Shown here in pieces: positions 1 through 64,000 of a DNA stretch of 64,000 nucleotides. Every line of letters begins with the position of its first letter. Position 1 is the stretch's first letter. The position numbers and the translations under genes are program-made. The stretch is from Gemmatimonadota bacterium (lineage in GTDB: Bacteria > Gemmatimonadota > Gemmatimonadetes > Longimicrobiales > Gaopeijiaceae): the NCBI GenBank assembly GCA_007121455.1, contig SKKN01000022.1, positions 1 through 64,000 on the forward strand, read 5' to 3'. The notes under the pieces are model-generated. The model saw nothing but the letters and a program-made list of their open reading frames with translations. It was not told the origin of the DNA and did no database searches.

Positions 1-1443
1 GCTCCGGTCCTCTCCCTCCGGCAACTCGAACAAGACGTCCTCGAGAAGGTTGGTCATCACGGTCTGGAGCCTCCTCGCCCCGATGTTCTCCATGCGCTCA
101 TTCAGGATCGTCGCAACTCGAGCGACCTCCTCGATCCCGTCCGACGCGAACTCCACCTCCGCCCCCTCCGTCAGGAGCATCGCCTTGTACTGGGCGGGAA
201 GAGCGTTTTTCGGTTCGGTGAGAATCCGAACGAAGTCCTTCTCGTCGAGGCTCGCCAACTCCACACGAATCGGAAACCGCCCCTGCAGCTCCGGGATGAG
301 GTCCGAAGGCTTCGCCACATGAAAGGCCCCGGCGGCGATGAAGAGGATGTGGTCCGTCCGGATGAGCCCGTACTTCGTCTGCACATTCGAGCCTTCCACG
401 ATGGGCAGGAGGTCGCGCTGAACCCCCTCCCGGCTCACGTCCGGTCCCGCCCCCCCTCGTTCCCCCACCACTTTGTCCACCTCGTCGAGAAAGACGATGC
501 CCATATCCTCCGTACGGTCGAGCGCCTCGTGGATCACCTCGTCCATGTCGACGAGCCGGTCGAGTTCGTCCTGGACGAGGACCCTTCGCGCTTCCGCCAC
601 GTTCACGGTCCGCCGCTTCGTCTTCTTGGGGAGCATATCCTGGAGCATTTCCATGAGGTTGTGGTCCAACCCCTCCATTCCTCCCATCGGCATCGACATC
701 GTGTCGAGAGAGCGGGTCTGCTGCACCTCCACTTCCACGGGCCGGTCCTCGAGCTTCCCGTCCCGGAGGAGGCCCCGCAGCTTCTCGCGGGTCCGGCGGC
801 GGCGCTCTTCGAGCCCCACCCCGTCCTCCTCGCCACCTTCCTCGCCCTTCCGCACGCCGGAAGGCCCGGCGACGAACGCAGGCGACCCCTCACCCCCTGC
901 ACCTTCGGGCGCCGGCCGGCGGCTCGTCTCCACCCGAACGCCTCCCTTTCGCCCACCGGATGGAGGTGAGGGGAGGAGGAGGTCGAGCAATCGCTCTTCG
1001 GCTCGCTCCTCAGCCTCTTCCTGGACGTCGTTCTCCCGTTCCTCCCGGACCATGTTCACGGCGGTATCGACCAGGTCGCGAATCATCGACTCCACGTCGC
1101 GCCCCACGTATCCCACCTCGGTGAACTTCGATGCTTCCACCTTCACGAATGGGGCGCCTGCAAGACGGGCGAGGCGGCGTGCAATCTCCGTCTTCCCCAC
1201 TCCGGTGGGTCCGATGAGGATGAGGTTGCTCGGCAGGATCTCGTCCCGCAGGTCGTCCGAGACGCGCTGCCGCCGCCACCGGTTCCGGAGTGCGATGGCC
1301 ACGGCCTTCTTCGCGTTCTCCTGACCCACGATGTACTTGTCCAGCTCCACCACGATCTGCCGCGGCGTGAGCTCATCCAGCCAGGGCTCCGCCTCCCCCT
1401 CGCTTCCAACGCTCCGGGAAGGATCCGATTCATTTTCGCTCAT
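1..1443 (-). CDS. hslU: HslU, ATPase/unfoldase of the HslUV protease (3' end outside window)
   Basis: AAA+ unfoldase that forms hexamers, unfolds cytoplasmic substrates and threads them into HslV. The frame is open from an ATG at 1443 to the window edge (481 codons). It shows Walker A GPTGVGKT (residues 78-85), the pore motif GYVGRD just after residue 110, Walker B with IVFLDEVDK near residue 315, and the sensor-2 region with IGARRLQTV shortly before the edge. By comparison with E. coli HslU, roughly 25-35 residues are missing at the C-terminus. The I-domain linker after about residue 158 is Gly/Pro/Glu-rich and longer than in E. coli. The gene lies 9 bases after hslV, so the two are surely co-transcribed. 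Confidence 0.97.
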
Positions 1444-1452
1444 ATTCCCTCG

Positions 1453-1989
1453 CTACTTCAGCTCTAGTACCGTGATTCGGTCGTTCGTGTAGACGCAGAT
1501 CTCCGCTGCTGTTTCGAGCGCTTCGCGCACCATCTCCGCTGCCGGAAGCTCCGTATGCTTCCGCAACGCACGGGCCGCGGCAAGCGCGTAGCCTCCGCCG
1601 GATCCGATCGCCGCCACCTCGTCGTCCGGCTCGAGGACGTTCCCGTCGCCGCTCACGATGAAAAGCCGATCCTTATCGGCGACCACGAGCAAGGCATCCA
1701 GCCGGCGGAGGTATCGGTCGGTCCGCCAATCCTTCGCCAGCTCCACGCACGCGCGTGTGAGGTTGGCCGGATACCGCTCGAGCTTCTCTTCCAGCTTTTC
1801 GAAGAGGGTGAATGCGTCGGCCACTCCGCCTGCAAAGCCGGCCAGGATGGCCCCGTCCTTCAGCGTGCGCACCTTGGAAGCGGTCGCCTTGATGACCGTA
1901 TCTCCCATCGAAACCTGTCCGTCCGCACCCATCGCGACGGCGCCGTCGCGACGAATGGCAACGACGGTGGTGGAGCGAGTCCTCGTCAT
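1453..1989 (-). CDS. hslV: HslV, threonine peptidase subunit of HslUV
   Basis: Proteolytic subunit of the HslUV complex; it forms a double hexameric ring in the cytoplasm. The 178-residue protein matches the family over its whole length, including [26 protein letters not shown] and AIGSGG. The family's catalytic N-terminal Thr corresponds to Thr7 of the [10 protein letters not shown] segment, so the first six residues (MTRTRS) would have to be removed to expose it. E. coli HslV has only its Met before the Thr. The ATG at 1989 has a strong AGGAGG about 7 bases upstream. It lies between xerC and hslU. Confidence 0.97.
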
Positions 1990-2007
1990 CCAGCTTCCTC
2001 CTGATCT

Positions 2008-2032
2008 CGCCTCGTCGTCTACGGACGAGGCG
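2008..2032. other. 9-bp perfect inverted repeat between xerC and hslV
   Basis: CGCCTCGTC (2008-2016) and GACGAGGCG (2024-2032) are perfectly complementary with a 7-base loop. The hairpin lies in the roughly 58-base spacer just upstream of the hslV ribosome binding site. No T-run follows on the minus strand, so it does not look like an intrinsic terminator; it could be an RNA processing or stability element that adjusts hslVU output relative to xerC. Confidence 0.5.
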
Positions 2033-2047
2033 TGTCATATGATGGTA

Positions 2048-2968
2048 CTACCCCCGGGGGTGGGCCGAACGATACACTTCCTTCAGGCGCTCCACCGAGG
2101 TGTGGGTGTAGATGCGGGTGGTCGAGAGGGAGGCGTGCCCCAGCAGCTCCTTCACGGCCATCAGATCCGCCCCGCCATCCAGGAGATGGGTGGCGAACGA
2201 ATGGCGGAGCGAGTGAGTGGACAGCCCTTCCCCGTCCGCGACCGTCTCGAGCAGCTCCCGGACTGAGGTCTGGATCGAGCGTCGGGAGAGTCGTCCTCCC
2301 CGGGCGTTGAGGAGTAGAGCTCCCCCCTCCGCACGATCCGTCGAATGGCGAGCCACGACCTCCGTTCTCCTCGGCTCGTACCGTCGGATCGCCACCACGG
2401 CGGAGCCGGTCAGTGGAACGATCCGCTCCCTCCGCCCCTTCCCACGCACCTTTGCCCGGTCCCCTACGAGATCGATCCGGGACATCGAGAGATCGTGAAG
2501 CTCGGAGAGCCGGAGCCCGCTTCCGTAGAGAAGCTCGAGCATCACGAGATCTCGAGTTCCCTTGAGCGTCCCCTCGGCCGCACGACCTTCAGCCATCTGG
2601 AAGAGGACGGAGATCCCCTCCCGTCCCACGTGGCCCGGAAGCGTACGCTCCCCCCTCGGACTCCGCACGGCCCGTGCCGGATTGGCCGGGACGAGTCCCT
2701 CGCGGTGGAGGAACCGGAAGAAGGATCGGACCGCAGAGAGCTTCCGGGCGGCGGTACGGCGAGTGAGACCCTTCCGATGAAGCCATCCCATGAAGCTGCG
2801 GAGGGTGAGCCGGTCGACATGGGTCCACGCCCAATCGGGTGTGCCGTAGTAGCTCGTGAGGAAGGCTTGCAGATCCTCGAGGTCGTTTCGGTACGCCGTG
2901 ACGGTACGCGGCGAGAGGTTTCGCTCGTCGGAAAGGTGTCGAAGGAAATCCGGAACGGCGTCGGCCAA
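2048..2968 (-). CDS. xerC: XerC-type tyrosine recombinase
   Basis: Site-specific recombinase, expected to resolve chromosome dimers at dif with a XerD partner. It is 306 residues, the normal length. The N-terminal SAM-like core-binding domain covers about residues 4-90, followed by the catalytic domain. The full catalytic set is visible: Arg153, Lys177, His252, Arg255, His278 and the nucleophile Tyr287 (TRIYTH). The reading frame stays open far upstream into trmFO, but the family N-terminus matches the TTG at 2968, which has GGGGAGGGAG upstream and lies 17 bases after the trmFO stop. The order trmFO-xerC-hslV-hslU matches gid-codV-clpQ-clpY of Bacillus. Confidence 0.93.
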   Translation of the reverse strand: MADAVPDFLRHLSDERNLSPRTVTAYRNDLEDLQAFLTSYYGTPDWAWTHVDRLTLRSFMGWLHRKGLTRRTAARKLSAVRSFFRFLHREGLVPANPARAVRSPRGERTLPGHVGREGISVLFQMAEGRAAEGTLKGTRDLVMLELLYGSGLRLSELHDLSMSRIDLVGDRAKVRGKGRRERIVPLTGSAVVAIRRYEPRRTEVVARHSTDRAEGGALLLNARGGRLSRRSIQTSVRELLETVADGEGLSTHSLRHSFATHLLDGGADLMAVKELLGHASLSTTRIYTHTSVERLKEVYRSAHPRG

Positions 2969-2985
2969 GTGGAGTCTCCCTCCCC

Positions 2986-4344
2986 TCAATCGCCCAATGC
3001 GGTGGAGGCGAGCTCTTCGGGAAGCGGATGGATCTCGAGTCCCGCCACTTCCATCCACTGCCCGAAGTCTCGAAGAGCGCGCTCGGCCAGCCGGATCCGT
3101 TTCTCTCGCTTGTTCCGGATCTTCCCCGGGAGAGGGTCGACGAGCCCCCAGTTCGAGTTCATCGGCTGGAAGCGTTCCGGGTCGCATTCCCGCAGGTAGC
3201 GCAGGAGTGCGCCGAGCATCGTGGTGGAAGGGGGGAGAAGGGGCTCCTTTCCTTCGGCGATGCGAGCCATATTCGCGCCGGCCAGGATCCCGCTCGCAGC
3301 GGACTCGGTATACCCTTCCACGCCGGTGAGTTGGCCTGCGAAGATCACCTCCGGCCGATCGGGCAGCGCGCCGTGCTGCGTCAGGCGCCCCGGGAAGTTC
3401 AGGTAGCTGTTCCGGTGGATCGCACCCCACCGGAGGAATTCCGCGTCCTGGAGGCCGGGAATCATTCGGAACACCCGCGACTGCTCCGGGATGCGGAGGC
3501 GGGTCTGGAAGCCCACCATGTTCCACATCTGCCCCGCGCGATCCTCCCGGCGGAGCTGTACCACCGCATACGGCCTTTTACCGGTCCGGGGATCCGTGAG
3601 CCCAACAGGCTTCATCGGTCCGAAGCGCAACGTGTCTTCTCCCCGCTCCGCCATGACTTCCACCGGGAGGCACCCCTCGAAGTACGGCACGGCGTCCCAG
3701 TCGTGACCAGAGTGGACATCCGCGTGCTTCAACTCGCGGAGAAACGCTTCGTACTCCTCATGGGTGAGTGGGCAGTTGAGGTAGTCCGCCTCCTGTGCGT
3801 ACCGACCCTGGGCGAAGACCAGCTCCCGGTCGAGCGACTCGTGGTCCACGATCGGAGCGATCGCATCGTAGAATGCCAGCCCCTCCTCCCCCACCGCCTC
3901 CTCGATCGACCGTGAGAGAGCATCCGAGGTCAGGGGTCCCGTCGCGATCACGGTCGGACCTTCGGGTATCCGGGTGCACTCCTCTCGGCGGATTTCGATC
4001 CGGGGGTCCGTGCTGACCGCCTCGGTCATCTTCTCGGCGAAGATTGCCCGGTCCACCGCAAGCGCCCCACCGGCGGGAACCCGAGCCTCGTCCGCCGCCC
4101 GAAGCAGGGTCGAGCCCAGGGCCCGCATCTCCCTCTTGAGCTGCCCGTGCGCATTCGCCGCATCCTCGCTCTTGAAGGAGTTCGTGCAGACGAGCTCCCC
4201 GAACAGATCGGTCTGGTGGGCCGGGGTCTCCCTGCCCGGCCGCATCTCGTGGAGGATCACATCATGACCACATCTCGTCAGATGCTTCGCAGCTTCGCAG
4301 CCGGCGAGTCCGCCGCCGACGACATGAACGGGAACGAACGTCAT
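2986..4344 (-). CDS. trmFO: TrmFO, folate-dependent tRNA m5U54 methyltransferase
   Basis: FAD enzyme that makes 5-methyluridine at position 54 of tRNA using methylene-tetrahydrofolate. The 452-residue protein begins with the dinucleotide-binding motif GGGLAG (residues 10-15) and carries Cys53 in LVCTNSF, the position of a catalytically important Cys in the B. subtilis enzyme. The later segments YFEGCLPVEVMAERG, FAGQLTGVEGYTES and MNSNWGL are typical of the family. The ATG at 4344 overlaps the topA stop as ATGA and has GGAGGCGA upstream. An earlier in-frame ATG at 4404 lies inside topA and is not supported by the family N-terminus. Confidence 0.96.
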   Translation of the reverse strand: MTFVPVHVVGGGLAGCEAAKHLTRCGHDVILHEMRPGRETPAHQTDLFGELVCTNSFKSEDAANAHGQLKREMRALGSTLLRAADEARVPAGGALAVDRAIFAEKMTEAVSTDPRIEIRREECTRIPEGPTVIATGPLTSDALSRSIEEAVGEEGLAFYDAIAPIVDHESLDRELVFAQGRYAQEADYLNCPLTHEEYEAFLRELKHADVHSGHDWDAVPYFEGCLPVEVMAERGEDTLRFGPMKPVGLTDPRTGKRPYAVVQLRREDRAGQMWNMVGFQTRLRIPEQSRVFRMIPGLQDAEFLRWGAIHRNSYLNFPGRLTQHGALPDRPEVIFAGQLTGVEGYTESAASGILAGANMARIAEGKEPLLPPSTTMLGALLRYLRECDPERFQPMNSNWGLVDPLPGKIRNKREKRIRLAERALRDFGQWMEVAGLEIHPLPEELASTALGD

Positions 4345-6773
4345 CCCTTCGCCTCCACCACTCCCACTTCCTCGGGAGTGAACTCCGCGCTGCACGAAGG
4401 ACACCGAAAGTGCTCCCCCTTCTTCTTGGTGGAGCGAGACTCCAAAAACGGGTGCTCACACTCCGGACAGGGAGTCCGCACCGGCTCGTTCCAGGTCGAC
4501 CAATCGCAGTCCGGATAGCGGGTGCATCCCCAGAAGGGCTTCCCCTTTCGGGTGCGTTTCACGCCGATTGCCCCCTCGCCGCACTCGGGGCAGGAGAGGC
4601 CTGGGATCGTGATCGGCTTCGTCCCCTTGCACTCGGGGTACGCCGTGCAGGCGAGGAACTCCCCGAAGCGACCACGCTTCACGACCATGGCGGAGCCGCA
4701 CTTGTCGCACTTCTCATCCGTTTCCTTCGGGATCGCCGGCCCCCCGTCCTCATCGAGCGGCCGGGTATAGCGGCACTCGGGATAGCTCGAACAGGCGACG
4801 AACGGCCCGAATCGCCCGCGTCGAGCCTTCAGCTCCCCCTCGCACTCGGGACAGCGCTCCCCTTTCAGGTCCGGAAGATCCTCGCCATCGACCGGACGAG
4901 TCGTGCGGCAGTCGGGGTATCCGGAACATCCGAGGAAGCGGCCGTACCGATTCCACTTCACCACCATCGGACGACCGCACTCGGAGCAGGTCTCTCCCTC
5001 CGCAGCGAGGATCTCCTTCACGATCTCGTCCGAAGATGCCTTTCCCTCGCGGAGTCGATCCTCGAAGGGAGGGTAGAAGTCCTGCAGAAGGGCCCGCCAC
5101 TCGACGCTCCCCTCCTCCACTCGGTCGAGGTCCTCCTCCATTCGGCTCGTGAAATCGACATCGAAGAGCTCCGGGAAGACCCGGACGAGGAGCTTCGCCA
5201 CGGTGTCGCCGAGGTCCGTCGGCTTGAACCTCCCTTTCTCCACTTCGACATAGCCGCGATCCCGCAGCGTCGAAATGATCTGAGCATAGGTCGAGGGCCG
5301 ACCGATTCCCTGCTCCTCGAGCGCCTTCACCAGACTTGCCTCGGAAAATCGAGGGGGAGGCTGTGTGAAGTGCTGGTTCGGCTCCAATCCCTTCTTCTCC
5401 GGCTCGGCACCTTCGGAAAGCTCGGGAAGCGGGTCCATGTCGTCGAGCCCCTTCCGGCCGCCGGACTCGGTCGCTTCGGAGTAGACCCGCGTGAAGCCGG
5501 GAAACTTGAGGATGGACCCCGTGGCCCGGAAGAGGTATCGACGGCCGTCACTCCCTTCGAGATCCAGATCTACGGTCGTGGTATCGAATACCGCCGGGGC
5601 CATCTGCCCTGCGACGAACCGGAGCCAGATCACTTCGTAGAGCCTTGCCCCGTCATCGTCGAGGAAGCGGCGAGCTTCCTTCGGATGGAGGGTGGGGTCC
5701 GTGGGCCGGATCGCTTCATGGGCCTCCTGTGCCCCCTTCTGTTGCTTTCCGGCCCAGGTGCGAAGCGACGGCGACAGGTACGATTCCCCCATCTCCCTCC
5801 GCACCCAGTCGCGTGCCTGCCCGGCCGCCTCCGACGAAACGCGCGTCGAGTCCGTCCGCATGTATGTGATCAGTCCCACCGCTCCCCGGGAGCCCATCTC
5901 GACGCCCTCGTAGAGACGCTGCGCCACGCCCATCGTCTTCCGGGCCGAGAAACGGTGTCGCTTCGCCGCCTCCTGCTGGAGTGTGGAGGTGGTGAATGGT
6001 GGGGGCGGATTCTTGCGGCGCTCCCATCGCTTGACGCTGGTGACTCGGAATGGGGTGTCCGAGAGGGCTTCGAGAACGGCCTTCGCCTCATCCTCGTTCG
6101 CGAGGGTGAAGGACTTCCCGTCAACCTTGTGGAGGCGTGCTTCGAACGGTTGACCCTCCTCCTCGAGGAGGGCACGGATCGACCAGTACTCTTCCGCCTC
6201 GAACGCCCGGATCTCATCCTCTCGCTCACAGATGACGCGCAGGGCGACGGTCTGGACTCGCCCAGCGGAGAGGCCGGGGCGGATCGGCTTCCACAGGAAG
6301 GGACTCACCTTGTATCCGACGAGCCGGTCGAGGATTCTCCGGGCCTGCTGCGCATCGACCTTCCGCATATCCAGCCGACCCGGAGAGCCGAGCGCGTCCT
6401 TCACCGCCCGGGAAGTGACCTCGCGGAACTCCACCCGTTGGAACCGGTCCATGTCCTTCAGATACCCGAGCTGCTCCGCCACATGATAGGCGATCGCCTC
6501 TCCCTCGCGGTCGGGGTCGGTGGCGAGAATCACGGCCTCCGCTTTTCGCGCCTTGTCCCGGAGCTCCTTCAGCACCTTCCCCTTACCTCTGATCGTGACG
6601 TACTTGGGCTCGAATCCGCCCTCCACGTCGACGCCCAGCTCCTTCTTGGGGAGATCACGCACGTGACCCACCGAGGCGGCGACCTCGTAGTCGCGGCCCA
6701 GGTACTTGCCGATGGTCCGGGCTTTCGCGGGTGACTCCACGATCACCAGGTTGCGCTTCTTCCCGTTCGTCAT
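4341..6773 (-). CDS. topA: DNA topoisomerase I (type IA)
   Basis: Relaxes negatively supercoiled DNA by cutting one strand through a 5'-phosphotyrosine. The 810-residue protein has an N-terminal Toprim domain with VESPAKART (about 12-20) and DPDREGEA (86-93), the active-site Tyr304 in LITYMRTDSTR, and then a C-terminal tail of five four-Cys zinc ribbons with repeated CPEC...CxxYPxC spacing. Five ribbons is a rather long tail. The ATG at 6773 overlaps the aroK stop as ATGA. The longer open frame upstream runs into aroK in another frame and is not coding. Confidence 0.97.
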   Translation of the reverse strand: MTNGKKRNLVIVESPAKARTIGKYLGRDYEVAASVGHVRDLPKKELGVDVEGGFEPKYVTIRGKGKVLKELRDKARKAEAVILATDPDREGEAIAYHVAEQLGYLKDMDRFQRVEFREVTSRAVKDALGSPGRLDMRKVDAQQARRILDRLVGYKVSPFLWKPIRPGLSAGRVQTVALRVICEREDEIRAFEAEEYWSIRALLEEEGQPFEARLHKVDGKSFTLANEDEAKAVLEALSDTPFRVTSVKRWERRKNPPPPFTTSTLQQEAAKRHRFSARKTMGVAQRLYEGVEMGSRGAVGLITYMRTDSTRVSSEAAGQARDWVRREMGESYLSPSLRTWAGKQQKGAQEAHEAIRPTDPTLHPKEARRFLDDDGARLYEVIWLRFVAGQMAPAVFDTTTVDLDLEGSDGRRYLFRATGSILKFPGFTRVYSEATESGGRKGLDDMDPLPELSEGAEPEKKGLEPNQHFTQPPPRFSEASLVKALEEQGIGRPSTYAQIISTLRDRGYVEVEKGRFKPTDLGDTVAKLLVRVFPELFDVDFTSRMEEDLDRVEEGSVEWRALLQDFYPPFEDRLREGKASSDEIVKEILAAEGETCSECGRPMVVKWNRYGRFLGCSGYPDCRTTRPVDGEDLPDLKGERCPECEGELKARRGRFGPFVACSSYPECRYTRPLDEDGGPAIPKETDEKCDKCGSAMVVKRGRFGEFLACTAYPECKGTKPITIPGLSCPECGEGAIGVKRTRKGKPFWGCTRYPDCDWSTWNEPVRTPCPECEHPFLESRSTKKKGEHFRCPSCSAEFTPEEVGVVEAKG

Positions 6774-7321
6774 CCGTTCGTCGATATCCCTTTCGTTCGG
6801 AGCACGCGAAGGATGTGCTCCGCCAACTCCGGGGGAGTCCGTGTCTCCGTCTCCAGATGGAGGTCGGCCTGCCCGTAATAGCCGGCCCTCTTGGTCATGA
6901 GGTTTCGTGCGGCCTCTTCCGGATCCGGCACCTCGAGAAGTGGCCGCCCTCCCCCTTCGTGCCGCACCCGCCGGATGGCCGTGTCCGCCTCCACCTTCAG
7001 CCAGACGGAGAGGGTTTCGGGGCCCGCGGATTCGATGCGCCCTGCTCGACAGGGCCATCCACCGCCCGACGCCAGCACGATCCGTTCCTCTTTCAGGAGC
7101 TCGGCCCCGAGCTCCTCTTCCACGGCCCGGAATGCTGCCTCGCCCTGGACGCGGAAGAGCTCCGGGATCGTCTTCCCTGTCCGCTCTTCGATCACCTCAT
7201 CGAGATCGGCGAAGGCCCAGCCGAGCCGCGACGCGAGGAGGCGTCCCGTCGTCGTCTTTCCACTCCCCATGAATCCGACGAGAAGCACGCGGCGGCAGGG
7301 AATGATGTCACCGCTCCCCAT
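6770..7321 (-). CDS. aroK: shikimate kinase
   Basis: Phosphorylates shikimate to shikimate-3-phosphate, the fifth step of chorismate synthesis, in the cytoplasm. The 183-residue protein has the P-loop GFMGSGKT (16-23), the shikimate-contact DLDEVIE (39-45), the ASGGGW glycine loop and the lid Arg in GGGRPLL. It starts 14 bases inside the end of aroC and its stop overlaps the topA start, so aroC-aroK-topA are translationally linked. Pairing of aroC with aroK supports the assignment. Confidence 0.95.
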   Translation of the reverse strand: MGSGDIIPCRRVLLVGFMGSGKTTTGRLLASRLGWAFADLDEVIEERTGKTIPELFRVQGEAAFRAVEEELGAELLKEERIVLASGGGWPCRAGRIESAGPETLSVWLKVEADTAIRRVRHEGGGRPLLEVPDPEEAARNLMTKRAGYYGQADLHLETETRTPPELAEHILRVLRTKGISTNG

Positions 7322-8525
7322 ATCCTCGTCCGGCGAGGTACGCGAGGTACTCCTCGAAGTTCCTGCGGAGTTCGGAGAGGGAATCGCCCCCGAACTTCTC
7401 CATCACGGCGTCTGCCAGCACGAGTGCAACCATCGCCTCGCCGACCACCGCAGCGGCAGGCACGGCGCATACGTCGCTCCGCTCGGTCGCCGCCGCGTCC
7501 GCCTCCCCTGTGCGCAAGTCCACGGAGGGAAGGCGATTCTTCATGAGGGTAGAAATGGGCTTCATCGCCCCCCGTACCACGAGGGGCGCGCCTGTCGTGA
7601 CTCCCCCTTCCAGACCACCTGCACCATTTGTCGAACGCACGAACCCGCCCGATCGCGTGCTCTCGTCCTCGCGCACGATCGCGTCGTGCACTCTGGAGCC
7701 GGGCCGGCGCGCGCCTTCGAAGCCGAGGCCTACCTCGACCCCCTTGATCGCCTGAATCGACATGACGGCGCCGGCGAGCCGCCCGTCCAATTTCCGGTCC
7801 CACGACACGTGACTCCCCAATCCCACCGGCAAGCCGGTCGCCACGACCTCGAAAATCCCTCCGAGGGTGTCCCCTTCTTCCTTGGCACGGTCGATGGCGC
7901 TCATCATCCGCTGTCCCGCCTCGTCGTCCAGCGCCCGGACCGGCGACCCGTCCGCGACGGCGTTCAGCTCCTCCGGAATGGGCTCCGGGTCGGCAGCCGC
8001 TACGTCCCCGATCGAACGGACGAATGAACCGATCTTGACGCCCAACTCCGACAGCAGCCGCTTCGCAACCGCTCCGCATGCCACCCGTGCCGCCGTCTCC
8101 CGTGCAGAGGCCCGCTCGAGGATGTCCCGCGTATCTCGCCGGTCATGCTTCAGGACCCCGACCAGGTCTGCGTGACCGGGGCGCGGGAGGTACATCGGAC
8201 GGAGGGCCTTCGGGTTTTCGTCCGGATCGGGAGGAAGATGGCTCATCGCCGTCGTCCAGTTCTTCCAATCCCGGTTCCAGATGACCATGGAAAGAGGGGA
8301 CCCCAGGGTCTCGCCCAGGCGGACGCCCGAGATCAGCTCCGCCCGGTCGGACTCGATCTTCATTCGCCGGCCCCTCCCGTACCCCCCCTGCCTCCTCTTC
8401 AGCTCGGGATCCACGTCCCGCTCCATCTCGAGGGAGAGTCCGGCGGGAATCCCCTCCAACAGTGCCACCAGGCCGCGCCCGTGGGATTCACCAGCGGTGC
8501 GGAAGTCGATTCGACGCAAGCTCAT
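7308..8525 (-). CDS. aroC: chorismate synthase
   Basis: Makes chorismate from EPSP with reduced FMN, the last common step to aromatic amino acids, folate and quinones. The 405-residue protein has the family signatures TAGESHGRGL near the N-terminus, GRRMKIESD, RPGHADL, RASARETAARVA and, near the C-terminus, the Asp-rich RTGEADAAATERSDVCAVPAA. The ATG at 8525 is preceded by GGAGG at 9 bases and directly follows the T-run of a hairpin (see 8543-8568). The frame stays open upstream across that hairpin, but nothing there resembles AroC. It is the first gene of the housekeeping operon. Confidence 0.96.
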   Translation of the reverse strand: MSLRRIDFRTAGESHGRGLVALLEGIPAGLSLEMERDVDPELKRRQGGYGRGRRMKIESDRAELISGVRLGETLGSPLSMVIWNRDWKNWTTAMSHLPPDPDENPKALRPMYLPRPGHADLVGVLKHDRRDTRDILERASARETAARVACGAVAKRLLSELGVKIGSFVRSIGDVAAADPEPIPEELNAVADGSPVRALDDEAGQRMMSAIDRAKEEGDTLGGIFEVVATGLPVGLGSHVSWDRKLDGRLAGAVMSIQAIKGVEVGLGFEGARRPGSRVHDAIVREDESTRSGGFVRSTNGAGGLEGGVTTGAPLVVRGAMKPISTLMKNRLPSVDLRTGEADAAATERSDVCAVPAAAVVGEAMVALVLADAVMEKFGGDSLSELRRNFEEYLAYLAGRGYGER

Positions 8526-8542
8526 CCTCTCGTTCCTCCACG

Positions 8543-8568
8543 AAAAAGACCCGGCGGGAGGCCGGGCC
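8543..8568 (-). terminator. intrinsic terminator-like hairpin before aroC
   Basis: On the minus strand CCCGGC-CTCCC-GCCGGG is followed by TCTTTTT, a textbook Rho-independent terminator. It ends transcription from the pilus/lipoprotein operon, or attenuates aroC, whose ribosome binding site lies immediately after the T-run. An upstream segment CGGGAGGC (8600-8607) is complementary to GCCTCCCG inside the hairpin (8555-8562), which would allow an alternative fold. Confidence 0.75.
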
Positions 8569-8646
8569 TTCGTGCCACACTCCTTCGAATCCACAAAGTG
8601 CCTCCCGGCCCGGAGCATGTCCAGACCGAGACGGCACGCGATGGGC

Positions 8647-11600
8647 TCAACTCGGGCCTCGGCGCACGTCCGCCGCCTTGATGTCCACCACGACGACACC
8701 CCCTCCCGCACTCGGGCCGGAGAGCTTGACGATGACGCAGGCGTCGTCCGTGCCGGAGTCGAAGGGATCGACCGCTCCACCGGTCTCCACGCACGTCAGC
8801 CCGTCATTGTCGCTCGTGAACGGGAGCGTCGCCCGAACCGGACCCAACATCGTATCCCGGACGAACGCACGTCCGTGGAGTTCGAAATGCCGGGTGCCGT
8901 GGATTTCGACCACCCCTCCTCCCACGGGAACGAACGCCAGGCTCACGGCATCGGGAGCCGTGAGCGGCCCCCCGGAGTGGAGCGGGTGTAGGGCCACTCC
9001 CGCGCCACCTGGCTCGATCAGCACCTCGCCCTCGAGGCGGAGGTCCGGGTCGAAGAAGTAGGCGGCGAAGAGTCCTCGGCCGACGCCGAGTTCGCCGTCC
9101 TGGTTGATCGCGACACCGAGGACGCGTTCGGAGGCGTTGCCCGTAAGGTCCGTCACGGAGACGTGGTCCGCGAACTCTTCCTGCCCCGCATCCCACAGGA
9201 AGATCCGACCCGTGGATTCCGTCGCTCCCTCTCCGACGACGATGGAGGAGCCGTCCGTCGACGCGGCGATAAAGGTCGTGTCGGACAGGCCCACAGAGGA
9301 GACGTCCCACGTTCCCGTACGGTGACGCGGTTGGAAAAGGGTCGGGGTCGGATCGAGGACGATGTCCCGAAGCTCCTCGACGACGTCCGCAGTGGCACCG
9401 AAACCGGACTCCCGACTGGATTCCCGCACGTCGTCACGGTCTCCCGGCTGGTGGGTCCTCGCGAGGATCGCGCGTTCTTGCACCTCCTCCCCGTCGACCG
9501 TGACCGTGCGGGTCGTATCGACCATTCGATCGACGCCACCGATGGCGAATGCATCGTCCGTGCTGACGACCATCCCATGTTCCGTGACCAGGCGCACCGC
9601 CATGTCCAGCCCCAACCCATCGTCACCGATCCGGATGGTGCCATCGGGCGCCGTCCCTGTCGGACGGGTCGAGAAGACGAAGAGCCCGTTCACGTCGTGA
9701 GCGACGAACTGTGGCCGATCGGAGAAGCTGTGGAACGTGGTCTGATATTCGATCCCACTCTCCGTCGAGGACTCCTCTACGTCCCAGAGCAGCGCGTTCG
9801 GGGTGGCGATCCTGCCGTCCTCGGTCCATGAGGCCCCGCTCCGCTCGACCCGGGAGAAGTTCGTGCCCCCGGAATTCGCAACGTACAGGACGTCGGGGTC
9901 CCCGGAATCGAAGGTCATCCCCCAGGGCTGGGAGCCGACAGCCGCATGCTCGAGGAACGTCCGCTCCTCGAGGTCGAAGAGCTCCAGCCGGTTCAATCCG
10001 AAGTTCGACAGGATCAAGGCTCCGGTGCCTTCATGTACGACCGCGTCTGCGATGCTCCCGCCCGCGGGGAGGCGAACCGTCTCCCCGGATACCACGCCGA
10101 TCGTCCTCGACAACCATAGATCTTCCTCGGTCACGATCTCCGGCTCGGACTCGTCACAGTCGAGCCGCTGGAAAGTGGTGGCCGAAACCGACGCGCCGCA
10201 GTTCTCGGCCCCGTCGACCATGAATCCGACGAAGTCGAGGAGGAGCGTGTCGGGGGAGAACGCCGGATCGAAACCGAACGCCTCGTAGAGGTCCTCGACC
10301 GCCACCTCGAACATCGCGCTCTGGAGGCCCGGCTCTCCCTTCTCGGGGTCTGCGATCGTATCAGCCCGCACGATCATGGTGGGGTCCGGAGCAAATGCGC
10401 GGTCCTGCGGGAGTGCGCGCAATGTGAAACCGATGATACGGACGCCCACTCCTCCCGGATTGTCCTGCCCTTTCACCTCGACCTCCACCACATCCGTGCG
10501 CTCGACCCGGTTCGGATCCGAGTCCGCACCCTGTGCGGTGGGGATCACCATCAATTCCGGGGCGATCGTGTCGTCCTCCCCCGTCATCACGTTCACAGTC
10601 AGGATGGGCGTGTGGCTTTCGATTTCTTCCGAGTTCCGGGCACGAGCCTGAAGCGTCAACGCACCTCCCTCGTCTTCGGGCAGCTCGATCGCCCACGTTT
10701 CGGTCACCGAAGGGGGATTTCCGGAGAACGAACGCGTGCGAGTGTCCTCCACCACCCCCCCGATGAAGAGATCGAGCCGGGAAATGCCCAGGTTGTCGGA
10801 GGCCTCCACCGTGACCTCGACGGTCTGCCCATCCGTATAGACGTCACCCTCCTCCGGGGCGGTGATGCGGACGCTGGGCCCTCCGACCAAAACGTCCACG
10901 GAGTCCCGGGTGACGTTCCCGACCCCATCTTCGACCGCCGCCCGGATGAAGACCGTCTCGGTCGATTCATCGGCGGTGGGCTGAAGGTATCGCAGGAGGG
11001 TAGTGTCGTTCACCGCACCTCCGAGCTCGACCGTGGTCTCGTGGAAGCGCAGGACCTCCTCATCCGTTCCCAGGTCCGGGTCGCCACGGTGCGCGACTCC
11101 GTCGAATGTGACCCTGGCGATCCCGGAAGGCGCCTCGATGCCGGCGCGCACGAAGACGGAGTCACCCACCGGGATGCCGGAACCGCTGAGCGGTTCATGG
11201 AAATCGACCCACGCAGCCCGTTCGGGAAGGAGCTGGAAGGTGAGGGTATCGGAACCCACGTTCCCCTCCGTGTCCTCGGCCGTCACGATCAGGGTCACCT
11301 CCTCCGGAGAGAAGTCGTTCGTGGGCTCGAGAATCCGCGTGAGCGTCGTGTCGGCGCTGGGGTCCATCAGGTCGATCGTCCACGGATCGAACTTCGTCAC
11401 CTTCTCCTCCGTGCCGAGATCGGGGTCTCCCCGCAGAGCCACCCCCTCGATCGTCACCCGGGCAACCGCGCCGTTGTCCCTGACCCGGACTTCCGTGGGC
11501 ACGGTCTCGTGAGCGTGGAACTCGGATCCCTGAGTGGGGGCGAGGATCTCGACTTCAGGCGGCTCGTCGTCGATGAAGACCACTCGGAGAGGTGCATCCG

Positions 11601-12303
11601 CCGGTGCGCTTCCCACGTTTCCCTCCAGGTCCGTCGCGACCCCTTCGACCTTGAACTCACCGAGGGAGAGATTCTCCGGCACGGTATAGACGAACGTTCG
11701 ACTGGCGGTTCTCCCGTCGACCTTCTCCACCTCGAATGCAACCGTATCCCCTTCCGGGCCGAGGATGCGGAACCCGAGCTGGGCGAGCCCGATGTTGTCC
11801 TGACCGCCGACCTCGATCCCGACATCCTTGCCGAGGCTGACCTCCTCCTGCTGAAGGGTCACGGCCACTGCCGGGGGCGTCAGGTCGATCGCTCGCACCA
11901 CCCGATCGGCCCGCTCACTGGCATTTCCCTGTGCATCCACGGCTTGGGCCGTGAGGGTGAGGAGGGTATCCGTGATCACGGAGGGAACGGCGAACCGGGT
12001 TTCCACGCGGACGTCGAGCTCTCCGGATTCGAGACTCACGACCTCCGTCGCGTGAAAGTCACCGACCGTCGCCCCGACGACGATGGAGTCGACCCGAATC
12101 GACCCCACCGCGTGGACGCCGACCGGTACCTCCTCTCCCGAATCGATGGTCGGCGGTGCGTTGAGTTCGATAATCCTCGGCCCGATTCCGGTTCCGGGAC
12201 CGAAAAGGTTGCCACCATCGCAGGCCCAGAACGCGACCAACCCGAAGAGGCCGAAGCCGAGGAGCCTGAGGGGAAAACGGAGGGCCGACCGGTGAGGAAA
12301 CAT
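8647..12303 (-). CDS. large Ig-repeat and beta-propeller-like lipoprotein of the pilMNOPQ operon
   Basis: I do not recognise a named family. The 1218-residue protein begins with a hydrophobic signal segment ending in FWAC (Cys28), a weak lipobox, followed by DGG. Residues about 40-600 are a string of roughly 100-residue Ig-like/cadherin-like modules with repeated phrases such as DNIGLAQL, EDTEGNVGS and RGDPDLGT (the last seen twice). The second half contains propeller-like strands such as GALILSNFGLNRLELFDL and DVLYVANSGG, reminiscent of YVTN/NHL blades. The start lies 12 bases after the pilQ stop, so it is the last gene of the pil operon. Its size, export signal and position suggest a pilus- or secretin-associated surface lipoprotein; that role is inference. 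Confidence 0.75.
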   Translation of the reverse strand: MFPHRSALRFPLRLLGFGLFGLVAFWACDGGNLFGPGTGIGPRIIELNAPPTIDSGEEVPVGVHAVGSIRVDSIVVGATVGDFHATEVVSLESGELDVRVETRFAVPSVITDTLLTLTAQAVDAQGNASERADRVVRAIDLTPPAVAVTLQQEEVSLGKDVGIEVGGQDNIGLAQLGFRILGPEGDTVAFEVEKVDGRTASRTFVYTVPENLSLGEFKVEGVATDLEGNVGSAPADAPLRVVFIDDEPPEVEILAPTQGSEFHAHETVPTEVRVRDNGAVARVTIEGVALRGDPDLGTEEKVTKFDPWTIDLMDPSADTTLTRILEPTNDFSPEEVTLIVTAEDTEGNVGSDTLTFQLLPERAAWVDFHEPLSGSGIPVGDSVFVRAGIEAPSGIARVTFDGVAHRGDPDLGTDEEVLRFHETTVELGGAVNDTTLLRYLQPTADESTETVFIRAAVEDGVGNVTRDSVDVLVGGPSVRITAPEEGDVYTDGQTVEVTVEASDNLGISRLDLFIGGVVEDTRTRSFSGNPPSVTETWAIELPEDEGGALTLQARARNSEEIESHTPILTVNVMTGEDDTIAPELMVIPTAQGADSDPNRVERTDVVEVEVKGQDNPGGVGVRIIGFTLRALPQDRAFAPDPTMIVRADTIADPEKGEPGLQSAMFEVAVEDLYEAFGFDPAFSPDTLLLDFVGFMVDGAENCGASVSATTFQRLDCDESEPEIVTEEDLWLSRTIGVVSGETVRLPAGGSIADAVVHEGTGALILSNFGLNRLELFDLEERTFLEHAAVGSQPWGMTFDSGDPDVLYVANSGGTNFSRVERSGASWTEDGRIATPNALLWDVEESSTESGIEYQTTFHSFSDRPQFVAHDVNGLFVFSTRPTGTAPDGTIRIGDDGLGLDMAVRLVTEHGMVVSTDDAFAIGGVDRMVDTTRTVTVDGEEVQERAILARTHQPGDRDDVRESSRESGFGATADVVEELRDIVLDPTPTLFQPRHRTGTWDVSSVGLSDTTFIAASTDGSSIVVGEGATESTGRIFLWDAGQEEFADHVSVTDLTGNASERVLGVAINQDGELGVGRGLFAAYFFDPDLRLEGEVLIEPGGAGVALHPLHSGGPLTAPDAVSLAFVPVGGGVVEIHGTRHFELHGRAFVRDTMLGPVRATLPFTSDNDGLTCVETGGAVDPFDSGTDDACVIVKLSGPSAGGGVVVVDIKAADVRRGPS

Positions 12304-12315
12304 GACCGCGCGCCC

Positions 12316-14124
12316 TCAGTTCCGGTCGATGTGAGGAGTGACCAGGATCATCAGGTCCCTCTGATTCTTCTGCTCCCTGGTGAGTCGGAAGAACCGACCC
12401 ACCAGCGGAAGATTCATGAGGAGCGGGATTCCGGCACGAACCTCATCTCGCTCTGTGACGGTGAGACCACCGATCACGATCGTCTCGCCGTCCTGGACCA
12501 GAACTCGTGTTTCTGCTTCCTGGGTGTTGAAGATGAAGCCCACGTCCGCCTCCGCCGTGAGCTCGATCCCCGAGCGTTCTGCTCTCAGGCTCATCAGGAT
12601 GAGGTCCCCGGCCGTGAGGTGCGGCGTCACCTCGAGCATGATCCCCGTCTCCTCGATCTGGACCGTGGCCTGAGGTGGTCCGAGCTGCCCCCCAGCACCC
12701 GTCCCCACGTCCACCACCCGGATCGGGGTGCGCTCGCCGACCAGGATGCGAGCCTGGTGGTTGTCGAGGACGGAGACCTGTGGCGCAGCCTGGATGTCGC
12801 TCAGGTTCACCGACTGGAGCGCTTCGACGAAGGCCAGGAGGGTGTGCCGCCCGAGGATCAGGCTCGTCAGGAATTCGAGCGAAGGATTCAACACCCGCTG
12901 GTTCGCATTCCCGAGGGCAGCGATCGAATTGCCGCCCAGGGATACGACATCCGTCCCCCGCTCCACGATCTCGTCCGGCGAGATCCGGCCGTCCCCATCG
13001 GCATCGATTCCGCCGGGATGGATCGTGTTCAACTGGTTCCCGCGAGAGTCCTTCAGGTCGTAGACGACTCCGAACTCCTCGAGGTCCGTCCGGTTCACGA
13101 AGATGATCTTTGCGGATATCGTGATCTGTGGAGTCCGGAGATCCAGGGACTGCAGGAGTTCCTCGACGGACTCGAGGACCCTGGGGATGTCGGTGACGAC
13201 GAGTGAGTTCGTCGCCTGGTTCACCGAGATCCGCCCCCGCTCCGAGAGGAGCGATTCGATGGGCTCCCTGAACTCGCTCGCCGAAGAGTATCCGATCCGG
13301 AAGCTTCGGGTCAGGAGGGACTCGAAGTCCTCCCGGTCGCGGAGGTTGTCCATCCGGTCGACCCGGATGATCCCGGATCCCGCCTCCTGAGCGGCGAGGC
13401 CGTGGGAGTCCAGGATCGCCTGGAGCGCGAGGTCCCAGGGCTGATCCCGAATGTCCGCGTTCACCTCACCTCCCACGTCCGACCCGGGTACGATCGAGCG
13501 GTCCGTGAACTCGGAGAAGGTGAAGAGCACTTCACGGATGGGAGTGCCCGAGAAGGACACAGTGATGCGCTCGCTGTCCTCACTCGCGCGGAAGGCACTT
13601 CGACCTCCGGCATTCCCGGACCCGGGCCGACGGGCATCGGGCTGAACCGCTGGGAGGACCGGCTGGAGGGAGGCCGTGGTTTCCGTTCGCGGTGCCGCAC
13701 CGGGGGTCCCCATTGCGGCACGGCTCGACCAGGGTTCGAAGGTTCCGCTCGGGTTCTCCATCGAAACCCGGATGTAGCTCCGGTCCATCATCACCGTGTA
13801 CCCGACGAGGTGGTCGAGCTCCAGGACGACACGGACCACGTCGTCCTCGTACTGGCTTGCCTGCACCGCCCGCACCCCGCCTCGGCCCACCTCGTAGAAC
13901 TCTCCGTCGGGAAGACCGTACGCCGCTCCTCTCACATCCAGAACCAGGCGGGCAGGTCCCTCCATCGTGAAGTCCCTGTAGTCTTCCGCACCGTCGACAG
14001 CGATGACCACCTCCGTTCGGTCACCGGAAGGAACGACGCTCAACTCGGTGACCGACGCCGCTTCGGGTTCCGGGGATCCAGCGAGCAATGCGGCAGTGGT
14101 CCATGCGACCATGATCGTCTTCAT
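12316..14124 (-). CDS. pilQ: PilQ, type IV pilus outer-membrane secretin
   Basis: Forms the outer-membrane gate through which the pilus emerges. The 602-residue protein has a signal peptide (1-23), an AMIN domain (about 27-122), a linker, an STN/secretin N0-like domain (about 187-260), a secretin N1 domain (about 270-330) and the C-terminal secretin domain ending in LMILVTPHIDRN. The VPVxG-like LPLVGRFF near the end is typical. Only one AMIN domain is present. Within the region between N1 and the secretin core, residues 374-385 form a perfect EF-hand calcium loop (DADGDGRISPDE), which is not usual in PilQ. Its ATG overlaps the pilP stop. Confidence 0.94.
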   Translation of the reverse strand: MKTIMVAWTTAALLAGSPEPEAASVTELSVVPSGDRTEVVIAVDGAEDYRDFTMEGPARLVLDVRGAAYGLPDGEFYEVGRGGVRAVQASQYEDDVVRVVLELDHLVGYTVMMDRSYIRVSMENPSGTFEPWSSRAAMGTPGAAPRTETTASLQPVLPAVQPDARRPGSGNAGGRSAFRASEDSERITVSFSGTPIREVLFTFSEFTDRSIVPGSDVGGEVNADIRDQPWDLALQAILDSHGLAAQEAGSGIIRVDRMDNLRDREDFESLLTRSFRIGYSSASEFREPIESLLSERGRISVNQATNSLVVTDIPRVLESVEELLQSLDLRTPQITISAKIIFVNRTDLEEFGVVYDLKDSRGNQLNTIHPGGIDADGDGRISPDEIVERGTDVVSLGGNSIAALGNANQRVLNPSLEFLTSLILGRHTLLAFVEALQSVNLSDIQAAPQVSVLDNHQARILVGERTPIRVVDVGTGAGGQLGPPQATVQIEETGIMLEVTPHLTAGDLILMSLRAERSGIELTAEADVGFIFNTQEAETRVLVQDGETIVIGGLTVTERDEVRAGIPLLMNLPLVGRFFRLTREQKNQRDLMILVTPHIDRN

Positions 14125-14696
14125 CTCCGGCCTCCTCGGACCGTGGCATCGAACCCCGGCGACGCTTGGCCCCCGGGAGTGTCCTGCGAAGTGTCGACCG
14201 GGGGCGATCCGGGCTCGTCCAACGTATCCGGTTCCGGCTCCCTCGGCCGAAACATCCTCTGCGGCTGAGGGCTCTCCGACCTCCGCAGCTCGAGGGTTCT
14301 TTGGTCCCGCACTCCGAATTCCTCGACCTCGACGATGACTCTCGATTGCTGGATCTCGAGAACCCTCATGTTTCCGAGCACCTCACCGACCCGAAGGCGA
14401 TAGCTCACCGAGGCCGTCTCTCCGCTTCCGATCAGCGCGACGCTCCGTCCCGGCTCGGACGAAAGGATGGTTCCCAGAAGGCGAAGCTCCTCGAACCGCG
14501 GGCCGTCGAGATCCCCGGTAAGTGGCCGAAAGGGATTCCGGCGGTCGAACTGCGGGTAGTGGAATACCTCCCGTTCGAAGACGAGGGGAACGGAGTCCGG
14601 ATCCGTCTCCGAGGTGGTCTGTGTCGCGGCCGGTCCAGGCAGGGCCAACACCACCACGGCGCACCCGAGCAGGGTGGAAAGTGCCCTGCCCATCAT
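14121..14696 (-). CDS. pilP: PilP-like pilus assembly protein
   Basis: Links the inner-membrane PilNO complex to the PilQ secretin. The 191-residue protein has a signal peptide (about 1-25), the PilP-like segment RRNPFRPLTGDL followed by a small beta domain with LLGTILSSEPGRSVALI and YRLRVGEVLGNMRVLEI, and a Pro/Glu/Arg-rich tail. No lipobox Cys is visible at the usual place, unlike PilP of Pseudomonas. It overlaps both pilO and pilQ by 4 bases. Assignment rests on the beta domain and on its exact position in pilMNOPQ. Confidence 0.85.
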   Translation of the reverse strand: MMGRALSTLLGCAVVVLALPGPAATQTTSETDPDSVPLVFEREVFHYPQFDRRNPFRPLTGDLDGPRFEELRLLGTILSSEPGRSVALIGSGETASVSYRLRVGEVLGNMRVLEIQQSRVIVEVEEFGVRDQRTLELRRSESPQPQRMFRPREPEPDTLDEPGSPPVDTSQDTPGGQASPGFDATVRGGRR

Positions 14697-15289
14697 CCCT
14701 CTGCCTCGACGGGCGGGAGCGGGGTATCCGGGACGACGTATGTCTCGATCCGGAACCGCGCCTGGATCGGAGACTCCACCTCCTGGATGGCCGGGCCCGT
14801 ATAGGGGCGAATCTCGAGGTCGACCGGGGTGATGATCCTCGGAAGCGAAGCGATCGCCGTCAGGAAGCGGGCTACGTCGTGAAAGCTCCCCATCACGCCG
14901 AGCTCGTAGCTCTGCCGAATGTAATGACTGCCAGGCTGTGCCGCCTCCGGTCGCATCGACCCCAGCTCTACTCCGGCCTGCCTGGCCTCCTGCGCCATCG
15001 AGTTCAGCAGTGTGGGCACCTCCTCGGTGCTCGGGATCAATGCTTCGAGCCTTTGAACATGCCGTTCATAAACGGCGAGTCGTTCCTCCAGGTCGTCTCC
15101 ACCCCGAGTAGCCATCATCTGGGCCTGCCGATTCTGGCCTTGGAGGGTCTCGAGGCGCACCTCGAGGGTCGTGATCTCCTCGACCCTCGGCTCATACCAG
15201 TAGTCATAGAAGAGATAGACGACCGCCAGCGATGCGATGATCACGAGGAGCGCGTTGCGCTGCCTGGGGTCTGAGGGGATGAGTGCCAT
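14693..15289 (-). CDS. pilO: PilO-like pilus assembly protein
   Basis: Bitopic inner-membrane partner of PilN in the pilus alignment complex. The 198-residue protein has a short cytoplasmic N-terminus, one membrane helix (about residues 13-30, ALLVIIASLAVVYLFYDYW), a periplasmic coiled coil (about 36-80) and a ferredoxin-like C-terminal domain with LGVMGSFHDVARFLTAIASLPRI, the phrase typical of PilO. The ATG at 15289 lies 14 bases after the pilN stop. A longer open frame upstream overlaps pilN and is rejected. Confidence 0.92.
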   Translation of the reverse strand: MALIPSDPRQRNALLVIIASLAVVYLFYDYWYEPRVEEITTLEVRLETLQGQNRQAQMMATRGGDDLEERLAVYERHVQRLEALIPSTEEVPTLLNSMAQEARQAGVELGSMRPEAAQPGSHYIRQSYELGVMGSFHDVARFLTAIASLPRIITPVDLEIRPYTGPAIQEVESPIQARFRIETYVVPDTPLPPVEAEG

Positions 15290-15303
15290 CGTCGGGCCGC
15301 CCC

Positions 15304-16002
15304 TTACGGGGTCTCCTCGGGAGGCAGTGCGGGCCCTGGAGGCAGGACGCTGGCTCCGAAGAGCGGGACCGTCTCCAGCACCTCCTGGGGAGGCTTTTCG
15401 TGGTATGCCTCGAGCGTGAATTCGTAGACGGGGCGCTCGGCACCACCCGCACCGGATACCATCACCTGATCGGAACTGACGAGTTGAACGCCTCGGAGGA
15501 ATGGCGAGCTCTCGAGGTTCTCCATGAAGGTCGTAAGCGCGAAGTATGTCCCGGCACGCCCCTGGATCCGAAGCAGAAGCTCCGGGGGCGGCGTTACCTG
15601 TGTGAAGGCCGTGAGCCATGTGAACTCAGGGAGAGCCCTCCCGAGCTCATCCATGAGATGGGGCCAGACATATCGGCTCCCATCGATCTCCTGGATCACG
15701 AGAACCCGCTCGGCGATGGAGTCGCTGCGAGCCCTCAGGCGCGCGGCACCTTCGATCACGTCCGCGTACCGCGCCGAGTCCTGAACCGCCACCTCAACGT
15801 CCATTCTCAACTCCTCCTCCACCCCGGCCACGCGGAAGTAGAGCAGCCCGATCGCCAGGAGTGCGAGCGCGCCTGCCCCTGCAGCGCCCAGCAACCAGGG
15901 GTCCGAGGGAAGGCCCTTGAATCTGGGGAGGGAGAAGGAAAACCTCGGGCCACCTTTGGCGGCGCGTTTCCTCCCATCCGGGAGCAGGTTGACTTCAATC
16001 AA
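15304..16002 (-). CDS. pilN: PilN-like pilus assembly protein
   Basis: Inner-membrane protein whose cytoplasmic N-terminus binds PilM and whose periplasmic part pairs with PilO. With the TTG start at 16002 the protein is 232 residues and begins with the canonical PilN motif IEVNLLP, followed by a basic stretch, one membrane helix (LLGAAGAGALALLAIGLLYF) and the PilN ferredoxin-like fold. The start is uncertain: no strong ribosome binding site is visible, and the frame is open to 16122 inside pilM. The motif at the N-terminus is the reason for choosing the TTG. Confidence 0.88.
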   Translation of the reverse strand: MIEVNLLPDGRKRAAKGGPRFSFSLPRFKGLPSDPWLLGAAGAGALALLAIGLLYFRVAGVEEELRMDVEVAVQDSARYADVIEGAARLRARSDSIAERVLVIQEIDGSRYVWPHLMDELGRALPEFTWLTAFTQVTPPPELLLRIQGRAGTYFALTTFMENLESSPFLRGVQLVSSDQVMVSGAGGAERPVYEFTLEAYHEKPPQEVLETVPLFGASVLPPGPALPPEETP

Positions 16003-16018
16003 GTTCAGCCGACCCGCA

Positions 16019-17056
16019 TCACAGGCGACGGAGCGCGAGGCCGAGCGGAAGAGCAAGCATCGGGGCGGTGTCATCGATCGGCACCCCGACCGCTGCATCC
16101 GGCCGGACGGGAACCCGTTCAAACGGGTTCATGACCTGCGTCTCCACGTTCATCCGGCGAGCGAGCGCCTCGGCCATTCCGGCAATCCGGGAGCCCCCGC
16201 CACTGAGGTAGATGCGCCCGAGGCCCACGCCGGCCTGCTGCGTCATCAAGAAGGCGGCGGCACGCTCGACTCCAACGGCTACTTCATCCGCACTGTGTTC
16301 GACGAATTGGGCGAGGTCGGGGATCGATTCCTCTCCCTGGATCACATCCTCCGCCTGCTCGGATGTCAGCCCCCTCTCTCGCTGGAGGTCCTCCCTCACC
16401 CGCCTCGAGCCGAACGGAATGTCCCTCGTGAGAATGGGGATGCCATCCTCCAGAATGTTCACGTTCGTGACCTCGTGCCCGATGTTCACCAGGGCGACGA
16501 TCCCCTGCATACCTTCGGGATAGTTGTGGCTGAACGCGTTGTGAAGCGCAAAAGCGTCCACGTCGATGATCGTCGGAGAGACCCCTGCGTCCCCGAGCAG
16601 GCTCACCTTGTTGTCCACCAACTCCCGTTTCGCCGCGACCAGGAGGACCTGCATTTGCAGTCCTTCGCCCTCGGGGTCCAGGATCTGGAAATCCAATTCG
16701 ACGCTCTTGATGTCGAAGGGAACGTGCTGCTCCGCCTCCCACCGGATCACCTCTCGAGCGTCCGACTCCTTCATCCGGTCCATCTCGATCTTCTTGATGA
16801 TCACGTCATGCCCACCCACCGCCGTCACGACCCTGCCTCCGGTGACGCCGAGCTCCTCGAAAAGTCCCCGAATCGTATCCGCGACGAGTCCGGGATCCAT
16901 CACCTCACCCTCGACGATGGCATCCGGGAGCAGAGGACGCACCGCGATCCGAACCACTTCGGGCTGGTCACCCGAGTGGTCGATTTCGACGATCTTCACG
17001 AACCCGCTTCCGATATCGAGCCCGACAGATGTCCGTTTCCGGCCGAAAAATCCCAT
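16019..17056 (-). CDS. pilM: PilM, actin-like pilus assembly ATPase
   Basis: Cytoplasmic actin-like protein that binds the PilN N-terminus. The 345-residue protein shows VGLDIGSGFVKIVEID (phosphate-1 region), the PilM-specific RWEAEQHVPFD, LVAAKRELVDNKV, VNIGHEVTNVNIL (phosphate-2) and LSGGGSRIAGMAEAL (adenosine loop). The ATG at 17056 gives the usual short lead MGFFGRK; ATG 17065 and TTG 17089 are also open and in frame. It is the first gene after a TTGACA promoter and heads pilMNOPQ plus the large lipoprotein gene. Confidence 0.94.
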   Translation of the reverse strand: MGFFGRKRTSVGLDIGSGFVKIVEIDHSGDQPEVVRIAVRPLLPDAIVEGEVMDPGLVADTIRGLFEELGVTGGRVVTAVGGHDVIIKKIEMDRMKESDAREVIRWEAEQHVPFDIKSVELDFQILDPEGEGLQMQVLLVAAKRELVDNKVSLLGDAGVSPTIIDVDAFALHNAFSHNYPEGMQGIVALVNIGHEVTNVNILEDGIPILTRDIPFGSRRVREDLQRERGLTSEQAEDVIQGEESIPDLAQFVEHSADEVAVGVERAAAFLMTQQAGVGLGRIYLSGGGSRIAGMAEALARRMNVETQVMNPFERVPVRPDAAVGVPIDDTAPMLALPLGLALRRL

Positions 17057-17110
17057 GCCCCCCATCCCCCCGCCGAGGCGAGGAAACAAATTTTTACGAA
17101 GTCCGGTCTC

Positions 17111-17140
17111 AGGTTACCACGCGGCGTTTCGCTCTGTCAA
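17111..17140 (-). promoter_or_regulatory. sigma-70-type promoter of the pilMNOPQ operon
   Basis: On the minus strand a perfect -35 hexamer TTGACA (17140-17135) is followed after 18 bases by TAACCT (17116-17111) as a weak -10. The start point would lie about 50 bases before the pilM start. This suggests the assembly operon is expressed independently of the sigma-54-type control seen at pilA. Confidence 0.6.
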
Positions 17141-17203
17141 GAAAGGGTGAACTGGCGCTCAGAGTCGAGGATCCGAGTGGGGAAGATCCAAAAGAACGCG
17201 CTC

Positions 17204-18451
17204 TCAGAAGGCGAGCGACGAGAGATCCACCCAATTCCGCTGAACGATCGGCCGCAGTCGGATGACATTGTTCGCGTTCATCAACGTGCGTTGGACGCTG
17301 CAGGACGAGTATTGGATCTGGGAGGAACCCCCGTAGGTGTTTTCGTTCTCGAGTGTGGCATTGGAGGCCATTACACCGCCGTAGATCCGGGGCCCACCGC
17401 CGTATGTGCTGACGGTTCCCTGTGCGATGATGATTCCGTGGAAGATGAAGTCCCCCTGCAAGCTAAGGTCTCCATCGACGAGCAGGATTCCCTGGCCTAC
17501 CCCTGCAGACTGAATGCTCACGTCGCCGCTGACATGGATCACCGGGAAGTAGCTTCCACAGGGCGCGTCCGGGTTCTCGGGGTCCCCCCAATTCCAATCG
17601 GCCGGGACGCACTCTCCATCCACCACGTTCGGGCCCGTGTTGTTGATGGTGCCGGGCCCGCGTGTGATGTTCGCCATCTGGACCAGGTCGTCCCAGGTCA
17701 GGTCACCGAACACGGTGAACGTCTCGTCGTCCAACGAATCGTCGTAATCCACGGAGGGGCTCCCGTATTCGGGGTCCCCCGTCACCTCGGCGCCTCCCGA
17801 GGTGCTCACTTCGGACCCCGGTGTGGTAATCACGCCCGGCGTGTCCTCGAGGGACCCATCACATGCTCCTCCCCAGCTCGGGGGCTCGACATCGAGGCCG
17901 GAAATCTGGGCCTGACCGACGAGGCCGACGTCGCCCCGGGTCGTCAGGGCGCCATTGATGTCGATGTTCAGGGACAGCGCCCGCGCGACGACCCCCACCT
18001 CGCGTCGCGCACGGGCATGAGCTCCCCCATGCGTGATCTCACCCCTTCCGGAGAGGAAAAAGAGCTGGTTCCCGATCCGACGCACTTCGACCTGCCACTC
18101 GCCCTGCCCGTCGCTTCCAGCAACGGAATCCGTCTCCCAGAGAGCGAGTGCCATGAACCGCGCGTTTTCCCAATCCTGCACGACCGTTCCGATGCCGCTC
18201 TCCGCGAGGTACAGGGCCGCGGTGCCGCGCTCGGTCGATTGGCTGATCCGGGTTTCCTGGGTCGTCAGGATGAAACCTCCGGTGACCAGGACCCCCACCA
18301 CGACGAGGGCGAAGATCGCGGTGGGAAGTGCAAAGCCGGTCTCAGCAGTGGAATCCGTCACGCTATGGGTCATATGGACATTCCGGTTCATCCGTTTCGG
18401 ACGGGTTGGCCGCCCCGTCGGGGCTGTAGAGGGCAGGTCACCACGGGCCAT
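17204..18451 (-). CDS. PilX-like pilus tip protein with beta-solenoid-like C-terminus (set 1)
   Basis: Exported minor-pilin-class protein of 415 residues. A long leader (about 39 residues) ends in TG, followed by the hydrophobic helix FALPTAIFALVVVGVLVTGG, like PilX/PulK-class proteins that lack the usual Glu5. Residues about 75-190 are PilX-like. From about residue 300 the sequence becomes a run of short strands with regular Gly (HVSGDVSIQ, GILLVDGDLSLQG, GIIIAQGTVSTYGGG), resembling bactofilin-type or right-handed beta-helix repeats. The ATG at 18451 lies 4 bases after the PilW-like stop; internal ATGs at 18391 and 18373 would shorten the leader. It is the last gene of minor-pilin set 1. 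Confidence 0.8.
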   Translation of the reverse strand: MARGDLPSTAPTGRPTRPKRMNRNVHMTHSVTDSTAETGFALPTAIFALVVVGVLVTGGFILTTQETRISQSTERGTAALYLAESGIGTVVQDWENARFMALALWETDSVAGSDGQGEWQVEVRRIGNQLFFLSGRGEITHGGAHARARREVGVVARALSLNIDINGALTTRGDVGLVGQAQISGLDVEPPSWGGACDGSLEDTPGVITTPGSEVSTSGGAEVTGDPEYGSPSVDYDDSLDDETFTVFGDLTWDDLVQMANITRGPGTINNTGPNVVDGECVPADWNWGDPENPDAPCGSYFPVIHVSGDVSIQSAGVGQGILLVDGDLSLQGDFIFHGIIIAQGTVSTYGGGPRIYGGVMASNATLENENTYGGSSQIQYSSCSVQRTLMNANNVIRLRPIVQRNWVDLSSLAF

Positions 18452-18455
18452 GCCC

Positions 18456-19286
18456 TCAGTTTCGGAGGTGCACGGAGGTCGTGATCGATTCCTCGACGAT
18501 GCGGCTAGCCGCGTCTCGGGCAGCCGAGCGCGTGTGCAACGTCACCTGGATCCTTCGAACCTGTTCGGTTTCAGTCGTGACCTCTCCGGAGGCGTCGAAG
18601 TATTCGAAGAGGAGGCCCCCATCCGCCGCGAGCGGCCCGACGAGCGGATGCTCCTCCCCCTCCGTCTCTCTCCCCAGGTAGAGCTGCCCGTCGTACCCGA
18701 TCACGCCGTACCGGTGGGTCTCGAAGCTCCGGACCGGGGCCCCCGGGTGCACCGTGTTCGTGTCCAGGAGGTCGCCCAGGCCCAGGACGGTGATCCTGAT
18801 CCGGTTCCCCGTGCCGTCGGGACACTGTTCCCCCACCGCACGAGCCGTAATCGTGCCTTCGAGCCACACGTCGTCATCCGAGTGAGCGGGGTTATTGTCG
18901 GCAAATACAGTGACCGGCATGCCCACCGCCCAGTCGCCCCCCAATGGCCGCAGCGTGAACCGGGGAGGCACGGCGGAATCGTCGATCAGACAGACGAACC
19001 CCATGGACCGCATCGTCCGAACTTCGATGGAGGTGGGCCCCATATCGAGGAGGTCCCCGCCCGTGGGGCTGATCTCCCGGAGCTCACCGCTCAGCACGTC
19101 AATCCCCGCGCGAACCGTACCGTGACCCTGCACCTGTTCCCGCTGCGCTGTATAGACCCGCTGATTCGAGGCGAGGATCTGATACGCCGCCCCGAGAAGG
19201 ATCGTCCCCAGGACCGCCACGATCATGACCTCGATCAGCGTGAACCCGGAGGAGCGTCCGATCGTACCAGAGGGCCAATGGCTCAC
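18456..19286 (-). CDS. PilW-like minor pilin (set 1)
   Basis: Minor pilin expected to sit in the initiating tip complex. The 276-residue protein has the prepilin peptidase motif SSG|FTLIEVMIVA with Glu5, a hydrophobic helix to about residue 35, then a PilW-type body with ILASNQRVYTAQREQ and a C-terminal LHTRSAARD...TTSVHLRN, the usual PilW ending. The GTG at 19286 overlaps the PilV-like stop (GTGA). The open frame continues upstream to 19442 but overlaps the previous gene. Confidence 0.86.
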   Translation of the reverse strand: MSHWPSGTIGRSSGFTLIEVMIVAVLGTILLGAAYQILASNQRVYTAQREQVQGHGTVRAGIDVLSGELREISPTGGDLLDMGPTSIEVRTMRSMGFVCLIDDSAVPPRFTLRPLGGDWAVGMPVTVFADNNPAHSDDDVWLEGTITARAVGEQCPDGTGNRIRITVLGLGDLLDTNTVHPGAPVRSFETHRYGVIGYDGQLYLGRETEGEEHPLVGPLAADGGLLFEYFDASGEVTTETEQVRRIQVTLHTRSAARDAASRIVEESITTSVHLRN

Positions 19287-19753
19287 GAATCTCCTCGCCG
19301 AATCAGCCGGTAGGTGAAGGTCTCCTCCACATCGGGCGAGTAGACCACGCTGGGATCTCCCACGTACCTTCCCGGGCCCACGATCAGAACCGTGATCTCC
19401 TTCGTCGACTGGGCGGTGGCCCCCGCCGGGACGGCCGTCCAACTGGCCGTGATCGGACCCACGGATACGTTCCCGGAACCCACGTCCTCGAACGGCATCG
19501 CACGGATCTCCTCGAGCGCCGCCTGGTAGGCCGCAGCCCGCTTCGTATCGAGTTCCGACAACGTGGTTGCACGAATGACGTACGCCGTCGCTCCGGCCAT
19601 CGCCAGGAGGCCGACGGTCAGGATGAGCATCGCGACCACGAGCTCAACGAGAGAGAAGCCGCCCGTATTTGCTGCGGCTTTTCGCGGCTTCTCCGCGCCA
19701 CGGACGGGGTCGCGAACTCCGGGGCCGCCTCGATGATCCCGGACTGAGCTCAT
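19283..19753 (-). CDS. PilV-like minor pilin (set 1)
   Basis: The 156-residue protein has a 21-residue basic leader ending NTGG, then FSLVELVVAMLILTVGLLAM with Glu5, matching PilV/GspI-type pilins. The remaining body is short and ends VEETFTYRLIRRGDS. The ATG at 19753 overlaps the FimT-like stop as ATGA. Together with its neighbours it forms a four-gene minor-pilin set. Confidence 0.85.
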   Translation of the reverse strand: MSSVRDHRGGPGVRDPVRGAEKPRKAAANTGGFSLVELVVAMLILTVGLLAMAGATAYVIRATTLSELDTKRAAAYQAALEEIRAMPFEDVGSGNVSVGPITASWTAVPAGATAQSTKEITVLIVGPGRYVGDPSVVYSPDVEETFTYRLIRRGDS

Positions 19754-20208
19754 CGGGCGACCTGTCCGAGAGGCAGGATGCGGACCTCTCGCTCCTGTCC
19801 GCCGCGGGCGAATGCGATCGTGGCCTCGGACGAAAAGGAGTTGCATCCCAGCTCGGCAAATCCCCGGGGAGTCATGCAGAGCTCCACGAGCTCGGGTACG
19901 CTTCGAACGACGGTGCCGAACGCCTCGAGAAAGTTCTGTGTGCGAAGCGTGATTGGATCGTCCAGCGTGCCTGCAACGATCGAGACCCGATCGTTCCCGG
20001 AGTCGACCACGAGACGGACCCGCTCGCCTCGCTCCACGGCGGAAGCGCGGGTCTGGGCGTGCATCGAGAGGAAGCTCGACTCCGCAGATCGAAGTGCCGA
20101 GCGCCCCTGAGCGCCTCCGTACGCATTGACGGCGATGCCCATGAGGATCCCGCCGACCGTGAGGGCGACGACGAGCTCGAGCAGGGTCACCCCGGTATTG
20201 TCCCCCAT
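19750..20208 (-). CDS. FimT/GspH-like minor pilin (set 1)
   Basis: The 152-residue prepilin has a six-residue leader (MGDNTG) and the helix VTLLELVVALTVGGILMGIA with Glu5. The body matches the GspH/FimT pattern, with RSAESSFLSMHAQTRASAVERGERVRL and a C-terminal ATIAFARGGQEREV. The ATG at 20208 has a strong GGAAGGAG about 8 bases upstream. As the first gene of set 1 it is preceded by a roughly 190-base leader with an inverted repeat and a possible sigma-54 site. Confidence 0.87.
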   Translation of the reverse strand: MGDNTGVTLLELVVALTVGGILMGIAVNAYGGAQGRSALRSAESSFLSMHAQTRASAVERGERVRLVVDSGNDRVSIVAGTLDDPITLRTQNFLEAFGTVVRSVPELVELCMTPRGFAELGCNSFSSEATIAFARGGQEREVRILPLGQVAR

Positions 20209-20230
20209 CGAGCCGCTCCTTCCGCGAGAG

Positions 20231-20253
20231 TCGTATGCACGCGCAGCATACGA
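20231..20253. promoter_or_regulatory. 8-bp inverted repeat in the leader of minor-pilin set 1
   Basis: TCGTATGC (20231-20238) and GCATACGA (20246-20253) are perfect inverted arms around a 7-base centre ACGCGCA, about 23 bases before the FimT-like start codon. It may be an operator or an RNA hairpin in the 5' untranslated region. A TATGCT -10-like hexamer overlaps it on the minus strand. Confidence 0.45.
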
Positions 20254-20291
20254 GAAGCATGCCGCTCACGAAATGGCCTCGTTGAGCCATC

Positions 20292-20307
20292 GCAAACGAC
20301 AACCCGA
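20292..20307 (-). promoter_or_regulatory. possible sigma-54 site upstream of minor-pilin set 1
   Basis: On the minus strand TCGGGTTGTCGTTTGC has GG and GC separated by exactly 10 bases, with TTTGC at the -12 element. The -24 element is poor (TCGG rather than TGGC). It would start transcription about 70 bases before the gene, similar to the better site at pilA. Chance matches to this spacing are common, so this is a weak call. Confidence 0.3.
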
Positions 20308-20400
20308 GCAACCGACCGGAAGAGTCTTCGGAAGCCTCGGAACTTTGTTCTGATCGCGACCTGCGACGGAGGAAGATGAACGAATGAAGCAGCAACCTGT

Positions 20401-21363
20401 TCACAGCGGCCGAAGCCAGGATCCGGAAGGAATAGGAAGTGGTTGACGTAGCTCCCCCTCCGTGAAGGCTTCGTCGAGCAGGCATGGATTTGATACGAAC
20501 GCTCCGCGGCCGTCGAGTCGCATATCCCCCCCGACCCGGACCACCCCTTCGACCCGGCTGTCCCCATCCACCTCGAGATCTCCCGTCGTGATCACCAGAC
20601 CCCGGACCTCCGCAGGCCCTTCGAGACGAAGGTCCCCAGCGACCACGAGGACCCCGGACCACGCTCCCTCGGCCAACACGACGCTCTCCTCGCTCAGAGG
20701 AAGGTCGAAGGTGGATTCGCCGAAATCGGTTTCCCTCGTCCCCGCGGCAGACCCGTCGAGAAGGGACCGTGCCTCAGCAATCGAGAGGATTCCCAGGAAG
20801 GGAAACGGGTCGGTCTCGAGCGTCCCCTCGTGCAACGAGCGGCTCCGGCTCACCGGCATGGATACCGCCTCGGGACAGAGCACCTCACCCGTCCCCTCGT
20901 CCGTCCTCCGGGTGAGGCTGGCATCCTCTCCTACCTCCAGCACGCCTCCGTATTCGGCGCCGGCGAGCGTTCGTGTCCGCTCCTCATCGGGATGGAGGAT
21001 CCAGTGGATTCGTCCAAGGTGTACCTCCGGACCGTCTCCCCCGACGACCGCGTTCGCCTGAACGAGGAGATACTCGGCGCTGAGTGGGGTCGCATAAGCC
21101 CGGTGCTGAACCTCGTCGTTGAACCCTCCCGAGAGGACCGGACCATTGTCCGCTTTAGCGAGTTCATCCATCGAGAGGCCCGACTCTCGCAGCTCGAGGC
21201 CCGCCCTCACGACCGCAGACTCGGCCTCGGTCCGAACTCGAAGGAGGAGGGAGGAAGCCCGCGCCCCCCTCAGCTCCTCCATCGCGAGAAGGAGCGATGC
21301 GTGAACGAAACCAGTCATGGCGAGCAGGAGAAGGAGAAGAAGTGGCAGCGCGGCGCCTCTCAC
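20401..21363 (-). CDS. PilX-like pilus tip protein with beta-solenoid-like C-terminus (set 2)
   Basis: The 320-residue protein begins RGAALPLLLLLLLAMTGFVH, a PilX/PulK-class hydrophobic helix without Glu5, followed by the PilX-like ASSLLLRVRTEAESAVVRAGLEL. Residues about 225-295 form short Gly-spaced strands (GVLVVAGDLRLEG, GLVITTGDLEVDG, GVVRVGGDMRLDG), bactofilin-like and clearly parallel to the tail of the set 1 protein at 17204. The GTG at 21363 overlaps the previous stop (GTGA); an upstream GTG at 21387 is the alternative. The frame continues open to 21963 but overlaps the previous gene. Confidence 0.75.
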   Translation of the reverse strand: MRGAALPLLLLLLLAMTGFVHASLLLAMEELRGARASSLLLRVRTEAESAVVRAGLELRESGLSMDELAKADNGPVLSGGFNDEVQHRAYATPLSAEYLLVQANAVVGGDGPEVHLGRIHWILHPDEERTRTLAGAEYGGVLEVGEDASLTRRTDEGTGEVLCPEAVSMPVSRSRSLHEGTLETDPFPFLGILSIAEARSLLDGSAAGTRETDFGESTFDLPLSEESVVLAEGAWSGVLVVAGDLRLEGPAEVRGLVITTGDLEVDGDSRVEGVVRVGGDMRLDGRGAFVSNPCLLDEAFTEGELRQPLPIPSGSWLRPL

Positions 21364-22082
21364 CCTTCCGGAGGATGAATCCGCCACTCGCGGGCCCACG
21401 CCGGATCTCGCACGTGCGGCTCCCGTCCCTCGATCTCGACCCGCACTTCCAGAACCCGACCGTCCCGGAGGAAGAGAGAACCGTCTCCGAAGGTTTCGCC
21501 GACCAGCGGCTGACGCCCCTCTCCCCCTCGGCGATAGCGCAGCGCCCGGTTCGCCATGTGGTACGAGCCGGACTCGAACACCCGTGCAGCCACCCACCCG
21601 CCCAGCTCCTCGGAGACGCGCCACGCCCCCTCCTCTCCCGCGTGGAGCTCCGGACATACAACCTGCTCCCCGGAGTCCGATTCGGTCAGCGCCGCCGCTC
21701 TCCACCGTCCGTCGAAGCCCAGCAGAAGCACTGAATCCCTGGCCGGATCGGGCGCCCGGACTCCCCGGTAGCGGACAGGCACCGCTCCATCCGGCCCCGG
21801 GGGGCCGCACGCCACCCCTGTCGCACGAAACGCCCGGATCCGTACCACACCGTCGTCCCCGACCGCCCAGTCCCGAACGGGCTGCCCAGCCCGGACTTCG
21901 GTCCCCACCACCCAGCGGCTGGTCCGCGCGGCCTCCAGCCCCTCCACGATGCTCATCGTCCATCGTGCCACCTCCACCTGACTGCGAAATGTGTCTACGC
22001 TCACGGTGAACACGAGAAGGAGGAGCAGAAGAGTTACGAGGACCTCGAGGATCGTTCGGCCTTCGCGGGAGCGTCGGTTCAT
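21360..22082 (-). CDS. PilW-like minor pilin (set 2)
   Basis: The 240-residue protein has the leader MNRRSREG and the helix RTILEVLVTLLLLLLVFTVS with Glu5 but an Arg rather than the usual Phe after the cleavage Gly. The body is unlike common Pfam pilins; I place it as the PilW-equivalent by position and size. It contains Cys in GVACGPPG and VVCPELHAG. The ATG at 22082 overlaps the PilV-like stop. Confidence 0.7.
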   Translation of the reverse strand: MNRRSREGRTILEVLVTLLLLLLVFTVSVDTFRSQVEVARWTMSIVEGLEAARTSRWVVGTEVRAGQPVRDWAVGDDGVVRIRAFRATGVACGPPGPDGAVPVRYRGVRAPDPARDSVLLLGFDGRWRAAALTESDSGEQVVCPELHAGEEGAWRVSEELGGWVAARVFESGSYHMANRALRYRRGGEGRQPLVGETFGDGSLFLRDGRVLEVRVEIEGREPHVRDPAWAREWRIHPPEG

Positions 22083-22465
22083 GAAGTTTCCTCCGAAGAC
22101 GACGGCCCCGGCACGACGAGATGCACGCGATGTGCGCCCAGCTCCCTTCCGTCCTCGCGGAGGACTCGGATCTTCACGAGGCCGTTCCCACCTTGCCCAG
22201 CCTCCCAACGGATTTCCGACCCCGCTGGCCCCTCGGTTTCCCCTGGCCCGCCCCATCCGAACCACCTCAGAGAATCCGCCACCTGCTCCGTGCGCATCGT
22301 CACCTCTTCGACGAACCGGGCCTCTCCGAGGATCCGGACCACCTGCGTCGTCAGGCCCGCGACGCCGACGAGACCCACGGCGAAGATCGTCAGCCCGACC
22401 AGAACCTCGGAGAGGGTGAATCCACCCTGGCGACATCGTTTGGGCCCGGCCTTCGACCAGGTCAT
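22079..22465 (-). CDS. PilV-like minor pilin (set 2)
   Basis: The 128-residue prepilin has a 15-residue basic leader ending QGG, then FTLSEVLVGLTIFAVGLVGVAGL with Glu5, close to PilV/GspI. The rest is a short body with FVEEVTMRTEQVADSLRWFGW. The ATG at 22465 overlaps the stop of the FimT-like gene (ATGA), and its own stop overlaps the next start. Confidence 0.83.
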   Translation of the reverse strand: MTWSKAGPKRCRQGGFTLSEVLVGLTIFAVGLVGVAGLTTQVVRILGEARFVEEVTMRTEQVADSLRWFGWGGPGETEGPAGSEIRWEAGQGGNGLVKIRVLREDGRELGAHRVHLVVPGPSSSEETS

Positions 22466-22890
22466 CGGCGCCGCACCCGCCCTCGGGAGGAGACGACGAC
22501 TCCCGCTTCTGCGTCGCCCCTGCGGAAAAGAAGGGTGCGGCTCGCGCCCCTCCCGAGCCCGAGGGCGTCGTACTGGAGCTCGACGACACCGTCCCGGCCG
22601 GGATCGACCTCGACCCCGAAACGTTTCGGGAAGTTCACCTCTCGAACGGGCTCCCCGCGCACGAGGACCGACGCGGCCCCCGAACTCGGATCGATGCGGA
22701 TCAGGGCACCACCACTTCCCGGAGCCGTCCGTCGCGCGAGGGCGAAGAGTGCAATGCCCTCCTCCCTCGCGGACGACACGGCGATTCGGTCCCCCCAGGA
22801 GCGCATGGGCGGCAACCCGACGCTCACGATCACGGTGACGAGGAGGAAGCCTCCGACGAGCTCCGGCAGTGTGGTTCCCATGCGTCCCAT
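22462..22890 (-). CDS. FimT/GspH-like minor pilin (set 2)
   Basis: The 142-residue protein has a very short leader (MGRMG) and the helix TTLPELVGGFLLVTVIVSVG with Glu5. The body resembles GspH/FimT: SSAREEGIALFALARRTAPG, then RIDPSSGAASVLVRG and GVVELQYDALG. ATG 22890 and ATG 22881 are both possible starts; no strong ribosome binding site is visible. It lies 51 bases after the upstream response-regulator gene, separated by a hairpin, so the set may be transcribed together with that regulator. Confidence 0.78.
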   Translation of the reverse strand: MGRMGTTLPELVGGFLLVTVIVSVGLPPMRSWGDRIAVSSAREEGIALFALARRTAPGSGGALIRIDPSSGAASVLVRGEPVREVNFPKRFGVEVDPGRDGVVELQYDALGLGRGASRTLLFRRGDAEAGVVVSSRGRVRRR

Positions 22891-22900
22891 ACCGGAGGGT

Positions 22901-22919
22901 CGGCCCTGGAGCAGGGCCG
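22901..22919. other. 8-bp perfect hairpin between the response regulator and minor-pilin set 2
   Basis: CGGCCCTG (22901-22908), loop GAG, CAGGGCCG (22912-22919). It sits in the 51-base gap between the NtrC-type regulator stop and the FimT-like start. There is no T-run on the minus strand, so full termination is unlikely; it may mark an mRNA processing or attenuation point. Confidence 0.45.
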
Positions 22920-22941
22920 GGGGATGGCAGGCGGGGACCTG

Positions 22942-24321
22942 TTACTCGAGCCCGTAGTCGCGGATCTTGTACCGGAGCGCCCGGTCGCTCAACTCGAGGA
23001 GCTCAGCCGCTCGACCTCGATGCCCGCCCGTCCGCTCGAGCGCCGCGGCGATCAACTTCCGCTCGAGCTCCGCGCCTCTCCGCTTGACAGACAGCTCGCC
23101 GTCGAGAGGTCCCTCCGACATGAGGCCGGAGTCGGCACCGGACCCAACTTCCTCGCCATCCCGAACCCTGTCCGGAAGGTCCTCCACACGGATCTGAGGC
23201 CCTTCGGCGAGCATGGCGGCGCGCTCTACCACGTTACGAAGCTCTCGAACGTTTCCGGGCCACCGATACCGGACGAGGGCCTCCATCGCTCCCGGCTCAA
23301 ACCCTTCGGCCTTCGTTCCGGAACTCGCCGCCTGATTTTCCAGAAACCGGTTCGCCAGCACCGGGACCTCCTCCGCGCGCTCCCGGAGGGATGGCAGCGG
23401 AATCGTGACCACGGCCAAGCGGTAATAGAGGTCCTCACGAAAGCGTCCATTGTTCATCGCCGCCATGAGATCCCGATTCGTCGCCGCCACGACGCGCACG
23501 TCCACGGACGTCGAGTCCGTCCCTCCGAGGCGCCGCACCTCACCTTCCTCGAGAACCCGGAGCAGCTTCACCTGGAGGCTGGAGGGGAGCTCCCCCACCT
23601 CGTCCAGGAAGAGGCTGCCACCGGTTGCAGCCTCGAAGAGACCCTCCCGGTCCCGGTCGGCGCCGGTGAACGCACCACGGCGGTACCCGAAGAATTCGGA
23701 CTCCAGAAGCGTCTCGGGAATCGCCCCACAATTGACCGGAATGAACGGGCCTCCGGCACGCTCGCTCTCATCGTGGATGAGGCGGGCGAGCAACTCCTTC
23801 CCCGTGCCCGTGTCCCCCGTCAGAAGTACGGAAGAGCGGTGCGCTGCGACCTTTCTGGCGATCTCGAGCGCACGCAGCATGGCAGGTGAGCGTGCCACGA
23901 TTCCCCCGAACCTCCGTTCGGCCCTCACCTCTTCTCGAAGGCGGCCTACTTCCTCGCGGAGCTCCTCCCGCTCGACCGCCTTCCGCAAGGTCAGGAGGAC
24001 TTCATTCGCGCCGAACGGCTTGGGCAGATAGTCGTAGGCCCCCTTCTTCATCGCCTCCACCGCGAGATCGATGCTCCCATAGGCCGTCATCATGAGGACG
24101 AGGCCGGTCCCACCCTCCCGGCTATACCGCTCGAGGAACTCGAGGCCACTGAGGCCCCGCATCCGAACATCGCACAGGATGAGCCGAACGTCTCCGCTTC
24201 GGGCCTTCTGGAGACCCTCCTCCGCGCTTTCGGCGAGCAAGACGTCGTAGCCCCCTTCCTCGAGGATCAACGACAGCGATCCCCTGAGTCCCGCGTCATC
24301 GTCCACCACGAGGACCTTCAT
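22942..24321 (-). CDS. sigma-54-dependent NtrC-family response regulator (first pair)
   Basis: Activates sigma-54 promoters when phosphorylated. The 459-residue protein has a receiver domain (1-120) with phospho-acceptor Asp51 and the LPKPFG Lys, an AAA+ domain (about 140-375) with Walker A GDTGTGKE, the sigma-54 contact loop GAFTGAD and Walker B SLFLDEVGELP, and a C-terminal Fis-type helix-turn-helix (RGRAAELLELSDRALRYKIRDYGL). Its ATG overlaps the kinase stop. Position between pilins and minor pilins suggests a PilR-like role; the likely target is the sigma-54 site before pilA. Confidence 0.93.
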   Translation of the reverse strand: MKVLVVDDDAGLRGSLSLILEEGGYDVLLAESAEEGLQKARSGDVRLILCDVRMRGLSGLEFLERYSREGGTGLVLMMTAYGSIDLAVEAMKKGAYDYLPKPFGANEVLLTLRKAVEREELREEVGRLREEVRAERRFGGIVARSPAMLRALEIARKVAAHRSSVLLTGDTGTGKELLARLIHDESERAGGPFIPVNCGAIPETLLESEFFGYRRGAFTGADRDREGLFEAATGGSLFLDEVGELPSSLQVKLLRVLEEGEVRRLGGTDSTSVDVRVVAATNRDLMAAMNNGRFREDLYYRLAVVTIPLPSLRERAEEVPVLANRFLENQAASSGTKAEGFEPGAMEALVRYRWPGNVRELRNVVERAAMLAEGPQIRVEDLPDRVRDGEEVGSGADSGLMSEGPLDGELSVKRRGAELERKLIAAALERTGGHRGRAAELLELSDRALRYKIRDYGLE

Positions 24322-25655
24322 CTGAGAACCTCCGGAGTGGAAGGCGGCGCCGCCTCGACCCTCGTCCGGGCACCGGATACCATTGGCAGGACGAGGGTGA
24401 ACCGAGCCCCTCCTCCTTCCCGATTCTCGGCTTCGAGGCGACCACCCAGCGCCTCCACCATTCGGGCCGAAATGGCGAGTCCGAGGCCCAGTCCCTCGCC
24501 CGGCCCCTTCGTCGTCACGAAGGGATCGAAAACCGTCTCGACGACCTCGTCGGGAATGCCGGGGCCATCGTCCTCGACCCTCAGAACCACCGTCTGCGCC
24601 GCTCTTCCAACCCGGTCCTGGGATTGGAGGGCATCCCCCCGTCGGCGATGGGAGAAATCTACATCGGGGGGGTCGCCGTCTCGACGGGAAGCCTGCTCAT
24701 CCACCTCCTGCCAGACGACCCGGGCGGTGATGCCTACCCTGCCTCCACCTTGCATCGCAAGAGCATCCCGTGCGTTCACCAGGAGGTTCACGAGAACCTG
24801 CTCGAGGTGCTGAGGCTCTCCCTCCACCCAGGGCAGCTCGCCGACCGGCTGCCATGTGACCTCCAGGTCCGACGTAACTCCCTGAGTGGCGAGGAGATCG
24901 AGGACTCTCGGAACCAGCGCCGCTACCTCGATCCCGTTGGATGCCTCCTCCCCGCCGGGATCCGGCCGAGCAAACGCGAGCAGACTCCGGATGATCCGGT
25001 CGATCCGATGGGCCTCTTCGCGGGCCCGTGCAACCACAGGAGCGGCCGCACCGGGATCTTCGATCCGACGCTCGACCACATCGAGATAGCCCATGAGAGC
25101 CCCCAGTGGATTTCCGATTTCGTGAGCGATCCCCGACGCCATCGTACCCACCGAGGCGAGGCGAGCGGTTCGGACGAGCTGATCGGTCGTCTCCACCAGT
25201 TCCCGGTTCGTCTCGTCGAGCGATCGCACGTTCTGGGCAAGGAGGGCACGATCCCGAATCAGGCGTTCGGCCATCGAGTTGACGCCCCCGATCAGCCGAT
25301 TCATCTCCTCCGTCTCCTCGTCGGGGATCCGGTGATCGTAATCGCCGCCGGCGATGCGCTCCGTCCCCTCCACGACACGCTCAACGGGTTGGAGAAGGAG
25401 CCGGAAGAGAAGACCTCTGCCGAAGAGGAAGAGGATCAAGAGGTCGGCCGCCAGGATCACGGCCGCGTATCCGATCACCTGACCGGGAGAGGAGAGGAAT
25501 GGGGAGGCGAGAAGGATGGCGAGCATCGCCACCAGAAATCCGGAGACGAAGAGTGCCCCCATCGACACCAGGAGTTCGCGACGGATCGAGGTTGGTCGAG
25601 CAGTCCCGCTCCCGTCGTCCCCGGGAGGAGGCCCGGTGGTCAGCTGCCCGCGCAT
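24318..25655 (-). CDS. sensor histidine kinase with HAMP domain (first pair)
   Basis: Partner kinase of the regulator at 22942. The 445-residue protein has two membrane helices (about 29-51 and 60-88) with almost no periplasmic loop, a HAMP segment (about 89-140), the H-box SGIAHEIGNPLGALMGYL with His178, and an HATPase domain with N-box LVNLLVNARDAL, G1 DDGPGIPDEV and GLGLGLAISARMV. A Arg/Asp-rich insertion (EQASRRDGDPPDVD) splits the ATPase domain. The small loop suggests it senses something in the membrane, as PilS senses pilin. The ATG at 25655 overlaps the end of the pilin gene by 16 bases; the exact start is uncertain. Confidence 0.9.
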   Translation of the reverse strand: MRGQLTTGPPPGDDGSGTARPTSIRRELLVSMGALFVSGFLVAMLAILLASPFLSSPGQVIGYAAVILAADLLILFLFGRGLLFRLLLQPVERVVEGTERIAGGDYDHRIPDEETEEMNRLIGGVNSMAERLIRDRALLAQNVRSLDETNRELVETTDQLVRTARLASVGTMASGIAHEIGNPLGALMGYLDVVERRIEDPGAAAPVVARAREEAHRIDRIIRSLLAFARPDPGGEEASNGIEVAALVPRVLDLLATQGVTSDLEVTWQPVGELPWVEGEPQHLEQVLVNLLVNARDALAMQGGGRVGITARVVWQEVDEQASRRDGDPPDVDFSHRRRGDALQSQDRVGRAAQTVVLRVEDDGPGIPDEVVETVFDPFVTTKGPGEGLGLGLAISARMVEALGGRLEAENREGGGARFTLVLPMVSGARTRVEAAPPSTPEVLR

Positions 25656-26083
25656 TGGACGACACCGGGACCGTTGGTGTGGCTTCCCCCCCCGGGAATC
25701 GATGGAGGATCGGCATCTCCGAGGTATACGGCACAACCTCTCGCCTGGCCGAGACTCTCGTGAGTCCCCTGAGCGGACCACCCACCGGATGACGCCTCGA
25801 CCACCTGCACCTGCACCCCGACCGTGGGATCGAAGCCCAGACTCGCGAGATCCTGGGCGTAACTCAGATGCAACTGGTGGTAGCGCTCCTGTGCGGACCC
25901 GAGGTTGCGGAAGTCCTGCTGAATCGTAGAGAAGAAGGCGCGCTCCCGCGCTTGCGTCAGTCGAGGAAGCGCAATCGCAGCGAGGAGGCCGACCACGAGG
26001 ATCACGACCATGAGCTCGATCAGCGTGAAGCCGGGCTGCCCGTGCTGTTCCCGGGGAGCGTGCGTCCGACCGGTGCCAGCCAT
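25640..26083 (-). CDS. second type IV pilin (PilA paralogue)
   Basis: The 147-residue prepilin has a leader ending HGQPG, then FTLIELMVVILVVGLLAAIALPRL with Glu5 and the typical QARERAFFSTIQQDFRNL helix, close to the major pilin. The C-terminal part has Cys in ARGCAVYL and VVQCAGS, suggesting a disulfide-bonded D-region as in many pilins. The ATG at 26083 is chosen for GGAGGGG five bases upstream. It may be an alternative or minor pilin subunit; it lies downstream of pilA beyond a hairpin. Confidence 0.88.
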   Translation of the reverse strand: MAGTGRTHAPREQHGQPGFTLIELMVVILVVGLLAAIALPRLTQARERAFFSTIQQDFRNLGSAQERYHQLHLSYAQDLASLGFDPTVGVQVQVVEASSGGWSAQGTHESLGQARGCAVYLGDADPPSIPGGGSHTNGPGVVQCAGS

Positions 26084-26151
26084 GGATCCCCTCCGCCGTT
26101 TGAGGTCGTGCCTACGGTACGTCCCTCGCGGCGCACGGTCAAATGAACGAA

Positions 26152-26188
26152 CGAGGGGCAAGAGAGCCTCTCGCCCCCCCGCCCCTCG
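26152..26188 (-). terminator. hairpin after pilA, possible partial terminator
   Basis: On the minus strand CGAGGGGC (26188-26181) pairs with GCCCCTCG (26159-26152); an inner GAGAG/CTCTC pairing is also possible. A weak T-rich stretch (TTCGTTCATTT) follows. Such a structure between pilA and the next pilin would let pilA mRNA accumulate while allowing some readthrough into the downstream pilin and regulator genes. Confidence 0.5.
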
Positions 26189-26245
26189 AACGTCTGATCG
26201 TGGTCCGCAGGGGATTTCAGATCAGAGCGGCCGTGCAGAGGGCCA

Positions 26246-26605
26246 TCACTCGGTGCAGTCGATCACCCCCTCTGCGGTCAGGGCGCAGGTGCGGGCCGTA
26301 GCGTCATGCGCTGCGGAAGCCTCGAAGCCCTGGTCGGTGACGTCGCCGATCGTGATCGTGACGCCGGAGGACTCCGTGAAGAGCCCCGCCGTCTCGAGGT
26401 CTCCGGTGTTTGCGGCGTAGCTGAAGTCATTGTCCTGGTAGTACATCTCCTGAGCCGTCTGCACCTGACGGAGGTCGGACTGCATCGCGGAGACGTACGC
26501 CCGCTCCCTGGTCTCACCGAACTTCGGGATCGCAATCGCGGCGAGAATGCCGATGATGACGACCACGATGAGCAGCTCGATCAGCGTGAACCCTTTCTTA
26601 TCCAT
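26246..26605 (-). CDS. pilA: PilA, major type IV pilin
   Basis: The major pilus subunit candidate. The 119-residue prepilin has a minimal leader (MDKKG) and the classic helix FTLIELLIVVVIIGILAAIAIPKF with Glu5, followed by GETRERAYVSAMQSDLRQVQTAQEMYY. The C-terminus has a Cys pair (CALTAEGVIDC) that would close a disulfide loop. A clear CAGGAG ribosome binding site precedes the ATG. A sigma-54-type promoter lies about 80 bases upstream. The short leader, own promoter and hairpin after the gene support the major-pilin role. Confidence 0.93.
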   Translation of the reverse strand: MDKKGFTLIELLIVVVIIGILAAIAIPKFGETRERAYVSAMQSDLRQVQTAQEMYYQDNDFSYAANTGDLETAGLFTESSGVTITIGDVTDQGFEASAAHDATARTCALTAEGVIDCTE

Positions 26606-26683
26606 GTCCTACTCCTGGAGTGGTGAACAGTCCGTTTCTACGCGAGCGAGCCCGGAGCCCGCTGATTGGAGGAGGGATCAGGA

Positions 26684-26699
26684 GCAAGGGGTGGTCCAG
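26684..26699 (-). promoter_or_regulatory. sigma-54 promoter of pilA
   Basis: On the minus strand CTGGACCACCCCTTGC matches the -24/-12 consensus: GG and GC separated by exactly 10 bases and TTGC at -12. The predicted start is near 26672, leaving a 5' untranslated region of about 67 bases before pilA. Two NtrC-family activators with GAFTGA loops are encoded within 5 kb, which is the regulatory machinery such a promoter needs. Confidence 0.7.
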
Positions 26700-26815
26700 A
26701 AAGCGCACGGCAGTCGTAAGCGCTTGTTCCAACTGCACTTGTGTCAGATTCAGGACGAGCCCGAAGAACCGGATGGCGATCCACCAGCCTTGTATTCTGC
26801 AAGACTCCTCGCACT

Positions 26816-27607
26816 TCACACTTCCCAGGGGGCCCGGTCAGGTCGCTTCCAGGGCCGGGCGCGCGGCGGAAAGAGATTCGACCGCACGATGTGCCAGAGG
26901 GCCGCGATCCCGTCCTTCCACCCGATCTTCTTCCCCTCGGAATAGCTGCGTCCATGGTAGCGGATCGGCACCTCCCGAACTCGGGCCTTCGCCTGGGCGA
27001 GGCGCGCGGTCAACTCGGGCTCGATGCCGAAGCGCCGCGCTCGCAGCGGAAGGGTTGCCAGCAGGTCTGCGCGGACGACTTTGTAGCACGTTTCCATGTC
27101 GGTCAGGCCGAGGCCCGTGAAGACGTTGCTGAGCGACGTCAAGAGCCGGTTGCCCAGAGCGTGCCAGAAGAGGTGCGGGGGATCCACCGTTCCGAGAAAC
27201 CGGGAGCCAAAAACCGCTTCTGCGCGTCCTGCCAGGATCGGACCGAGAAGATCCGGAATATCCTGCGGATCGTACTCGAGGTCTGCATCCTGAACGACGA
27301 CGAGCGCGCCACGTACGACGTCGAAGGCGTTTTGAAGCGCCGCGCCCTTCCCCAGGTTTCGCTCATGGAGCAGAAGCCGGTCGACCACTCCTTCTCCCTC
27401 GAGCCGCCGAAGGATTTCCCGGGTCCCGTCCGTGGAGGCGTCATCTACGGCGATCACCTCGACCCGGAGAGGAACCCGTCGGACCCGACGGAGCAGGTCT
27501 TCGACCGTGGCGGCTTCGTTGTAGACGGGAACGACTACCGAGAGGAGGACGGCGTCTCGGGAGCTGTCCAGGCGTGGAACGAAGCCCTTCCAAAGATCCG
27601 CGCTCAC
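26816..27607 (-). CDS. family 2 glycosyltransferase, dolichol-phosphate-mannose-synthase-like
   Basis: Transfers a sugar from a nucleotide donor, probably to polyprenyl phosphate at the cytoplasmic membrane face. The 263-residue protein has the GT2 opening VVVPVYNE, Asp55-Asp56 in VDDASTDGT, the metal-binding DAD (107-109) followed by LEYDPQDI, and the C-terminal IRYHGRSYSEGKKIGWKDG, all typical of DPM1-like enzymes. No membrane helix is visible. The GTG at 27607 overlaps the regulator stop (GTGA). A role in decorating pilin or surface polymers is possible but only suggested by position. Confidence 0.88.
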   Translation of the reverse strand: MSADLWKGFVPRLDSSRDAVLLSVVVPVYNEAATVEDLLRRVRRVPLRVEVIAVDDASTDGTREILRRLEGEGVVDRLLLHERNLGKGAALQNAFDVVRGALVVVQDADLEYDPQDIPDLLGPILAGRAEAVFGSRFLGTVDPPHLFWHALGNRLLTSLSNVFTGLGLTDMETCYKVVRADLLATLPLRARRFGIEPELTARLAQAKARVREVPIRYHGRSYSEGKKIGWKDGIAALWHIVRSNLFPPRARPWKRPDRAPWEV

Positions 27608-28977
27608 GTTTCCTGGAGGCCGTACTTCTGGAGCTTGCGATAGAGGGTGGACGGATCGATCCCCAGGACTTCCGCAGCACGGGTCTTGTTCCCCCCTTCG
27701 ACCTGCAGGACCCACTGGATGTACGCACGCTCGATCACTTCCATCGACGGGTTCTCCGGTGGCCGGTCATCCACCACTCGCGGTGCGGGCGGGGTGAAGA
27801 TCCGCTCCGGGAGGTGGGCTCGATCGATCTCGCCGTCGCCACCTGCGAGGATCGCCGCTCGCTCGAGGGCATTCTCCAGCTCCCGCACGTTCCCGGGCCA
27901 GGCATGGCTCATGAGAGCCTCCATCGCGTCCTCCGAGACGACGAGGGGGTCACTTCCCTCCTCCGCCGTTCGGGCGAGGAAATGGCTGACGAGCAGGGGA
28001 ATGTCTTCGCACCGTTCCCGGAGGGGAGGCAGGTGGAGGGAGATCACATTCAACCGGTAGTACAGATCGCTCCTGAAGTGCCCCTTTCGGATCTCCTCTT
28101 CGAGCTCCTGGTTCGTCGCCGCGAGCAGCCGCACGTCGACAGGCACGGCCTCCGTGGAGCCCACCGGCGTCACCTCCCGCTCCTGGAGCGCCCGGAGCAA
28201 CTTGACCTGCGTCTGCGGAGACATCTCGGCGATCTCGTCGAGGAAGAACGTTCCTCCTGCAGCAGCAACGAGAAGCCCCTCCTTGTTCTTCACCGCACCC
28301 GTGAATGCCCCCTCGACATGACCGAAGAGCTCGCTCTCGAGCAGGCTCTCGGGCAGGGCTCCGCAGTTGATCGTGAAGAAGGGACCTCCCGACCGGCCGG
28401 AGAGCTTGTGGATGTACCGTGCGAGCACCTCCTTTCCCGTCCCGCTCTCTCCGGTGATCAGAACCGTGGAATCGGTGGGGGCGACGGTCTGAGCCAACTG
28501 CAGGACCTCCTGAAACACCTGGCTCTTCCCCACCGGCCGCTCCCCCCACTCCTTGCTCCGCCTTCTGATCTCCTGCTTGAGCTCCCGGTTCTCTACCTTC
28601 AGTCGTCGGGCCTCCACCGCCCGCCGGCAGATCGCGAGAAGTTCGTCGTTCGCAAATGGCTTCTGCAGGTAGTGGTAGGCTCCTTCGTTGACCGCGCGTA
28701 CAGCGGTCTGCAGGGATGCCTGGGCGGTCATGAGCACCACGGCCATCTCCGGATCGACCGCCTTCGCTTTTGCGAGCACTTCCAGCCCGGAGACACCCGG
28801 CATCCGAATGTCCGAGAGGACAAGGTCGGGCTTCTCCGACTCCAGGGAACGCAGAGCCTCCTTCCCACCGCGTGCGACCGCCACCTGATACCCCTCGCCC
28901 CGGAAGAGGATTTGAAGGGAATCGAGGATTCCCGTCTCGTCGTCCACAAGGAGAATCTTGGTTGCGCGATCGTTCAC
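27604..28977 (-). CDS. pilR: PilR-like sigma-54-dependent response regulator (second pair)
   Basis: The 457-residue NtrC-family activator has a receiver domain with Asp56 (LSDIRMPG), an AAA+ domain with Walker A GESGTGKE, GAFTGAV loop and Walker B TFFLDEIAEM, and a Fis-type C-terminal helix-turn-helix (NKTRAAEVLGIDPSTLYRKLQKYG). Pairing with a PilS-like kinase and closeness to pilA support the PilR name. The GTG at 28977 overlaps the kinase stop (GTGA); the longer frame upstream lies inside the kinase gene. Confidence 0.92.
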   Translation of the reverse strand: MNDRATKILLVDDETGILDSLQILFRGEGYQVAVARGGKEALRSLESEKPDLVLSDIRMPGVSGLEVLAKAKAVDPEMAVVLMTAQASLQTAVRAVNEGAYHYLQKPFANDELLAICRRAVEARRLKVENRELKQEIRRRSKEWGERPVGKSQVFQEVLQLAQTVAPTDSTVLITGESGTGKEVLARYIHKLSGRSGGPFFTINCGALPESLLESELFGHVEGAFTGAVKNKEGLLVAAAGGTFFLDEIAEMSPQTQVKLLRALQEREVTPVGSTEAVPVDVRLLAATNQELEEEIRKGHFRSDLYYRLNVISLHLPPLRERCEDIPLLVSHFLARTAEEGSDPLVVSEDAMEALMSHAWPGNVRELENALERAAILAGGDGEIDRAHLPERIFTPPAPRVVDDRPPENPSMEVIERAYIQWVLQVEGGNKTRAAEVLGIDPSTLYRKLQKYGLQET

Positions 28978-30716
28978 TGCCGCTCCTCCCGTCTTCCGGC
29001 TCGCCGCCCCGGGAGATAGATCCGGAACTCGGCCCCTCCATGAGCGGACGGACCGACCAACACGGCTCCACGATGCGCCTCGAGCGCCCGATGCACCACC
29101 GCGAGGCCGAGGCCACTTCCCCCCCGGCGGGTCGTATAGAACGGGTCGAAGATCCGGCTCGCCACCTCCGGGGGCACGCCGGGGCCCGAGTCCCGGATCG
29201 AAATCCGCACGGGGTCGGGCACGCCGGCCACCCCGCTGCCGTCCGCCCGGAAGGCCGGTCGCAAATCCTCGAGCTCCACCTCGACGGCGCTCTCGTCGGG
29301 AGAGAACTGGACCGCGTTCAGGAGCAGGTTGAACACCGCTCGATGGAGGAGGTCGACGTCCGCTGGAGCCATGACGGGGCCGTTGATGCCGACCTCGTGG
29401 ATCACGATCCGGCGCTCCGTGGCCTCCGGGTGCTGCTTCACGACGGCGATGCACTCCCGAACCAGATGCGCCACATCCACCTCGGCGACTCGGCCGAGTT
29501 GGAGGCGTGAGAAGTCGATGAACTCGGAGAGGAGCCGGCTCAGCCGATCCGATTCGGTCACGACCATCCTCGTGAGCAACTCACGGTCCTCCTGCGCCAG
29601 AGAAGGTTTCGTGAACTGCTCCACCGCGCTCCGGATCGAGGCGAGCGGGTTCTTGATCTCATGGGCCATCGCCGCGCTCAACTCCGCCACCGCTTCGAGC
29701 CGCTCGTTACGACGATTCAACACGGCCAGACGTTCCAGGTCGGTGATGTCCTGGAAGATCGCGGTGACCGAACGGGTTCCGTGGTCTCCCGGCCGGACCG
29801 TCGTGCTGATTCCGAGGGTGACCTCCTCCCCCTCGCGGTGGGCGATCGCTTTGCGGCGTGCACGCGGGATCCCGTCCTCGAGGGAGCGGCGAACCAGGCT
29901 TCCCAACTCGGGCGCGATATCCTCCACGGCCGTCACGACGGGGGCGCCGATCCACTGGTCGAACCGGAGCCCCAGCAAGGTCTCTCCGGCAGGGTTCATG
30001 TAGACCATGCGGCCTTCTCCATCGACCGTGAGGACCGCGGTCGCAATCGTATCCAGAATCTCCCCCGTGTCCATGCGAAGCCTCTTGAGCTCCGACTGCA
30101 CCGCGCCCAATGCCATTCCGGCGCGTCGAAGGCGATCGCCAAGCACCCCGGTGACGAGTGCGACCATCGCGAAGAGGCCGATCTGCAGGACCACTCCGCC
30201 GGAGAGCGTCTCGGAGTGTCCCCAAACGATCACGGCGAAGTAGAGGATGCTCGCGAGCGCTCCGATGAGCACACCCCCTGGAAGGGGGAGGAGGAGCGCC
30301 CCGGCGCTGATCACGAGGATGTAGATCCAGACGAAGTTGCTTTCTCCACCCCCCGTCACATGCACGATCGCCGAGACGACGAGCACATCGAAGACGATCT
30401 GCCCGTAGAGGAAATTCCGACCCGGCTCCCTCTCCATGACGTGGGTATACCAGGAGCCGATGGCGGTCACGATGAGGGCGGCGACGAAGACGCTGGTGGC
30501 GACGAACGTCTGGTCCGGCTGCGCCCGACCCCACACGGAGAGCGCGGCGAGGAGAATTCCCGAGACGAGCGTGAGCCTTCCCACATAGAGCCAGCGGAGA
30601 AGCTCGCGTTGAGAGAGGCTTCCGGCGCCCTCACGGAGCCGACTTCCCGCCCGGAAGAGCGGACTCACCGCCCGCCCCTGGGTTCCGCCGGCACCCCCGA
30701 CCTTTCGATCATTCAC
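28974..30716 (-). CDS. pilS: PilS-like sensor histidine kinase
   Basis: The 580-residue kinase has about six membrane helices in residues 45-200, as in PilS, then a PAS domain (about 215-330, with ILDTIATAVLTVDGEGRMVYMN), the H-box MAHEIKNPLASI with His352, and an HATPase domain with LLLNAVQFSP, DSGPGVPPEV and GGSGLGLAVVHRALE. It would phosphorylate the adjacent PilR-like regulator. Its start overlaps the end of the upstream H-box protein gene by 8 bases, indicating one operon. Confidence 0.92.
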   Translation of the reverse strand: MNDRKVGGAGGTQGRAVSPLFRAGSRLREGAGSLSQRELLRWLYVGRLTLVSGILLAALSVWGRAQPDQTFVATSVFVAALIVTAIGSWYTHVMEREPGRNFLYGQIVFDVLVVSAIVHVTGGGESNFVWIYILVISAGALLLPLPGGVLIGALASILYFAVIVWGHSETLSGGVVLQIGLFAMVALVTGVLGDRLRRAGMALGAVQSELKRLRMDTGEILDTIATAVLTVDGEGRMVYMNPAGETLLGLRFDQWIGAPVVTAVEDIAPELGSLVRRSLEDGIPRARRKAIAHREGEEVTLGISTTVRPGDHGTRSVTAIFQDITDLERLAVLNRRNERLEAVAELSAAMAHEIKNPLASIRSAVEQFTKPSLAQEDRELLTRMVVTESDRLSRLLSEFIDFSRLQLGRVAEVDVAHLVRECIAVVKQHPEATERRIVIHEVGINGPVMAPADVDLLHRAVFNLLLNAVQFSPDESAVEVELEDLRPAFRADGSGVAGVPDPVRISIRDSGPGVPPEVASRIFDPFYTTRRGGSGLGLAVVHRALEAHRGAVLVGPSAHGGAEFRIYLPGRRAGRREERQ

Positions 30717-31323
30717 CGACGGGGGGCGCCCGAAGCTCGCGGAGTCCGGCGACGAGATCCCGTATCCGCTCGAGCTGCGTCTGAATCACCTGGAGGCCCT
30801 CCTCGGTCTCCGACCCCTCCTCGACGTCCATGAGGAGGAGCTGGACCTCCGCGACTGCTGCGGTGAGGGAGTTGTTCATATCGTGCCGACCACGGGCGAT
30901 CCGCGCGAGCACCTCGTGCAACTCCAGAACGACGCCGCGGTCCTCGGCAGGGGAGGCTCGTGAAAGCAGCTCGGCGACCGGGTCGGCGAACCCGACGGAG
31001 AGGGGACGCGCCAGAAAGCCATCGTCTCCCTCGAGCACCTCGACCAACCGTAGGGTCCCTCGCCGCTGCGCCGCGATATCGAGCAGGGCGCTCAACTCCT
31101 CGGGAGGGAGGTCCGGCCCGATCAAGATCCAGACGGGATTTTCACTCGGGCCCCCCGTCGATCCTTCCATGACCCCGGTCGGACTGCTGGCCGAACGGTC
31201 GAGGATCTCCACGAGCCCGCCGGCATTCGGAGCGATTTCCAGACTCCCGGCAGCCTCCAGTTCCGATCCGAGCCGGTCGAGGGCCGGGCCCGGGGGGGAG
31301 ACGAGAATGAAAGAGGAGGTCAT
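30709..31323 (-). CDS. short H-box (DHp-like) protein lacking a kinase ATPase domain
   Basis: No named family recognised. The 204-residue soluble protein has an N-terminal part (about 1-115) that resembles a degenerate receiver-like alpha/beta fold (SFILVSPPGPALDRL, VWILIGPDLPPEELS) and a C-terminal helical part (about 132-195) with RHDMNNSLTAAVAEVQLLL, which looks like a histidine kinase H-box with His147. No N- or G-box follows. It could be a phosphotransfer protein or a modulator of the PilS/PilR pair encoded just downstream. The ATG at 31323 is chosen because the sequence before it is not protein-like; the ribosome binding site is weak. Confidence 0.65.
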   Translation of the reverse strand: MTSSFILVSPPGPALDRLGSELEAAGSLEIAPNAGGLVEILDRSASSPTGVMEGSTGGPSENPVWILIGPDLPPEELSALLDIAAQRRGTLRLVEVLEGDDGFLARPLSVGFADPVAELLSRASPAEDRGVVLELHEVLARIARGRHDMNNSLTAAVAEVQLLLMDVEEGSETEEGLQVIQTQLERIRDLVAGLRELRAPPVGE

Positions 31324-31567
31324 GGAATGGGCCAGCGTCGGGGGTCCCGGTGCCCGAACTCCAGGAAGATCCTGAAGCCCGGAGAGGTACGGCTTACCCA
31401 CATCGCGGGGAAGTGTAAGGATCCCGGAGCCGTGCGCGCCACCGTGGCCGAGGGAGAGGAAGAGAACTTCGCGATGCCGAAGATGGCTTGCGGGTGGAGG
31501 ACAGTGCAGTGTCGCGCCTCCCCGGGTGCCGTGCACGTGCCCGGGGGGGAGGGGGGCTTCTCCCGGT

Positions 31568-32740
31568 TCAGCGTCCCGCGGGCACGGACAGGACCTGCCC
31601 CGCGTAGATCCGGTTGCTCGATATGTCGTTCTGATCCTGAATCCGGTTCACGGTCGTTCCATGCCGCCGAGCGATCGTCCACAGGGACTCTCCCGACTGC
31701 ACCGTGTGGCGGACGAACTGTGCGACACGTCCTGCCGTCGACTCGGCGGGGATGACGAGGTTCTGCCCGACCACGATACGCGTGGAGTTGAGGGCGTTTT
31801 CCTGTTGGAGGGCGGAGACCGTGGTGCCATAACGACGGGCCAGCGTCCAGAGGGACTCACCCCTTCCGACCGTGTGCTCGAGAGCCTCTCCCGGACCGTC
31901 GGACTCGCTCACGTTCGACGATACCCGTGTCACGGCTTCCGATGCTGTGACCTCACGATAGACCGGGACCTGAAGCACCTGTCCCGCAAGGATCCTTGAC
32001 GTGGAGAGCCCGTTCTCCGCCCGGAGGCGGGACACGGAGGTATCGTAACGGCGGGCGATCGCCGTGAGGTTTTCCCCTCTTCGCACGCGATGCTGGACCA
32101 ACTCGCTCCGGACCTCGGTGCCCGAGCTCCCGGCCACCTCCGCAGTCCGCGCCTCTCCGGTCACCCGAGCCACATGCTCGCTGTAGGGGCGCGGGTACAG
32201 TGCAACGTGGTAGTGTGGCGGGCGACGCTCTCGGATCGCTTCGAGAACCCCCTGCCCCTCGAGCGAGAGGAGGGTCGACTCCAACCAACTCCGGCAGCGC
32301 GCATTCTGACTCACCCGCAAATCGATCGCCATCCCGGTCGGGTGCACCGAGCGGGAGGAAGCGTTCGGAGGCTGACGGTTCCTGGGACGGGTGAGACTGG
32401 TGACGACGAGCTTCTCCCCGCAGGCAGCCCGGTATTGAGCCGCCAACCGCTGGATGAAGAGGCGCGCTTCGGGCCGCGCATAGGGGAAGGAGACGTTATG
32501 GACATCGTAGTCCTGATTCGGGCGGACCGGGACGAGATATCCCGCCTCTACGAACCGACGCACGTCCGCAGGCGTGTTCAGGTACGTGAAGTCGTGGAGG
32601 CGTGCCTGCTCGTTCTGGCGGTCGAGGGAGGCGGCCGAGCCCCGGAGGCCCTGAGCGGCGGTTTCGGTCGGTGGTGCGAGGAGGATGGTGAGGAAGCCGA
32701 TGATGCAGAGTTCGAGACCGCGGCGCCTCGTCCATTCCAT
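31568..32740 (-). CDS. exported M15-like peptidase domain with three LysM repeats
   Basis: Probable cell-wall enzyme. The 390-residue protein has a signal peptide (about 1-28), then a DUF5715/M15-like domain with the VanY-type motif SVHPTGMAIDL (S-x-H-x-x-G-x-A-x-D) and a later PHYHVALYP that can supply the second metal His. Three LysM domains follow, each with the form HxVxxGExLxxIARRYxTxVxxLxxxN and ending in VP or IP; the last ends the protein. It should bind peptidoglycan and cut peptide bonds there, though activity is inferred. The 244 bases downstream, before the H-box gene, show only GC-rich short hairpins. Confidence 0.82.
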   Translation of the reverse strand: MEWTRRRGLELCIIGFLTILLAPPTETAAQGLRGSAASLDRQNEQARLHDFTYLNTPADVRRFVEAGYLVPVRPNQDYDVHNVSFPYARPEARLFIQRLAAQYRAACGEKLVVTSLTRPRNRQPPNASSRSVHPTGMAIDLRVSQNARCRSWLESTLLSLEGQGVLEAIRERRPPHYHVALYPRPYSEHVARVTGEARTAEVAGSSGTEVRSELVQHRVRRGENLTAIARRYDTSVSRLRAENGLSTSRILAGQVLQVPVYREVTASEAVTRVSSNVSESDGPGEALEHTVGRGESLWTLARRYGTTVSALQQENALNSTRIVVGQNLVIPAESTAGRVAQFVRHTVQSGESLWTIARRHGTTVNRIQDQNDISSNRIYAGQVLSVPAGR

Positions 32741-32825
32741 GAGTCGAAGTCCTGAGCGTAAGGGGTGGAAAGCTCTAAGCTCACGACTGGTCCGGATCCG
32801 TCCCTCACCTGAGCCAGCCCACCAT

Positions 32826-32854
32826 TGTATAAACAAACATTGGTGCAGACGCAA
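32826..32854 (-). promoter_or_regulatory. possible promoter of the LysM protein gene
   Basis: On the minus strand TTGCGT (32854-32849) is followed after 17 bases by TATACA (32831-32826), in an AT-rich pocket that stands out from its surroundings. It lies about 85 bases before the start codon. Confidence 0.4.
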
Positions 32855-32864
32855 GAGCAGAAGC

Positions 32865-32910
32865 GGGGGGCGGGACCTCCGGCCCAGGCGAGGTCCCGCC
32901 CCCCCTTTTT
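32865..32910. terminator. 14-bp perfect hairpin downstream of sod
   Basis: GGGGGGCGGGACCT (32865-32878) pairs perfectly with AGGTCCCGCCCCCC (32891-32904). A T5 run follows on the plus strand (32906-32910), while the minus strand has only GCTTCTGCTCTT after the stem. It sits at the 3' end of the minus-strand sod gene, so it probably ends that transcript and could also stop antisense transcription from the other side. Confidence 0.65.
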
Positions 32911-32947
32911 CCGCATCAGGAATGGACGATCGGCCTCCGCAGGGCGA

Positions 32948-33586
<639 letters not shown>

Positions 33587-33702
33587 CCTCATCCCTCCTG
33601 TCTGAAAGTGGTTCCTTTCCGTTCGGCGCCGCTAAATTGGCGACTGTTCCCACTCTACCCACCTGCCGCCAGGACTTTCCGTTGACTGAAGCGAGGCGGG
33701 CC

Positions 33703-34968
33703 GTGCCACCCGGAACCCCAGGTGCAGAGGAGGCCACAGAGGGGCCGACTCGCCGAATCCTGCTCGTTGACTGCGACATGTTCTTCGTGCAGGTCGCCCG
33801 CCTCGAGGATCCGGCAGGCGTCGGCAAGATTCCCCTCCTGGTCGTCGGTGGGACACCGGACGGCCGAGGAGTGATCACGTCTGCGTCCTACGAGGTCCGC
33901 GGGTACGGAGTCCACTCGGGGATGCCGACCGCACGAGCGCTCCGTCTCTGCCCCGAGGCCACGGTGGTCCCGGTTCCGCGGGAGGCGTGCAGCCTCAGGA
34001 GCCGCGCGGTGCGAGACGCCCTCGAGCGGCTCTCCCCCATCGTGGAGCCGGCATCGATCGACGAGTTCTACCTGGACCTCACGGGCACGGAACGGATGTT
34101 CGGGAGCGAGACGTTCGAGGAAACCGCGCACCGGATCCGCGAACGAGTGCTCGCGGAGACGGAAATCTCCGTCTCCCTGGGCGGGGGAACCCGCAAAATG
34201 ATTGCGAAGCTGGCCGCAGGCAGAGCGAAACCCGCCGGGGTCCGGATCGTCCCCCCCGGGGATGAGAGCGACTTCGTCCGCGACTTCGACCTGGAGGACC
34301 TCCCCGGAGTTGGACCGGTGTTCCTTTCGGCTCTGCGAGAGAAGGAACTTCGACGAGTCGAGGACGTGCTCGCGGTGGAAGAGGAGTGGCTCGTCCGCTG
34401 GTTCGGGCGCACTCGTGCGCGCTGGCTCCGCGACCGGGCGCGAGGATTGGATCCGACCCTGGTGCAGTCCGGCACGGCACGGAAATCGGTGAGCTCGGAG
34501 CGAACCTTTCGCCGGGACCTCGACGATCGCACCGAGTTGGAGACCATTCTGCTCGAGCAGGTGCTCACCGTCGGTCGGACCCTCCGGCAGCGCGGGCTCC
34601 GAGCACGGACGGTCACCGTGAAGTCCCGCTCGCCGGACTTCCGGACCCGGACAGCCAGCCGCACGCTTCCGGAAGCGATCGAGTCCGATTCGGTGCTTTA
34701 CACCGTTGCTCGCCAACTCCTGAAAGAGCTCCTCGGGCGCGGCACCCCAAGACTCAGACTTCTCGGAGTGTCTGCATCCAGCCTGGCGGATGATGGCGCC
34801 GGCGGTCAGCTTCCCCTCTTCGACCACCCCCTGGTGGAGACGGAGCGAGACCGCACCCTCTCACAACTCATGGACGTGGTACGGGAGAGATTCGGAGGAG
34901 ACGCCCTGCTGCCCGGGCGCGTTGTCGAGTCGACCCGGCACCCGAAGGACGCCGATGGAGAGATGTGA
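33703..34968 (+). CDS. dinB: Y-family DNA polymerase (Pol IV)
   Basis: Translesion polymerase. The 421-residue protein has the palm motif LLVDCDMFF with metal ligands Asp23 and the steric-gate position Phe28, the SYEVRGYGVHSGMP finger motif, the second catalytic motif SIDEFYLDLTG with the Asp-Glu pair, helix-hairpin-helix LPGVGPVFL, and a little-finger domain. QLPLF near the C-terminus is a good beta-clamp-binding motif. The usual VE after the first motif is VA here. The GTG at 33703 is preferred; the in-frame TTG at 33682 is the alternative. The end overlaps the BtpA gene by 14 bases. Confidence 0.93.
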   Translation: MPPGTPGAEEATEGPTRRILLVDCDMFFVQVARLEDPAGVGKIPLLVVGGTPDGRGVITSASYEVRGYGVHSGMPTARALRLCPEATVVPVPREACSLRSRAVRDALERLSPIVEPASIDEFYLDLTGTERMFGSETFEETAHRIRERVLAETEISVSLGGGTRKMIAKLAAGRAKPAGVRIVPPGDESDFVRDFDLEDLPGVGPVFLSALREKELRRVEDVLAVEEEWLVRWFGRTRARWLRDRARGLDPTLVQSGTARKSVSSERTFRRDLDDRTELETILLEQVLTVGRTLRQRGLRARTVTVKSRSPDFRTRTASRTLPEAIESDSVLYTVARQLLKELLGRGTPRLRLLGVSASSLADDGAGGQLPLFDHPLVETERDRTLSQLMDVVRERFGGDALLPGRVVESTRHPKDADGEM

Positions 34969-35797
34969 CCCCAAGGACCTCCACCCTCCCCCCTTCGTGG
35001 CCCTGGAGCGCCTCTTCTCGGCTTCCCGGCCCCTGATCGCGATGATCCACCTTCCACCCCTCCCCGGCTCGCCCGGGTGGCGAGGCTCGATGGCCGCGAT
35101 TCTCGATCGGGTCGAAGAGGACGCGAGGTCCTTCGAAGCGGGGGGCCTGGACGGCCTCCTCGTGGAGAACTACGGTGACGCTCCCTTCTTCCCGGGGCCA
35201 GTGCCGCCCGAGACGGTCGCAGCCCTGAGTCTCGCCGTGGATCGCGCCCGCAAGGCCGTCTCTCTGCCGGTCGGGGTGAACGTGCTGCGCAACGATGCGC
35301 GTTCGGCGCTCGCCGTGGCGGCGGTCACGGGCGCGGCGTTCATCCGTGTGAACGTGCATACGGGGACCATGTTCACGGACCAGGGCATGCTCGAAGGAAA
35401 GGCACACGAGACGCTCCGGACGCGACGTGCACTCGGACCCGAGGTCGCGGTCTGCGCCGATGTTCTGGTCAAGCACGCCTCGCCTCCCCCGGGAGTCACG
35501 TCCGAAGAAGTCGCCCGGGACCTCCGGGAGCGCGGAAGGGCGGACGTGCTCATCGTGTCGGGCAGCGGCACGGGGCGAAGCCCCGACCCGGACCGGATCC
35601 GGAGGGTGAAGGCATCCGTGCCGGACGCACCGATCTGGATCGGAAGCGGCCTCGACTCGAACTCGGCCCCGGATCTGCTCCCCCTCGCCGACGGGGCCAT
35701 CGTGGGGAGTGCGCTACAGCGGGACGGGCAAGCCGGGGCCGGCGCGGACCCCGTCCGGATCCGCCGCTTCATGGAAGAGGTGGCACCGCTTCGCTGA
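34955..35797 (+). CDS. BtpA/SgcQ family TIM-barrel protein
   Basis: The 280-residue protein belongs to the BtpA family, named for a factor needed for stable photosystem I in cyanobacteria but widespread in organisms without it, where the role is unknown. It shows the family phrases MIHLPPLPGSP, GLDGLLVENYGDAPF, GVNVLRNDARSAL, FIRVNVHTG and VLIVSGSGTG. No signal peptide. The ATG at 34955 has GAAGGA upstream and lies inside the last codons of dinB, so the two are translated together. Confidence 0.88.
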   Translation: MERCDPKDLHPPPFVALERLFSASRPLIAMIHLPPLPGSPGWRGSMAAILDRVEEDARSFEAGGLDGLLVENYGDAPFFPGPVPPETVAALSLAVDRARKAVSLPVGVNVLRNDARSALAVAAVTGAAFIRVNVHTGTMFTDQGMLEGKAHETLRTRRALGPEVAVCADVLVKHASPPPGVTSEEVARDLRERGRADVLIVSGSGTGRSPDPDRIRRVKASVPDAPIWIGSGLDSNSAPDLLPLADGAIVGSALQRDGQAGAGADPVRIRRFMEEVAPLR

Positions 35798-35816
35798 ACC
35801 GGAGGAGCATCGGCGC

Positions 35817-37568
35817 CTACCGCGGCGGAGCCGCCCCCCCTCCGGTCACCTGACCCGTCTTCCGCTCCCGCTTGAGCCATGGCTTGCGTTCGAAGTACGA
35901 GTCCGCCTCGTCCTTCACCTTGCCGGTAAGCAGGATCAGTGCGATCAGATTCGGGATGATCACGAGCCCGAGCAGGATGTCGCCGATTGTCCACGCCAGG
36001 ATCAGAGGGGCGACCGCCCCCACGAAGTGCATCAGCACGAAGAGAATCTTATAGGGCAGCACCGCCCGTGGCCCGAACAGGTAGAATGCGCATCGGTCCC
36101 CGTAATAGCTCCACGCGATGGCGGTCGAGATCGCGAAGAGGAAGACCGTGAGCAGGACGATGTAGTGGCCCCAGTCGCCAGGGAGACCTCGCCGGAACGC
36201 GAGCATCGTGAGCGGGGCTCCGTTCTGGACCGCGTTCCCGTACAAGCTCGAGTGAGCGGTTCCATCGACCGCGAGGGCTTCTCCCTCACCAGGATGGATC
36301 ATCCCTGTAAAGGGCTCGCTCTGCTCGGCGTCCACGTAGAAGCGTTCGACGGGAACCTCGTGCCATGCGAGCCGCACGGCCCCGACATCCCGATCGACCG
36401 GCACACCCGCCTCGACCGGAATCTGCGCCGGAGGAGACTGGAAGAAGCTGAATCGCCCGTCGTCACGCTCCTGGACGAAGGAAATTGCACCGCCCGTCAG
36501 GTCGATCTCGGTCGGGACCCGGTCATCCCAGGACGAGGTGATGATGATCACGAGTGCAGTCATCGTGCAGATCGCGATCGTGTCGATGAACGGCTCCAGG
36601 AGGCCGACGACTCCCTCGGAGACCGGCTCATCCGTCTTCGCCGCAGCGTGGGCGATCGGCGCGGATCCCTGCCCCGCCTCATTCGAGAAGAGGCCTCGTC
36701 GCACACCCCAGAGCATCGTGAAGAGAAAGGTTCCGACTCCCGCTCCGGCCACTCCTGCCGAGGGGTTGAACGCCTCCTGGAAGATCAATCCGAGGCTCGG
36801 GAGAACCTGATCCCAGTGGAGAAGAAGGATCACCAGGGCGCCGGCCACGTAGACGCCCGCCATCGCTGGCGCGAGGATCCCGGTCACCTTGCCGATCCTG
36901 CTGATTCCGCCGATGATCACGAGCCCGACGATCGTCGCCGTCACGATGCCGGCGATCCACGGGGAGATTCCGAACTCATCACGGAAGACGTCCGCAACCG
37001 TGTTCGCTTGGACTCCGTTGCCGGTGAAGAGCGCGACGGCTGCCAGGAAAACGGCGAAGATCATCGCCATTGGCTTCCACGCCTGCCCGAGTCCCCTCTC
37101 AATGTAGAACATCGGCCCGCCCGCGATCATCCCTTCCCACGGACGACTCGGATCCAGCTCGCGAACGTTTCGATACTTCTGGGCCAGCGTCACCTCGGAG
37201 AATTTGGTCGCCATCCCGAGCACGCCCGTCACCCACATCCAGAAGAGCGCCCCCGGACCTCCCCAGTGGATCGCCAGCGCCACTCCGGCGATGTTTCCGA
37301 TTCCGACAGTCGCGGAGAGGGCGGTGCTCAGCGCCTGGAAGTGCGTGACGTCACCAGGGTCGTCGGCGTCGGAATACTTTCCCGAGACGACAGCGAAGCC
37401 ATGCCCCAGCCTGGTGAACTGGATGAAGCTCAGCCGGAACGTGAAGTAGACCCCCGCCCCCAGGAGGAGGATCACCACGAAGGGGATGGTCTCGTCCCCC
37501 ACCGGTATCCCGGAGGTCCAGACCAAGGACTCAAGCTGGTCGGCGAGCTGACGAATGAAGTCCATCAT
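35817..37568 (-). CDS. sodium:alanine symporter family (AGCS) transporter with extra domain
   Basis: Inner-membrane Na+-driven amino-acid (alanine/glycine type) importer. The 583-residue protein has about ten membrane helices and the family signature GVRRGLFSNEAGQGSAPIAHA (288-308). Between helices, residues about 347-450, there is an insertion of about 100 residues, rich in charged and beta-type sequence (DRVPTEIDLTGGAISFVQER, VRLAWHEVPVERFY), that ordinary AGCS proteins of about 450-490 residues lack. It should be on one side of the membrane as a soluble loop domain. Convergent with the BtpA gene, 19 bases apart. Confidence 0.92.
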   Translation of the reverse strand: MMDFIRQLADQLESLVWTSGIPVGDETIPFVVILLLGAGVYFTFRLSFIQFTRLGHGFAVVSGKYSDADDPGDVTHFQALSTALSATVGIGNIAGVALAIHWGGPGALFWMWVTGVLGMATKFSEVTLAQKYRNVRELDPSRPWEGMIAGGPMFYIERGLGQAWKPMAMIFAVFLAAVALFTGNGVQANTVADVFRDEFGISPWIAGIVTATIVGLVIIGGISRIGKVTGILAPAMAGVYVAGALVILLLHWDQVLPSLGLIFQEAFNPSAGVAGAGVGTFLFTMLWGVRRGLFSNEAGQGSAPIAHAAAKTDEPVSEGVVGLLEPFIDTIAICTMTALVIIITSSWDDRVPTEIDLTGGAISFVQERDDGRFSFFQSPPAQIPVEAGVPVDRDVGAVRLAWHEVPVERFYVDAEQSEPFTGMIHPGEGEALAVDGTAHSSLYGNAVQNGAPLTMLAFRRGLPGDWGHYIVLLTVFLFAISTAIAWSYYGDRCAFYLFGPRAVLPYKILFVLMHFVGAVAPLILAWTIGDILLGLVIIPNLIALILLTGKVKDEADSYFERKPWLKRERKTGQVTGGGAAPPR

Positions 37569-37777
37569 GCCTCGGCTTTAAGGGGCGGTGGAGACGTTCG
37601 ACGCAAGAACGAAACGTGGAAGAATTACAGACTCGGAAGGCTCAGGCAACCCTGACCCCTCCGATCGGAATGAAACCCGGCCCCTCCCGCCACCGTACAA
37701 GACGGAATCCAGGAGCGGGGTACTGGCGGTACAGCGCTTCCCGCAACCTGCTCCACCCACGCCGGACCGAGGCGAGA

Positions 37778-39028
37778 ATGCTCCGACCATTTCCCATCAG
37801 CCACCTTCTCGGGGGTCCGTTCGTCGCGATCCTCCTCTCCCTCATTCCACTTTCCGGGGAAGCACAGGAGCCCGAAGCCGCAGAGCGCCCCGGCCTCGAC
37901 CTGACCGTAGGAGGTGTTGGAATCGCCGTCGGTCACGTCCCACGGGTGACGGGGATCCGCCTGAATTTCAGCGACGAGACGCTGGATCGAGTCAACGGCG
38001 CGAACCTCACCCTCTGGAAACCTTCACCACCCGTAGGCGGAGTGGTGAACGGCTTCGCACTCGGAGTCGTCGGGCCGAACGCGAGCCAGATCCGGGGGGT
38101 CGGCCTGGGATTGGCCGGGGTCCTCGCGGAGGAATCACTGTTCGGGCTTCACGTGGGGGGTCTCGGCGTTGTCTCGGGGGGTTCGGTTCGAGGAGCGGCG
38201 GTCGGAGGACTCGGGGTCGTGGCCCAGAGTGACCTCGACGGAGTCGCAGTCGGAGGGCTGGGCGCCGTTTCGCAGGGCAATGTTCGGGGAGCGCTCCTCG
38301 GTGGGCTCGGAGGTGTCGCCGAAGGCTCGATCGAAGGACTCGCGGCCGGCTTGCTCGGCGTCGTCGCGGAAGGAGGGATTCGCGGAGCGTCCCTCGGCGG
38401 TCTGGCCGTCGTGAGCGAGGGAGACATCGTCGGCTTCTCCGCCGCGGGACTCGGTATCGTCACTGAGGGAGTGATGGAGGGGGCGGCGCTCGCCGGGCTC
38501 GGCGTGGTCTCTTCGGGCCCGACCCGAGGGTTTTCCGGGGCAGGACTCGCGGTAGTCGCCGGCGGGGACATGGAGGGGGTTCACCTGGGAGGCCTCGCAG
38601 TCTCATCACGAGGTGCGATGAAGGGGGTGCAAGCGGGAGGCCTCGCCGTCCTGGCAGAAAGAGGAGTGAGGGGCGCGACCGTGGGGGGCCTCGCCGTCGT
38701 GTCGGGAAGCCATCTGGTCGGGTTCACGGCAGCCCTCGGCACGGTCGAGGCCGCTTCGTCCGTCGCGGGACTTTCCCTCGTCGGGTACAAAACCGCTGCC
38801 TCACGCATGACCGGGATCCACGGGACGGCAGGCTGGGTCGATACTCAGGAACTCAACGGGTTCTCCGCCGCCGCCTACCACAGGATCGAGGGGCGGCAGC
38901 GGGGCCTCACAGTGGGAATCTACAACTCGACCTCGCACCTCCGGGGAATCCAGATCGGTCTGCTGAATCGGGCCGAAAACAACCGCGCCCCGTTTCGGGT
39001 CCTTCCGCTCCTGAACATCAGCCTCTGA
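37778..39028 (+). CDS. exported 16-residue-repeat surface protein (LA_2272-like)
   Basis: The 416-residue protein has a signal peptide (about 1-30) and then an almost uninterrupted series of 16-residue repeats with the form xGGLGVVxxGxxxGxx; twelve in-phase units run from residue 126 to 317, with looser ones before. Such strict spacing predicts a beta-solenoid. The C-terminal part, with GLTVGIYN and GIQIGLLN and the ending FRVLPLLNISL, resembles the leptospiral LA_2272-type surface-repeat proteins. The ATG at 37778 has GAGGCGAGA upstream. Its function is unknown; it is followed by a clear terminator and is a single-gene unit. Confidence 0.8.
   Translation: MLRPFPISHLLGGPFVAILLSLIPLSGEAQEPEAAERPGLDLTVGGVGIAVGHVPRVTGIRLNFSDETLDRVNGANLTLWKPSPPVGGVVNGFALGVVGPNASQIRGVGLGLAGVLAEESLFGLHVGGLGVVSGGSVRGAAVGGLGVVAQSDLDGVAVGGLGAVSQGNVRGALLGGLGGVAEGSIEGLAAGLLGVVAEGGIRGASLGGLAVVSEGDIVGFSAAGLGIVTEGVMEGAALAGLGVVSSGPTRGFSGAGLAVVAGGDMEGVHLGGLAVSSRGAMKGVQAGGLAVLAERGVRGATVGGLAVVSGSHLVGFTAALGTVEAASSVAGLSLVGYKTAASRMTGIHGTAGWVDTQELNGFSAAAYHRIEGRQRGLTVGIYNSTSHLRGIQIGLLNRAENNRAPFRVLPLLNISL
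38153..38728 (+). repeat. twelve degenerate 48-bp coding repeats
   Basis: Each 48-bp unit encodes 16 residues beginning with a variant of VGGLGVV. Unit length is constant over all twelve while codons differ, so the repeats are old and kept by selection on the protein, not recent tandem copies. Confidence 0.85.
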
Positions 39029-39044
39029 TCCGTGGGCGGGTCGG

Positions 39045-39069
39045 AACCCTCCCCGGCTCGGAGGGTTTT
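39045..39069 (+). terminator. intrinsic terminator after the repeat protein gene
   Basis: AACCCTCC (39045-39052), a 7-base loop, GGAGGGTT (39060-39067), continuing into a TTTT run on the plus strand, 17 bases after the stop codon. Confidence 0.75.
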
Positions 39070-39122
39070 GGCCGCAGGTCTCGGCCTATCCAAATGGAAC
39101 CCGCACGGAAGGGGAGCTACGA

Positions 39123-39566
39123 ATGGAAGAGATCACGATCTATCTTGCGGGAGAGATCCACAGCGACTGGAGGGATCAATTCCGTGACGAGCTGGAGCGG
39201 AGGGACGTGCCTGCTGAGCTCGTCGGTCCGCAGGAAGGCCACGCACGGTCGGACGATGTGGGAGAGAACATCCTCGGGCCACAGCCGAATGCACGTTACC
39301 GGGACCTCATGGGAGCTCGGGCCAACACCTTGCGGACCCGGGTCCTGATGTCACGCGCCGACCTGGTCGTCGCCAAGTTCGGAAACGAGTATCGGCAGTG
39401 GAACACGGCGGCTGACGCGGGAGCCGCGGTCGCGTCGGGAATTCCGCTCCTGCTCGTTCGGTCGGAGGACCTGGTCCACGCCCTGAAGGAGTTGGACGCC
39501 CTCGCCACGATGACCGTGGAAACGCTCGAGCAGGCTGCGGAGGCGGTCGCCTACATCTTCGAGTAG
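39123..39566 (+). CDS. ytoQ: YtoQ family protein
   Basis: The 147-residue cytoplasmic protein matches the YtoQ family over its length: IYLAGEIHSDWR at the start, FRDELERR, LVGPQEGHARSDDVGE, then LMSRADLVVAKFGNEYRQWNTAADAG and GIPLLLVR. The fold looks like nucleoside 2-deoxyribosyltransferase-like proteins, with the conserved acidic and Asn residues, but the biochemical role is not established. GGGGAG lies upstream of the ATG. It converges with the desaturase gene. Confidence 0.88.
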   Translation: MEEITIYLAGEIHSDWRDQFRDELERRDVPAELVGPQEGHARSDDVGENILGPQPNARYRDLMGARANTLRTRVLMSRADLVVAKFGNEYRQWNTAADAGAAVASGIPLLLVRSEDLVHALKELDALATMTVETLEQAAEAVAYIFE

Positions 39567-39600
39567 CGTCCAGCTCTCGTCCCGACGTCCACAGCCGCGC

Positions 39601-40851
39601 TCACGCCGGGCCCCCGAGCGGATCCGGCTCCTCGAGGAGCCGATGCGCCACCGCTTCGAGCAGGATCTCCCGCGCGCGCTCCGCGATCTCGTCTATGGAA
39701 GGCGTCTCCTGGTACTTGCTCTCCGCCTTCGCCTTCAACTCTTCGAGGGACGGCAACGAAGGCAGATGGATCTCGTGGAGCTGCTGGGCGAGCTGCTCCC
39801 GCGCCTCCCCGATCCGAACACGAGCGCGGCTTGCTCCCTCCTGTATGTCCTGGCCGGGCGACCAGTTGGACCACGCCTCTCTCGCCTCGTGCGTGATCCG
39901 GTCCAGGGGGAAGCTGTGGGCGAGCTCCTCCGCCACTTTTTCCACCACCTTCCGACCGAGCCGCTGCTCGCCGGAGAGAAGCGCCGCGGGCGGCGCCCTG
40001 AGGTCCCATACGATCCCGACCCACGAGAGGCACCGGAGCACGTAGTAGCTGATGTCGACCTCCCACCAGAAGAAGCCCTGTCTCGTGGAGCTCTGGTAGT
40101 GGTGATGGTTGTTGTGCCAGCCCTCGCCCAACGTGACGAGCGCGAGCCACCAATTGTTCCGCGAGTCGTCACCCGTGACATACCGCCGCTTGCCGACCAC
40201 GTGAGCCACGGAATTGATCGCGAAAACGGCGTGATAGAGGATCACCGTGCTCAGGAAGAACCCCACGAACAGACCGGGGAGACCTGCGACCAGATAGGTG
40301 AAGACGGCCAGCGCGGCTGCCGGAACGTGCGGGAACCGATCGAGCAACCTCAGCTCCGGATACTTCGCGAAATCCTGGATCGTGTCGTAGTCCGCACGAT
40401 TGCTCGACGGACGGAAGATCCATCCGACGTGGGACATCAGGAAGCCATGATGCGCCGGGGAATGGGGATCCTCCGGCGTATCCGAATGCCTGTGGTGAGC
40501 CCGGTGGATCGCCGACCACCAGAGCACGCCTCGCTGGGCGGAGGACTGGCCCAGGAAGGCGAGCACGAACTGAAACACGCGGCTCGTCTTGTACGAGCGA
40601 TGCGAGAAGTACCGGTGGAATCCGGCGGTCAGCGCCCACATTCGGAGCAGATAGAGTCCGATGCACAGGAGCACCGCGGTCGTCGTGAAGCCGGTCCAGA
40701 AGACCCCGAGTGCGGCGACGTGCACGAGGATGAACGGAATTGCGGCGGGATACACGATGTCGTCGTGCGGCTCTTCCTGACCCCGAGGGTCAGAAGCGTC
40801 GGGCCCGGTGGCCCCTTTTCCCGCACGGGCGATGGCTTGCTGACTCAACAT
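39601..40851 (-). CDS. acyl-CoA/acyl-lipid delta-9 fatty-acid desaturase
   Basis: Membrane di-iron enzyme that puts a double bond in fatty acyl chains. The 416-residue protein has four likely membrane helices and the three His boxes HRYFSH (79-84), HRAHHRH (116-122) and EGWHNNHHHY (about 245-254), of the stearoyl-CoA desaturase type. After the catalytic core there is a C-terminal extension of about 120 residues, charged and helical (LEELKAKAESKYQETPSIDE), not needed for the family fold. The ATG has CAGGAGG upstream; it lies 59 bases after infA on the same strand. Confidence 0.92.
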   Translation of the reverse strand: MLSQQAIARAGKGATGPDASDPRGQEEPHDDIVYPAAIPFILVHVAALGVFWTGFTTTAVLLCIGLYLLRMWALTAGFHRYFSHRSYKTSRVFQFVLAFLGQSSAQRGVLWWSAIHRAHHRHSDTPEDPHSPAHHGFLMSHVGWIFRPSSNRADYDTIQDFAKYPELRLLDRFPHVPAAALAVFTYLVAGLPGLFVGFFLSTVILYHAVFAINSVAHVVGKRRYVTGDDSRNNWWLALVTLGEGWHNNHHHYQSSTRQGFFWWEVDISYYVLRCLSWVGIVWDLRAPPAALLSGEQRLGRKVVEKVAEELAHSFPLDRITHEAREAWSNWSPGQDIQEGASRARVRIGEAREQLAQQLHEIHLPSLPSLEELKAKAESKYQETPSIDEIAERAREILLEAVAHRLLEEPDPLGGPA

Positions 40852-40910
40852 GTCCTCCTGAAGGAATCCATCACTGTTCGATGAAAGACGGCTGTGCTCG
40901 AACGGCGAGG

Positions 40911-41126
40911 TTACTTGTACCGATACGTGATCCGCCCTCGCGTCAGATCGTACGGCGACATCTCACACTTCACCCGGTCGCCTTCCAGCACCCGGATGTA
41001 AAACTTCCGCATCTTACCGGACAAGTACGCGAGAATCTTGTGCCCGTTCTCGAGCTCGACCCGGAAATTCGCGTTGGGCAGGACCTCGATGACGGTCCCT
41101 TCCACTTCGATTGCATCATTCGCCAT
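40911..41126 (-). CDS. infA: translation initiation factor IF-1
   Basis: Binds the ribosomal A site during initiation. The 71-residue single OB-fold protein is the standard length and carries [38 protein letters not shown] and [23 protein letters not shown], all canonical. It stands alone rather than in a ribosomal-protein operon. A promoter-like site with an inverted repeat lies upstream. Confidence 0.98.
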
Positions 41127-41170
41127 GTTCGCTCAATTCTCCAGCGGTTCCTTTTGTGACTAAGTCCCGT

Positions 41171-41199
41171 AAGTTATCAGTCGCGGAACGCGACGCCAA
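41171..41199 (-). promoter_or_regulatory. infA promoter candidate with inverted repeat in the spacer
   Basis: On the minus strand TTGGCG (41199-41194) and an extended -10 TGATAACTT (TAACTT at 41176-41171) are 17 bases apart. The spacer holds a perfect inverted repeat GTCGCG-TTC-CGCGAC (41194-41180), an operator-like arrangement. Confidence 0.45.
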
Positions 41200-41283
41200 A
41201 CCCAACGTACAACGTACACGGAAGATGTCCGAGAGAGTCCCGTGCTTCCACTGTATCCTCGCCCCTCACGACAGGGAATCTAG

Positions 41284-41556
41284 ATGAAGGCCAACGCCGT
41301 CGCGATCATCCTTGCCGCGAGCCTGGTGTTCATGGGCTTCGTGATCTACCTGACGATTCAACCGGTCCAGGTCGAATGCGAGGTGTGCATGGACTTCGCC
41401 GAAGGCACGGTATGCCGGAGCGGCCGGGGAGCGACCGAGGAGGAAGCGATCAACGCGGGGAGGGAGAGTGCCTGCGGGGGCAACGTGACCGGTATGGCCG
41501 AGTTGATCGCGTGTCGGGGCGCCACTCCGTCCCACGTACAGTGCGTCGGTCCCTGA
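41284..41556 (+). CDS. small membrane-anchored six-cysteine protein
   Basis: Not recognised. The 90-residue protein has one N-terminal hydrophobic helix (about 5-25) and an outward-facing domain with six Cys at 32, 35, 44, 64, 77 and 87, an even number that fits three disulfides. The stretch ATEEEAINAGRESAC is a repeat-free amphipathic helix. The ATG has AGGGA upstream at a good distance. It is divergent from infA across about 157 bases and convergent with psd. Confidence 0.65.
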   Translation: MKANAVAIILAASLVFMGFVIYLTIQPVQVECEVCMDFAEGTVCRSGRGATEEEAINAGRESACGGNVTGMAELIACRGATPSHVQCVGP

Positions 41557-41596
41557 CTCGATCCGGTCCCGAAGCGGTACCGTCACCCTTCGTCCC

Positions 41597-42604
41597 CTAA
41601 TCCCTCCCGCACGGGCTCTCTACCTCCTCCACCGGGGTGCCGAGCGCGTCACCGAGTCGAATCTCTCTCCCTGGACGGAGGTCGAGCGCAGGCGCAAAGG
41701 GTCCCTTCTCGAAGAGAAGGACGACGGTGGACCCGAGATGGAACGCCATCAGCTCCGCCCCACGCCCTACAGGGTGCCAGGGCTCGTACGTGCGCGTCTC
41801 GGGCTTGCCGGCTCCCCCTCGCTTGCCGGCTCCCCCTCGGTTCGTGACGGACGGCACAGGCCCCCTTCCACGGTTCCATTCCGGGTCGAAGGGGGCCGAG
41901 ATCCGTCCGACGTTGAACGCTCCCACCGCGACGACGGCTACCCGCCCGAGGGCGCTTTCGAGGTAGCACACGATCCGCTCGTTCCGGGGGAAGAGGTCCT
42001 CGACGAGCTGGACGGCCGCCTGATTGACGGGAAACAGCCTTCCCGGCACGTGACGGGCTTTCGCGACGCCTCCGGCGAGGGGAGCGTGAACGCGGTGGTA
42101 GTGGCGAGGGCTCAGGTACAAGGTGATGAAGGTGCCATCGGTGAATCGCCGTCCTTCCTCCGGATCGTCGAGGAGCTCGGAGATCGAGTACCCGCGCCCC
42201 TTTGCCTGCAGGGCAGTTCCTCCCTCCACCACTCCCACCTCACCGACGATCCCGTCCACGGGGCTCCCGGGGACGGAGGGATCCGACGGCCATTTACGGA
42301 GCCCCGGTCGCAGCCGGCGCACGAAAAACTCGCTCAGGGATCCGTACTGGTCCGGCGGCAGCTCCGCCTCCCGGAGATCTGCGCGCGTGAGGCGGGCGAA
42401 GGAGCGGAAGAGAGGCGTCCTCATCCATCGAGGGACGGGGAGATCCGCCGCACGGCCCAACGCCCGACTCAGGAGGCCCTGCGGGAGAGCGCTCAGAACG
42501 GCGAGGGTCAGCCGCCACCCGGCGGACGGCGGCCTGGAGGCGGGATCAGGCGGAGTGCGATCGAGCGGCGGCGCGGCGGGCTCAGGACCCGGCTCGGAGG
42601 TCAC
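41597..42604 (-). CDS. psd: phosphatidylserine decarboxylase proenzyme
   Basis: Makes phosphatidylethanolamine at the inner membrane. The 335-residue proenzyme has VDGIVGEVG, TLYLSPRHYHRVHAP, the GRLFPVN segment, and the self-cleavage site LGST followed by VVLLFEKG; the Ser of LGST becomes the pyruvoyl group. A long Arg/Gly-rich loop (GGAGKRGGAGK) shortly before the site comes from a DNA tandem repeat. The GTG at 42604 is used, with GAGGAGATGAG upstream. Confidence 0.94.
   Translation of the reverse strand: MTSEPGPEPAAPPLDRTPPDPASRPPSAGWRLTLAVLSALPQGLLSRALGRAADLPVPRWMRTPLFRSFARLTRADLREAELPPDQYGSLSEFFVRRLRPGLRKWPSDPSVPGSPVDGIVGEVGVVEGGTALQAKGRGYSISELLDDPEEGRRFTDGTFITLYLSPRHYHRVHAPLAGGVAKARHVPGRLFPVNQAAVQLVEDLFPRNERIVCYLESALGRVAVVAVGAFNVGRISAPFDPEWNRGRGPVPSVTNRGGAGKRGGAGKPETRTYEPWHPVGRGAELMAFHLGSTVVLLFEKGPFAPALDLRPGREIRLGDALGTPVEEVESPCGRD
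41803..41838. repeat. two perfect 18-bp tandem copies inside psd
   Basis: The unit GCTTGCCGGCTCCCCCTC occurs at 41803-41820 and 41821-41838 without change. It encodes a duplicated six-residue Gly/Lys segment in the decarboxylase and looks like a recent in-frame slippage event. Confidence 0.85.
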
Positions 42605-42690
42605 CTCATCTCCTCGCCGCCTCTGACCGTACCGCCCCTCCGAGGAAGGTGACGTTCACGGAAGGAGCGCCATCGCGAGCCCCGAGACCG

Positions 42691-44346
42691 TCATGGGTTT
42701 CGACCGTCCGCGTCTGGGACCCTCTTCAGAGTTCCTTCCCTGGTGTAGTTCGAGGGATATGCGCCCACCTGCAGGAGGCGTGGCCGGAGCACCCATTCGA
42801 TATGAAGCGCGTCCACCCCTCCATCCCACCCCCGGGTGAAGCGCACGAACTCCTCCCGCATCTCAGGCCTCCGCCAGACGGCCCGAAAGGTATCGTGGTG
42901 CCAATGTTCGAGGTCGGCCACCATCTCGGGGTCGTCCCAGAAGGTCAGGACCAGGCCCCCATCCTCATTCCTCGACACCCGCGCGTCCGCGTAGAGGGAG
43001 TCGTAGTACACGCCCGTGTACGCGTCGAGCGGAAGGGAAGGCTCAGCTCCTTCCTCCCTCACCGCATGAACCGAATCGCGAGACGACCGCACCGCTTCGT
43101 ATTGCTCCAGATACGCATTCCGGTAGGCGTCGTCCCACGGCCGATCCGGTTGACCCAGGAACCGGTCGATCACTCGATTGGCGACCGCGTTCATGAACCC
43201 GTTGAAGGTGTTGGTGACGACGACCACCCCCAGGTTCTCCTCCGGGACGAGGACGAGCGTGGTGTTCATGCCATCCGTCGCACCTCCATGGCTGGATGTC
43301 CGGACACCGTTGTGTGTCGAAAGCCTCCATCCGAGGCCGTACGAAGAAACGGGTCCGGCGAGGCCCCCGTCCGCGAGCGCGTTCTGCGGCCGGTGCATTT
43401 CGCGGAGCGTCTCGGGCTCGAGGAGACGGATGCCATCCACTTCACCCGGGCTTCCGAGGTGGAGTCGCATCCATGCCGTGATCTCCTGGACGCTCGTGTT
43501 GATCGACGCAGCGGGTCCTACGGCGTCGAAGTTCCGCCTCTCGATCGGGACGACTTCGCCGTCGATCTCCTGATGCGGCCAGGCCGCATTCTCCCCTTCG
43601 TCGAACGCGGTGATGCTCGTGTTGCTCCGCTCCATCCCGAGGGGCTCGAAGATGCGCGTGCGGACGAAGTCGTCCCAACTCATCCCGGCGACCGCCGGGA
43701 CGAGCTCCCCTGCGACCATGAACATCACGTTCGAATAGACGTAGCTGTCCCGAAACGCCTGTTCCGGCTCCAGGTGCCGCATCCTCCGGATAAGCTCGGA
43801 CCGGTCGCGATTCGGGAGCCACCGGATCCGGTTGCCCGTCATTCGACCGACACCTACCCGGTGCGAGAGGATATCCCGGACGGTGGTCGCCGAGGTCACG
43901 TACGGGTCGTAGAGGCGGAAGTCCGGGAGGTGCTCGATCACTGGGTCATCCCAGTCGAGGAGCCCCTCGTCGACCAGGATGCCGAGGGCACCCGCGGTGA
44001 AGGCCTTGGAGACGGAGGCGACACCGAAGAGCGTATGCTCGTCCACCGCGGCCGGATTCCCCTTTTCGAGGACCCCGTACCCCCTCGCGTGCACGACCTC
44101 ATCATCCTTCACCACCGCCACGGCGAGCCCCGGAATGCCCCACTCCGCGATGCCCCGTTCCACGAACTCATCGAAACCCTCGAGGGGTGACTGCTGTGCA
44201 AGGAGAGGCTGCGATGCCGCCGCGAGGAACAGGAAGGCGCCCACCGCCGCCCGTTGGAGGCGCAGGAGACGGCCGGGACAACCTGGCTCTCCCCTTCGTG
44301 CCGGCACCTCTCTCCCCCTCATCTGCGAATCTCCCCTCTCCACCAT
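42691..44346 (-). CDS. exported serine beta-lactamase-like hydrolase (class C fold)
   Basis: Serine hydrolase of the beta-lactamase/PBP4*-like family, exported. The 551-residue protein has a signal peptide ending near LLAQQ, the nucleophile motif SVSK (Ser111, Lys114), the YSN motif in SYVYSNVMF, and HGG in SSHGGATDGM. A C-terminal domain (about 430-551) fits the DUF3471-type tail of such enzymes. Substrate is unknown: peptides, esters or cell-wall fragments are possible; resistance should not be assumed. Start ATG 44346 follows GGAGGGAGGCG; ATG 44322 also has a good site. Confidence 0.88.
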   Translation of the reverse strand: MVERGDSQMRGREVPARRGEPGCPGRLLRLQRAAVGAFLFLAAASQPLLAQQSPLEGFDEFVERGIAEWGIPGLAVAVVKDDEVVHARGYGVLEKGNPAAVDEHTLFGVASVSKAFTAGALGILVDEGLLDWDDPVIEHLPDFRLYDPYVTSATTVRDILSHRVGVGRMTGNRIRWLPNRDRSELIRRMRHLEPEQAFRDSYVYSNVMFMVAGELVPAVAGMSWDDFVRTRIFEPLGMERSNTSITAFDEGENAAWPHQEIDGEVVPIERRNFDAVGPAASINTSVQEITAWMRLHLGSPGEVDGIRLLEPETLREMHRPQNALADGGLAGPVSSYGLGWRLSTHNGVRTSSHGGATDGMNTTLVLVPEENLGVVVVTNTFNGFMNAVANRVIDRFLGQPDRPWDDAYRNAYLEQYEAVRSSRDSVHAVREEGAEPSLPLDAYTGVYYDSLYADARVSRNEDGGLVLTFWDDPEMVADLEHWHHDTFRAVWRRPEMREEFVRFTRGWDGGVDALHIEWVLRPRLLQVGAYPSNYTREGTLKRVPDADGRNP

Positions 44347-44465
44347 CGCCTCCCTCCCCTTCGGGTCTCGACCGTCGGAGAGGAACGTACGGAGACGCTC
44401 GGGACGACGGCAAGACGGTCCCATGCCCGGAGACGTCGGCAGCGTGTGGCATTCGCCGACGTGCC

Positions 44466-44626
44466 AGTGTAGTGTCGCAGAAGTCCTGTGAGCACCGAGA
44501 GCGTCGAAGCGCCGCTCCAGCTAGGCGCGATGACGAGGCATAGCAGCGCTATTCCGAGGAAGAGCAACGACGCTGGGGCGGATGCAGCGGCGCTCGAATG
44601 CCATAGGACTTCTGCGACACTACACT
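44466..44626. mobile_element. MITE-like element with 22-bp terminal inverted repeats
   Basis: The outer 22 bases (44466-44487, beginning AGTGTAGTGTCGCAGAAGTC) are repeated perfectly and inverted at 44605-44626. Inside, a second imperfect pair (CGAAGCGCCGCT near 44508 and AGCGGCGCTCG near 44587) lets the whole 161 bp fold back on itself. There is no transposase. This is the shape of a non-autonomous insertion element or of an IS remnant with both ends. No clear target-site duplication is visible. Confidence 0.6.
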
Positions 44627-44627
44627 A

Positions 44628-44656
44628 GAGCCGGTGAGGGGCCCCCTCACCGGCTC
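44628..44656. terminator. perfect 14-bp hairpin next to the inverted-repeat element
   Basis: GAGCCGGTGAGGGG (44628-44641) and CCCCTCACCGGCTC (44643-44656) form a near loop-less perfect stem. It lies downstream of the minus-strand barrel protein gene, as a terminator stem would, but the T-run is missing: the inverted-repeat element begins one base beyond the stem. Confidence 0.5.
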
Positions 44657-44694
44657 GTCGTGGCGCCGCCTCCCGACCTGTCAGGCGGAACAGG

Positions 44695-44985
44695 TCAGTG
44701 CGTGGGCCACTCCAAGCGAACCGTCTTTCCGTTCCACTCGATCGACTCCCAGCGCTTCACCTTCTCGGGATCCCGGTAGTGAAAGGTCAAGGTCGGCTCG
44801 GCGGTCCCATCCTTTTCGAAGTATTCCACGCCATGGACCTTCCCTTCGAACCTTGCCCCTTCATCGTCTTCGAGAGAGGCATCCATACCGGTGTGCACCA
44901 TCCCCTCCTCGATCACCCCTACGAGGCCGAAGAGGTAGCGTTCCCTCAGGTTCACGGCCTGGTGTACTTCGAAGCGAGCAGCCAT
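44695..44985 (-). CDS. small beta-barrel protein, resembling EF-Tu domain 2
   Basis: The 96-residue protein (ARFEVHQAVNLRERYLFGLV, then GVIEEGMVHTGMDASLED and GKVHGVEYFE) follows the strand pattern of the second domain of translation GTPases (xVxxGxVxxGM) but has no GTPase domain. It may be a stand-alone OB/barrel fold; no function can be assigned. The ATG at 44985 has AAAGGAG 8 bases upstream. A longer open frame to 45213 is Pro/Arg-rich noise. Divergent from the dehydrogenase gene across about 208 bases. Confidence 0.7.
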   Translation of the reverse strand: MAARFEVHQAVNLRERYLFGLVGVIEEGMVHTGMDASLEDDEGARFEGKVHGVEYFEKDGTAEPTLTFHYRDPEKVKRWESIEWNGKTVRLEWPTH

Positions 44986-45193
44986 ACGAGGGCTCCTTTG
45001 CTGAGGTGGCCATGGCATCCGAGGGGGCAGGGGGCAAGAGGGGCCTGCTGGGGGTCTGGGTCCCGCTCCTCCTCCCCGACTCTCCCCTTCGTTAGAGTGT
45101 GTCCAAAGCGCACCCGAACGCAAGAAGAACGTTCGGCCCCCCATCGTGAGACCTCTGGCCCTCGGACCGACTCCCGAGTAGGATTTCTGCATC

Positions 45194-46222
45194 ATGAAAC
45201 GAATTTTCGTCACCCGGAGAATCCCCTCCGAGGGGCTCGGCCTACTGAAGGAGGCCGACGTCCGGACCGAGGTCGGTCAGAGCGACGAGGAGGCGGGGCT
45301 CTCCCGCGAGGCACTCCTCGAAGGGGTGCAGCGCGCCGACGTGCTCCTTTCGCTACTCACCGAGCGGGTGGACCGGGAGGTTCTGGAGACTCACCCTGGC
45401 CTCCTCGGGGTGGCGAACTGTGCTGTGGGATACGACAACGTGGACGTCGAGGCGGCGACGCGACTCGGGATCCCGGTCTCGAACACGCCTGGGGTACTGA
45501 CCGACACGACGGCGGACTTCACATGGGCGCTTCTGCTTTCGATCGCCCGGCGGATTCCCGAGGCCCACAGCTACACGGCAGCGGGCAAGTTCCGCCTGTG
45601 GGGCCCGAACCTCCTCCTGGGAGGGGATGTGAGCCCTGGAGGTAACGGTCGAAAGAAGGCGCTTGGAGTCGTGGGCTTCGGGCGAATCGGTGCCGCCGTG
45701 GCTCGTAGGGCCCGAGGGTTCGACATGGAGGTTCTCGTCCACACCCGGAGCGATCCGGGGCGGCTGCCGGACGAGGCGACCCGGGTGGAGCTCGATGAGT
45801 TGCTGGAGCGGAGCGACTTCGTCTCGATCCACCTCCCGCTCACAGAGGAGACGCAGCACCGGATCGGCGCCCCCGAGTTGCGGCGCATGAAGGAAACGGC
45901 CTACCTCGTGAATACGTCGCGAGGCCCCGTCGTCGATGAGAAGGCCCTGGTGGAGGCGCTCCGTGAGGGATGGATCGCTGGAGCAGCCCTCGACGTCTAC
46001 GAGCACGAGCCCCGACTCACCCCCGATCTCGCCGAGCTCGACAACGTCGTGCTGGCTCCACACATCGGAAGCGCGAGTCGGGACACGCGGAACCGAATGG
46101 CGACCATGGCCGCGGCGAATGCGCTCCACCACCTGTCGGGCAAGAAGGCTCCGAACCCCGTGAACCCGGAGGTCTACGACTCGGAGGCCTGGAGGAACCG
46201 CCGCTCCCGAGCATCGGGGTGA
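45194..46222 (+). CDS. gyaR: D-2-hydroxyacid dehydrogenase (glyoxylate/hydroxypyruvate reductase type)
   Basis: NAD(P)-dependent reduction of glyoxylate or hydroxypyruvate to glycolate or D-glycerate. The 342-residue protein has substrate-domain CAVGYDNVDV, nucleotide-binding GVVGFGRIGAAVAR, NTSRGPVVDE with the catalytic Arg-region, DVYEHEP and the catalytic His in LAPHIGSAS. Its stop overlaps the start of glycerate kinase (GTGA), which would use the D-glycerate made here. Exact substrate preference cannot be read from the sequence. Confidence 0.9.
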   Translation: MKRIFVTRRIPSEGLGLLKEADVRTEVGQSDEEAGLSREALLEGVQRADVLLSLLTERVDREVLETHPGLLGVANCAVGYDNVDVEAATRLGIPVSNTPGVLTDTTADFTWALLLSIARRIPEAHSYTAAGKFRLWGPNLLLGGDVSPGGNGRKKALGVVGFGRIGAAVARRARGFDMEVLVHTRSDPGRLPDEATRVELDELLERSDFVSIHLPLTEETQHRIGAPELRRMKETAYLVNTSRGPVVDEKALVEALREGWIAGAALDVYEHEPRLTPDLAELDNVVLAPHIGSASRDTRNRMATMAAANALHHLSGKKAPNPVNPEVYDSEAWRNRRSRASG

Positions 46223-47565
46223 CCGCTCGCTCCCCGGTGCCGCCGCCACCCGAGGAGGAGTCGGTTCCGCGGGGGGACGCGGGTCGGATCCTGCAGGCCG
46301 TGCTCCGATCGGTGGACCCGGCGCCACTCGTGGAGCAGGCGATTCGCTCCTCGACCCTTCCGACCGGGAGCCGCACGGCCCTGCTCGCTGTCGGAAAGGC
46401 AGCGTGGGGGATGGCGCAAGGCGCGGTCGCGGCGCTGGGGACGGATACGTTCTCACGCGGGATGGTGCTCCTCCCGTACGAACCTGCCTCCCCGGAAACT
46501 CTCCCCTTCCCCATCCATCGCGGAGGTCATCCGCTCCCGACGGAAGAGGGGGTGCATGGGGCGTCTCTGGCCCTGGGCATGATCCGCGCCCTCGGCCCGG
46601 ACGAGCACCTCCTTCTCCTGCTCTCCGGAGGAGGCTCGGCTCTTCTCAGTCTGCCGGCGGAGGGGCTCACGCTACCCGATCTCCGGACCGTGACTCGCCT
46701 CCTTCTCGAAGCCGGTGCCCCGATCGAGGAGCTTAATGCGGTGCGGAAACATCTCGAGCGCCTCAAGGGAGGAAGGCTCGCAGCCGAAGTCGGCGGTCGA
46801 TCCATCCTCGCCCTCGCAGTCTCCGACGTCGTGGGCGATCCGCACGACGCGATCGCATCCGGACCGGTGTCCCCCGATCCGACGACGTATCGCGAAGCGC
46901 TCGAGATCCTCGAACGGCACGGCGTCCGAGACGCCGTCCCCCCGGCCGTGATCACCCACCTCATGCGAGGCGTTCACGGTGACGTGCTGGAAACGCCCAA
47001 ACCGGGCGACCCCCGGCTGAGCACGGTGGAGTTCCGGCTCGTGGCGGGAGTCGGGCACGCGATGGAAGGAGCTGCCCGCGAGGCGAGGGGGAGAGGGTAC
47101 CGTACGCACAAGTTGAGCTCATCCCTCGAGGGGGAAGCACGCGCGACGGGGCGACGGCTGGGGGCGCTCGGTGCAAGCCTCTCCTTCTCTCAGGACGCAG
47201 GCTCACCCATCTGCCTCGTCTCGGGGGGCGAGACGACCGTGCGGGTTCGGGGAACGGGCCGGGGAGGCCGAAACCAGGAGGTCGCCCTCGGAGCCGCCCT
47301 CGAGATCGCCGACCGATCCAACGTGCTAATTGCATCGTTCGGGACGGACGGTGTGGACGGGCCGACGGACGCCGCCGGCGCGCTCGCGACGGGGAGCACC
47401 GTCCCTCGCGCCCGGATCGCCGGCCTGGATCCCGAGGCGGCGTTGCGGGAAAACGATGCCTATCCGTTTTTCCAGGCGCTCGACGACCTCTTCATCACCG
47501 GTCCCACCGGAACGAACGTGATGGATGTCCAGATCGTGCTCGTCGGTGACCGCCCGAGCGGGTGA
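46219..47565 (+). CDS. glycerate 2-kinase (MOFRL/GckA type)
   Basis: Phosphorylates D-glycerate, giving 2-phosphoglycerate for glycolysis. The 448-residue protein shows the DUF4147 domain with LAVGKAAWGMA, the HPLPTEEG and LLLSGGGSALLSLP segments, ELNAVRKHLERLKGGRLA and VSDVVGDPHDAIASGP, and the C-terminal MOFRL domain with SGGETTV, GRGGRNQEVAL and SFGTDGVDGPTDAAG. The GTG at 46219 overlaps the dehydrogenase stop. It converges with kbl. Confidence 0.92.
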   Translation: MTARSPVPPPPEEESVPRGDAGRILQAVLRSVDPAPLVEQAIRSSTLPTGSRTALLAVGKAAWGMAQGAVAALGTDTFSRGMVLLPYEPASPETLPFPIHRGGHPLPTEEGVHGASLALGMIRALGPDEHLLLLLSGGGSALLSLPAEGLTLPDLRTVTRLLLEAGAPIEELNAVRKHLERLKGGRLAAEVGGRSILALAVSDVVGDPHDAIASGPVSPDPTTYREALEILERHGVRDAVPPAVITHLMRGVHGDVLETPKPGDPRLSTVEFRLVAGVGHAMEGAAREARGRGYRTHKLSSSLEGEARATGRRLGALGASLSFSQDAGSPICLVSGGETTVRVRGTGRGGRNQEVALGAALEIADRSNVLIASFGTDGVDGPTDAAGALATGSTVPRARIAGLDPEAALRENDAYPFFQALDDLFITGPTGTNVMDVQIVLVGDRPSG

Positions 47566-47584
47566 TCCTCGAACCGCTTCCCGG

Positions 47585-48811
47585 TCACCCGCGGAAGTTC
47601 CGGAGAATCTCCAGCACGCGATCGATGTCCGCCTCCGTGTGATCGGCACAGATTTGGAACCGGATCGTCTCATCCCCCGCCGGAACGACGGGATAGGCGA
47701 GGCCGGTCGCCAGCACACCGTGATCGTACAGGTGCCCCACGATCGCTCGTGTCCGGTCCGTGTCCCGGACCACCAGCGGGACGATCGGATGCTCCCCCGG
47801 AATCGTCTCGAACCCGTGCTCCACCAGACCCTCTTCGAACCGGCGGGTGAGGCCGCGGAGACGGGCGAGGAGCGCTCTCCCTTCCCCGCTGTCCAGGAGC
47901 TGGAGCGACGCTCGGGCTGCAGCCGCTTCTCCGGGCGTGATCGGATTGGAGTAGATGTAAAAGGGGGCGGTCTCGCGAAGATACGCCGTTACGGCGGCAG
48001 AGCTGACCAGGTAGCCGCCGTTCACCCCGAGCGCCTTTCCGAGGGTGCCGACGAGGATGTCGCACGGCCCTGACCCCGAGGCTTCTTCCGTACCACGCCC
48101 CGTCTCCCCGAACGCGCCCACGCCATGGGAGTCGTCCACGGCCACGACCACGTTCTCCTGGTACCCATCGTCGTGCCTGCGCGCGATCGCCATGATCTCG
48201 TCCAGTGGTGCGTGATCCCCGCGCATGCTGAAGACCCCGTCCGTGATGACGAGAGCCCGCTCCGCTCGACCCTTCCAACGCTCGATCGCCCGCTCGAGCT
48301 CCTCCAGGCCGAGGTGTGCGTAGACCTCCTTCCCGGCGGGCCGCGCCAGACGGATCGCGTTGATGATCGAGTTGTGGTTGAGGGCGTCGCTGATCACGAC
48401 CGTCGCCTTCGTGATCAAGGGAGTCAGGGTTCCAACCACCGCGGCGTAGGCGGAACTGAAGATCATCCCCGAGGTTCGGCCGTGGAAAGTCGCGAGCGCC
48501 TCCTCCAGCTCGAGGTGGGGAGCATACGTGCCGCTGATGAACCGGACCGCGCCGGGACCCGCTCCATACTCCCGGCCGGCCCTCTCCTCCGCGCCGAGCA
48601 CCTCCTCACGGAGTGCCATCCCCAGATACGAATTCGAGTTCATCCGAATGAACGGCCGGTCTCCCTCACCTTCGAGGAACACTCGCGTCCCGTGAGCTCC
48701 CTCGGGCGGAGCGACGGCCGTGACCACATGTTCGGCGCCCTTCGCGGTGCCCTTCTCCCCCAAGGCATCCACCTCTCCTTCGAGCGTCCGTCCAAGTCGA
48801 TCAAGGGGCAT
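47585..48811 (-). CDS. kbl: 2-amino-3-ketobutyrate CoA ligase (glycine C-acetyltransferase)
   Basis: PLP enzyme that splits 2-amino-3-ketobutyrate with CoA into glycine and acetyl-CoA, the second step of threonine breakdown. The 408-residue protein has NSNSYLGMA, RFISGTYAPHLELE, DALNHNSIINAIR, VFSMRGDHAPL, DDSHGVGAFGETGRG and the PLP Lys in GTLGKALG. It starts 11 bases inside the tdh gene. Related alpha-oxoamine synthases are possible, but the tdh neighbour supports KBL. Confidence 0.94.
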   Translation of the reverse strand: MPLDRLGRTLEGEVDALGEKGTAKGAEHVVTAVAPPEGAHGTRVFLEGEGDRPFIRMNSNSYLGMALREEVLGAEERAGREYGAGPGAVRFISGTYAPHLELEEALATFHGRTSGMIFSSAYAAVVGTLTPLITKATVVISDALNHNSIINAIRLARPAGKEVYAHLGLEELERAIERWKGRAERALVITDGVFSMRGDHAPLDEIMAIARRHDDGYQENVVVAVDDSHGVGAFGETGRGTEEASGSGPCDILVGTLGKALGVNGGYLVSSAAVTAYLRETAPFYIYSNPITPGEAAAARASLQLLDSGEGRALLARLRGLTRRFEEGLVEHGFETIPGEHPIVPLVVRDTDRTRAIVGHLYDHGVLATGLAYPVVPAGDETIRFQICADHTEADIDRVLEILRNFRG

Positions 48812-49775
48812 TCCGGTACCTCCTCTCCGCAGGCGCCTTCTTCGAGAGCGTCTCCAGCATGTCCGCCACCATCCGGTCGAGGTCGTACTCCGGCTCCCAG
48901 CCCCAATCCACCCGCGCCGGCGAGTCGTCGAGCCGGTCGGGCCACGAGTCGGCGATCCGTTGCCGCACCGGATCTACTTCGTACTCGATCTCGAAGTGCG
49001 GGAGGTGGTCCCGGATCGCATCCGCGAGCATCGCAGGAGTGGCCTGGAATCCAGTGATATTGTACGCGTTCCGGGTCTGCAGCGACGCTCCCTCGGCCTC
49101 CATCAGCTCGACAGCGGCTCGGAGAACATCCGGCATGTACAGGAGGTCGAGTTGTGTGTTCGGAGCAAGAAAGCAGGTGTAGCGGCCGCCCTCGAGTGCG
49201 TGCTCGAAGATCTCCACCGCATAGTCGGTCGTCCCACCCCCCGGGGGGGCACCGTGGGAAATGACGCCCGGGTAGCGGACCCCCCGCACGTCCACTCCAA
49301 ACCTGGCGTGGTAATAGTCGCAGAGGAGCTCGCCCGTCACCTTCGTCACCCCGTAGATCGAGATCGGACGCTGCACCGTTTCCTGAGGAGCCGGATCGCG
49401 AGGCGTTCCGGGCCCGAAGGCCGCGATGGAGCTCGGTGCGAAGACGGCGCATCCACTCTCCCTCGCAACCTCGAGCACGCCAAGGAGCCCCTCGACGTTG
49501 ACCCGAAAGGTCCGCTCGGGATCATCTTCCCCAACGGCCGACAGCACCGCGGCCAGGTGGTAGACGGCGTCTGCATCGTGATCGTCCACGGCGCCCGCGA
49601 TCTCACTGCGCTCGAGGCAATTCACGCGTCGATGGGGGCCACCATCCGCGAGCGGCCCCGTGAGCGGGCGCACGTCGGTAGCCAGGACGTTCGCAGCACC
49701 GTACCGCTCCCGGAGGAATGGCACGAGATCGGAGCCGATCTGTCCCGCGGCGCCCGTGACGAGGACTCTCCTCAC
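48801..49775 (-). CDS. SDR-type L-threonine 3-dehydrogenase
   Basis: Oxidises L-threonine to 2-amino-3-ketobutyrate, which kbl uses next. The 324-residue protein is of the extended short-chain (epimerase-like) type: VLVTGAAGQIGSDLV, HLAAVLSAVGEDDP, SSIAAFGP, catalytic SIYGVTKVTGELL (Tyr and Lys) and RYPGVISHGAPPGGGTTDYA, a phrase typical of SDR threonine dehydrogenases rather than the zinc-dependent Tdh of E. coli. No signal peptide. The overlap with kbl confirms coupling. Confidence 0.9.
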   Translation of the reverse strand: MRRVLVTGAAGQIGSDLVPFLRERYGAANVLATDVRPLTGPLADGGPHRRVNCLERSEIAGAVDDHDADAVYHLAAVLSAVGEDDPERTFRVNVEGLLGVLEVARESGCAVFAPSSIAAFGPGTPRDPAPQETVQRPISIYGVTKVTGELLCDYYHARFGVDVRGVRYPGVISHGAPPGGGTTDYAVEIFEHALEGGRYTCFLAPNTQLDLLYMPDVLRAAVELMEAEGASLQTRNAYNITGFQATPAMLADAIRDHLPHFEIEYEVDPVRQRIADSWPDRLDDSPARVDWGWEPEYDLDRMVADMLETLSKKAPAERRYRNAP

Positions 49776-49784
49776 CGCGCGGGC

Positions 49785-50803
49785 CTACCGACCCGCGGCG
49801 GTCGGATCGGACTCCAGGAACCGGATGAGCTCGGGGTGGAAGAGCTCCGGCGCCTTTAGATGGGGGTTGTGGCCGACGTCCTCGAAGAGGATGAGGTCCC
49901 CCCGGGGAAACGCCTCGGCCGTTTGACGTGCCAGCTCCGGAAAGTCGGGCCCGTCCTCCTCCCCGCCGATCACCAGAGCCGGCGCTTCGATGTGCTGCCA
50001 CTCGTAGACGATCGGCTCCGTATAGATCATCTGTTGGTTCAGCGCCCGCACCCGTGCGAGGCGCGGCCAATCGGAGCTCAGAGTCCATCCGTAGTGGATG
50101 CGAATGTACCGCTCGTACTCGTCCTTCCACTCGACGTAGTAGCGCTCCTGACCCTGCCGGATCTGGTCGTAGCTCCGGTCCAGGTTCGCCCGGTACACGT
50201 CGTCGGTGTCACGCCATGAACGACCGAGCCGCGAGTCGGTCTTGCCGATCATGTTCACGAGAGCGAGATGCGTGGTTCGGTCGGGATAGGAAAACGCGAA
50301 GCGAGTGGCGACCATTCCCCCCATCGAGTGACCGACCACGGCCACCTCATCGACGCCGAGCTCGTCGAGGATCCGCAGCGTGTTCGCGGCCTTCTCGTGG
50401 AGCGAGTACGGAATGATGGGCTTCGACGATCGTCCGTACCCGATCTGGTCCGGAACGACCACACGAAAACCCTGTTCGATCAGCGCCTCGATCGTGCCTG
50501 CCCAATACTCCCCGAAGAAGTTCATGCCATGGAGGAGAACCACGGTCCGGCCGTTGGGTGTCCCCGTCGGAGGGACGTCCATGTAGGCCATCCGGACGTC
50601 CGTTCCATGGAGATGGAAAGGGAGGTACCGGACCTCGTGTCGTGCGGGTACGGGACGTCCTCGAGGTTGATGCTGACCGGCGCGTAGACCGCCGGCGCCT
50701 CCGACTGGGCACTCAGCGCCGGGGCGGAGAGCGCCAGGCTCGTGAGCACTGCGGCGTCGAGTGGGGCCCGCCCTGTCGTGAGGCGTCGTGCGGGAGTGCT
50801 CAT
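49785..50803 (-). pseudogene. exported alpha/beta hydrolase broken by a 5-bp tandem duplication
   Basis: The gene begins at ATG 50803 (GGAGGAGGG before it, ATGA overlap with the upstream gene) with a signal peptide and reads to VPYPHD, then leaves frame at CACGACACGA (50644-50635 on the minus strand), a duplicated CACGA. Removing one copy joins VPYPH to EVRYLPFHLHGTDVRMAYMD and gives one continuous protein of about 337 residues. The catalytic part is intact: HGMNFFGEYW, nucleophile VGHSMGGM, acid GGEEDG, and VGHNPHL. An internal ATG at 50591 could still make a cytoplasmic 268-residue hydrolase. Natural mutation or assembly error cannot be told apart here. Confidence 0.8.
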
Positions 50804-51729
50804 CCCTCCTCCAGAGCTTCCTCGAACGCGGCTTCCAGGACGCGGGCGAGGGTGAGCTGCGGGGCCGGTGCCGCGTGGTCCGGGAAGCCCGGCATCTCCT
50901 CCAATCGGCGCACGTCCTCCTGGGTGCGACCGTCCCGCACGGCAGCCTGCGCGAACTCGAGGGCCACCGTGAGAAAGTCCCGATGGAAGAGGAGGTCGTC
51001 CTGCGTCCCCGTCACGCCGAAATCAGGGTGCCCGTGGCCGAAAATGTAGATTGTATCATCGTCGTGGATCCTCGCGACCTCTTCCAGAAGCTCGATCCAG
51101 CCGCGGATCGAGGCTCCGCCCGGCCGGTCGATGAACGGATAGAGACGGTTGAAGACGAGGTCTCCCATATGAACCACGTTCGCCCGCTCGAAGTGAACGG
51201 TGCAGTCGCCCCCGGTATGAGCGGGTCCGTAATGGCTCGCCCGCACGGTCTCGTCGCCCACCTCCACACTCCAACTCTCCTCAAAGGTGGATTCGGCATA
51301 CGTCTGATCCTCTTCCGTCCCAGCTTCGCGCGCTGCCTCCCGTTGTAGCTCCGGCACACGAGAGTGCGCGACGATCTCCCTCACCGCCGAGCGGAAGACG
51401 CCGTTCCCCGCCGTATGGTCCCCGTGATGATGGGTGTTGATCAGAACGTCCGCGGGAAGCGCGGCCCTTGATTCGAGGGCCTCGAGGCACTCCTGCGCAG
51501 TGTCCGGGAACTGACTGTCGACGACCACACATCCGTCGACGTTGACGAGCCACCCGATCGTCCCACCCCTCCCGCTGAACGTTCCCACTCCGCGCCGAAG
51601 CTCATCCAACCCCCGGGCCTCCCGCATCCGGGGCCCGGAGCCGAGCCCGTGCAAGGCGGGAGCGGGTAGGGCGGCCGCAAGCAGTCCTGCGGACGAAAGC
51701 TTCACGAAGTCTCGGCGAGTCCAGTCCAT
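50800..51729 (-). CDS. Tat-exported metallo-beta-lactamase-fold hydrolase
   Basis: The 309-residue protein has a twin-arginine signal (TRRDFVKLSSAGLLAAAL) and the metal-binding motif NTHHHGDHTAGNG (His100, His102, Asp104, His105), with further ligand candidates in HYGPAHTGGDC and GHGHPDFG. This places it among periplasmic MBL-fold hydrolases; the substrate is unknown. The ATG at 51729 is chosen for AGGAG six bases upstream; a further in-frame start at 51756 lacks support. It is followed by the broken hydrolase gene with ATGA overlap. Confidence 0.9.
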   Translation of the reverse strand: MDWTRRDFVKLSSAGLLAAALPAPALHGLGSGPRMREARGLDELRRGVGTFSGRGGTIGWLVNVDGCVVVDSQFPDTAQECLEALESRAALPADVLINTHHHGDHTAGNGVFRSAVREIVAHSRVPELQREAAREAGTEEDQTYAESTFEESWSVEVGDETVRASHYGPAHTGGDCTVHFERANVVHMGDLVFNRLYPFIDRPGGASIRGWIELLEEVARIHDDDTIYIFGHGHPDFGVTGTQDDLLFHRDFLTVALEFAQAAVRDGRTQEDVRRLEEMPGFPDHAAPAPQLTLARVLEAAFEEALEEG

Positions 51730-51837
51730 GTCCGTCTCCTTTCGAGCCAGTGGCATTTCAACATAGGCACCGCCCGGTGGGTTGAGAAAGCCGGCCGCTA
51801 AGGGCGAAAGGGGTGGCCCGTGCGCTCCGGGCTCGAC

Positions 51838-52902
51838 TCAGAATGTCGGGAACCGGTATCCCCGCTCCTGCAAGTCGTCTCTCCGGTCGTCGATCAGCCT
51901 GCGGATGGCCGTCACGGGGACGGAAAGCATGATCCCGTACTGGATTCGCGGCACTTCCTCCAGATAGACCGGCCCCTCGTACGGCTCGTCGGGATCGTGC
52001 TGTTCCACGGCACCTTCCGGGGGCACGATGCGGGCTTCGGACCGGGCCGAGGCCGCGCGCGCCATCCCGACCCATTCGAGGCTCCCGTCGTCCCCGCGGA
52101 CCGCGAGCACCGGCCCACCGCTCATGCCCTCGTTCCAGAGCCCGTCCACCACGAAGGAGTCGCTCTCGTCCCCGTACGACAGACTCACGATGCCGCGGGT
52201 CGCCATCGGGTAACCGCTGGGATGCCCCAGAACGTATACGAAGGCCCCCCAGGACAACCGGCCAGGGTCCCCGTTCGCCACCGGAAGCGGACGCACGGAT
52301 TCGATCTCCTCGTCCTCCGGATACTCGAACCCGATCAGTGCGACATCCGATTCGTCGTCGAATGCGAGGACCTCGAAGGTGGCGACGTCCGGCAACCCGA
52401 CGATCCAGTTCGACTGCCGCCGCTTGACGGAGAGCGAACGAATTCTCCGCCCATCCGACCCGTCCGCGACCCCCACCCCTTCGGAGCGATAGTACTCAGC
52501 CACGGTGTCTGGGTAGTGGACCGCGTGATTCGCGGTGACGAGGCCCACGTTGCGAGAGGTCACGGAGACCAGGACCGCGGTCGCAGAGCGGGTACGGGAA
52601 ATCGCGAGCGTATCGGTGGCTCTCTCCAGGATCGCGGGGTCGTCGAGCTCCGCCTCCGTGGGCGAAACCCCCTCCGGGAAAAGATAGGTATCGTACTCGA
52701 CGGCCACCATGATCCGCTTCACCGACCCGAGAGCCCGTCCGAGCTCGCCGGAGGTGTCCGTGATGGGAAAGCTCGTCTGGTAATGGGCCTGTGGGCCCCG
52801 GTCCAGCTCCACATACCGGGTGCATGCCGGAACGGCGGCCGCGGCCAGAGCGACAAGGAGAAGGCTCCCCGCAGCGGGAAGGACGCGCGATCCGTGGTTC
52901 AT
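51838..52902 (-). CDS. trypsin-like serine protease lipoprotein
   Basis: The 354-residue protein has a lipoprotein signal ending VPAC (Cys27). The chymotrypsin-fold catalytic triad is visible as His in VTANHAVHY, Asp in ESDVALIGFE and Ser in EGMSGGPVL. There is no PDZ domain, so it is not DegP-like. It should be a membrane-anchored extracytoplasmic protease. The gene lies 48 bases after a TPR lipoprotein gene in the same direction. Confidence 0.82.
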   Translation of the reverse strand: MNHGSRVLPAAGSLLLVALAAAAVPACTRYVELDRGPQAHYQTSFPITDTSGELGRALGSVKRIMVAVEYDTYLFPEGVSPTEAELDDPAILERATDTLAISRTRSATAVLVSVTSRNVGLVTANHAVHYPDTVAEYYRSEGVGVADGSDGRRIRSLSVKRRQSNWIVGLPDVATFEVLAFDDESDVALIGFEYPEDEEIESVRPLPVANGDPGRLSWGAFVYVLGHPSGYPMATRGIVSLSYGDESDSFVVDGLWNEGMSGGPVLAVRGDDGSLEWVGMARAASARSEARIVPPEGAVEQHDPDEPYEGPVYLEEVPRIQYGIMLSVPVTAIRRLIDDRRDDLQERGYRFPTF

Positions 52903-52950
52903 ATCGATCGCCTCCCGACCCGCCGCGACCGGTCGCGGCCGGATCGGAAT

Positions 52951-54588
52951 TCAATCCTCCAGGTAGCGCCGCGCTCGAAGGAGCTCGGGACGTTCCACAT
53001 CGGCCGCATCCATGAGATCGAGAAGAGCGGTGTAGTGCTCTCGGGCGCGGGCCCCCTCTCCCGCGAGCTCGGCGGCCTGGGCAGCCCCGGCCAGAGCACG
53101 GGCGCGGTTGGGCTCCCGCTCGAGCGTTCGCTCATAGGCCCCGAGCGCCTCCTCGTACCGCTGGAGATCCATGAGGAGGTCCGCGTGCAGCTCCCGCGCG
53201 GGGATCAGCGGCCCGGGCGTGACGGGGTGCTTCTCGACACGCGTCTCGATCTCTCCAGCCTCCTCCGCCATCCGCAGCGCGTCTTCCACCTCCCCCTGCA
53301 CATGAGCCACCCAGGCGGCGACAGTGAGGCGCTGCGCCTCCGTGCGCTCGGCCCAATCCTCCTCTCCCTGATCCCTCAATGCGTCGCGGATGCGAGCCAG
53401 GGCAGCAGCCTCTTCGGACGCCGCCACCACGTCGCCGGTGCGGGCGGCGCCAATCCCCCGGGCGAACCGCGTCACGGCCTCCTGCGGCGTCCCGGGCGCC
53501 GTTCGGACGGGGAGGACAGCCGCCTCGGGCCACCGGTCTCGCTCGAGGGCATATCGTGCGGGCATCGCGGCTCCGTTGTAGGAGAGGCCTCCCTCGACCC
53601 TCTCTGAGAACCGCTCCGCTTCCTCGAGGATGGCGGCCGCCGCGTCGTCCCTCCCCTGCTGGAGAAACCCGTACACCTTGTAGTCCCATGCATGCAGCCG
53701 GTGAGGAGAGTCCGGATGACCCGCCTCCGCGGACCGGCGGTTCATGTCGATCGATTCGTCCCAGTATCCGAGCCGGGTGTAGATGTGGGAGGGCATGTGA
53801 AGCGCGTGGGGCGCGTCCGGTGCGATCTCCTCGTATGCCCGTGCCGCGGCCAGCCCTCGCTCCGCGAGCTGTGGCGTGTCGTACGCGTGGATGATGTAGT
53901 GCGCCAGACCCGGGTGCCTCGGATGTTGTTCGAAGAGCGGCTCCATCAATTCGGCGGCCCTCATCTGGCGCTCGAACGTTTGATCTCCTGGGGAAGCGTT
54001 TGCCGTCACCTCTCGCGCGAAGAAGATCGTCGCCTCCCAGTCGTCGGGGTGCTCCTGACGGAGCCGGTCCATCACCTCCTCGTACCGAAGCATCCGACTC
54101 CGGTAGTCCTCCGAGTCGTGGTCGCGAAAGAAAGCGATCACGGCCTCCACGTACCCATCCTCCCGTTCGGTGCCCCCTCCCAGTTCGCGCGCCCGCTCGG
54201 CCGCGGCCAGTCCGGCCTCATCACCGCCCGGGGGCACCGGGCCCGCGAACGGATTCCCCCGATGGCTCATCGCGATTCCCCAATGGGCCATGGCGCAGGA
54301 CGGATCGTCCTCGGCGACCTGTTCGAACGCGTTCCGGGACTCGGTGAAGTAAAAGGAATGAAGGAGAGCGATGCCCTCTTCGAACCGGGGCTGAACCTCC
54401 TCCGCACATGAGGTGGGGAAGGTCACTTCGCCGAGCTCGCGACCCCCCGGATCTCCATGATCCCCATGCGCGGAATGAGCCGCATCGTCATTGCCGGAGC
54501 CGAGCTGCGCGTCCTCCCCACCACAACCCCAGAGAAGAATCAGCGTGAATAGGACGAAGGGTGTCGCCCGCAGTGCTCGAAGCGTCAT
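52951..54588 (-). CDS. TPR-repeat lipoprotein
   Basis: The 545-residue protein has a lipoprotein signal ending WGC (Cys22), a His/Asp-rich linker (HSAHGDHGDPG), then a TPR-type body starting EVQPRFEEGIALLHSFYFTESRNAFEQ and DPSCAMAHWGIAMSH. Further TPR-like helical pairs run to the C-terminus, including RYEEALGAYERTLEREPNRARAL. Conserved HAYDTPQLAERGL and HMPSHIYTRLGYWDES suggest a specific family seen in environmental genomes. Function unknown. The ATG at 54588 is used; the reading frame is open further but lacks a signal. Confidence 0.82.
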   Translation of the reverse strand: MTLRALRATPFVLFTLILLWGCGGEDAQLGSGNDDAAHSAHGDHGDPGGRELGEVTFPTSCAEEVQPRFEEGIALLHSFYFTESRNAFEQVAEDDPSCAMAHWGIAMSHRGNPFAGPVPPGGDEAGLAAAERARELGGGTEREDGYVEAVIAFFRDHDSEDYRSRMLRYEEVMDRLRQEHPDDWEATIFFAREVTANASPGDQTFERQMRAAELMEPLFEQHPRHPGLAHYIIHAYDTPQLAERGLAAARAYEEIAPDAPHALHMPSHIYTRLGYWDESIDMNRRSAEAGHPDSPHRLHAWDYKVYGFLQQGRDDAAAAILEEAERFSERVEGGLSYNGAAMPARYALERDRWPEAAVLPVRTAPGTPQEAVTRFARGIGAARTGDVVAASEEAAALARIRDALRDQGEEDWAERTEAQRLTVAAWVAHVQGEVEDALRMAEEAGEIETRVEKHPVTPGPLIPARELHADLLMDLQRYEEALGAYERTLEREPNRARALAGAAQAAELAGEGARAREHYTALLDLMDAADVERPELLRARRYLED

Positions 54589-55002
54589 GCGATCTGAGAT
54601 GGACGCCCCGGAAAAGGGGAGAAACGGCCGGAACGGGCTGAGCAACTTCGGAAACACGGATCGCCTCCGGAGGAGTTGGATGCGGCGAAGCTCGATTCGA
54701 ACTTCCCAACCTCTTCGATCATAGCTCGAACGACCATGGGAAAGAAAGCCTGGGAGATAGAACGCCCCGCACCGGGGGGGGACCGGGAGCCGCACGCACA
54801 GGCCTCCTTCCTCGTGCCGCGAGCGCCCCGCACCATGGGGGCGGAAGACCGGGGTCGGCCAGACCCCCGCACGTCGACACGGGACTTTCTCGTCGCGGCG
54901 GCTTATCTTTCGAAGGAGGACTCTCCGCACAGCCAGCCCCACCGAGGCCACGGCGGGTCCCGCTCACATACTTTGACACAACCATTGCCAAGGAGGCAGC
55001 CG
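54589..55002. other. 414-base divergent intergenic region before infC
   Basis: Separates the minus-strand TPR lipoprotein gene from infC. On the minus strand a TATGAT hexamer (54723-54718) is a possible -10, with only a weak -35. On the plus side I see no convincing promoter; TTGACA at 54973 is too close to the infC ribosome binding site to serve infC. No reading frame with protein-like composition was found. Confidence 0.5.
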
Positions 55003-55005
55003 ATT
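54991..55005 (+). promoter_or_regulatory. infC ribosome binding site and AUU start codon
   Basis: AGGAGG at 54991-54996 is followed after six bases by ATT at 55003-55005. No ATG, GTG or TTG lies at a workable distance in frame. AUU starts on infC are used in E. coli, where IF-3 rejects its own start codon and so limits its own synthesis; the same control is likely here. Confidence 0.8.
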
Positions 55006-55515
55006 TCCAGTCCCCGAGTAAACGAACAGATCCGCATCAGCCCCGTCCGCCTCATCGACGCGGACGGCGAGCAGGTGGGCATCGTCTCGCTCGACGCCGC
55101 ACGGCAGAAGGCGGCCGAGGCGGAGCTCGACCTCGTGGAGGTCGCGGAGGACGCTCGCCCCCCCGTCGTGAAGATCATGGATTGGGGGCGACACCAGTAC
55201 GAGCAGCAGAAGAAGGCCCGGGAAGCCCGGAAGAACCAGAAGACCCAGGAGATCAAGGAGGTCCAGCTCCGTCCCAGGACGGACGACCACGACTTCGAGA
55301 CGAAGCTCAAGAGGGCGCGGAGGTTCCTGGAGGACGGCAACATCGTCCGAATCGTGCTCCGGTTCCGCGGCAGGGAGCTGCGACGCCCGGAGGTCGGGGT
55401 GGAGACCCTCGAGAGGATGCTCGAGTCGACTCGGGATCTGGCGAAGGTCGAGAACTTCTCGAAGCGGATCGAAGGACGGCGTCTCGTGGCCGTTCTCGAG
55501 CCTCGTTCGGACTGA
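55003..55515 (+). CDS. infC: translation initiation factor IF-3 (AUU start)
   Basis: Binds the 30S subunit and checks start-codon pairing. From the AUU codon the protein is 170 residues, normal for the family, with N-terminal RVNEQIRISPVRLID, the linker YEQQKKAREARKNQK, the C-domain IKEVQLRPRTDDHDFETKL and a standard end in LEPRSD. It is not followed by rpmI and rplT as in many bacteria; the next gene encodes a PIG-L protein. Confidence 0.95.
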   Translation: MSSPRVNEQIRISPVRLIDADGEQVGIVSLDAARQKAAEAELDLVEVAEDARPPVVKIMDWGRHQYEQQKKAREARKNQKTQEIKEVQLRPRTDDHDFETKLKRARRFLEDGNIVRIVLRFRGRELRRPEVGVETLERMLESTRDLAKVENFSKRIEGRRLVAVLEPRSD

Positions 55516-55582
55516 CCCCGGAAAAGCCCCCGCGAACGGGCCAACCTTCCCTCGTAGACGAGCCAGGGGTAGCTTGAGCCCC

Positions 55583-58492
55583 ATGAAGCGACCTCATCCT
55601 CCGTGCCATCGACCTCGAAGAGGGTCTCCGACGCGGCACCGTCCGGTGCGACGCCGGGGGACGGGAGGAGGACTCCGGGTGCGCCTGGGCAGGGGTGCGC
55701 TCGCACTCCTGGCACTCCTGATCATCGGCCCTCCCACCGGACTGCTCGCACAGGTCGGAGGGGCGGGCTCGGGGGCTGTCGACGTCGCCCTGCTCCTTCG
55801 CCAGCTCGATGGTGAGAAGCGCGTCCTGATGATCGGCGCGCACCCAGACGACGAGGACACGAGCCTGCTCACCGCGCTCGCGCGCGGGCAGGGGGCGCGC
55901 ACAGCCTATCTCTCCCTGAGCAGGGGCGAAGGCGGGCAGAACCTGATCGGCCCCGAGCTGGGTGAAGGGCTCGGCCTGATTCGGACGGGCGAGCTTCTCG
56001 CCGCACGGTCCATCGACGGAGCCGAGCAGTATTTCACTCGCGCGTTCGACTTCGGCTTCTCGAAGACCGCGGAGGAGACCTTCCGCCATTGGCCTCGTGA
56101 AGAGCTGCTCCGCGATGTCGTCTGGATCGTACGCTCGTTCCGCCCGCACGTGATCCTGTCCATCTTCCACGGCACCCCCCAGGACGGACACGGACAGCAT
56201 CAAGCCGCCGGCGTCGTCGCACACGAAGCCTTCGAGGCCGCAGCCGACTCCTCCCGCTTTCCCGACCAGCTCGGTGGCGACATCGAGCCATGGCGGCCGC
56301 TGAAGCTCTACCGTCTGGTTCGTCGGGATCCGAAGTCCGCAACGGTCCGGATCGACACCGGCGCAATGGATCCCCTGCTGGGACGATCCTTTTTCCAGGT
56401 CGCGATGGAGAGTCGAAGCCAGCATCGCTCACAGGACATGGGGACGGCGCAGACTCCCGGGCCGCGCACCGCTGGGGCAGCCCTCGTGGAGAGCCGTGTT
56501 TCCCTGCCTGAGGAAGGGGAAACAGGAATCTTCACGGGAGTCGACACCGCGCTGGTCCAAATCGCTCGTCTCGCGGGGGCGGCTGAAGGCGGTGAGCTTC
56601 TGGACGCGGTGGGAGCCTATCGCGAAGCGCTCCGGGATGCCCGGGAACGGCTGCACGTCGAGGACCCCGGGCGCTCCGTGGACCCTCTCCTACGGGCGGA
56701 AGAGAGCCTGCGCCTCATGGGGGAGCTCGCGGGCGGAATCCGTGCCGGAGGAGAGGCGAACGAACTGGTTCGTATCCTGGAGGCTCGGCGCCACGGGATC
56801 TCGAGGGCCGTTCTCTCCGCCGCTTCGATCGTGGTGGACATCCGGCTGGATCGGGAGCGCCTCGTTCCCGGAGAGGAAGCGGAGCTCGAGGTCCTGGTCT
56901 GGAACGGCGGCCACCGGAAGCTCGAAGTCGAAGGAGTCGACGTCGGCACTCCGGCGCGCTGGGGGGTGCGGAGCGAGCCCGCCGCGTCTCATCGGGAGGA
57001 GGTCCGCCGTGAGGAAGGGGGAGAAGGGCCCGCGCTCTTCCAAAGTCCGACGGGGATCGTGCTACCGGTGCCGGCGCTCCCGACGCCCGTCGAGCCTGTA
57101 TCCGTCGCGCCCGGAGCACTCCAGCGCTGGACCTACCGGATCTCGGTGCCGGAGGATGAGGAGCCTTCCAGCCTCTACTTCCTCCGGGAGGACCGGGAGG
57201 GCAGCCTGTACCGGTGGCCGGATGCCGCCGATCTCCGGGGCCGGGCGATCGATCCGGCTCCCGTGACCGGACGTCTGGCACTCCGGGTGGACGGACAACG
57301 GATCCGCGCAGTGGAACGGGAGGCCGAGCACGTCGTCGTCGACAAGGCGGTGGGCGAATTCCGGGTCCCTGTTTTCGTGACCCCGGCCCTGGCGGTCGAG
57401 GTGGAGCCGGACGCAATGGCATGGCCCGAGGCGCACGTGGCCTCCCGTACGGTGACGGTGCGGGTCACAAATCATGCGGGAGCCATCCGGGAGGCCGAGT
57501 TGAGCATGGCGGTCCCGAACGGATGGACGGTGGAGCCTGCAACCCACGCGGTGCGCCTGGCTCCGAGCGGGGGAGACGAGACGAGGGCGTTCCGAATCCA
57601 TCCGGCGGAGAATGCCCCGTCCGGAGCCGCCCGCTTCCAGGTGCGCGCGCGTTTGGGGGCGCGCGCCTACTCCGAGAGGTTCACGCTCGTGGACTATCCG
57701 CACCTCGATCCGGCTCCGTTCCGCACGGACGCGGAGCTTCGAGTCTCCCGCTTCCCGGTGGAGGTCGCGGAAGGAGTCCGAGTCGGGTACGTGATGGGCC
57801 CCGGCGACGCAGGGGTACGGGCCCTCGAAGACCTCGGAGTGGCCGTGCAGCCGCTGAGCCCGACCGAGATCCGCTCCGGCGACCTGGACCGCTTCGACGT
57901 GGTCGTCCTCGGAGTCCGCGCCTATGAGACCCGCACCGACCTGATCGCTTCGAACCAGAGGCTCCTGGACTTCGCGAGCCGCGGCGGCACGGTGATCGTG
58001 CAGTACAACAAGTACGAGTACCCGGACGGTGGCTTTGCTCCCTATCCGCTCGCAATGCGGCGGCCACACGACCGGGTGACCGACCCGGAGGCGGCGGTGA
58101 CCTTCCTGGACTCCGACCACCCTCTCCTATCCACCCCGAACCGCATCACCTCCAACGATTTCGACGGCTGGACGCAGGAGCGGGGGCTCTACTTCCTGAG
58201 CGAATGGGACGATCGCTATACCCCTCTCCTCGAGATGGCCGACCCCGGGGAGGAGCCGAACCACGGTTCGCTCGTCGTCACGCAGGTGGGCGACGGCGCC
58301 TATGTGTACACCGGCCTCGCACTCTTCAGGCAGCTTCCGGCTGGCGTGCCGGGCGCCTTCCGGCTCCTCGCGAACCTGGTCTCTTTGACCGGAAACGATC
58401 TCAGGGAGAGAGCGGAAGAGGAGGCTGAAGACGACCCGGGACGGAGCGAGGCGGCTTCCGCTGGCGACTGCGAGTCGTCGGAGACCCCTTGA
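55583..58492 (+). CDS. large exported PIG-L family deacetylase
   Basis: The 969-residue protein has an Arg-rich N-terminus, a hydrophobic segment (about 40-56) that looks like a signal or anchor, and a PIG-L/LmbE domain (about 78-300) with the zinc motif AHPDDE (86-91) and the later HGQHQAAG. PIG-L enzymes remove N-acetyl groups from sugars. The following ~650 residues include beta-rich parts with NGGHRKLEVEGV and a C-terminal ThuA/glutamine-amidotransferase-like region (VGYVMGPGDAG, DVVVLGVRAYETR, GGTVIVQYN). The combination is common in environmental Bacteroidota and Gemmatimonadota. Start ATG 55583 or TTG 55574. Confidence 0.85.
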   Translation: MKRPHPPCHRPRRGSPTRHRPVRRRGTGGGLRVRLGRGALALLALLIIGPPTGLLAQVGGAGSGAVDVALLLRQLDGEKRVLMIGAHPDDEDTSLLTALARGQGARTAYLSLSRGEGGQNLIGPELGEGLGLIRTGELLAARSIDGAEQYFTRAFDFGFSKTAEETFRHWPREELLRDVVWIVRSFRPHVILSIFHGTPQDGHGQHQAAGVVAHEAFEAAADSSRFPDQLGGDIEPWRPLKLYRLVRRDPKSATVRIDTGAMDPLLGRSFFQVAMESRSQHRSQDMGTAQTPGPRTAGAALVESRVSLPEEGETGIFTGVDTALVQIARLAGAAEGGELLDAVGAYREALRDARERLHVEDPGRSVDPLLRAEESLRLMGELAGGIRAGGEANELVRILEARRHGISRAVLSAASIVVDIRLDRERLVPGEEAELEVLVWNGGHRKLEVEGVDVGTPARWGVRSEPAASHREEVRREEGGEGPALFQSPTGIVLPVPALPTPVEPVSVAPGALQRWTYRISVPEDEEPSSLYFLREDREGSLYRWPDAADLRGRAIDPAPVTGRLALRVDGQRIRAVEREAEHVVVDKAVGEFRVPVFVTPALAVEVEPDAMAWPEAHVASRTVTVRVTNHAGAIREAELSMAVPNGWTVEPATHAVRLAPSGGDETRAFRIHPAENAPSGAARFQVRARLGARAYSERFTLVDYPHLDPAPFRTDAELRVSRFPVEVAEGVRVGYVMGPGDAGVRALEDLGVAVQPLSPTEIRSGDLDRFDVVVLGVRAYETRTDLIASNQRLLDFASRGGTVIVQYNKYEYPDGGFAPYPLAMRRPHDRVTDPEAAVTFLDSDHPLLSTPNRITSNDFDGWTQERGLYFLSEWDDRYTPLLEMADPGEEPNHGSLVVTQVGDGAYVYTGLALFRQLPAGVPGAFRLLANLVSLTGNDLRERAEEEAEDDPGRSEAASAGDCESSETP

Positions 58493-59538
58493 AGAAGGCG
58501 GCCACCACCCTGTTGGCGGCGGCTCTCCTCCTCGCCCCGGTCCCAGGGTGCGGCCCGGACGGCGACGTGCTCGTCGTGTACACTCCTCACGGGCGGGACC
58601 TCCTCGAGCACTTCGGGGAGGGCTTCGAGGCCCGGCACCCCGGAGTGCAGGTCCACTGGCTCGACATGGGGTCCCAGGAGGTCCTCGAGCGACTCCGCTC
58701 CGAGCGCGCAAATCCGCAGGCGGACGTCTGGTGGGGGGCACCGGACGACATGTTCATCCGAGCCGCCGAGGACGGGCTTCTCGCGAGCTTTCCTCCGTCC
58801 TGGGCCGAGCATCTCGCCGAGGACCACATGGACCCCGAAAGCCGCTGGTTCGCGACCTTCTTGACGCCGGAGGTGATCGCGTACAACTCGGCGGCCGTGC
58901 CCCGGAGTGAGGCGCCTCGCGACTGGAACGACGTGCTCGACCCCCGCTGGCGCGACCAGGTCCTCATTCGAGAGCCTCTAGCGTCCGGAACGATGCGCGC
59001 GATTTTTGCCGCGATCATCTACCGTGAGTCGGAAGGGACGGGAGATCCGACCGCCGGCTACGACTGGCTCCTTCGCCTCGACGCACAGACGAAGGAATAC
59101 GTGCTCAACCCCACACTCCTCTACCAGAAGCTGGCTCGTCAGGAGGGGCTCGTGACCCTCTGGAACATGCCGGATATCGAAACGCTCAAAGCGACGACGG
59201 ATTTCCCCATCGACTACACGATCCCCGAAGGGGGAACGCCGGTCGTCGTCGACGGGATCGCGGTGGTGCACGGGGCGCCAAGCCCCGAGCTCGCGCAGGC
59301 GTTCGTGGAATACGTGGGAAGTGAAGAAGCTTTGCAGGAAGCCGCGGAGCACTTCTTCCGGATTCCGGCCCGCACCGACCTCGACCCTGCAGGCCTCCCG
59401 GAGTGGCTCAGGGAGGCGCTTCCCCGGATCCGTCCCATGGAGGTCGAAAGGGCGACCCTCCTCGAGCAGACGCCCGTATGGATGCGCCACTGGGACGCCA
59501 ACATCCGGAGGCGCGGCCAGGCTCAGGGGTACGAGTGA
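58489..59538 (+). CDS. iron-type ABC transporter substrate-binding lipoprotein
   Basis: The 349-residue protein has a lipoprotein signal ending VPGC (Cys21) and the fold of Fe(III)/spermidine-putrescine-type binding proteins: VVYTPHGRDLLEHFGEGFEARHPG, VWWGAPDDMFIRAAEDGLL, ATFLTPEVIAYNS, DWNDVLDPRWRDQV, and the late GIAVVHGAPSPELAQAFVEYV. It delivers the ligand to the ABC transporter encoded next. Iron is the most likely ligand by family, but it is not proved by the sequence. TTG start overlapping the previous stop (TTGA). Confidence 0.87.
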   Translation: MKKAATTLLAAALLLAPVPGCGPDGDVLVVYTPHGRDLLEHFGEGFEARHPGVQVHWLDMGSQEVLERLRSERANPQADVWWGAPDDMFIRAAEDGLLASFPPSWAEHLAEDHMDPESRWFATFLTPEVIAYNSAAVPRSEAPRDWNDVLDPRWRDQVLIREPLASGTMRAIFAAIIYRESEGTGDPTAGYDWLLRLDAQTKEYVLNPTLLYQKLARQEGLVTLWNMPDIETLKATTDFPIDYTIPEGGTPVVVDGIAVVHGAPSPELAQAFVEYVGSEEALQEAAEHFFRIPARTDLDPAGLPEWLREALPRIRPMEVERATLLEQTPVWMRHWDANIRRRGQAQGYE

Positions 59539-60695
59539 GTCCAGAGAAGGACGGGAAGGTGATCCTGGAACTGGACGAAGTCACCCGGCGCTTCGGGGAC
59601 GTGACCGCTGTGGACCAGCTCTCCCTGACTCTGGAGTCCGGTGAATTCCTCACGCTCCTGGGCCCTTCCGGGTGCGGAAAGACCACGGCTCTCCGAATCG
59701 TCGCCGGCTTCGAGCCCGTAGACGAGGGGCGCGTCCGATTCGAAGGTCTGGACATCACGGGCCGCACTCCCCAGCGGCGCGGCTTCGGGATGGTCTTCCA
59801 GAACTACGCGCTCTTTCCGCACCTGAACGTCTTCGAGAACGTGGCGTTCGGGCTCAAGACCCGGCGCGAGCCGAAGGCCGACCTGGCCGCCAAGGTCGGG
59901 GCCGCCCTGGAGCGGGTGGCCCTGGCCGGCTACGAGAAACGAGCCGTGCAGGCACTCTCGGGAGGGCAGCAGCAGAGGGTGGCCCTCGCCCGCGCGCTCG
60001 CGGTGGAACCGCCGCTCCTCCTCCTCGACGAGCCCTTGTCGAATCTGGATCAAGCGCTCCGCGTGCGAACGCGTGGAGAGCTTCGCAAGCTCGTGAAGGA
60101 GCTCGGAATCACGGCCCTCTTCGTCACACATGACCAGGAGGAAGCCTTCGACCTTTCCGACCGTATCGCCGTGATGAATGCGGGGCGAATCCGGCAAATT
60201 GGAACCCCGCGCGCGCTGTACGAGGAGCCTGCGGACAGATTCGTTGCGAGCTTCGTCGGTACGGCGAACGTGATTCCCGTGGAAGTGGAAGGAGATCCCG
60301 GCTCCGGGGGATTCGCGGCTCGATTCCCGGAAGGAGCCGTCTGGCCGGCACCGTCGGCGGGCCGCGACGTAAGGGAGGGGCCGGGAGTGCTCCTGGTGCG
60401 CCCGGAGGATCTCCGTTTCGATGACGGTGCCGAGGGCACGCCGCTTTCGGGGGTAGTGCGGGACCGCCGGTTCCGAGGCGCATTCACCGTCTACCGGGTC
60501 GAGGGGACCGGCTTCGAGGTTCAGGTCGCCTCGCCCGGCCCCGGCCCGGCCACGGGGGATCGAGTTCGCATCCGGCCACGAGGTGGAGCCCTGCTGCATC
60601 TTTTCCCCCGGGAAGGCTCGCAGGTCGCACTGCCCACGGCCCGACCGCGCGTTGAGACCCCATCGTGGGAGGTGGCTCCCAGGGACGCTTCGTGA
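59535..60695 (+). CDS. ABC transporter ATPase (FbpC/PotA type)
   Basis: The 386-residue protein has Walker A GPSGCGKT (43-50), Q-loop VFQNYALFPHL, signature LSGGQQQR, Walker B LLLLDEPLSNLD and H-loop VTHDQEE, then a C-terminal TOBE-type regulatory domain (LLVRPEDLRF). It energises the permease that follows. The GTG at 59535 overlaps the binding-protein stop (GTGA) and has AGGGG upstream. Confidence 0.94.
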   Translation: MSPEKDGKVILELDEVTRRFGDVTAVDQLSLTLESGEFLTLLGPSGCGKTTALRIVAGFEPVDEGRVRFEGLDITGRTPQRRGFGMVFQNYALFPHLNVFENVAFGLKTRREPKADLAAKVGAALERVALAGYEKRAVQALSGGQQQRVALARALAVEPPLLLLDEPLSNLDQALRVRTRGELRKLVKELGITALFVTHDQEEAFDLSDRIAVMNAGRIRQIGTPRALYEEPADRFVASFVGTANVIPVEVEGDPGSGGFAARFPEGAVWPAPSAGRDVREGPGVLLVRPEDLRFDDGAEGTPLSGVVRDRRFRGAFTVYRVEGTGFEVQVASPGPGPATGDRVRIRPRGGALLHLFPREGSQVALPTARPRVETPSWEVAPRDAS

Positions 60696-62365
60696 AGCGG
60701 ACCACGCCTCTCTGGCTGCTCCTTCCCGTTTTCGGTCTCTTCATCTGGCTCGTCCTCTACCCGCACCTCTTCGTCCTGGGCGACTCCCTCTGGATCGGAG
60801 AACGTCTGTCCCTCGATGGCTACCGGACGTTCTTCACGAGCCGGTCCGAGCTGGAGGCCCTGTGGGGGAGCTTGTGGATCAGCGGAGCGAGCGTGCTGCT
60901 CTCCGCGATGGTTGGAATCCCTCTCGCCTTCTTCTTCACGCGCTACGACTTTCCCGGCCGATCGCTCCTCGCCGCGCTGGCTGCAGTCCCCGTCCTCCTT
61001 CCTCCTCTCGTGGGTGTGATCGCGTTCCTCTTCCTCTACGGAGAGAGCGGGATCGTGACGCGAAGCGTGCAGGCCGCGCTGGGGCTGGAGCGAGCTCCCT
61101 GGCGCATGGTGGGCGGCTGGGCGATCCTCCTCGTCCACACCTACTCCATGTACGTCTATTTCTACCTCTTCACGGCGGCTGGACTCGCCCGGCTCGACCC
61201 GTCGGCCATGGAGGCGGCGGAGTCTCTCGGAGCGGGGCGCACCCGGACGCTCCTGCGAGTGACCCTCCCCATGTTGGCACCGTCCCTCGTCGCCGCCTCC
61301 CTTCTGGTCTTCATGACGTCCATGGCCTCCTTTTCCGCTCCGTACATCTTCGGCGGCGGCTTCCGGGTCCTCACCACCCAGATCTTCCAGAGCAAGGTGA
61401 GCGGCGAGGTCACGATGGCGATGGTGCAGACGGTCGTCCTGGCGTCCGCGTCCCTCCTCTTCCTCTGGGGTCTGAGGAGATTCGACCGCGGGCGGGAGTT
61501 CGCGGCGGTCGGGAAGGGTGTGGGAGCCGTACGCAAACCGGTCCGGTCCCCGTGGGCGCGGACGCTCGTTCCGACCGTGGCCGTTGCAGGAGTCTTCGTC
61601 CTGCTCCTTCCGCACCTCACCCTCCTCCTCGTTTCCTTCGTGCCGCAGGGTACCTGGACCATGGAGGTCCTCCCGAGTCGGTATAGCCTGGAGAACTACC
61701 GTGCGCTCCTCGAGAGACCGCAGCTCTGGACCCCGGTCGCGAACTCGCTCCAGATGGCGACGCTCGCAACGGCAGGAAACCTCGTGTTCTGTTTCGTGGT
61801 CGCCTACCTCCTGGTGCGCGGACGCTTCCGGGGGAAGGGGACGATGGGCTTTCTCACGATGCTTCCGTGGGCGCTTCCAGGCACCGTCATCGCCGTCGCC
61901 CTCGCCACGACCTTCTCGGTGAACCAGCCATGGTTCGGGCGGTTCATCCTGGTGGGCAGCTTCTGGATCCTTCCCCTCGCTTATTTCCTCCGAAACATCC
62001 CGCTCGTGGCGCAGGCGACCATCGCTTCGTTCCGGCAATACGACCCTTCGCTCGAGGAGGCCGCCTATTCCCTCGGGGCGGGATGGCCAACGACCATGCG
62101 CCGGATCGCGGCCCCTCTCGTGCTCCCCGGGCTCGCAGCTGGAGGCCTGCTCGCATGGGTCACCGCTCTGGGCGAGTTCGTCTCCTCGATCCTGCTGTAT
62201 ACCTATCGCTCCCGGCCAATCTCGATCGAAATCCTGTCCCAGCTCCGGGCGTTCGACTTCGGGGCCGCCGCCGCTCTCGGCGTGGTTCTCGCATGCCTGA
62301 TGACCGCTGCGTTCGCCCTCGGGGGGAGGTTCGTCCAGGGAGGCCTCACGGGCCCGCGCGGATGA
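60692..62365 (+). CDS. fused ABC permease (FbpB type)
   Basis: The 557-residue inner-membrane protein has about twelve helices as two fused permease halves, each with an EAA-loop: AAESLGAGRTRTLLRVTLP in the first half and AAYSLGAGWPTTMRRIAAP in the second. Fused permeases of this kind belong to the iron(III) FbpB/thiamin ThiP class. The GTG at 60692 overlaps the ATPase stop (GTGA). With the two previous genes it forms a complete importer. Confidence 0.93.
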   Translation: MKRTTPLWLLLPVFGLFIWLVLYPHLFVLGDSLWIGERLSLDGYRTFFTSRSELEALWGSLWISGASVLLSAMVGIPLAFFFTRYDFPGRSLLAALAAVPVLLPPLVGVIAFLFLYGESGIVTRSVQAALGLERAPWRMVGGWAILLVHTYSMYVYFYLFTAAGLARLDPSAMEAAESLGAGRTRTLLRVTLPMLAPSLVAASLLVFMTSMASFSAPYIFGGGFRVLTTQIFQSKVSGEVTMAMVQTVVLASASLLFLWGLRRFDRGREFAAVGKGVGAVRKPVRSPWARTLVPTVAVAGVFVLLLPHLTLLLVSFVPQGTWTMEVLPSRYSLENYRALLERPQLWTPVANSLQMATLATAGNLVFCFVVAYLLVRGRFRGKGTMGFLTMLPWALPGTVIAVALATTFSVNQPWFGRFILVGSFWILPLAYFLRNIPLVAQATIASFRQYDPSLEEAAYSLGAGWPTTMRRIAAPLVLPGLAAGGLLAWVTALGEFVSSILLYTYRSRPISIEILSQLRAFDFGAAAALGVVLACLMTAAFALGGRFVQGGLTGPRG

Positions 62366-62862
62366 GCTCGCCCCCCCCGACCACCCCACGCCCCCTCGAC
62401 CCACGCGTCCGAACGCTTTGGTGGATCACTGCCCTTCTCTGGGCAGCCGCGGCGTCTGCCGGGGCGGTCGCTGCCGAGCTCATCCTCGTTCCCGAGCACG
62501 CACCTCCGTATTGGCCTGTTGGATGGCTCGCTAGGGGGGTTCCGGTCTTCGCCTTCGCCCTCGCCCTCCTCGTGCCGCCACTCCGCTACGGACGCTGGCG
62601 CTTCGCTCTCCGGGCGCACGACATCTGGATCCGGCACGGCATCCTCTGGGTTACCGTCAGCGTCATTCCCTACTCCCGCATTCAGTTCGCGGACACGGAG
62701 CAAGGTCCCCTCGAACGGCTCTTCGGCCTCTCCTCGCTCGTCGTGCACACGGCCGCCCCGGGCACCTCCGGGCGACTTCCCGGCCTCGATGCGACCCAAG
62801 CGGAAGAGCTCCGGGAGCGCCTTGCCCGGGTGCAGGATCCGGGAGCCGATGAACCGACCTGA
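62362..62862 (+). CDS. bacterial PH (bPH2/YdbS-like) membrane protein
   Basis: The 166-residue protein has two membrane helices (about 20-42 and 55-72) followed by a PH-like domain: RFALRAHDIWIRHGILWVTVSVIPYSRIQFADTEQGPLERLFGLSSL, the YdbS/bPH2 phrase. A short tail with ATQAEELRERL ends it. Its partner is the next gene, also with PH-like domains. The ATG overlaps the permease stop as ATGA, so it is part of the transporter operon, though no functional link is known. Confidence 0.85.
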   Translation: MSSPPPTTPRPLDPRVRTLWWITALLWAAAASAGAVAAELILVPEHAPPYWPVGWLARGVPVFAFALALLVPPLRYGRWRFALRAHDIWIRHGILWVTVSVIPYSRIQFADTEQGPLERLFGLSSLVVHTAAPGTSGRLPGLDATQAEELRERLARVQDPGADEPT

Positions 62863-64000
62863 TCCCCCCGGAGACGACATCTCAGGAGACGACATCTCCG
62901 GAGCACCGCCCCCCCCTTCCTCCAGCCCCCCGCCGAGGCCCGATCCCTTCCAGGGGGAGCCCTCTCCCCTGCACCCTGCAGCCGTCCCGATCTGGATCAT
63001 GGAAGTGGTGTTGCCACTCGCCGTGGCCCTCTTCCTCACCGGTGCAGGCATCCTTCCGGCTTTCGGCGTGCTCATGGCCGTGACCCTCGTGAGCCTCGTC
63101 CGCTACCGGCGCTTCCGGTGGAGGTTGGACCCCGACGCGCTCATCGTGGAGAAGGGCCTGTTTCGACGCCGGCGCCGCGTGATCCAGCGAGACCGGATCC
63201 AGACCGTGGACCTGGAAAGAGGCGTACGTCACCGGCTCTGCGGCGTCGTGGAGGTCCGGGTCGAGGCGATTGGCGGAGTGGGAACCCAGGGGAGGCTCTC
63301 GGCACTGAGCCCAGATGTTGCGGACAGGCTGCGGCGAGTCCTCCTCGAGGACCCGGAGCAGACGCAGCGCGGGGCCAAGGGCGAGGCTGTGGAGGAGGAG
63401 CTTCTTGCGAGGGTTCGCCCACGCGCGCTGGTGCTCGCGGGACTCACGGGGGGCCGGGTCGGTGTGGTCGCCGCGGTGGTCGGCTTCTTGCTTCAGTTCC
63501 TTCCCGAGGAGCAGATCGCGGAGGCGCTCCGCCCCTGGATTGCGGACGGCCCGGAAGCGACACCCCTCATCGTCGGTGCGATGATACTCGGTCTGGTCGG
63601 CGCCGCTTTGATGGGCGGATTCGTGCTCTCCGTGACCGCCACGGTGCTGATTCACTGGAACTTTACGCTGTCGCGACGAGATGGGAGCCTTTGGGTACGC
63701 CGCGGGCTCATCACCGAGCACCGGGACAGCGTGCCTTTGCGGCGGGTGCAAGCCGTCCGGGTGGAGGAAAACGTCGTACGCCGGTTTCTCGGCCTCGCGT
63801 CGCTGCGGGCCGTCGTGGCAGGACGCGCGGGGGACTCCGGAGATGGGGGCTCGGACCTTCTCCTTCCCGTCGGCACGCGCGAGGAAGCCTTCGAGATCGC
63901 ACGGAGGATTCTCGGGAAACGCATCGAGCCGCTCCGGCCGCTCGAAGCCATGCCGTCGGCAGCTCACGACCGGAGGAGGGTTCGTGCCGCCGCCGCGGGG
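62849..64000 (+). CDS. YdbT-like membrane protein with bPH2 domains (3' end outside window)
   Basis: Open from ATG 62849 to the window edge (384 codons). A disordered Pro/Ser/Asp-rich N-terminus (DDISGDDISG repeat) precedes a membrane segment pair (about 48-85), a first PH-like domain (RWRLDPDALIVEKGLFRRR and VIQRDRIQTVDLERGV), another membrane pair (about 195-270) and a second PH-like domain (GSLWVRRGLITEHRDSVPLRRVQAV). This is the YdbT layout. YdbS and YdbT are usually neighbours, as here. Confidence 0.86.
   Translation, partial: MNRPDPPGDDISGDDISGAPPPPSSSPPPRPDPFQGEPSPLHPAAVPIWIMEVVLPLAVALFLTGAGILPAFGVLMAVTLVSLVRYRRFRWRLDPDALIVEKGLFRRRRRVIQRDRIQTVDLERGVRHRLCGVVEVRVEAIGGVGTQGRLSALSPDVADRLRRVLLEDPEQTQRGAKGEAVEEELLARVRPRALVLAGLTGGRVGVVAAVVGFLLQFLPEEQIAEALRPWIADGPEATPLIVGAMILGLVGAALMGGFVLSVTATVLIHWNFTLSRRDGSLWVRRGLITEHRDSVPLRRVQAVRVEENVVRRFLGLASLRAVVAGRAGDSGDGGSDLLLPVGTREEAFEIARRILGKRIEPLRPLEAMPSAAHDRRRVRAAAAG

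Follow-up and report, generated by a model that had tools for sequence, protein, structure and literature searches.

Two proteins encoded by a Gemmatimonadota bacterium, designated A and B, are judged from sequence to be type IV pilus minor pilins of the K type (PilX/GspK-like), and each is predicted to carry a beta-solenoid joined to the pilin fold. The proteins probably function as the K minor pilins that prime and cap the pilus, with the solenoid presented at the outermost tip as the part contacting a ligand or surface. The genes are located in the window, a 64-kb stretch of DNA (assembly GCA_007121455.1, contig SKKN01000022.1, positions 1-64,000 of the forward strand), in which both open reading frames claimed by the initial annotation were present as stated. 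Two tandem FimU-PilV-PilW-PilX (H-I-J-K) sets lie upstream of pilMNOPQ, with A and B each the last (K/PilX) member of a set (Table 1). The pilMNOPQ genes are directly downstream of A, an order kept across Gemmatimonadota loci. In the window, as in many Gemmatimonadota loci, the K gene comes fourth in its H-I-J-K set, adjacent to the pilus machine genes. B begins at 21363, its start codon overlapping the stop codon of the upstream gene. A promoter scan revealed nothing above chance.

Table 1. Pilus genes and predicted domains of proteins A and B in the 64-kb window.
Feature	Position	Strand	Basis
pilM, pilN, pilO, pilP, pilQ, pilus machine genes	12316..17089	(-)	named from position and sequence features
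Protein A, K/PilX-type minor pilin with beta-solenoid, 415 aa	17204..18451	(-)	
A predicted beta-solenoid, ~residues 169-380	17312..17947	(-)	AlphaFold, per-block pLDDT 89-98 for most of the region
A N-terminal pilin helix, residues 39-92, Gly at -1, no Glu at +5	18176..18337	(-)	AlphaFold helix 3-54 of modelled stretch
PilW/GspJ-type minor pilin, A cluster	18456..19277	(-)	N_methyl PF07963, synteny
PilV/GspI-type minor pilin, A cluster	19283..19753	(-)	N_methyl PF07963, synteny
FimU/GspH-type minor pilin, A cluster	19750..20208	(-)	N_methyl PF07963, sub-threshold GspH PF12019, synteny
Protein B, K/PilX-type minor pilin with beta-solenoid, 320 aa, GTG start	20401..21363	(-)	
B predicted beta-solenoid, residues 136-291	20491..20958	(-)	AlphaFold, motif
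B N-terminal pilin helix, residues 4-61, no Glu at +5	21181..21354	(-)	AlphaFold; AALPL after Gly3
PilW/GspJ-position minor pilin, B cluster	21360..22082	(-)	R-T-I-L-E after Gly, synteny; no Pfam match
PilV/GspI-position minor pilin, B cluster	22079..22465	(-)	N_methyl PF07963
FimU/GspH-position minor pilin, B cluster	22462..22890	(-)	N-terminus T-T-L-P-E, synteny; no Pfam match

The N-terminal sequences are those of K-type pilins. Prepilin cleavage of A is predicted after Gly39, with the mature protein extending from approximately residue 40. Of the class III signal, Gly at -1 was found in all 161 alignable relatives, A and B included, and the helix after it in the models of both A and B. Glu5 was found in none of the 161. 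Glu5 is present in the six H, I and J partner pilins of both sets and in PilA. Like GspK, PulK, PilX and PilK, A and B are encoded by the fourth gene of an H-I-J-K set, are without Glu5 and have a bulky extra domain. The extra domain is a predicted beta-solenoid, unlike that of GspK which is alpha-helical (PMC8179133).

The AlphaFold models of A (pLDDT 92) and B (pLDDT 84) revealed a pilin helix and antiparallel sheet followed by the beta-solenoid and a short C-terminal tail. The initial annotation had named an ordinary pilin fold lacking the solenoid as the outcome refuting its proposal of PilX/PulK-type proteins with a C-terminal solenoid. No such fold was seen in the models, and this part of the proposal is supported, with a probable location at the pilus tip. 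The further statement that both proteins finish in solenoid is correct in that Gly-spaced GDLxLxG strands are present, but approximately 30 more residues follow the solenoid in both proteins, modelled as a short helix and extended segments. The strand order of the A model (four antiparallel pilin strands, solenoid, helix and short final strands) fits a solenoid placed, as in ComZ, between the penultimate and final pilin strands, as read from order alone rather than from coordinates. The middle part of the B solenoid was modelled poorly, with low confidence for residues 179-183 and 205-221.

The three peptides quoted by the initial annotation were located at residues 321-333 of A (GILLVDGDLSLQG, window 17453-17491) and residues 237-249 and 273-285 of B (GVLVVAGDLRLEG, window 20617-20655, and GVVRVGGDMRLDG, window 20509-20547); the coordinates 17204 and 20401 given with them are ORF ends, not motif positions. 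The motif G[DN][LMVI]x[LIVM]xG occurs in three copies with a spacing of 18 in B, a result not equalled once when the C-terminal region was shuffled 20,000 times, and in two copies in A (full-length protein, P 0.0007). When the window was searched in all six frames, five of the six matches fell inside the genes encoding A and B. Multiples of 6 dominate the glycine spacings of B, of which the regular GDLxLxG rungs comprise residues 237-291.

Profile-profile comparison of the A and B families returned E=3.8e-87 over the full length, identifying B as a shorter paralogue. Two pairs of cysteines are gained or lost together among the relatives. Both C197 and C384 are present in 154 relatives, neither in 4 and only one of the two in 6; at least three of these six sequences (L076, L118 and L021) are truncated by a contig end. 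Both C281 and C298 are present in 143, neither in 19 and one in 2. Such paired covariation would be anticipated if the residues formed disulphides in an exported protein. No other protein of the locus is as acidic as A and B. Over 223 residues, the A solenoid carries a net charge of -29 with no lysine and three arginines, and that of B a net charge of -19 over 168 residues with no lysine. The ectodomain of A contains no lysine and that of B contains one.

The top match in a fold search of the PDB with the A model was ComZ (6QVI, E=3.9e-5), the sole match below E=0.001; ComZ also ranked first with the B model (E=2.3e-3), and the solenoids of ice-binding proteins came next with both models. The crystal structure of ComZ of Thermus thermophilus shows a GspK-like pilin into which a beta-solenoid is inserted; steric considerations led to its proposed placement at the pilus tip, and it is proposed to be a DNA receptor (PMC6561018). 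Global TM-scores of the A and B models against ComZ were low (0.15-0.29), and ComZ was not matched at E<=10 when either family profile was compared with solved structures. Single sequences of A and B returned nothing from solved structures, and likewise profile A3. The low TM-scores and lack of a sequence match indicate a kinship with ComZ at the level of architecture and local fold. In common with ComZ of strain HB27 (6QVI), A and B are GspK-like pilins in which the predicted solenoid comes late in the pilin fold, are without a typical pilin motif and are encoded among other minor pilins. They differ from ComZ in the length of the solenoid (~210 residues in A and ~155 in B versus ~380), in the strongly acidic and lysine-free character of the solenoid, and in having two paralogous genes, each in a complete H-I-J-K set, adjoining pilMNOPQ. 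The initial annotation had held that known PilX/PulK proteins carry no such domain, a statement contradicted by the ComZ crystal structure (PMC6561018) and by the combination of PilX_N with DUF7305 in Pfam. Since a protein of the same build was already solved and is the top PDB match of both models, A and B extend a known design across a phylum and are not, as had been suggested, a new kind of adhesin.

Matches to the Pfam families were below cut-off for both proteins. A scored 14.8 bits with PilX_N (PF14341, cut-off 25.5) and 17.1 bits with DUF7305 (PF23981, cut-off 27), and B scored 17.8 bits with DUF2572 (PF10833, cut-off 23.8) and gave no match to DUF7305. Four of 25 relatives of A matched PilX_N at E<=0.01, the best at 4.3e-5. 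One protein from another Gemmatimonadota genome (L146) is above the cut-offs for both PilX_N and DUF7305, and its N-terminal region gave a profile match to family A at E=1.4e-11. Few Gemmatimonadota genomes have a DUF7305 match (8 of 249, versus 206 of 249 for family A), and no match at E<=0.001 was found in the genome encoding A and B; therefore, the link of A to this family depends on the 17 bits and on the N-terminal comparison with true DUF7305 proteins. A and B resemble proteins combining PilX_N and DUF7305 in having a PilX-type N-terminus and a C-terminal solenoid-type domain, and the scores below cut-off make them at best distant members. No paper on DUF7305 was found in a literature search. 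NCBIfam contained no model for A or B, and family-wide matches were at chance level.

The initial annotation had described the solenoids as bactofilin-like and the tip as a possible polymerising cap. On this reading, solenoids of several tips would associate through their ends to form a cap or a bundle. A and B share short Gly-spaced beta-helical repeats with bactofilins, the Bactofilin family (PF04519) was matched by B at 16.4 bits versus a cut-off of 27.9 and by 2 of 22 relatives of B at E<=0.01, and a bactofilin (6RIA) was found at E=0.015 in the profile search against solved structures. However, ice-binding proteins were far better matched in that search (E=1.2e-7), bactofilins were absent among the fold matches listed for the A and B models, and hhalign against the genome's own bactofilin returned a probability of 3%. 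The genome encodes separate bactofilins. Bactofilins are bare helices that form a cytoplasmic polymer without a pilin stalk. In A and B, one side of the modelled solenoid joins the pilin sheet and the other continues into the helix and tail, and the cysteine pairs would staple the solenoid. An embedded solenoid with cysteine pairs gained and lost together makes polymerisation unlikely, and a polymerising domain of the bactofilin type is considered highly improbable. The bactofilin reading was dropped, the profile search, both fold searches and hhalign all being against it. A search of the literature on bactofilins and minor pilins yielded nothing relevant by title. The solenoid rungs are like those of ice-binding proteins (for example 7DC5, 3VN3 and FfIBP), as indicated by the profile search and fold matches, and FfIBP is also the nearest solenoid relative of ComZ (PMC6561018). 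Unlike A and B, the ice-binding proteins are not pilins.

The tip position and the roles in priming and ligand contact are inferred. The four-protein set H, I, J and K would start assembly of the fibre with A or B as the last member, and K would cap the fibre since nothing could be stacked on its bulky domain. Capping by K would locate the solenoid at the outermost tip, the place of PilY1 in other bacteria, where it would most likely contact a surface or ligand. The solenoid could also be a purely structural bulky cap that blocks addition above K and helps priming with no ligand, comparable to the alpha domain of GspK. This explanation, judged somewhat unlikely, is consistent with the K position, the lack of Glu5 and the conservation of family A over the full length across the phylum, and with the finding that the large domain of GspK blocks addition of subunits above it (PMC4471445; PMC8179133). 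The occurrence of up to seven family matches per genome and the faster divergence of the B set are a better fit to diversification of ligands, although not proof.

It is also conceivable, but improbable, that A and B serve natural transformation as DNA receptors, the tip solenoid binding DNA in the manner of ComZ and the pilus bringing the DNA in. ComZ is the closest solved structure, and ComEC (PF03772) is encoded by the genome that carries A and B, with 35 of the 39 genomes in the search having a match. The strong negative charge and absence of lysine in both solenoids argue against DNA binding of the ComZ type, to which lysines 98 and 233 contribute (PMC6561018). ComZ apparently binds DNA with no need for positive surface charge (PMC9956873), in which case the charge of A and B would be compatible with DNA binding. 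The role as priming and capping pilins with a contact domain at the tip is the explanation preferred here.

Relatives of A were found in 57 of 78 related genomes, and the family A profile matched 206 of 249 Gemmatimonadota genomes. The mean column identity in profile A3 of family A was 33%. Compared with the same two relatives, identities were 40% and 34% for B, 63% and 57% for A, and 87% and 86% for PilM, indicating that the B set diverges faster. The two tandem sets, one with the conserved A and one with the faster evolving B, might yield two alternative tips or one mixed tip. PilY1 is the usual pilus tip adhesin in other bacteria. In Gemmatimonadota, PilY1 (PF05567) was matched in 1 of 249 genomes, a count based on one Pfam model with no control genome matched; in a published phylogeny, some Gemmatimonadota do have PilY1 homologues (PMC13190605). 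We tentatively suggest, as a possibility short of an even chance, that pili of the phylum are largely without PilY1 and have solenoid K pilins instead, with at least two tandem tip sets, conserved and fast-evolving, through which one machine presents alternative tips.

Overall, the analysis corrects a misleading bactofilin label that would misdirect annotation. The results suggest that the ComZ design, known from one Thermus structure, is what tip proteins usually have throughout a phylum with hardly any PilY1 matches, and render the replacement of PilY1 by a solenoid pilin testable.

The two flagged proteins, A and B, are each encoded by the fourth gene of a FimU/GspH, PilV/GspI, PilW/GspJ, PilX/GspK (H-I-J-K) set. 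The A and B sets follow one another in tandem, with pilM, N, O, P and Q next in line, an order also found in many related loci. The peptides quoted in the initial annotation were located in both proteins and the GDLxLxG pattern is far beyond chance, with three copies in B at a spacing of 18 (reached in 0 of 20,000 shuffles) and, of only six matches when the window is read in all six frames, five falling inside A and B. The exported-looking protein encoded directly downstream of pilQ, with apparent repeated Ig-like stretches, may be located at the cell surface or associated with the pilus.

Coordinates of the minor-pilin genes and other features
Feature	Position	Strand	Description
A	17204-18451	minus	415 aa
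B	20401-21363	minus	320 aa; GTG start overlaps stop of preceding gene
B set and A set	17204-22890		two complete H-I-J-K sets in tandem, ~190 bp between; B set upstream, A set downstream
Protein downstream of pilQ	8647-12303	minus	1218 residues
DUF7305 protein of a related genome	L144:1432-2991		also above cut-off of pAdhesive_15

The AlphaFold2 model of A, built from 56 sequences (mean pLDDT 92.2, pTM 0.84), revealed a helix at residues 3-54, four antiparallel strands up to residue 121, many short strands between 131 and 342, and then a helix and two last strands. The model of B, built from 22 sequences, scored lower (pLDDT 83.9, pTM 0.76) and fell under 50 at residues 202-218 of the modelled segment. 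Foldseek searches of the PDB returned the pilin ComZ of Thermus thermophilus (6QVI) as the only match to A below 0.001 (E=3.9e-5) and as the best match to B (E=2.3e-3), followed in both by ice-binding proteins; since the TM-scores to ComZ were low (0.15-0.29), the likeness claimed is one of common architecture and local fold rather than close superposition. The predicted solenoid is well supported. The bactofilin label is not. At the sequence level, the B-family profile also matches ice-binding proteins (1.2e-7), as well as a bactofilin (0.015). Elsewhere in the genome, on contigs other than that of the pilus locus, are genes for two clear bactofilins, scoring 92.5 and 85.8 bits, and for a membrane protein that contains a short bactofilin-like segment (L001, L002 and L003).

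The initial annotation held that known PilX/PulK proteins lack such a domain and proposed a new kind of adhesin or a polymerising cap. A solenoid pilin had in fact been published in ComZ, for which roles as tip protein and DNA receptor are proposed (PMC6561018) and which is already treated in a study of modular pilins (PMC8179133), and the Gemmatimonadota protein L146 scores above the cut-offs of both PilX_N (31.1 versus 25.5 bits) and DUF7305 (34.2 versus 27), its N-terminus matching family A at 1.4e-11. The first statement is thus incorrect on two counts; neither the claim of a new kind nor the polymerising cap is supported. Ice-binding proteins, among the fold matches of A and B, also include the nearest structural relative of the ComZ solenoid, FfIBP (PMC6561018). 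A and B score under both the PilX_N and DUF7305 cut-offs and are therefore classed as solenoid K pilins with a ComZ-like architecture; neither membership of DUF7305 nor homology to ComZ by descent was adopted. The L144 protein suggests that DUF7305 overlaps with pAdhesive_15, a putative ice-binding-like adhesive domain. B also aligned across its solenoid rungs with DUF2572 (PF10833) at 17.8 bits, under the 23.8 cut-off.

Four cysteines of A covary pairwise among 164 sequences. C197 and C384 were both present in 154, both absent in 4 and single in 6, at least three of which are cut by a contig end; the corresponding counts for C281 and C298 were 143, 19 and 2. Only the equivalent of the C197/C384 pair is retained in B. 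The pairs are inferred to be disulphides, and the pairing argues for an exported, stapled domain.

Relatives of A were found in 57 of 78 related genomes and of B in 38. The two families match profile against profile over the full length (E=3.8e-87), although the B alignment took in a few A-type rows; direct single-sequence searches likewise connect the groups, and A and B are paralogues. The named loci retrieved with the A alignment are all from Gemmatimonadota, and the A profile matched in 206 of 249 sampled genomes of the phylum (maximum seven in one genome), with some of the weakest matches possibly spanning the pilin stalk only. Two or three A-type genes are adjacent in the Gemmatimonadota loci L099, L128, L103 and L134. 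Identity to the same two relatives was 40% and 34% for B, 63% and 57% for A, 87% and 86% for PilM, and 74% and 72% for PilQ, indicating that the B set is clearly less conserved and diverges faster than the A set, a pattern consistent with a second tip that is specialised or with constraint being weaker.

Glycine at -1 is present in all 161 alignable relatives and glutamate at +5 in none. Glu5, reviewed for its role in subunit-subunit contacts (PMC4471445), is present in PilA and the three partner pilins of each set, and its loss in the K member only is consistent with a fibre-capping subunit. Elsewhere, PilX bears the usual tip adhesin, PilY1, and a published tree places some PilY1 homologues in Gemmatimonadota (PMC13190605). 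A search for PilY1 found none in the 78 related genomes and a match in one of 249 across the phylum, which shows that the search can work, although a divergent PilY1 might escape it. On the simplest interpretation, the solenoid replaces PilY1 as the outermost module. ComEC is present in the genome, so transformation is possible. The very acidic solenoids of A (net charge -29 over 223 residues) and B (-19 over 168) contain no lysine and the two proteins are the most acidic of the locus, a composition that weighs against a lysine site like that of ComZ. The remaining interest lies in the probable use of ComZ-type tips, encoded in two tandem sets, throughout a phylum that yielded hardly any PilY1.
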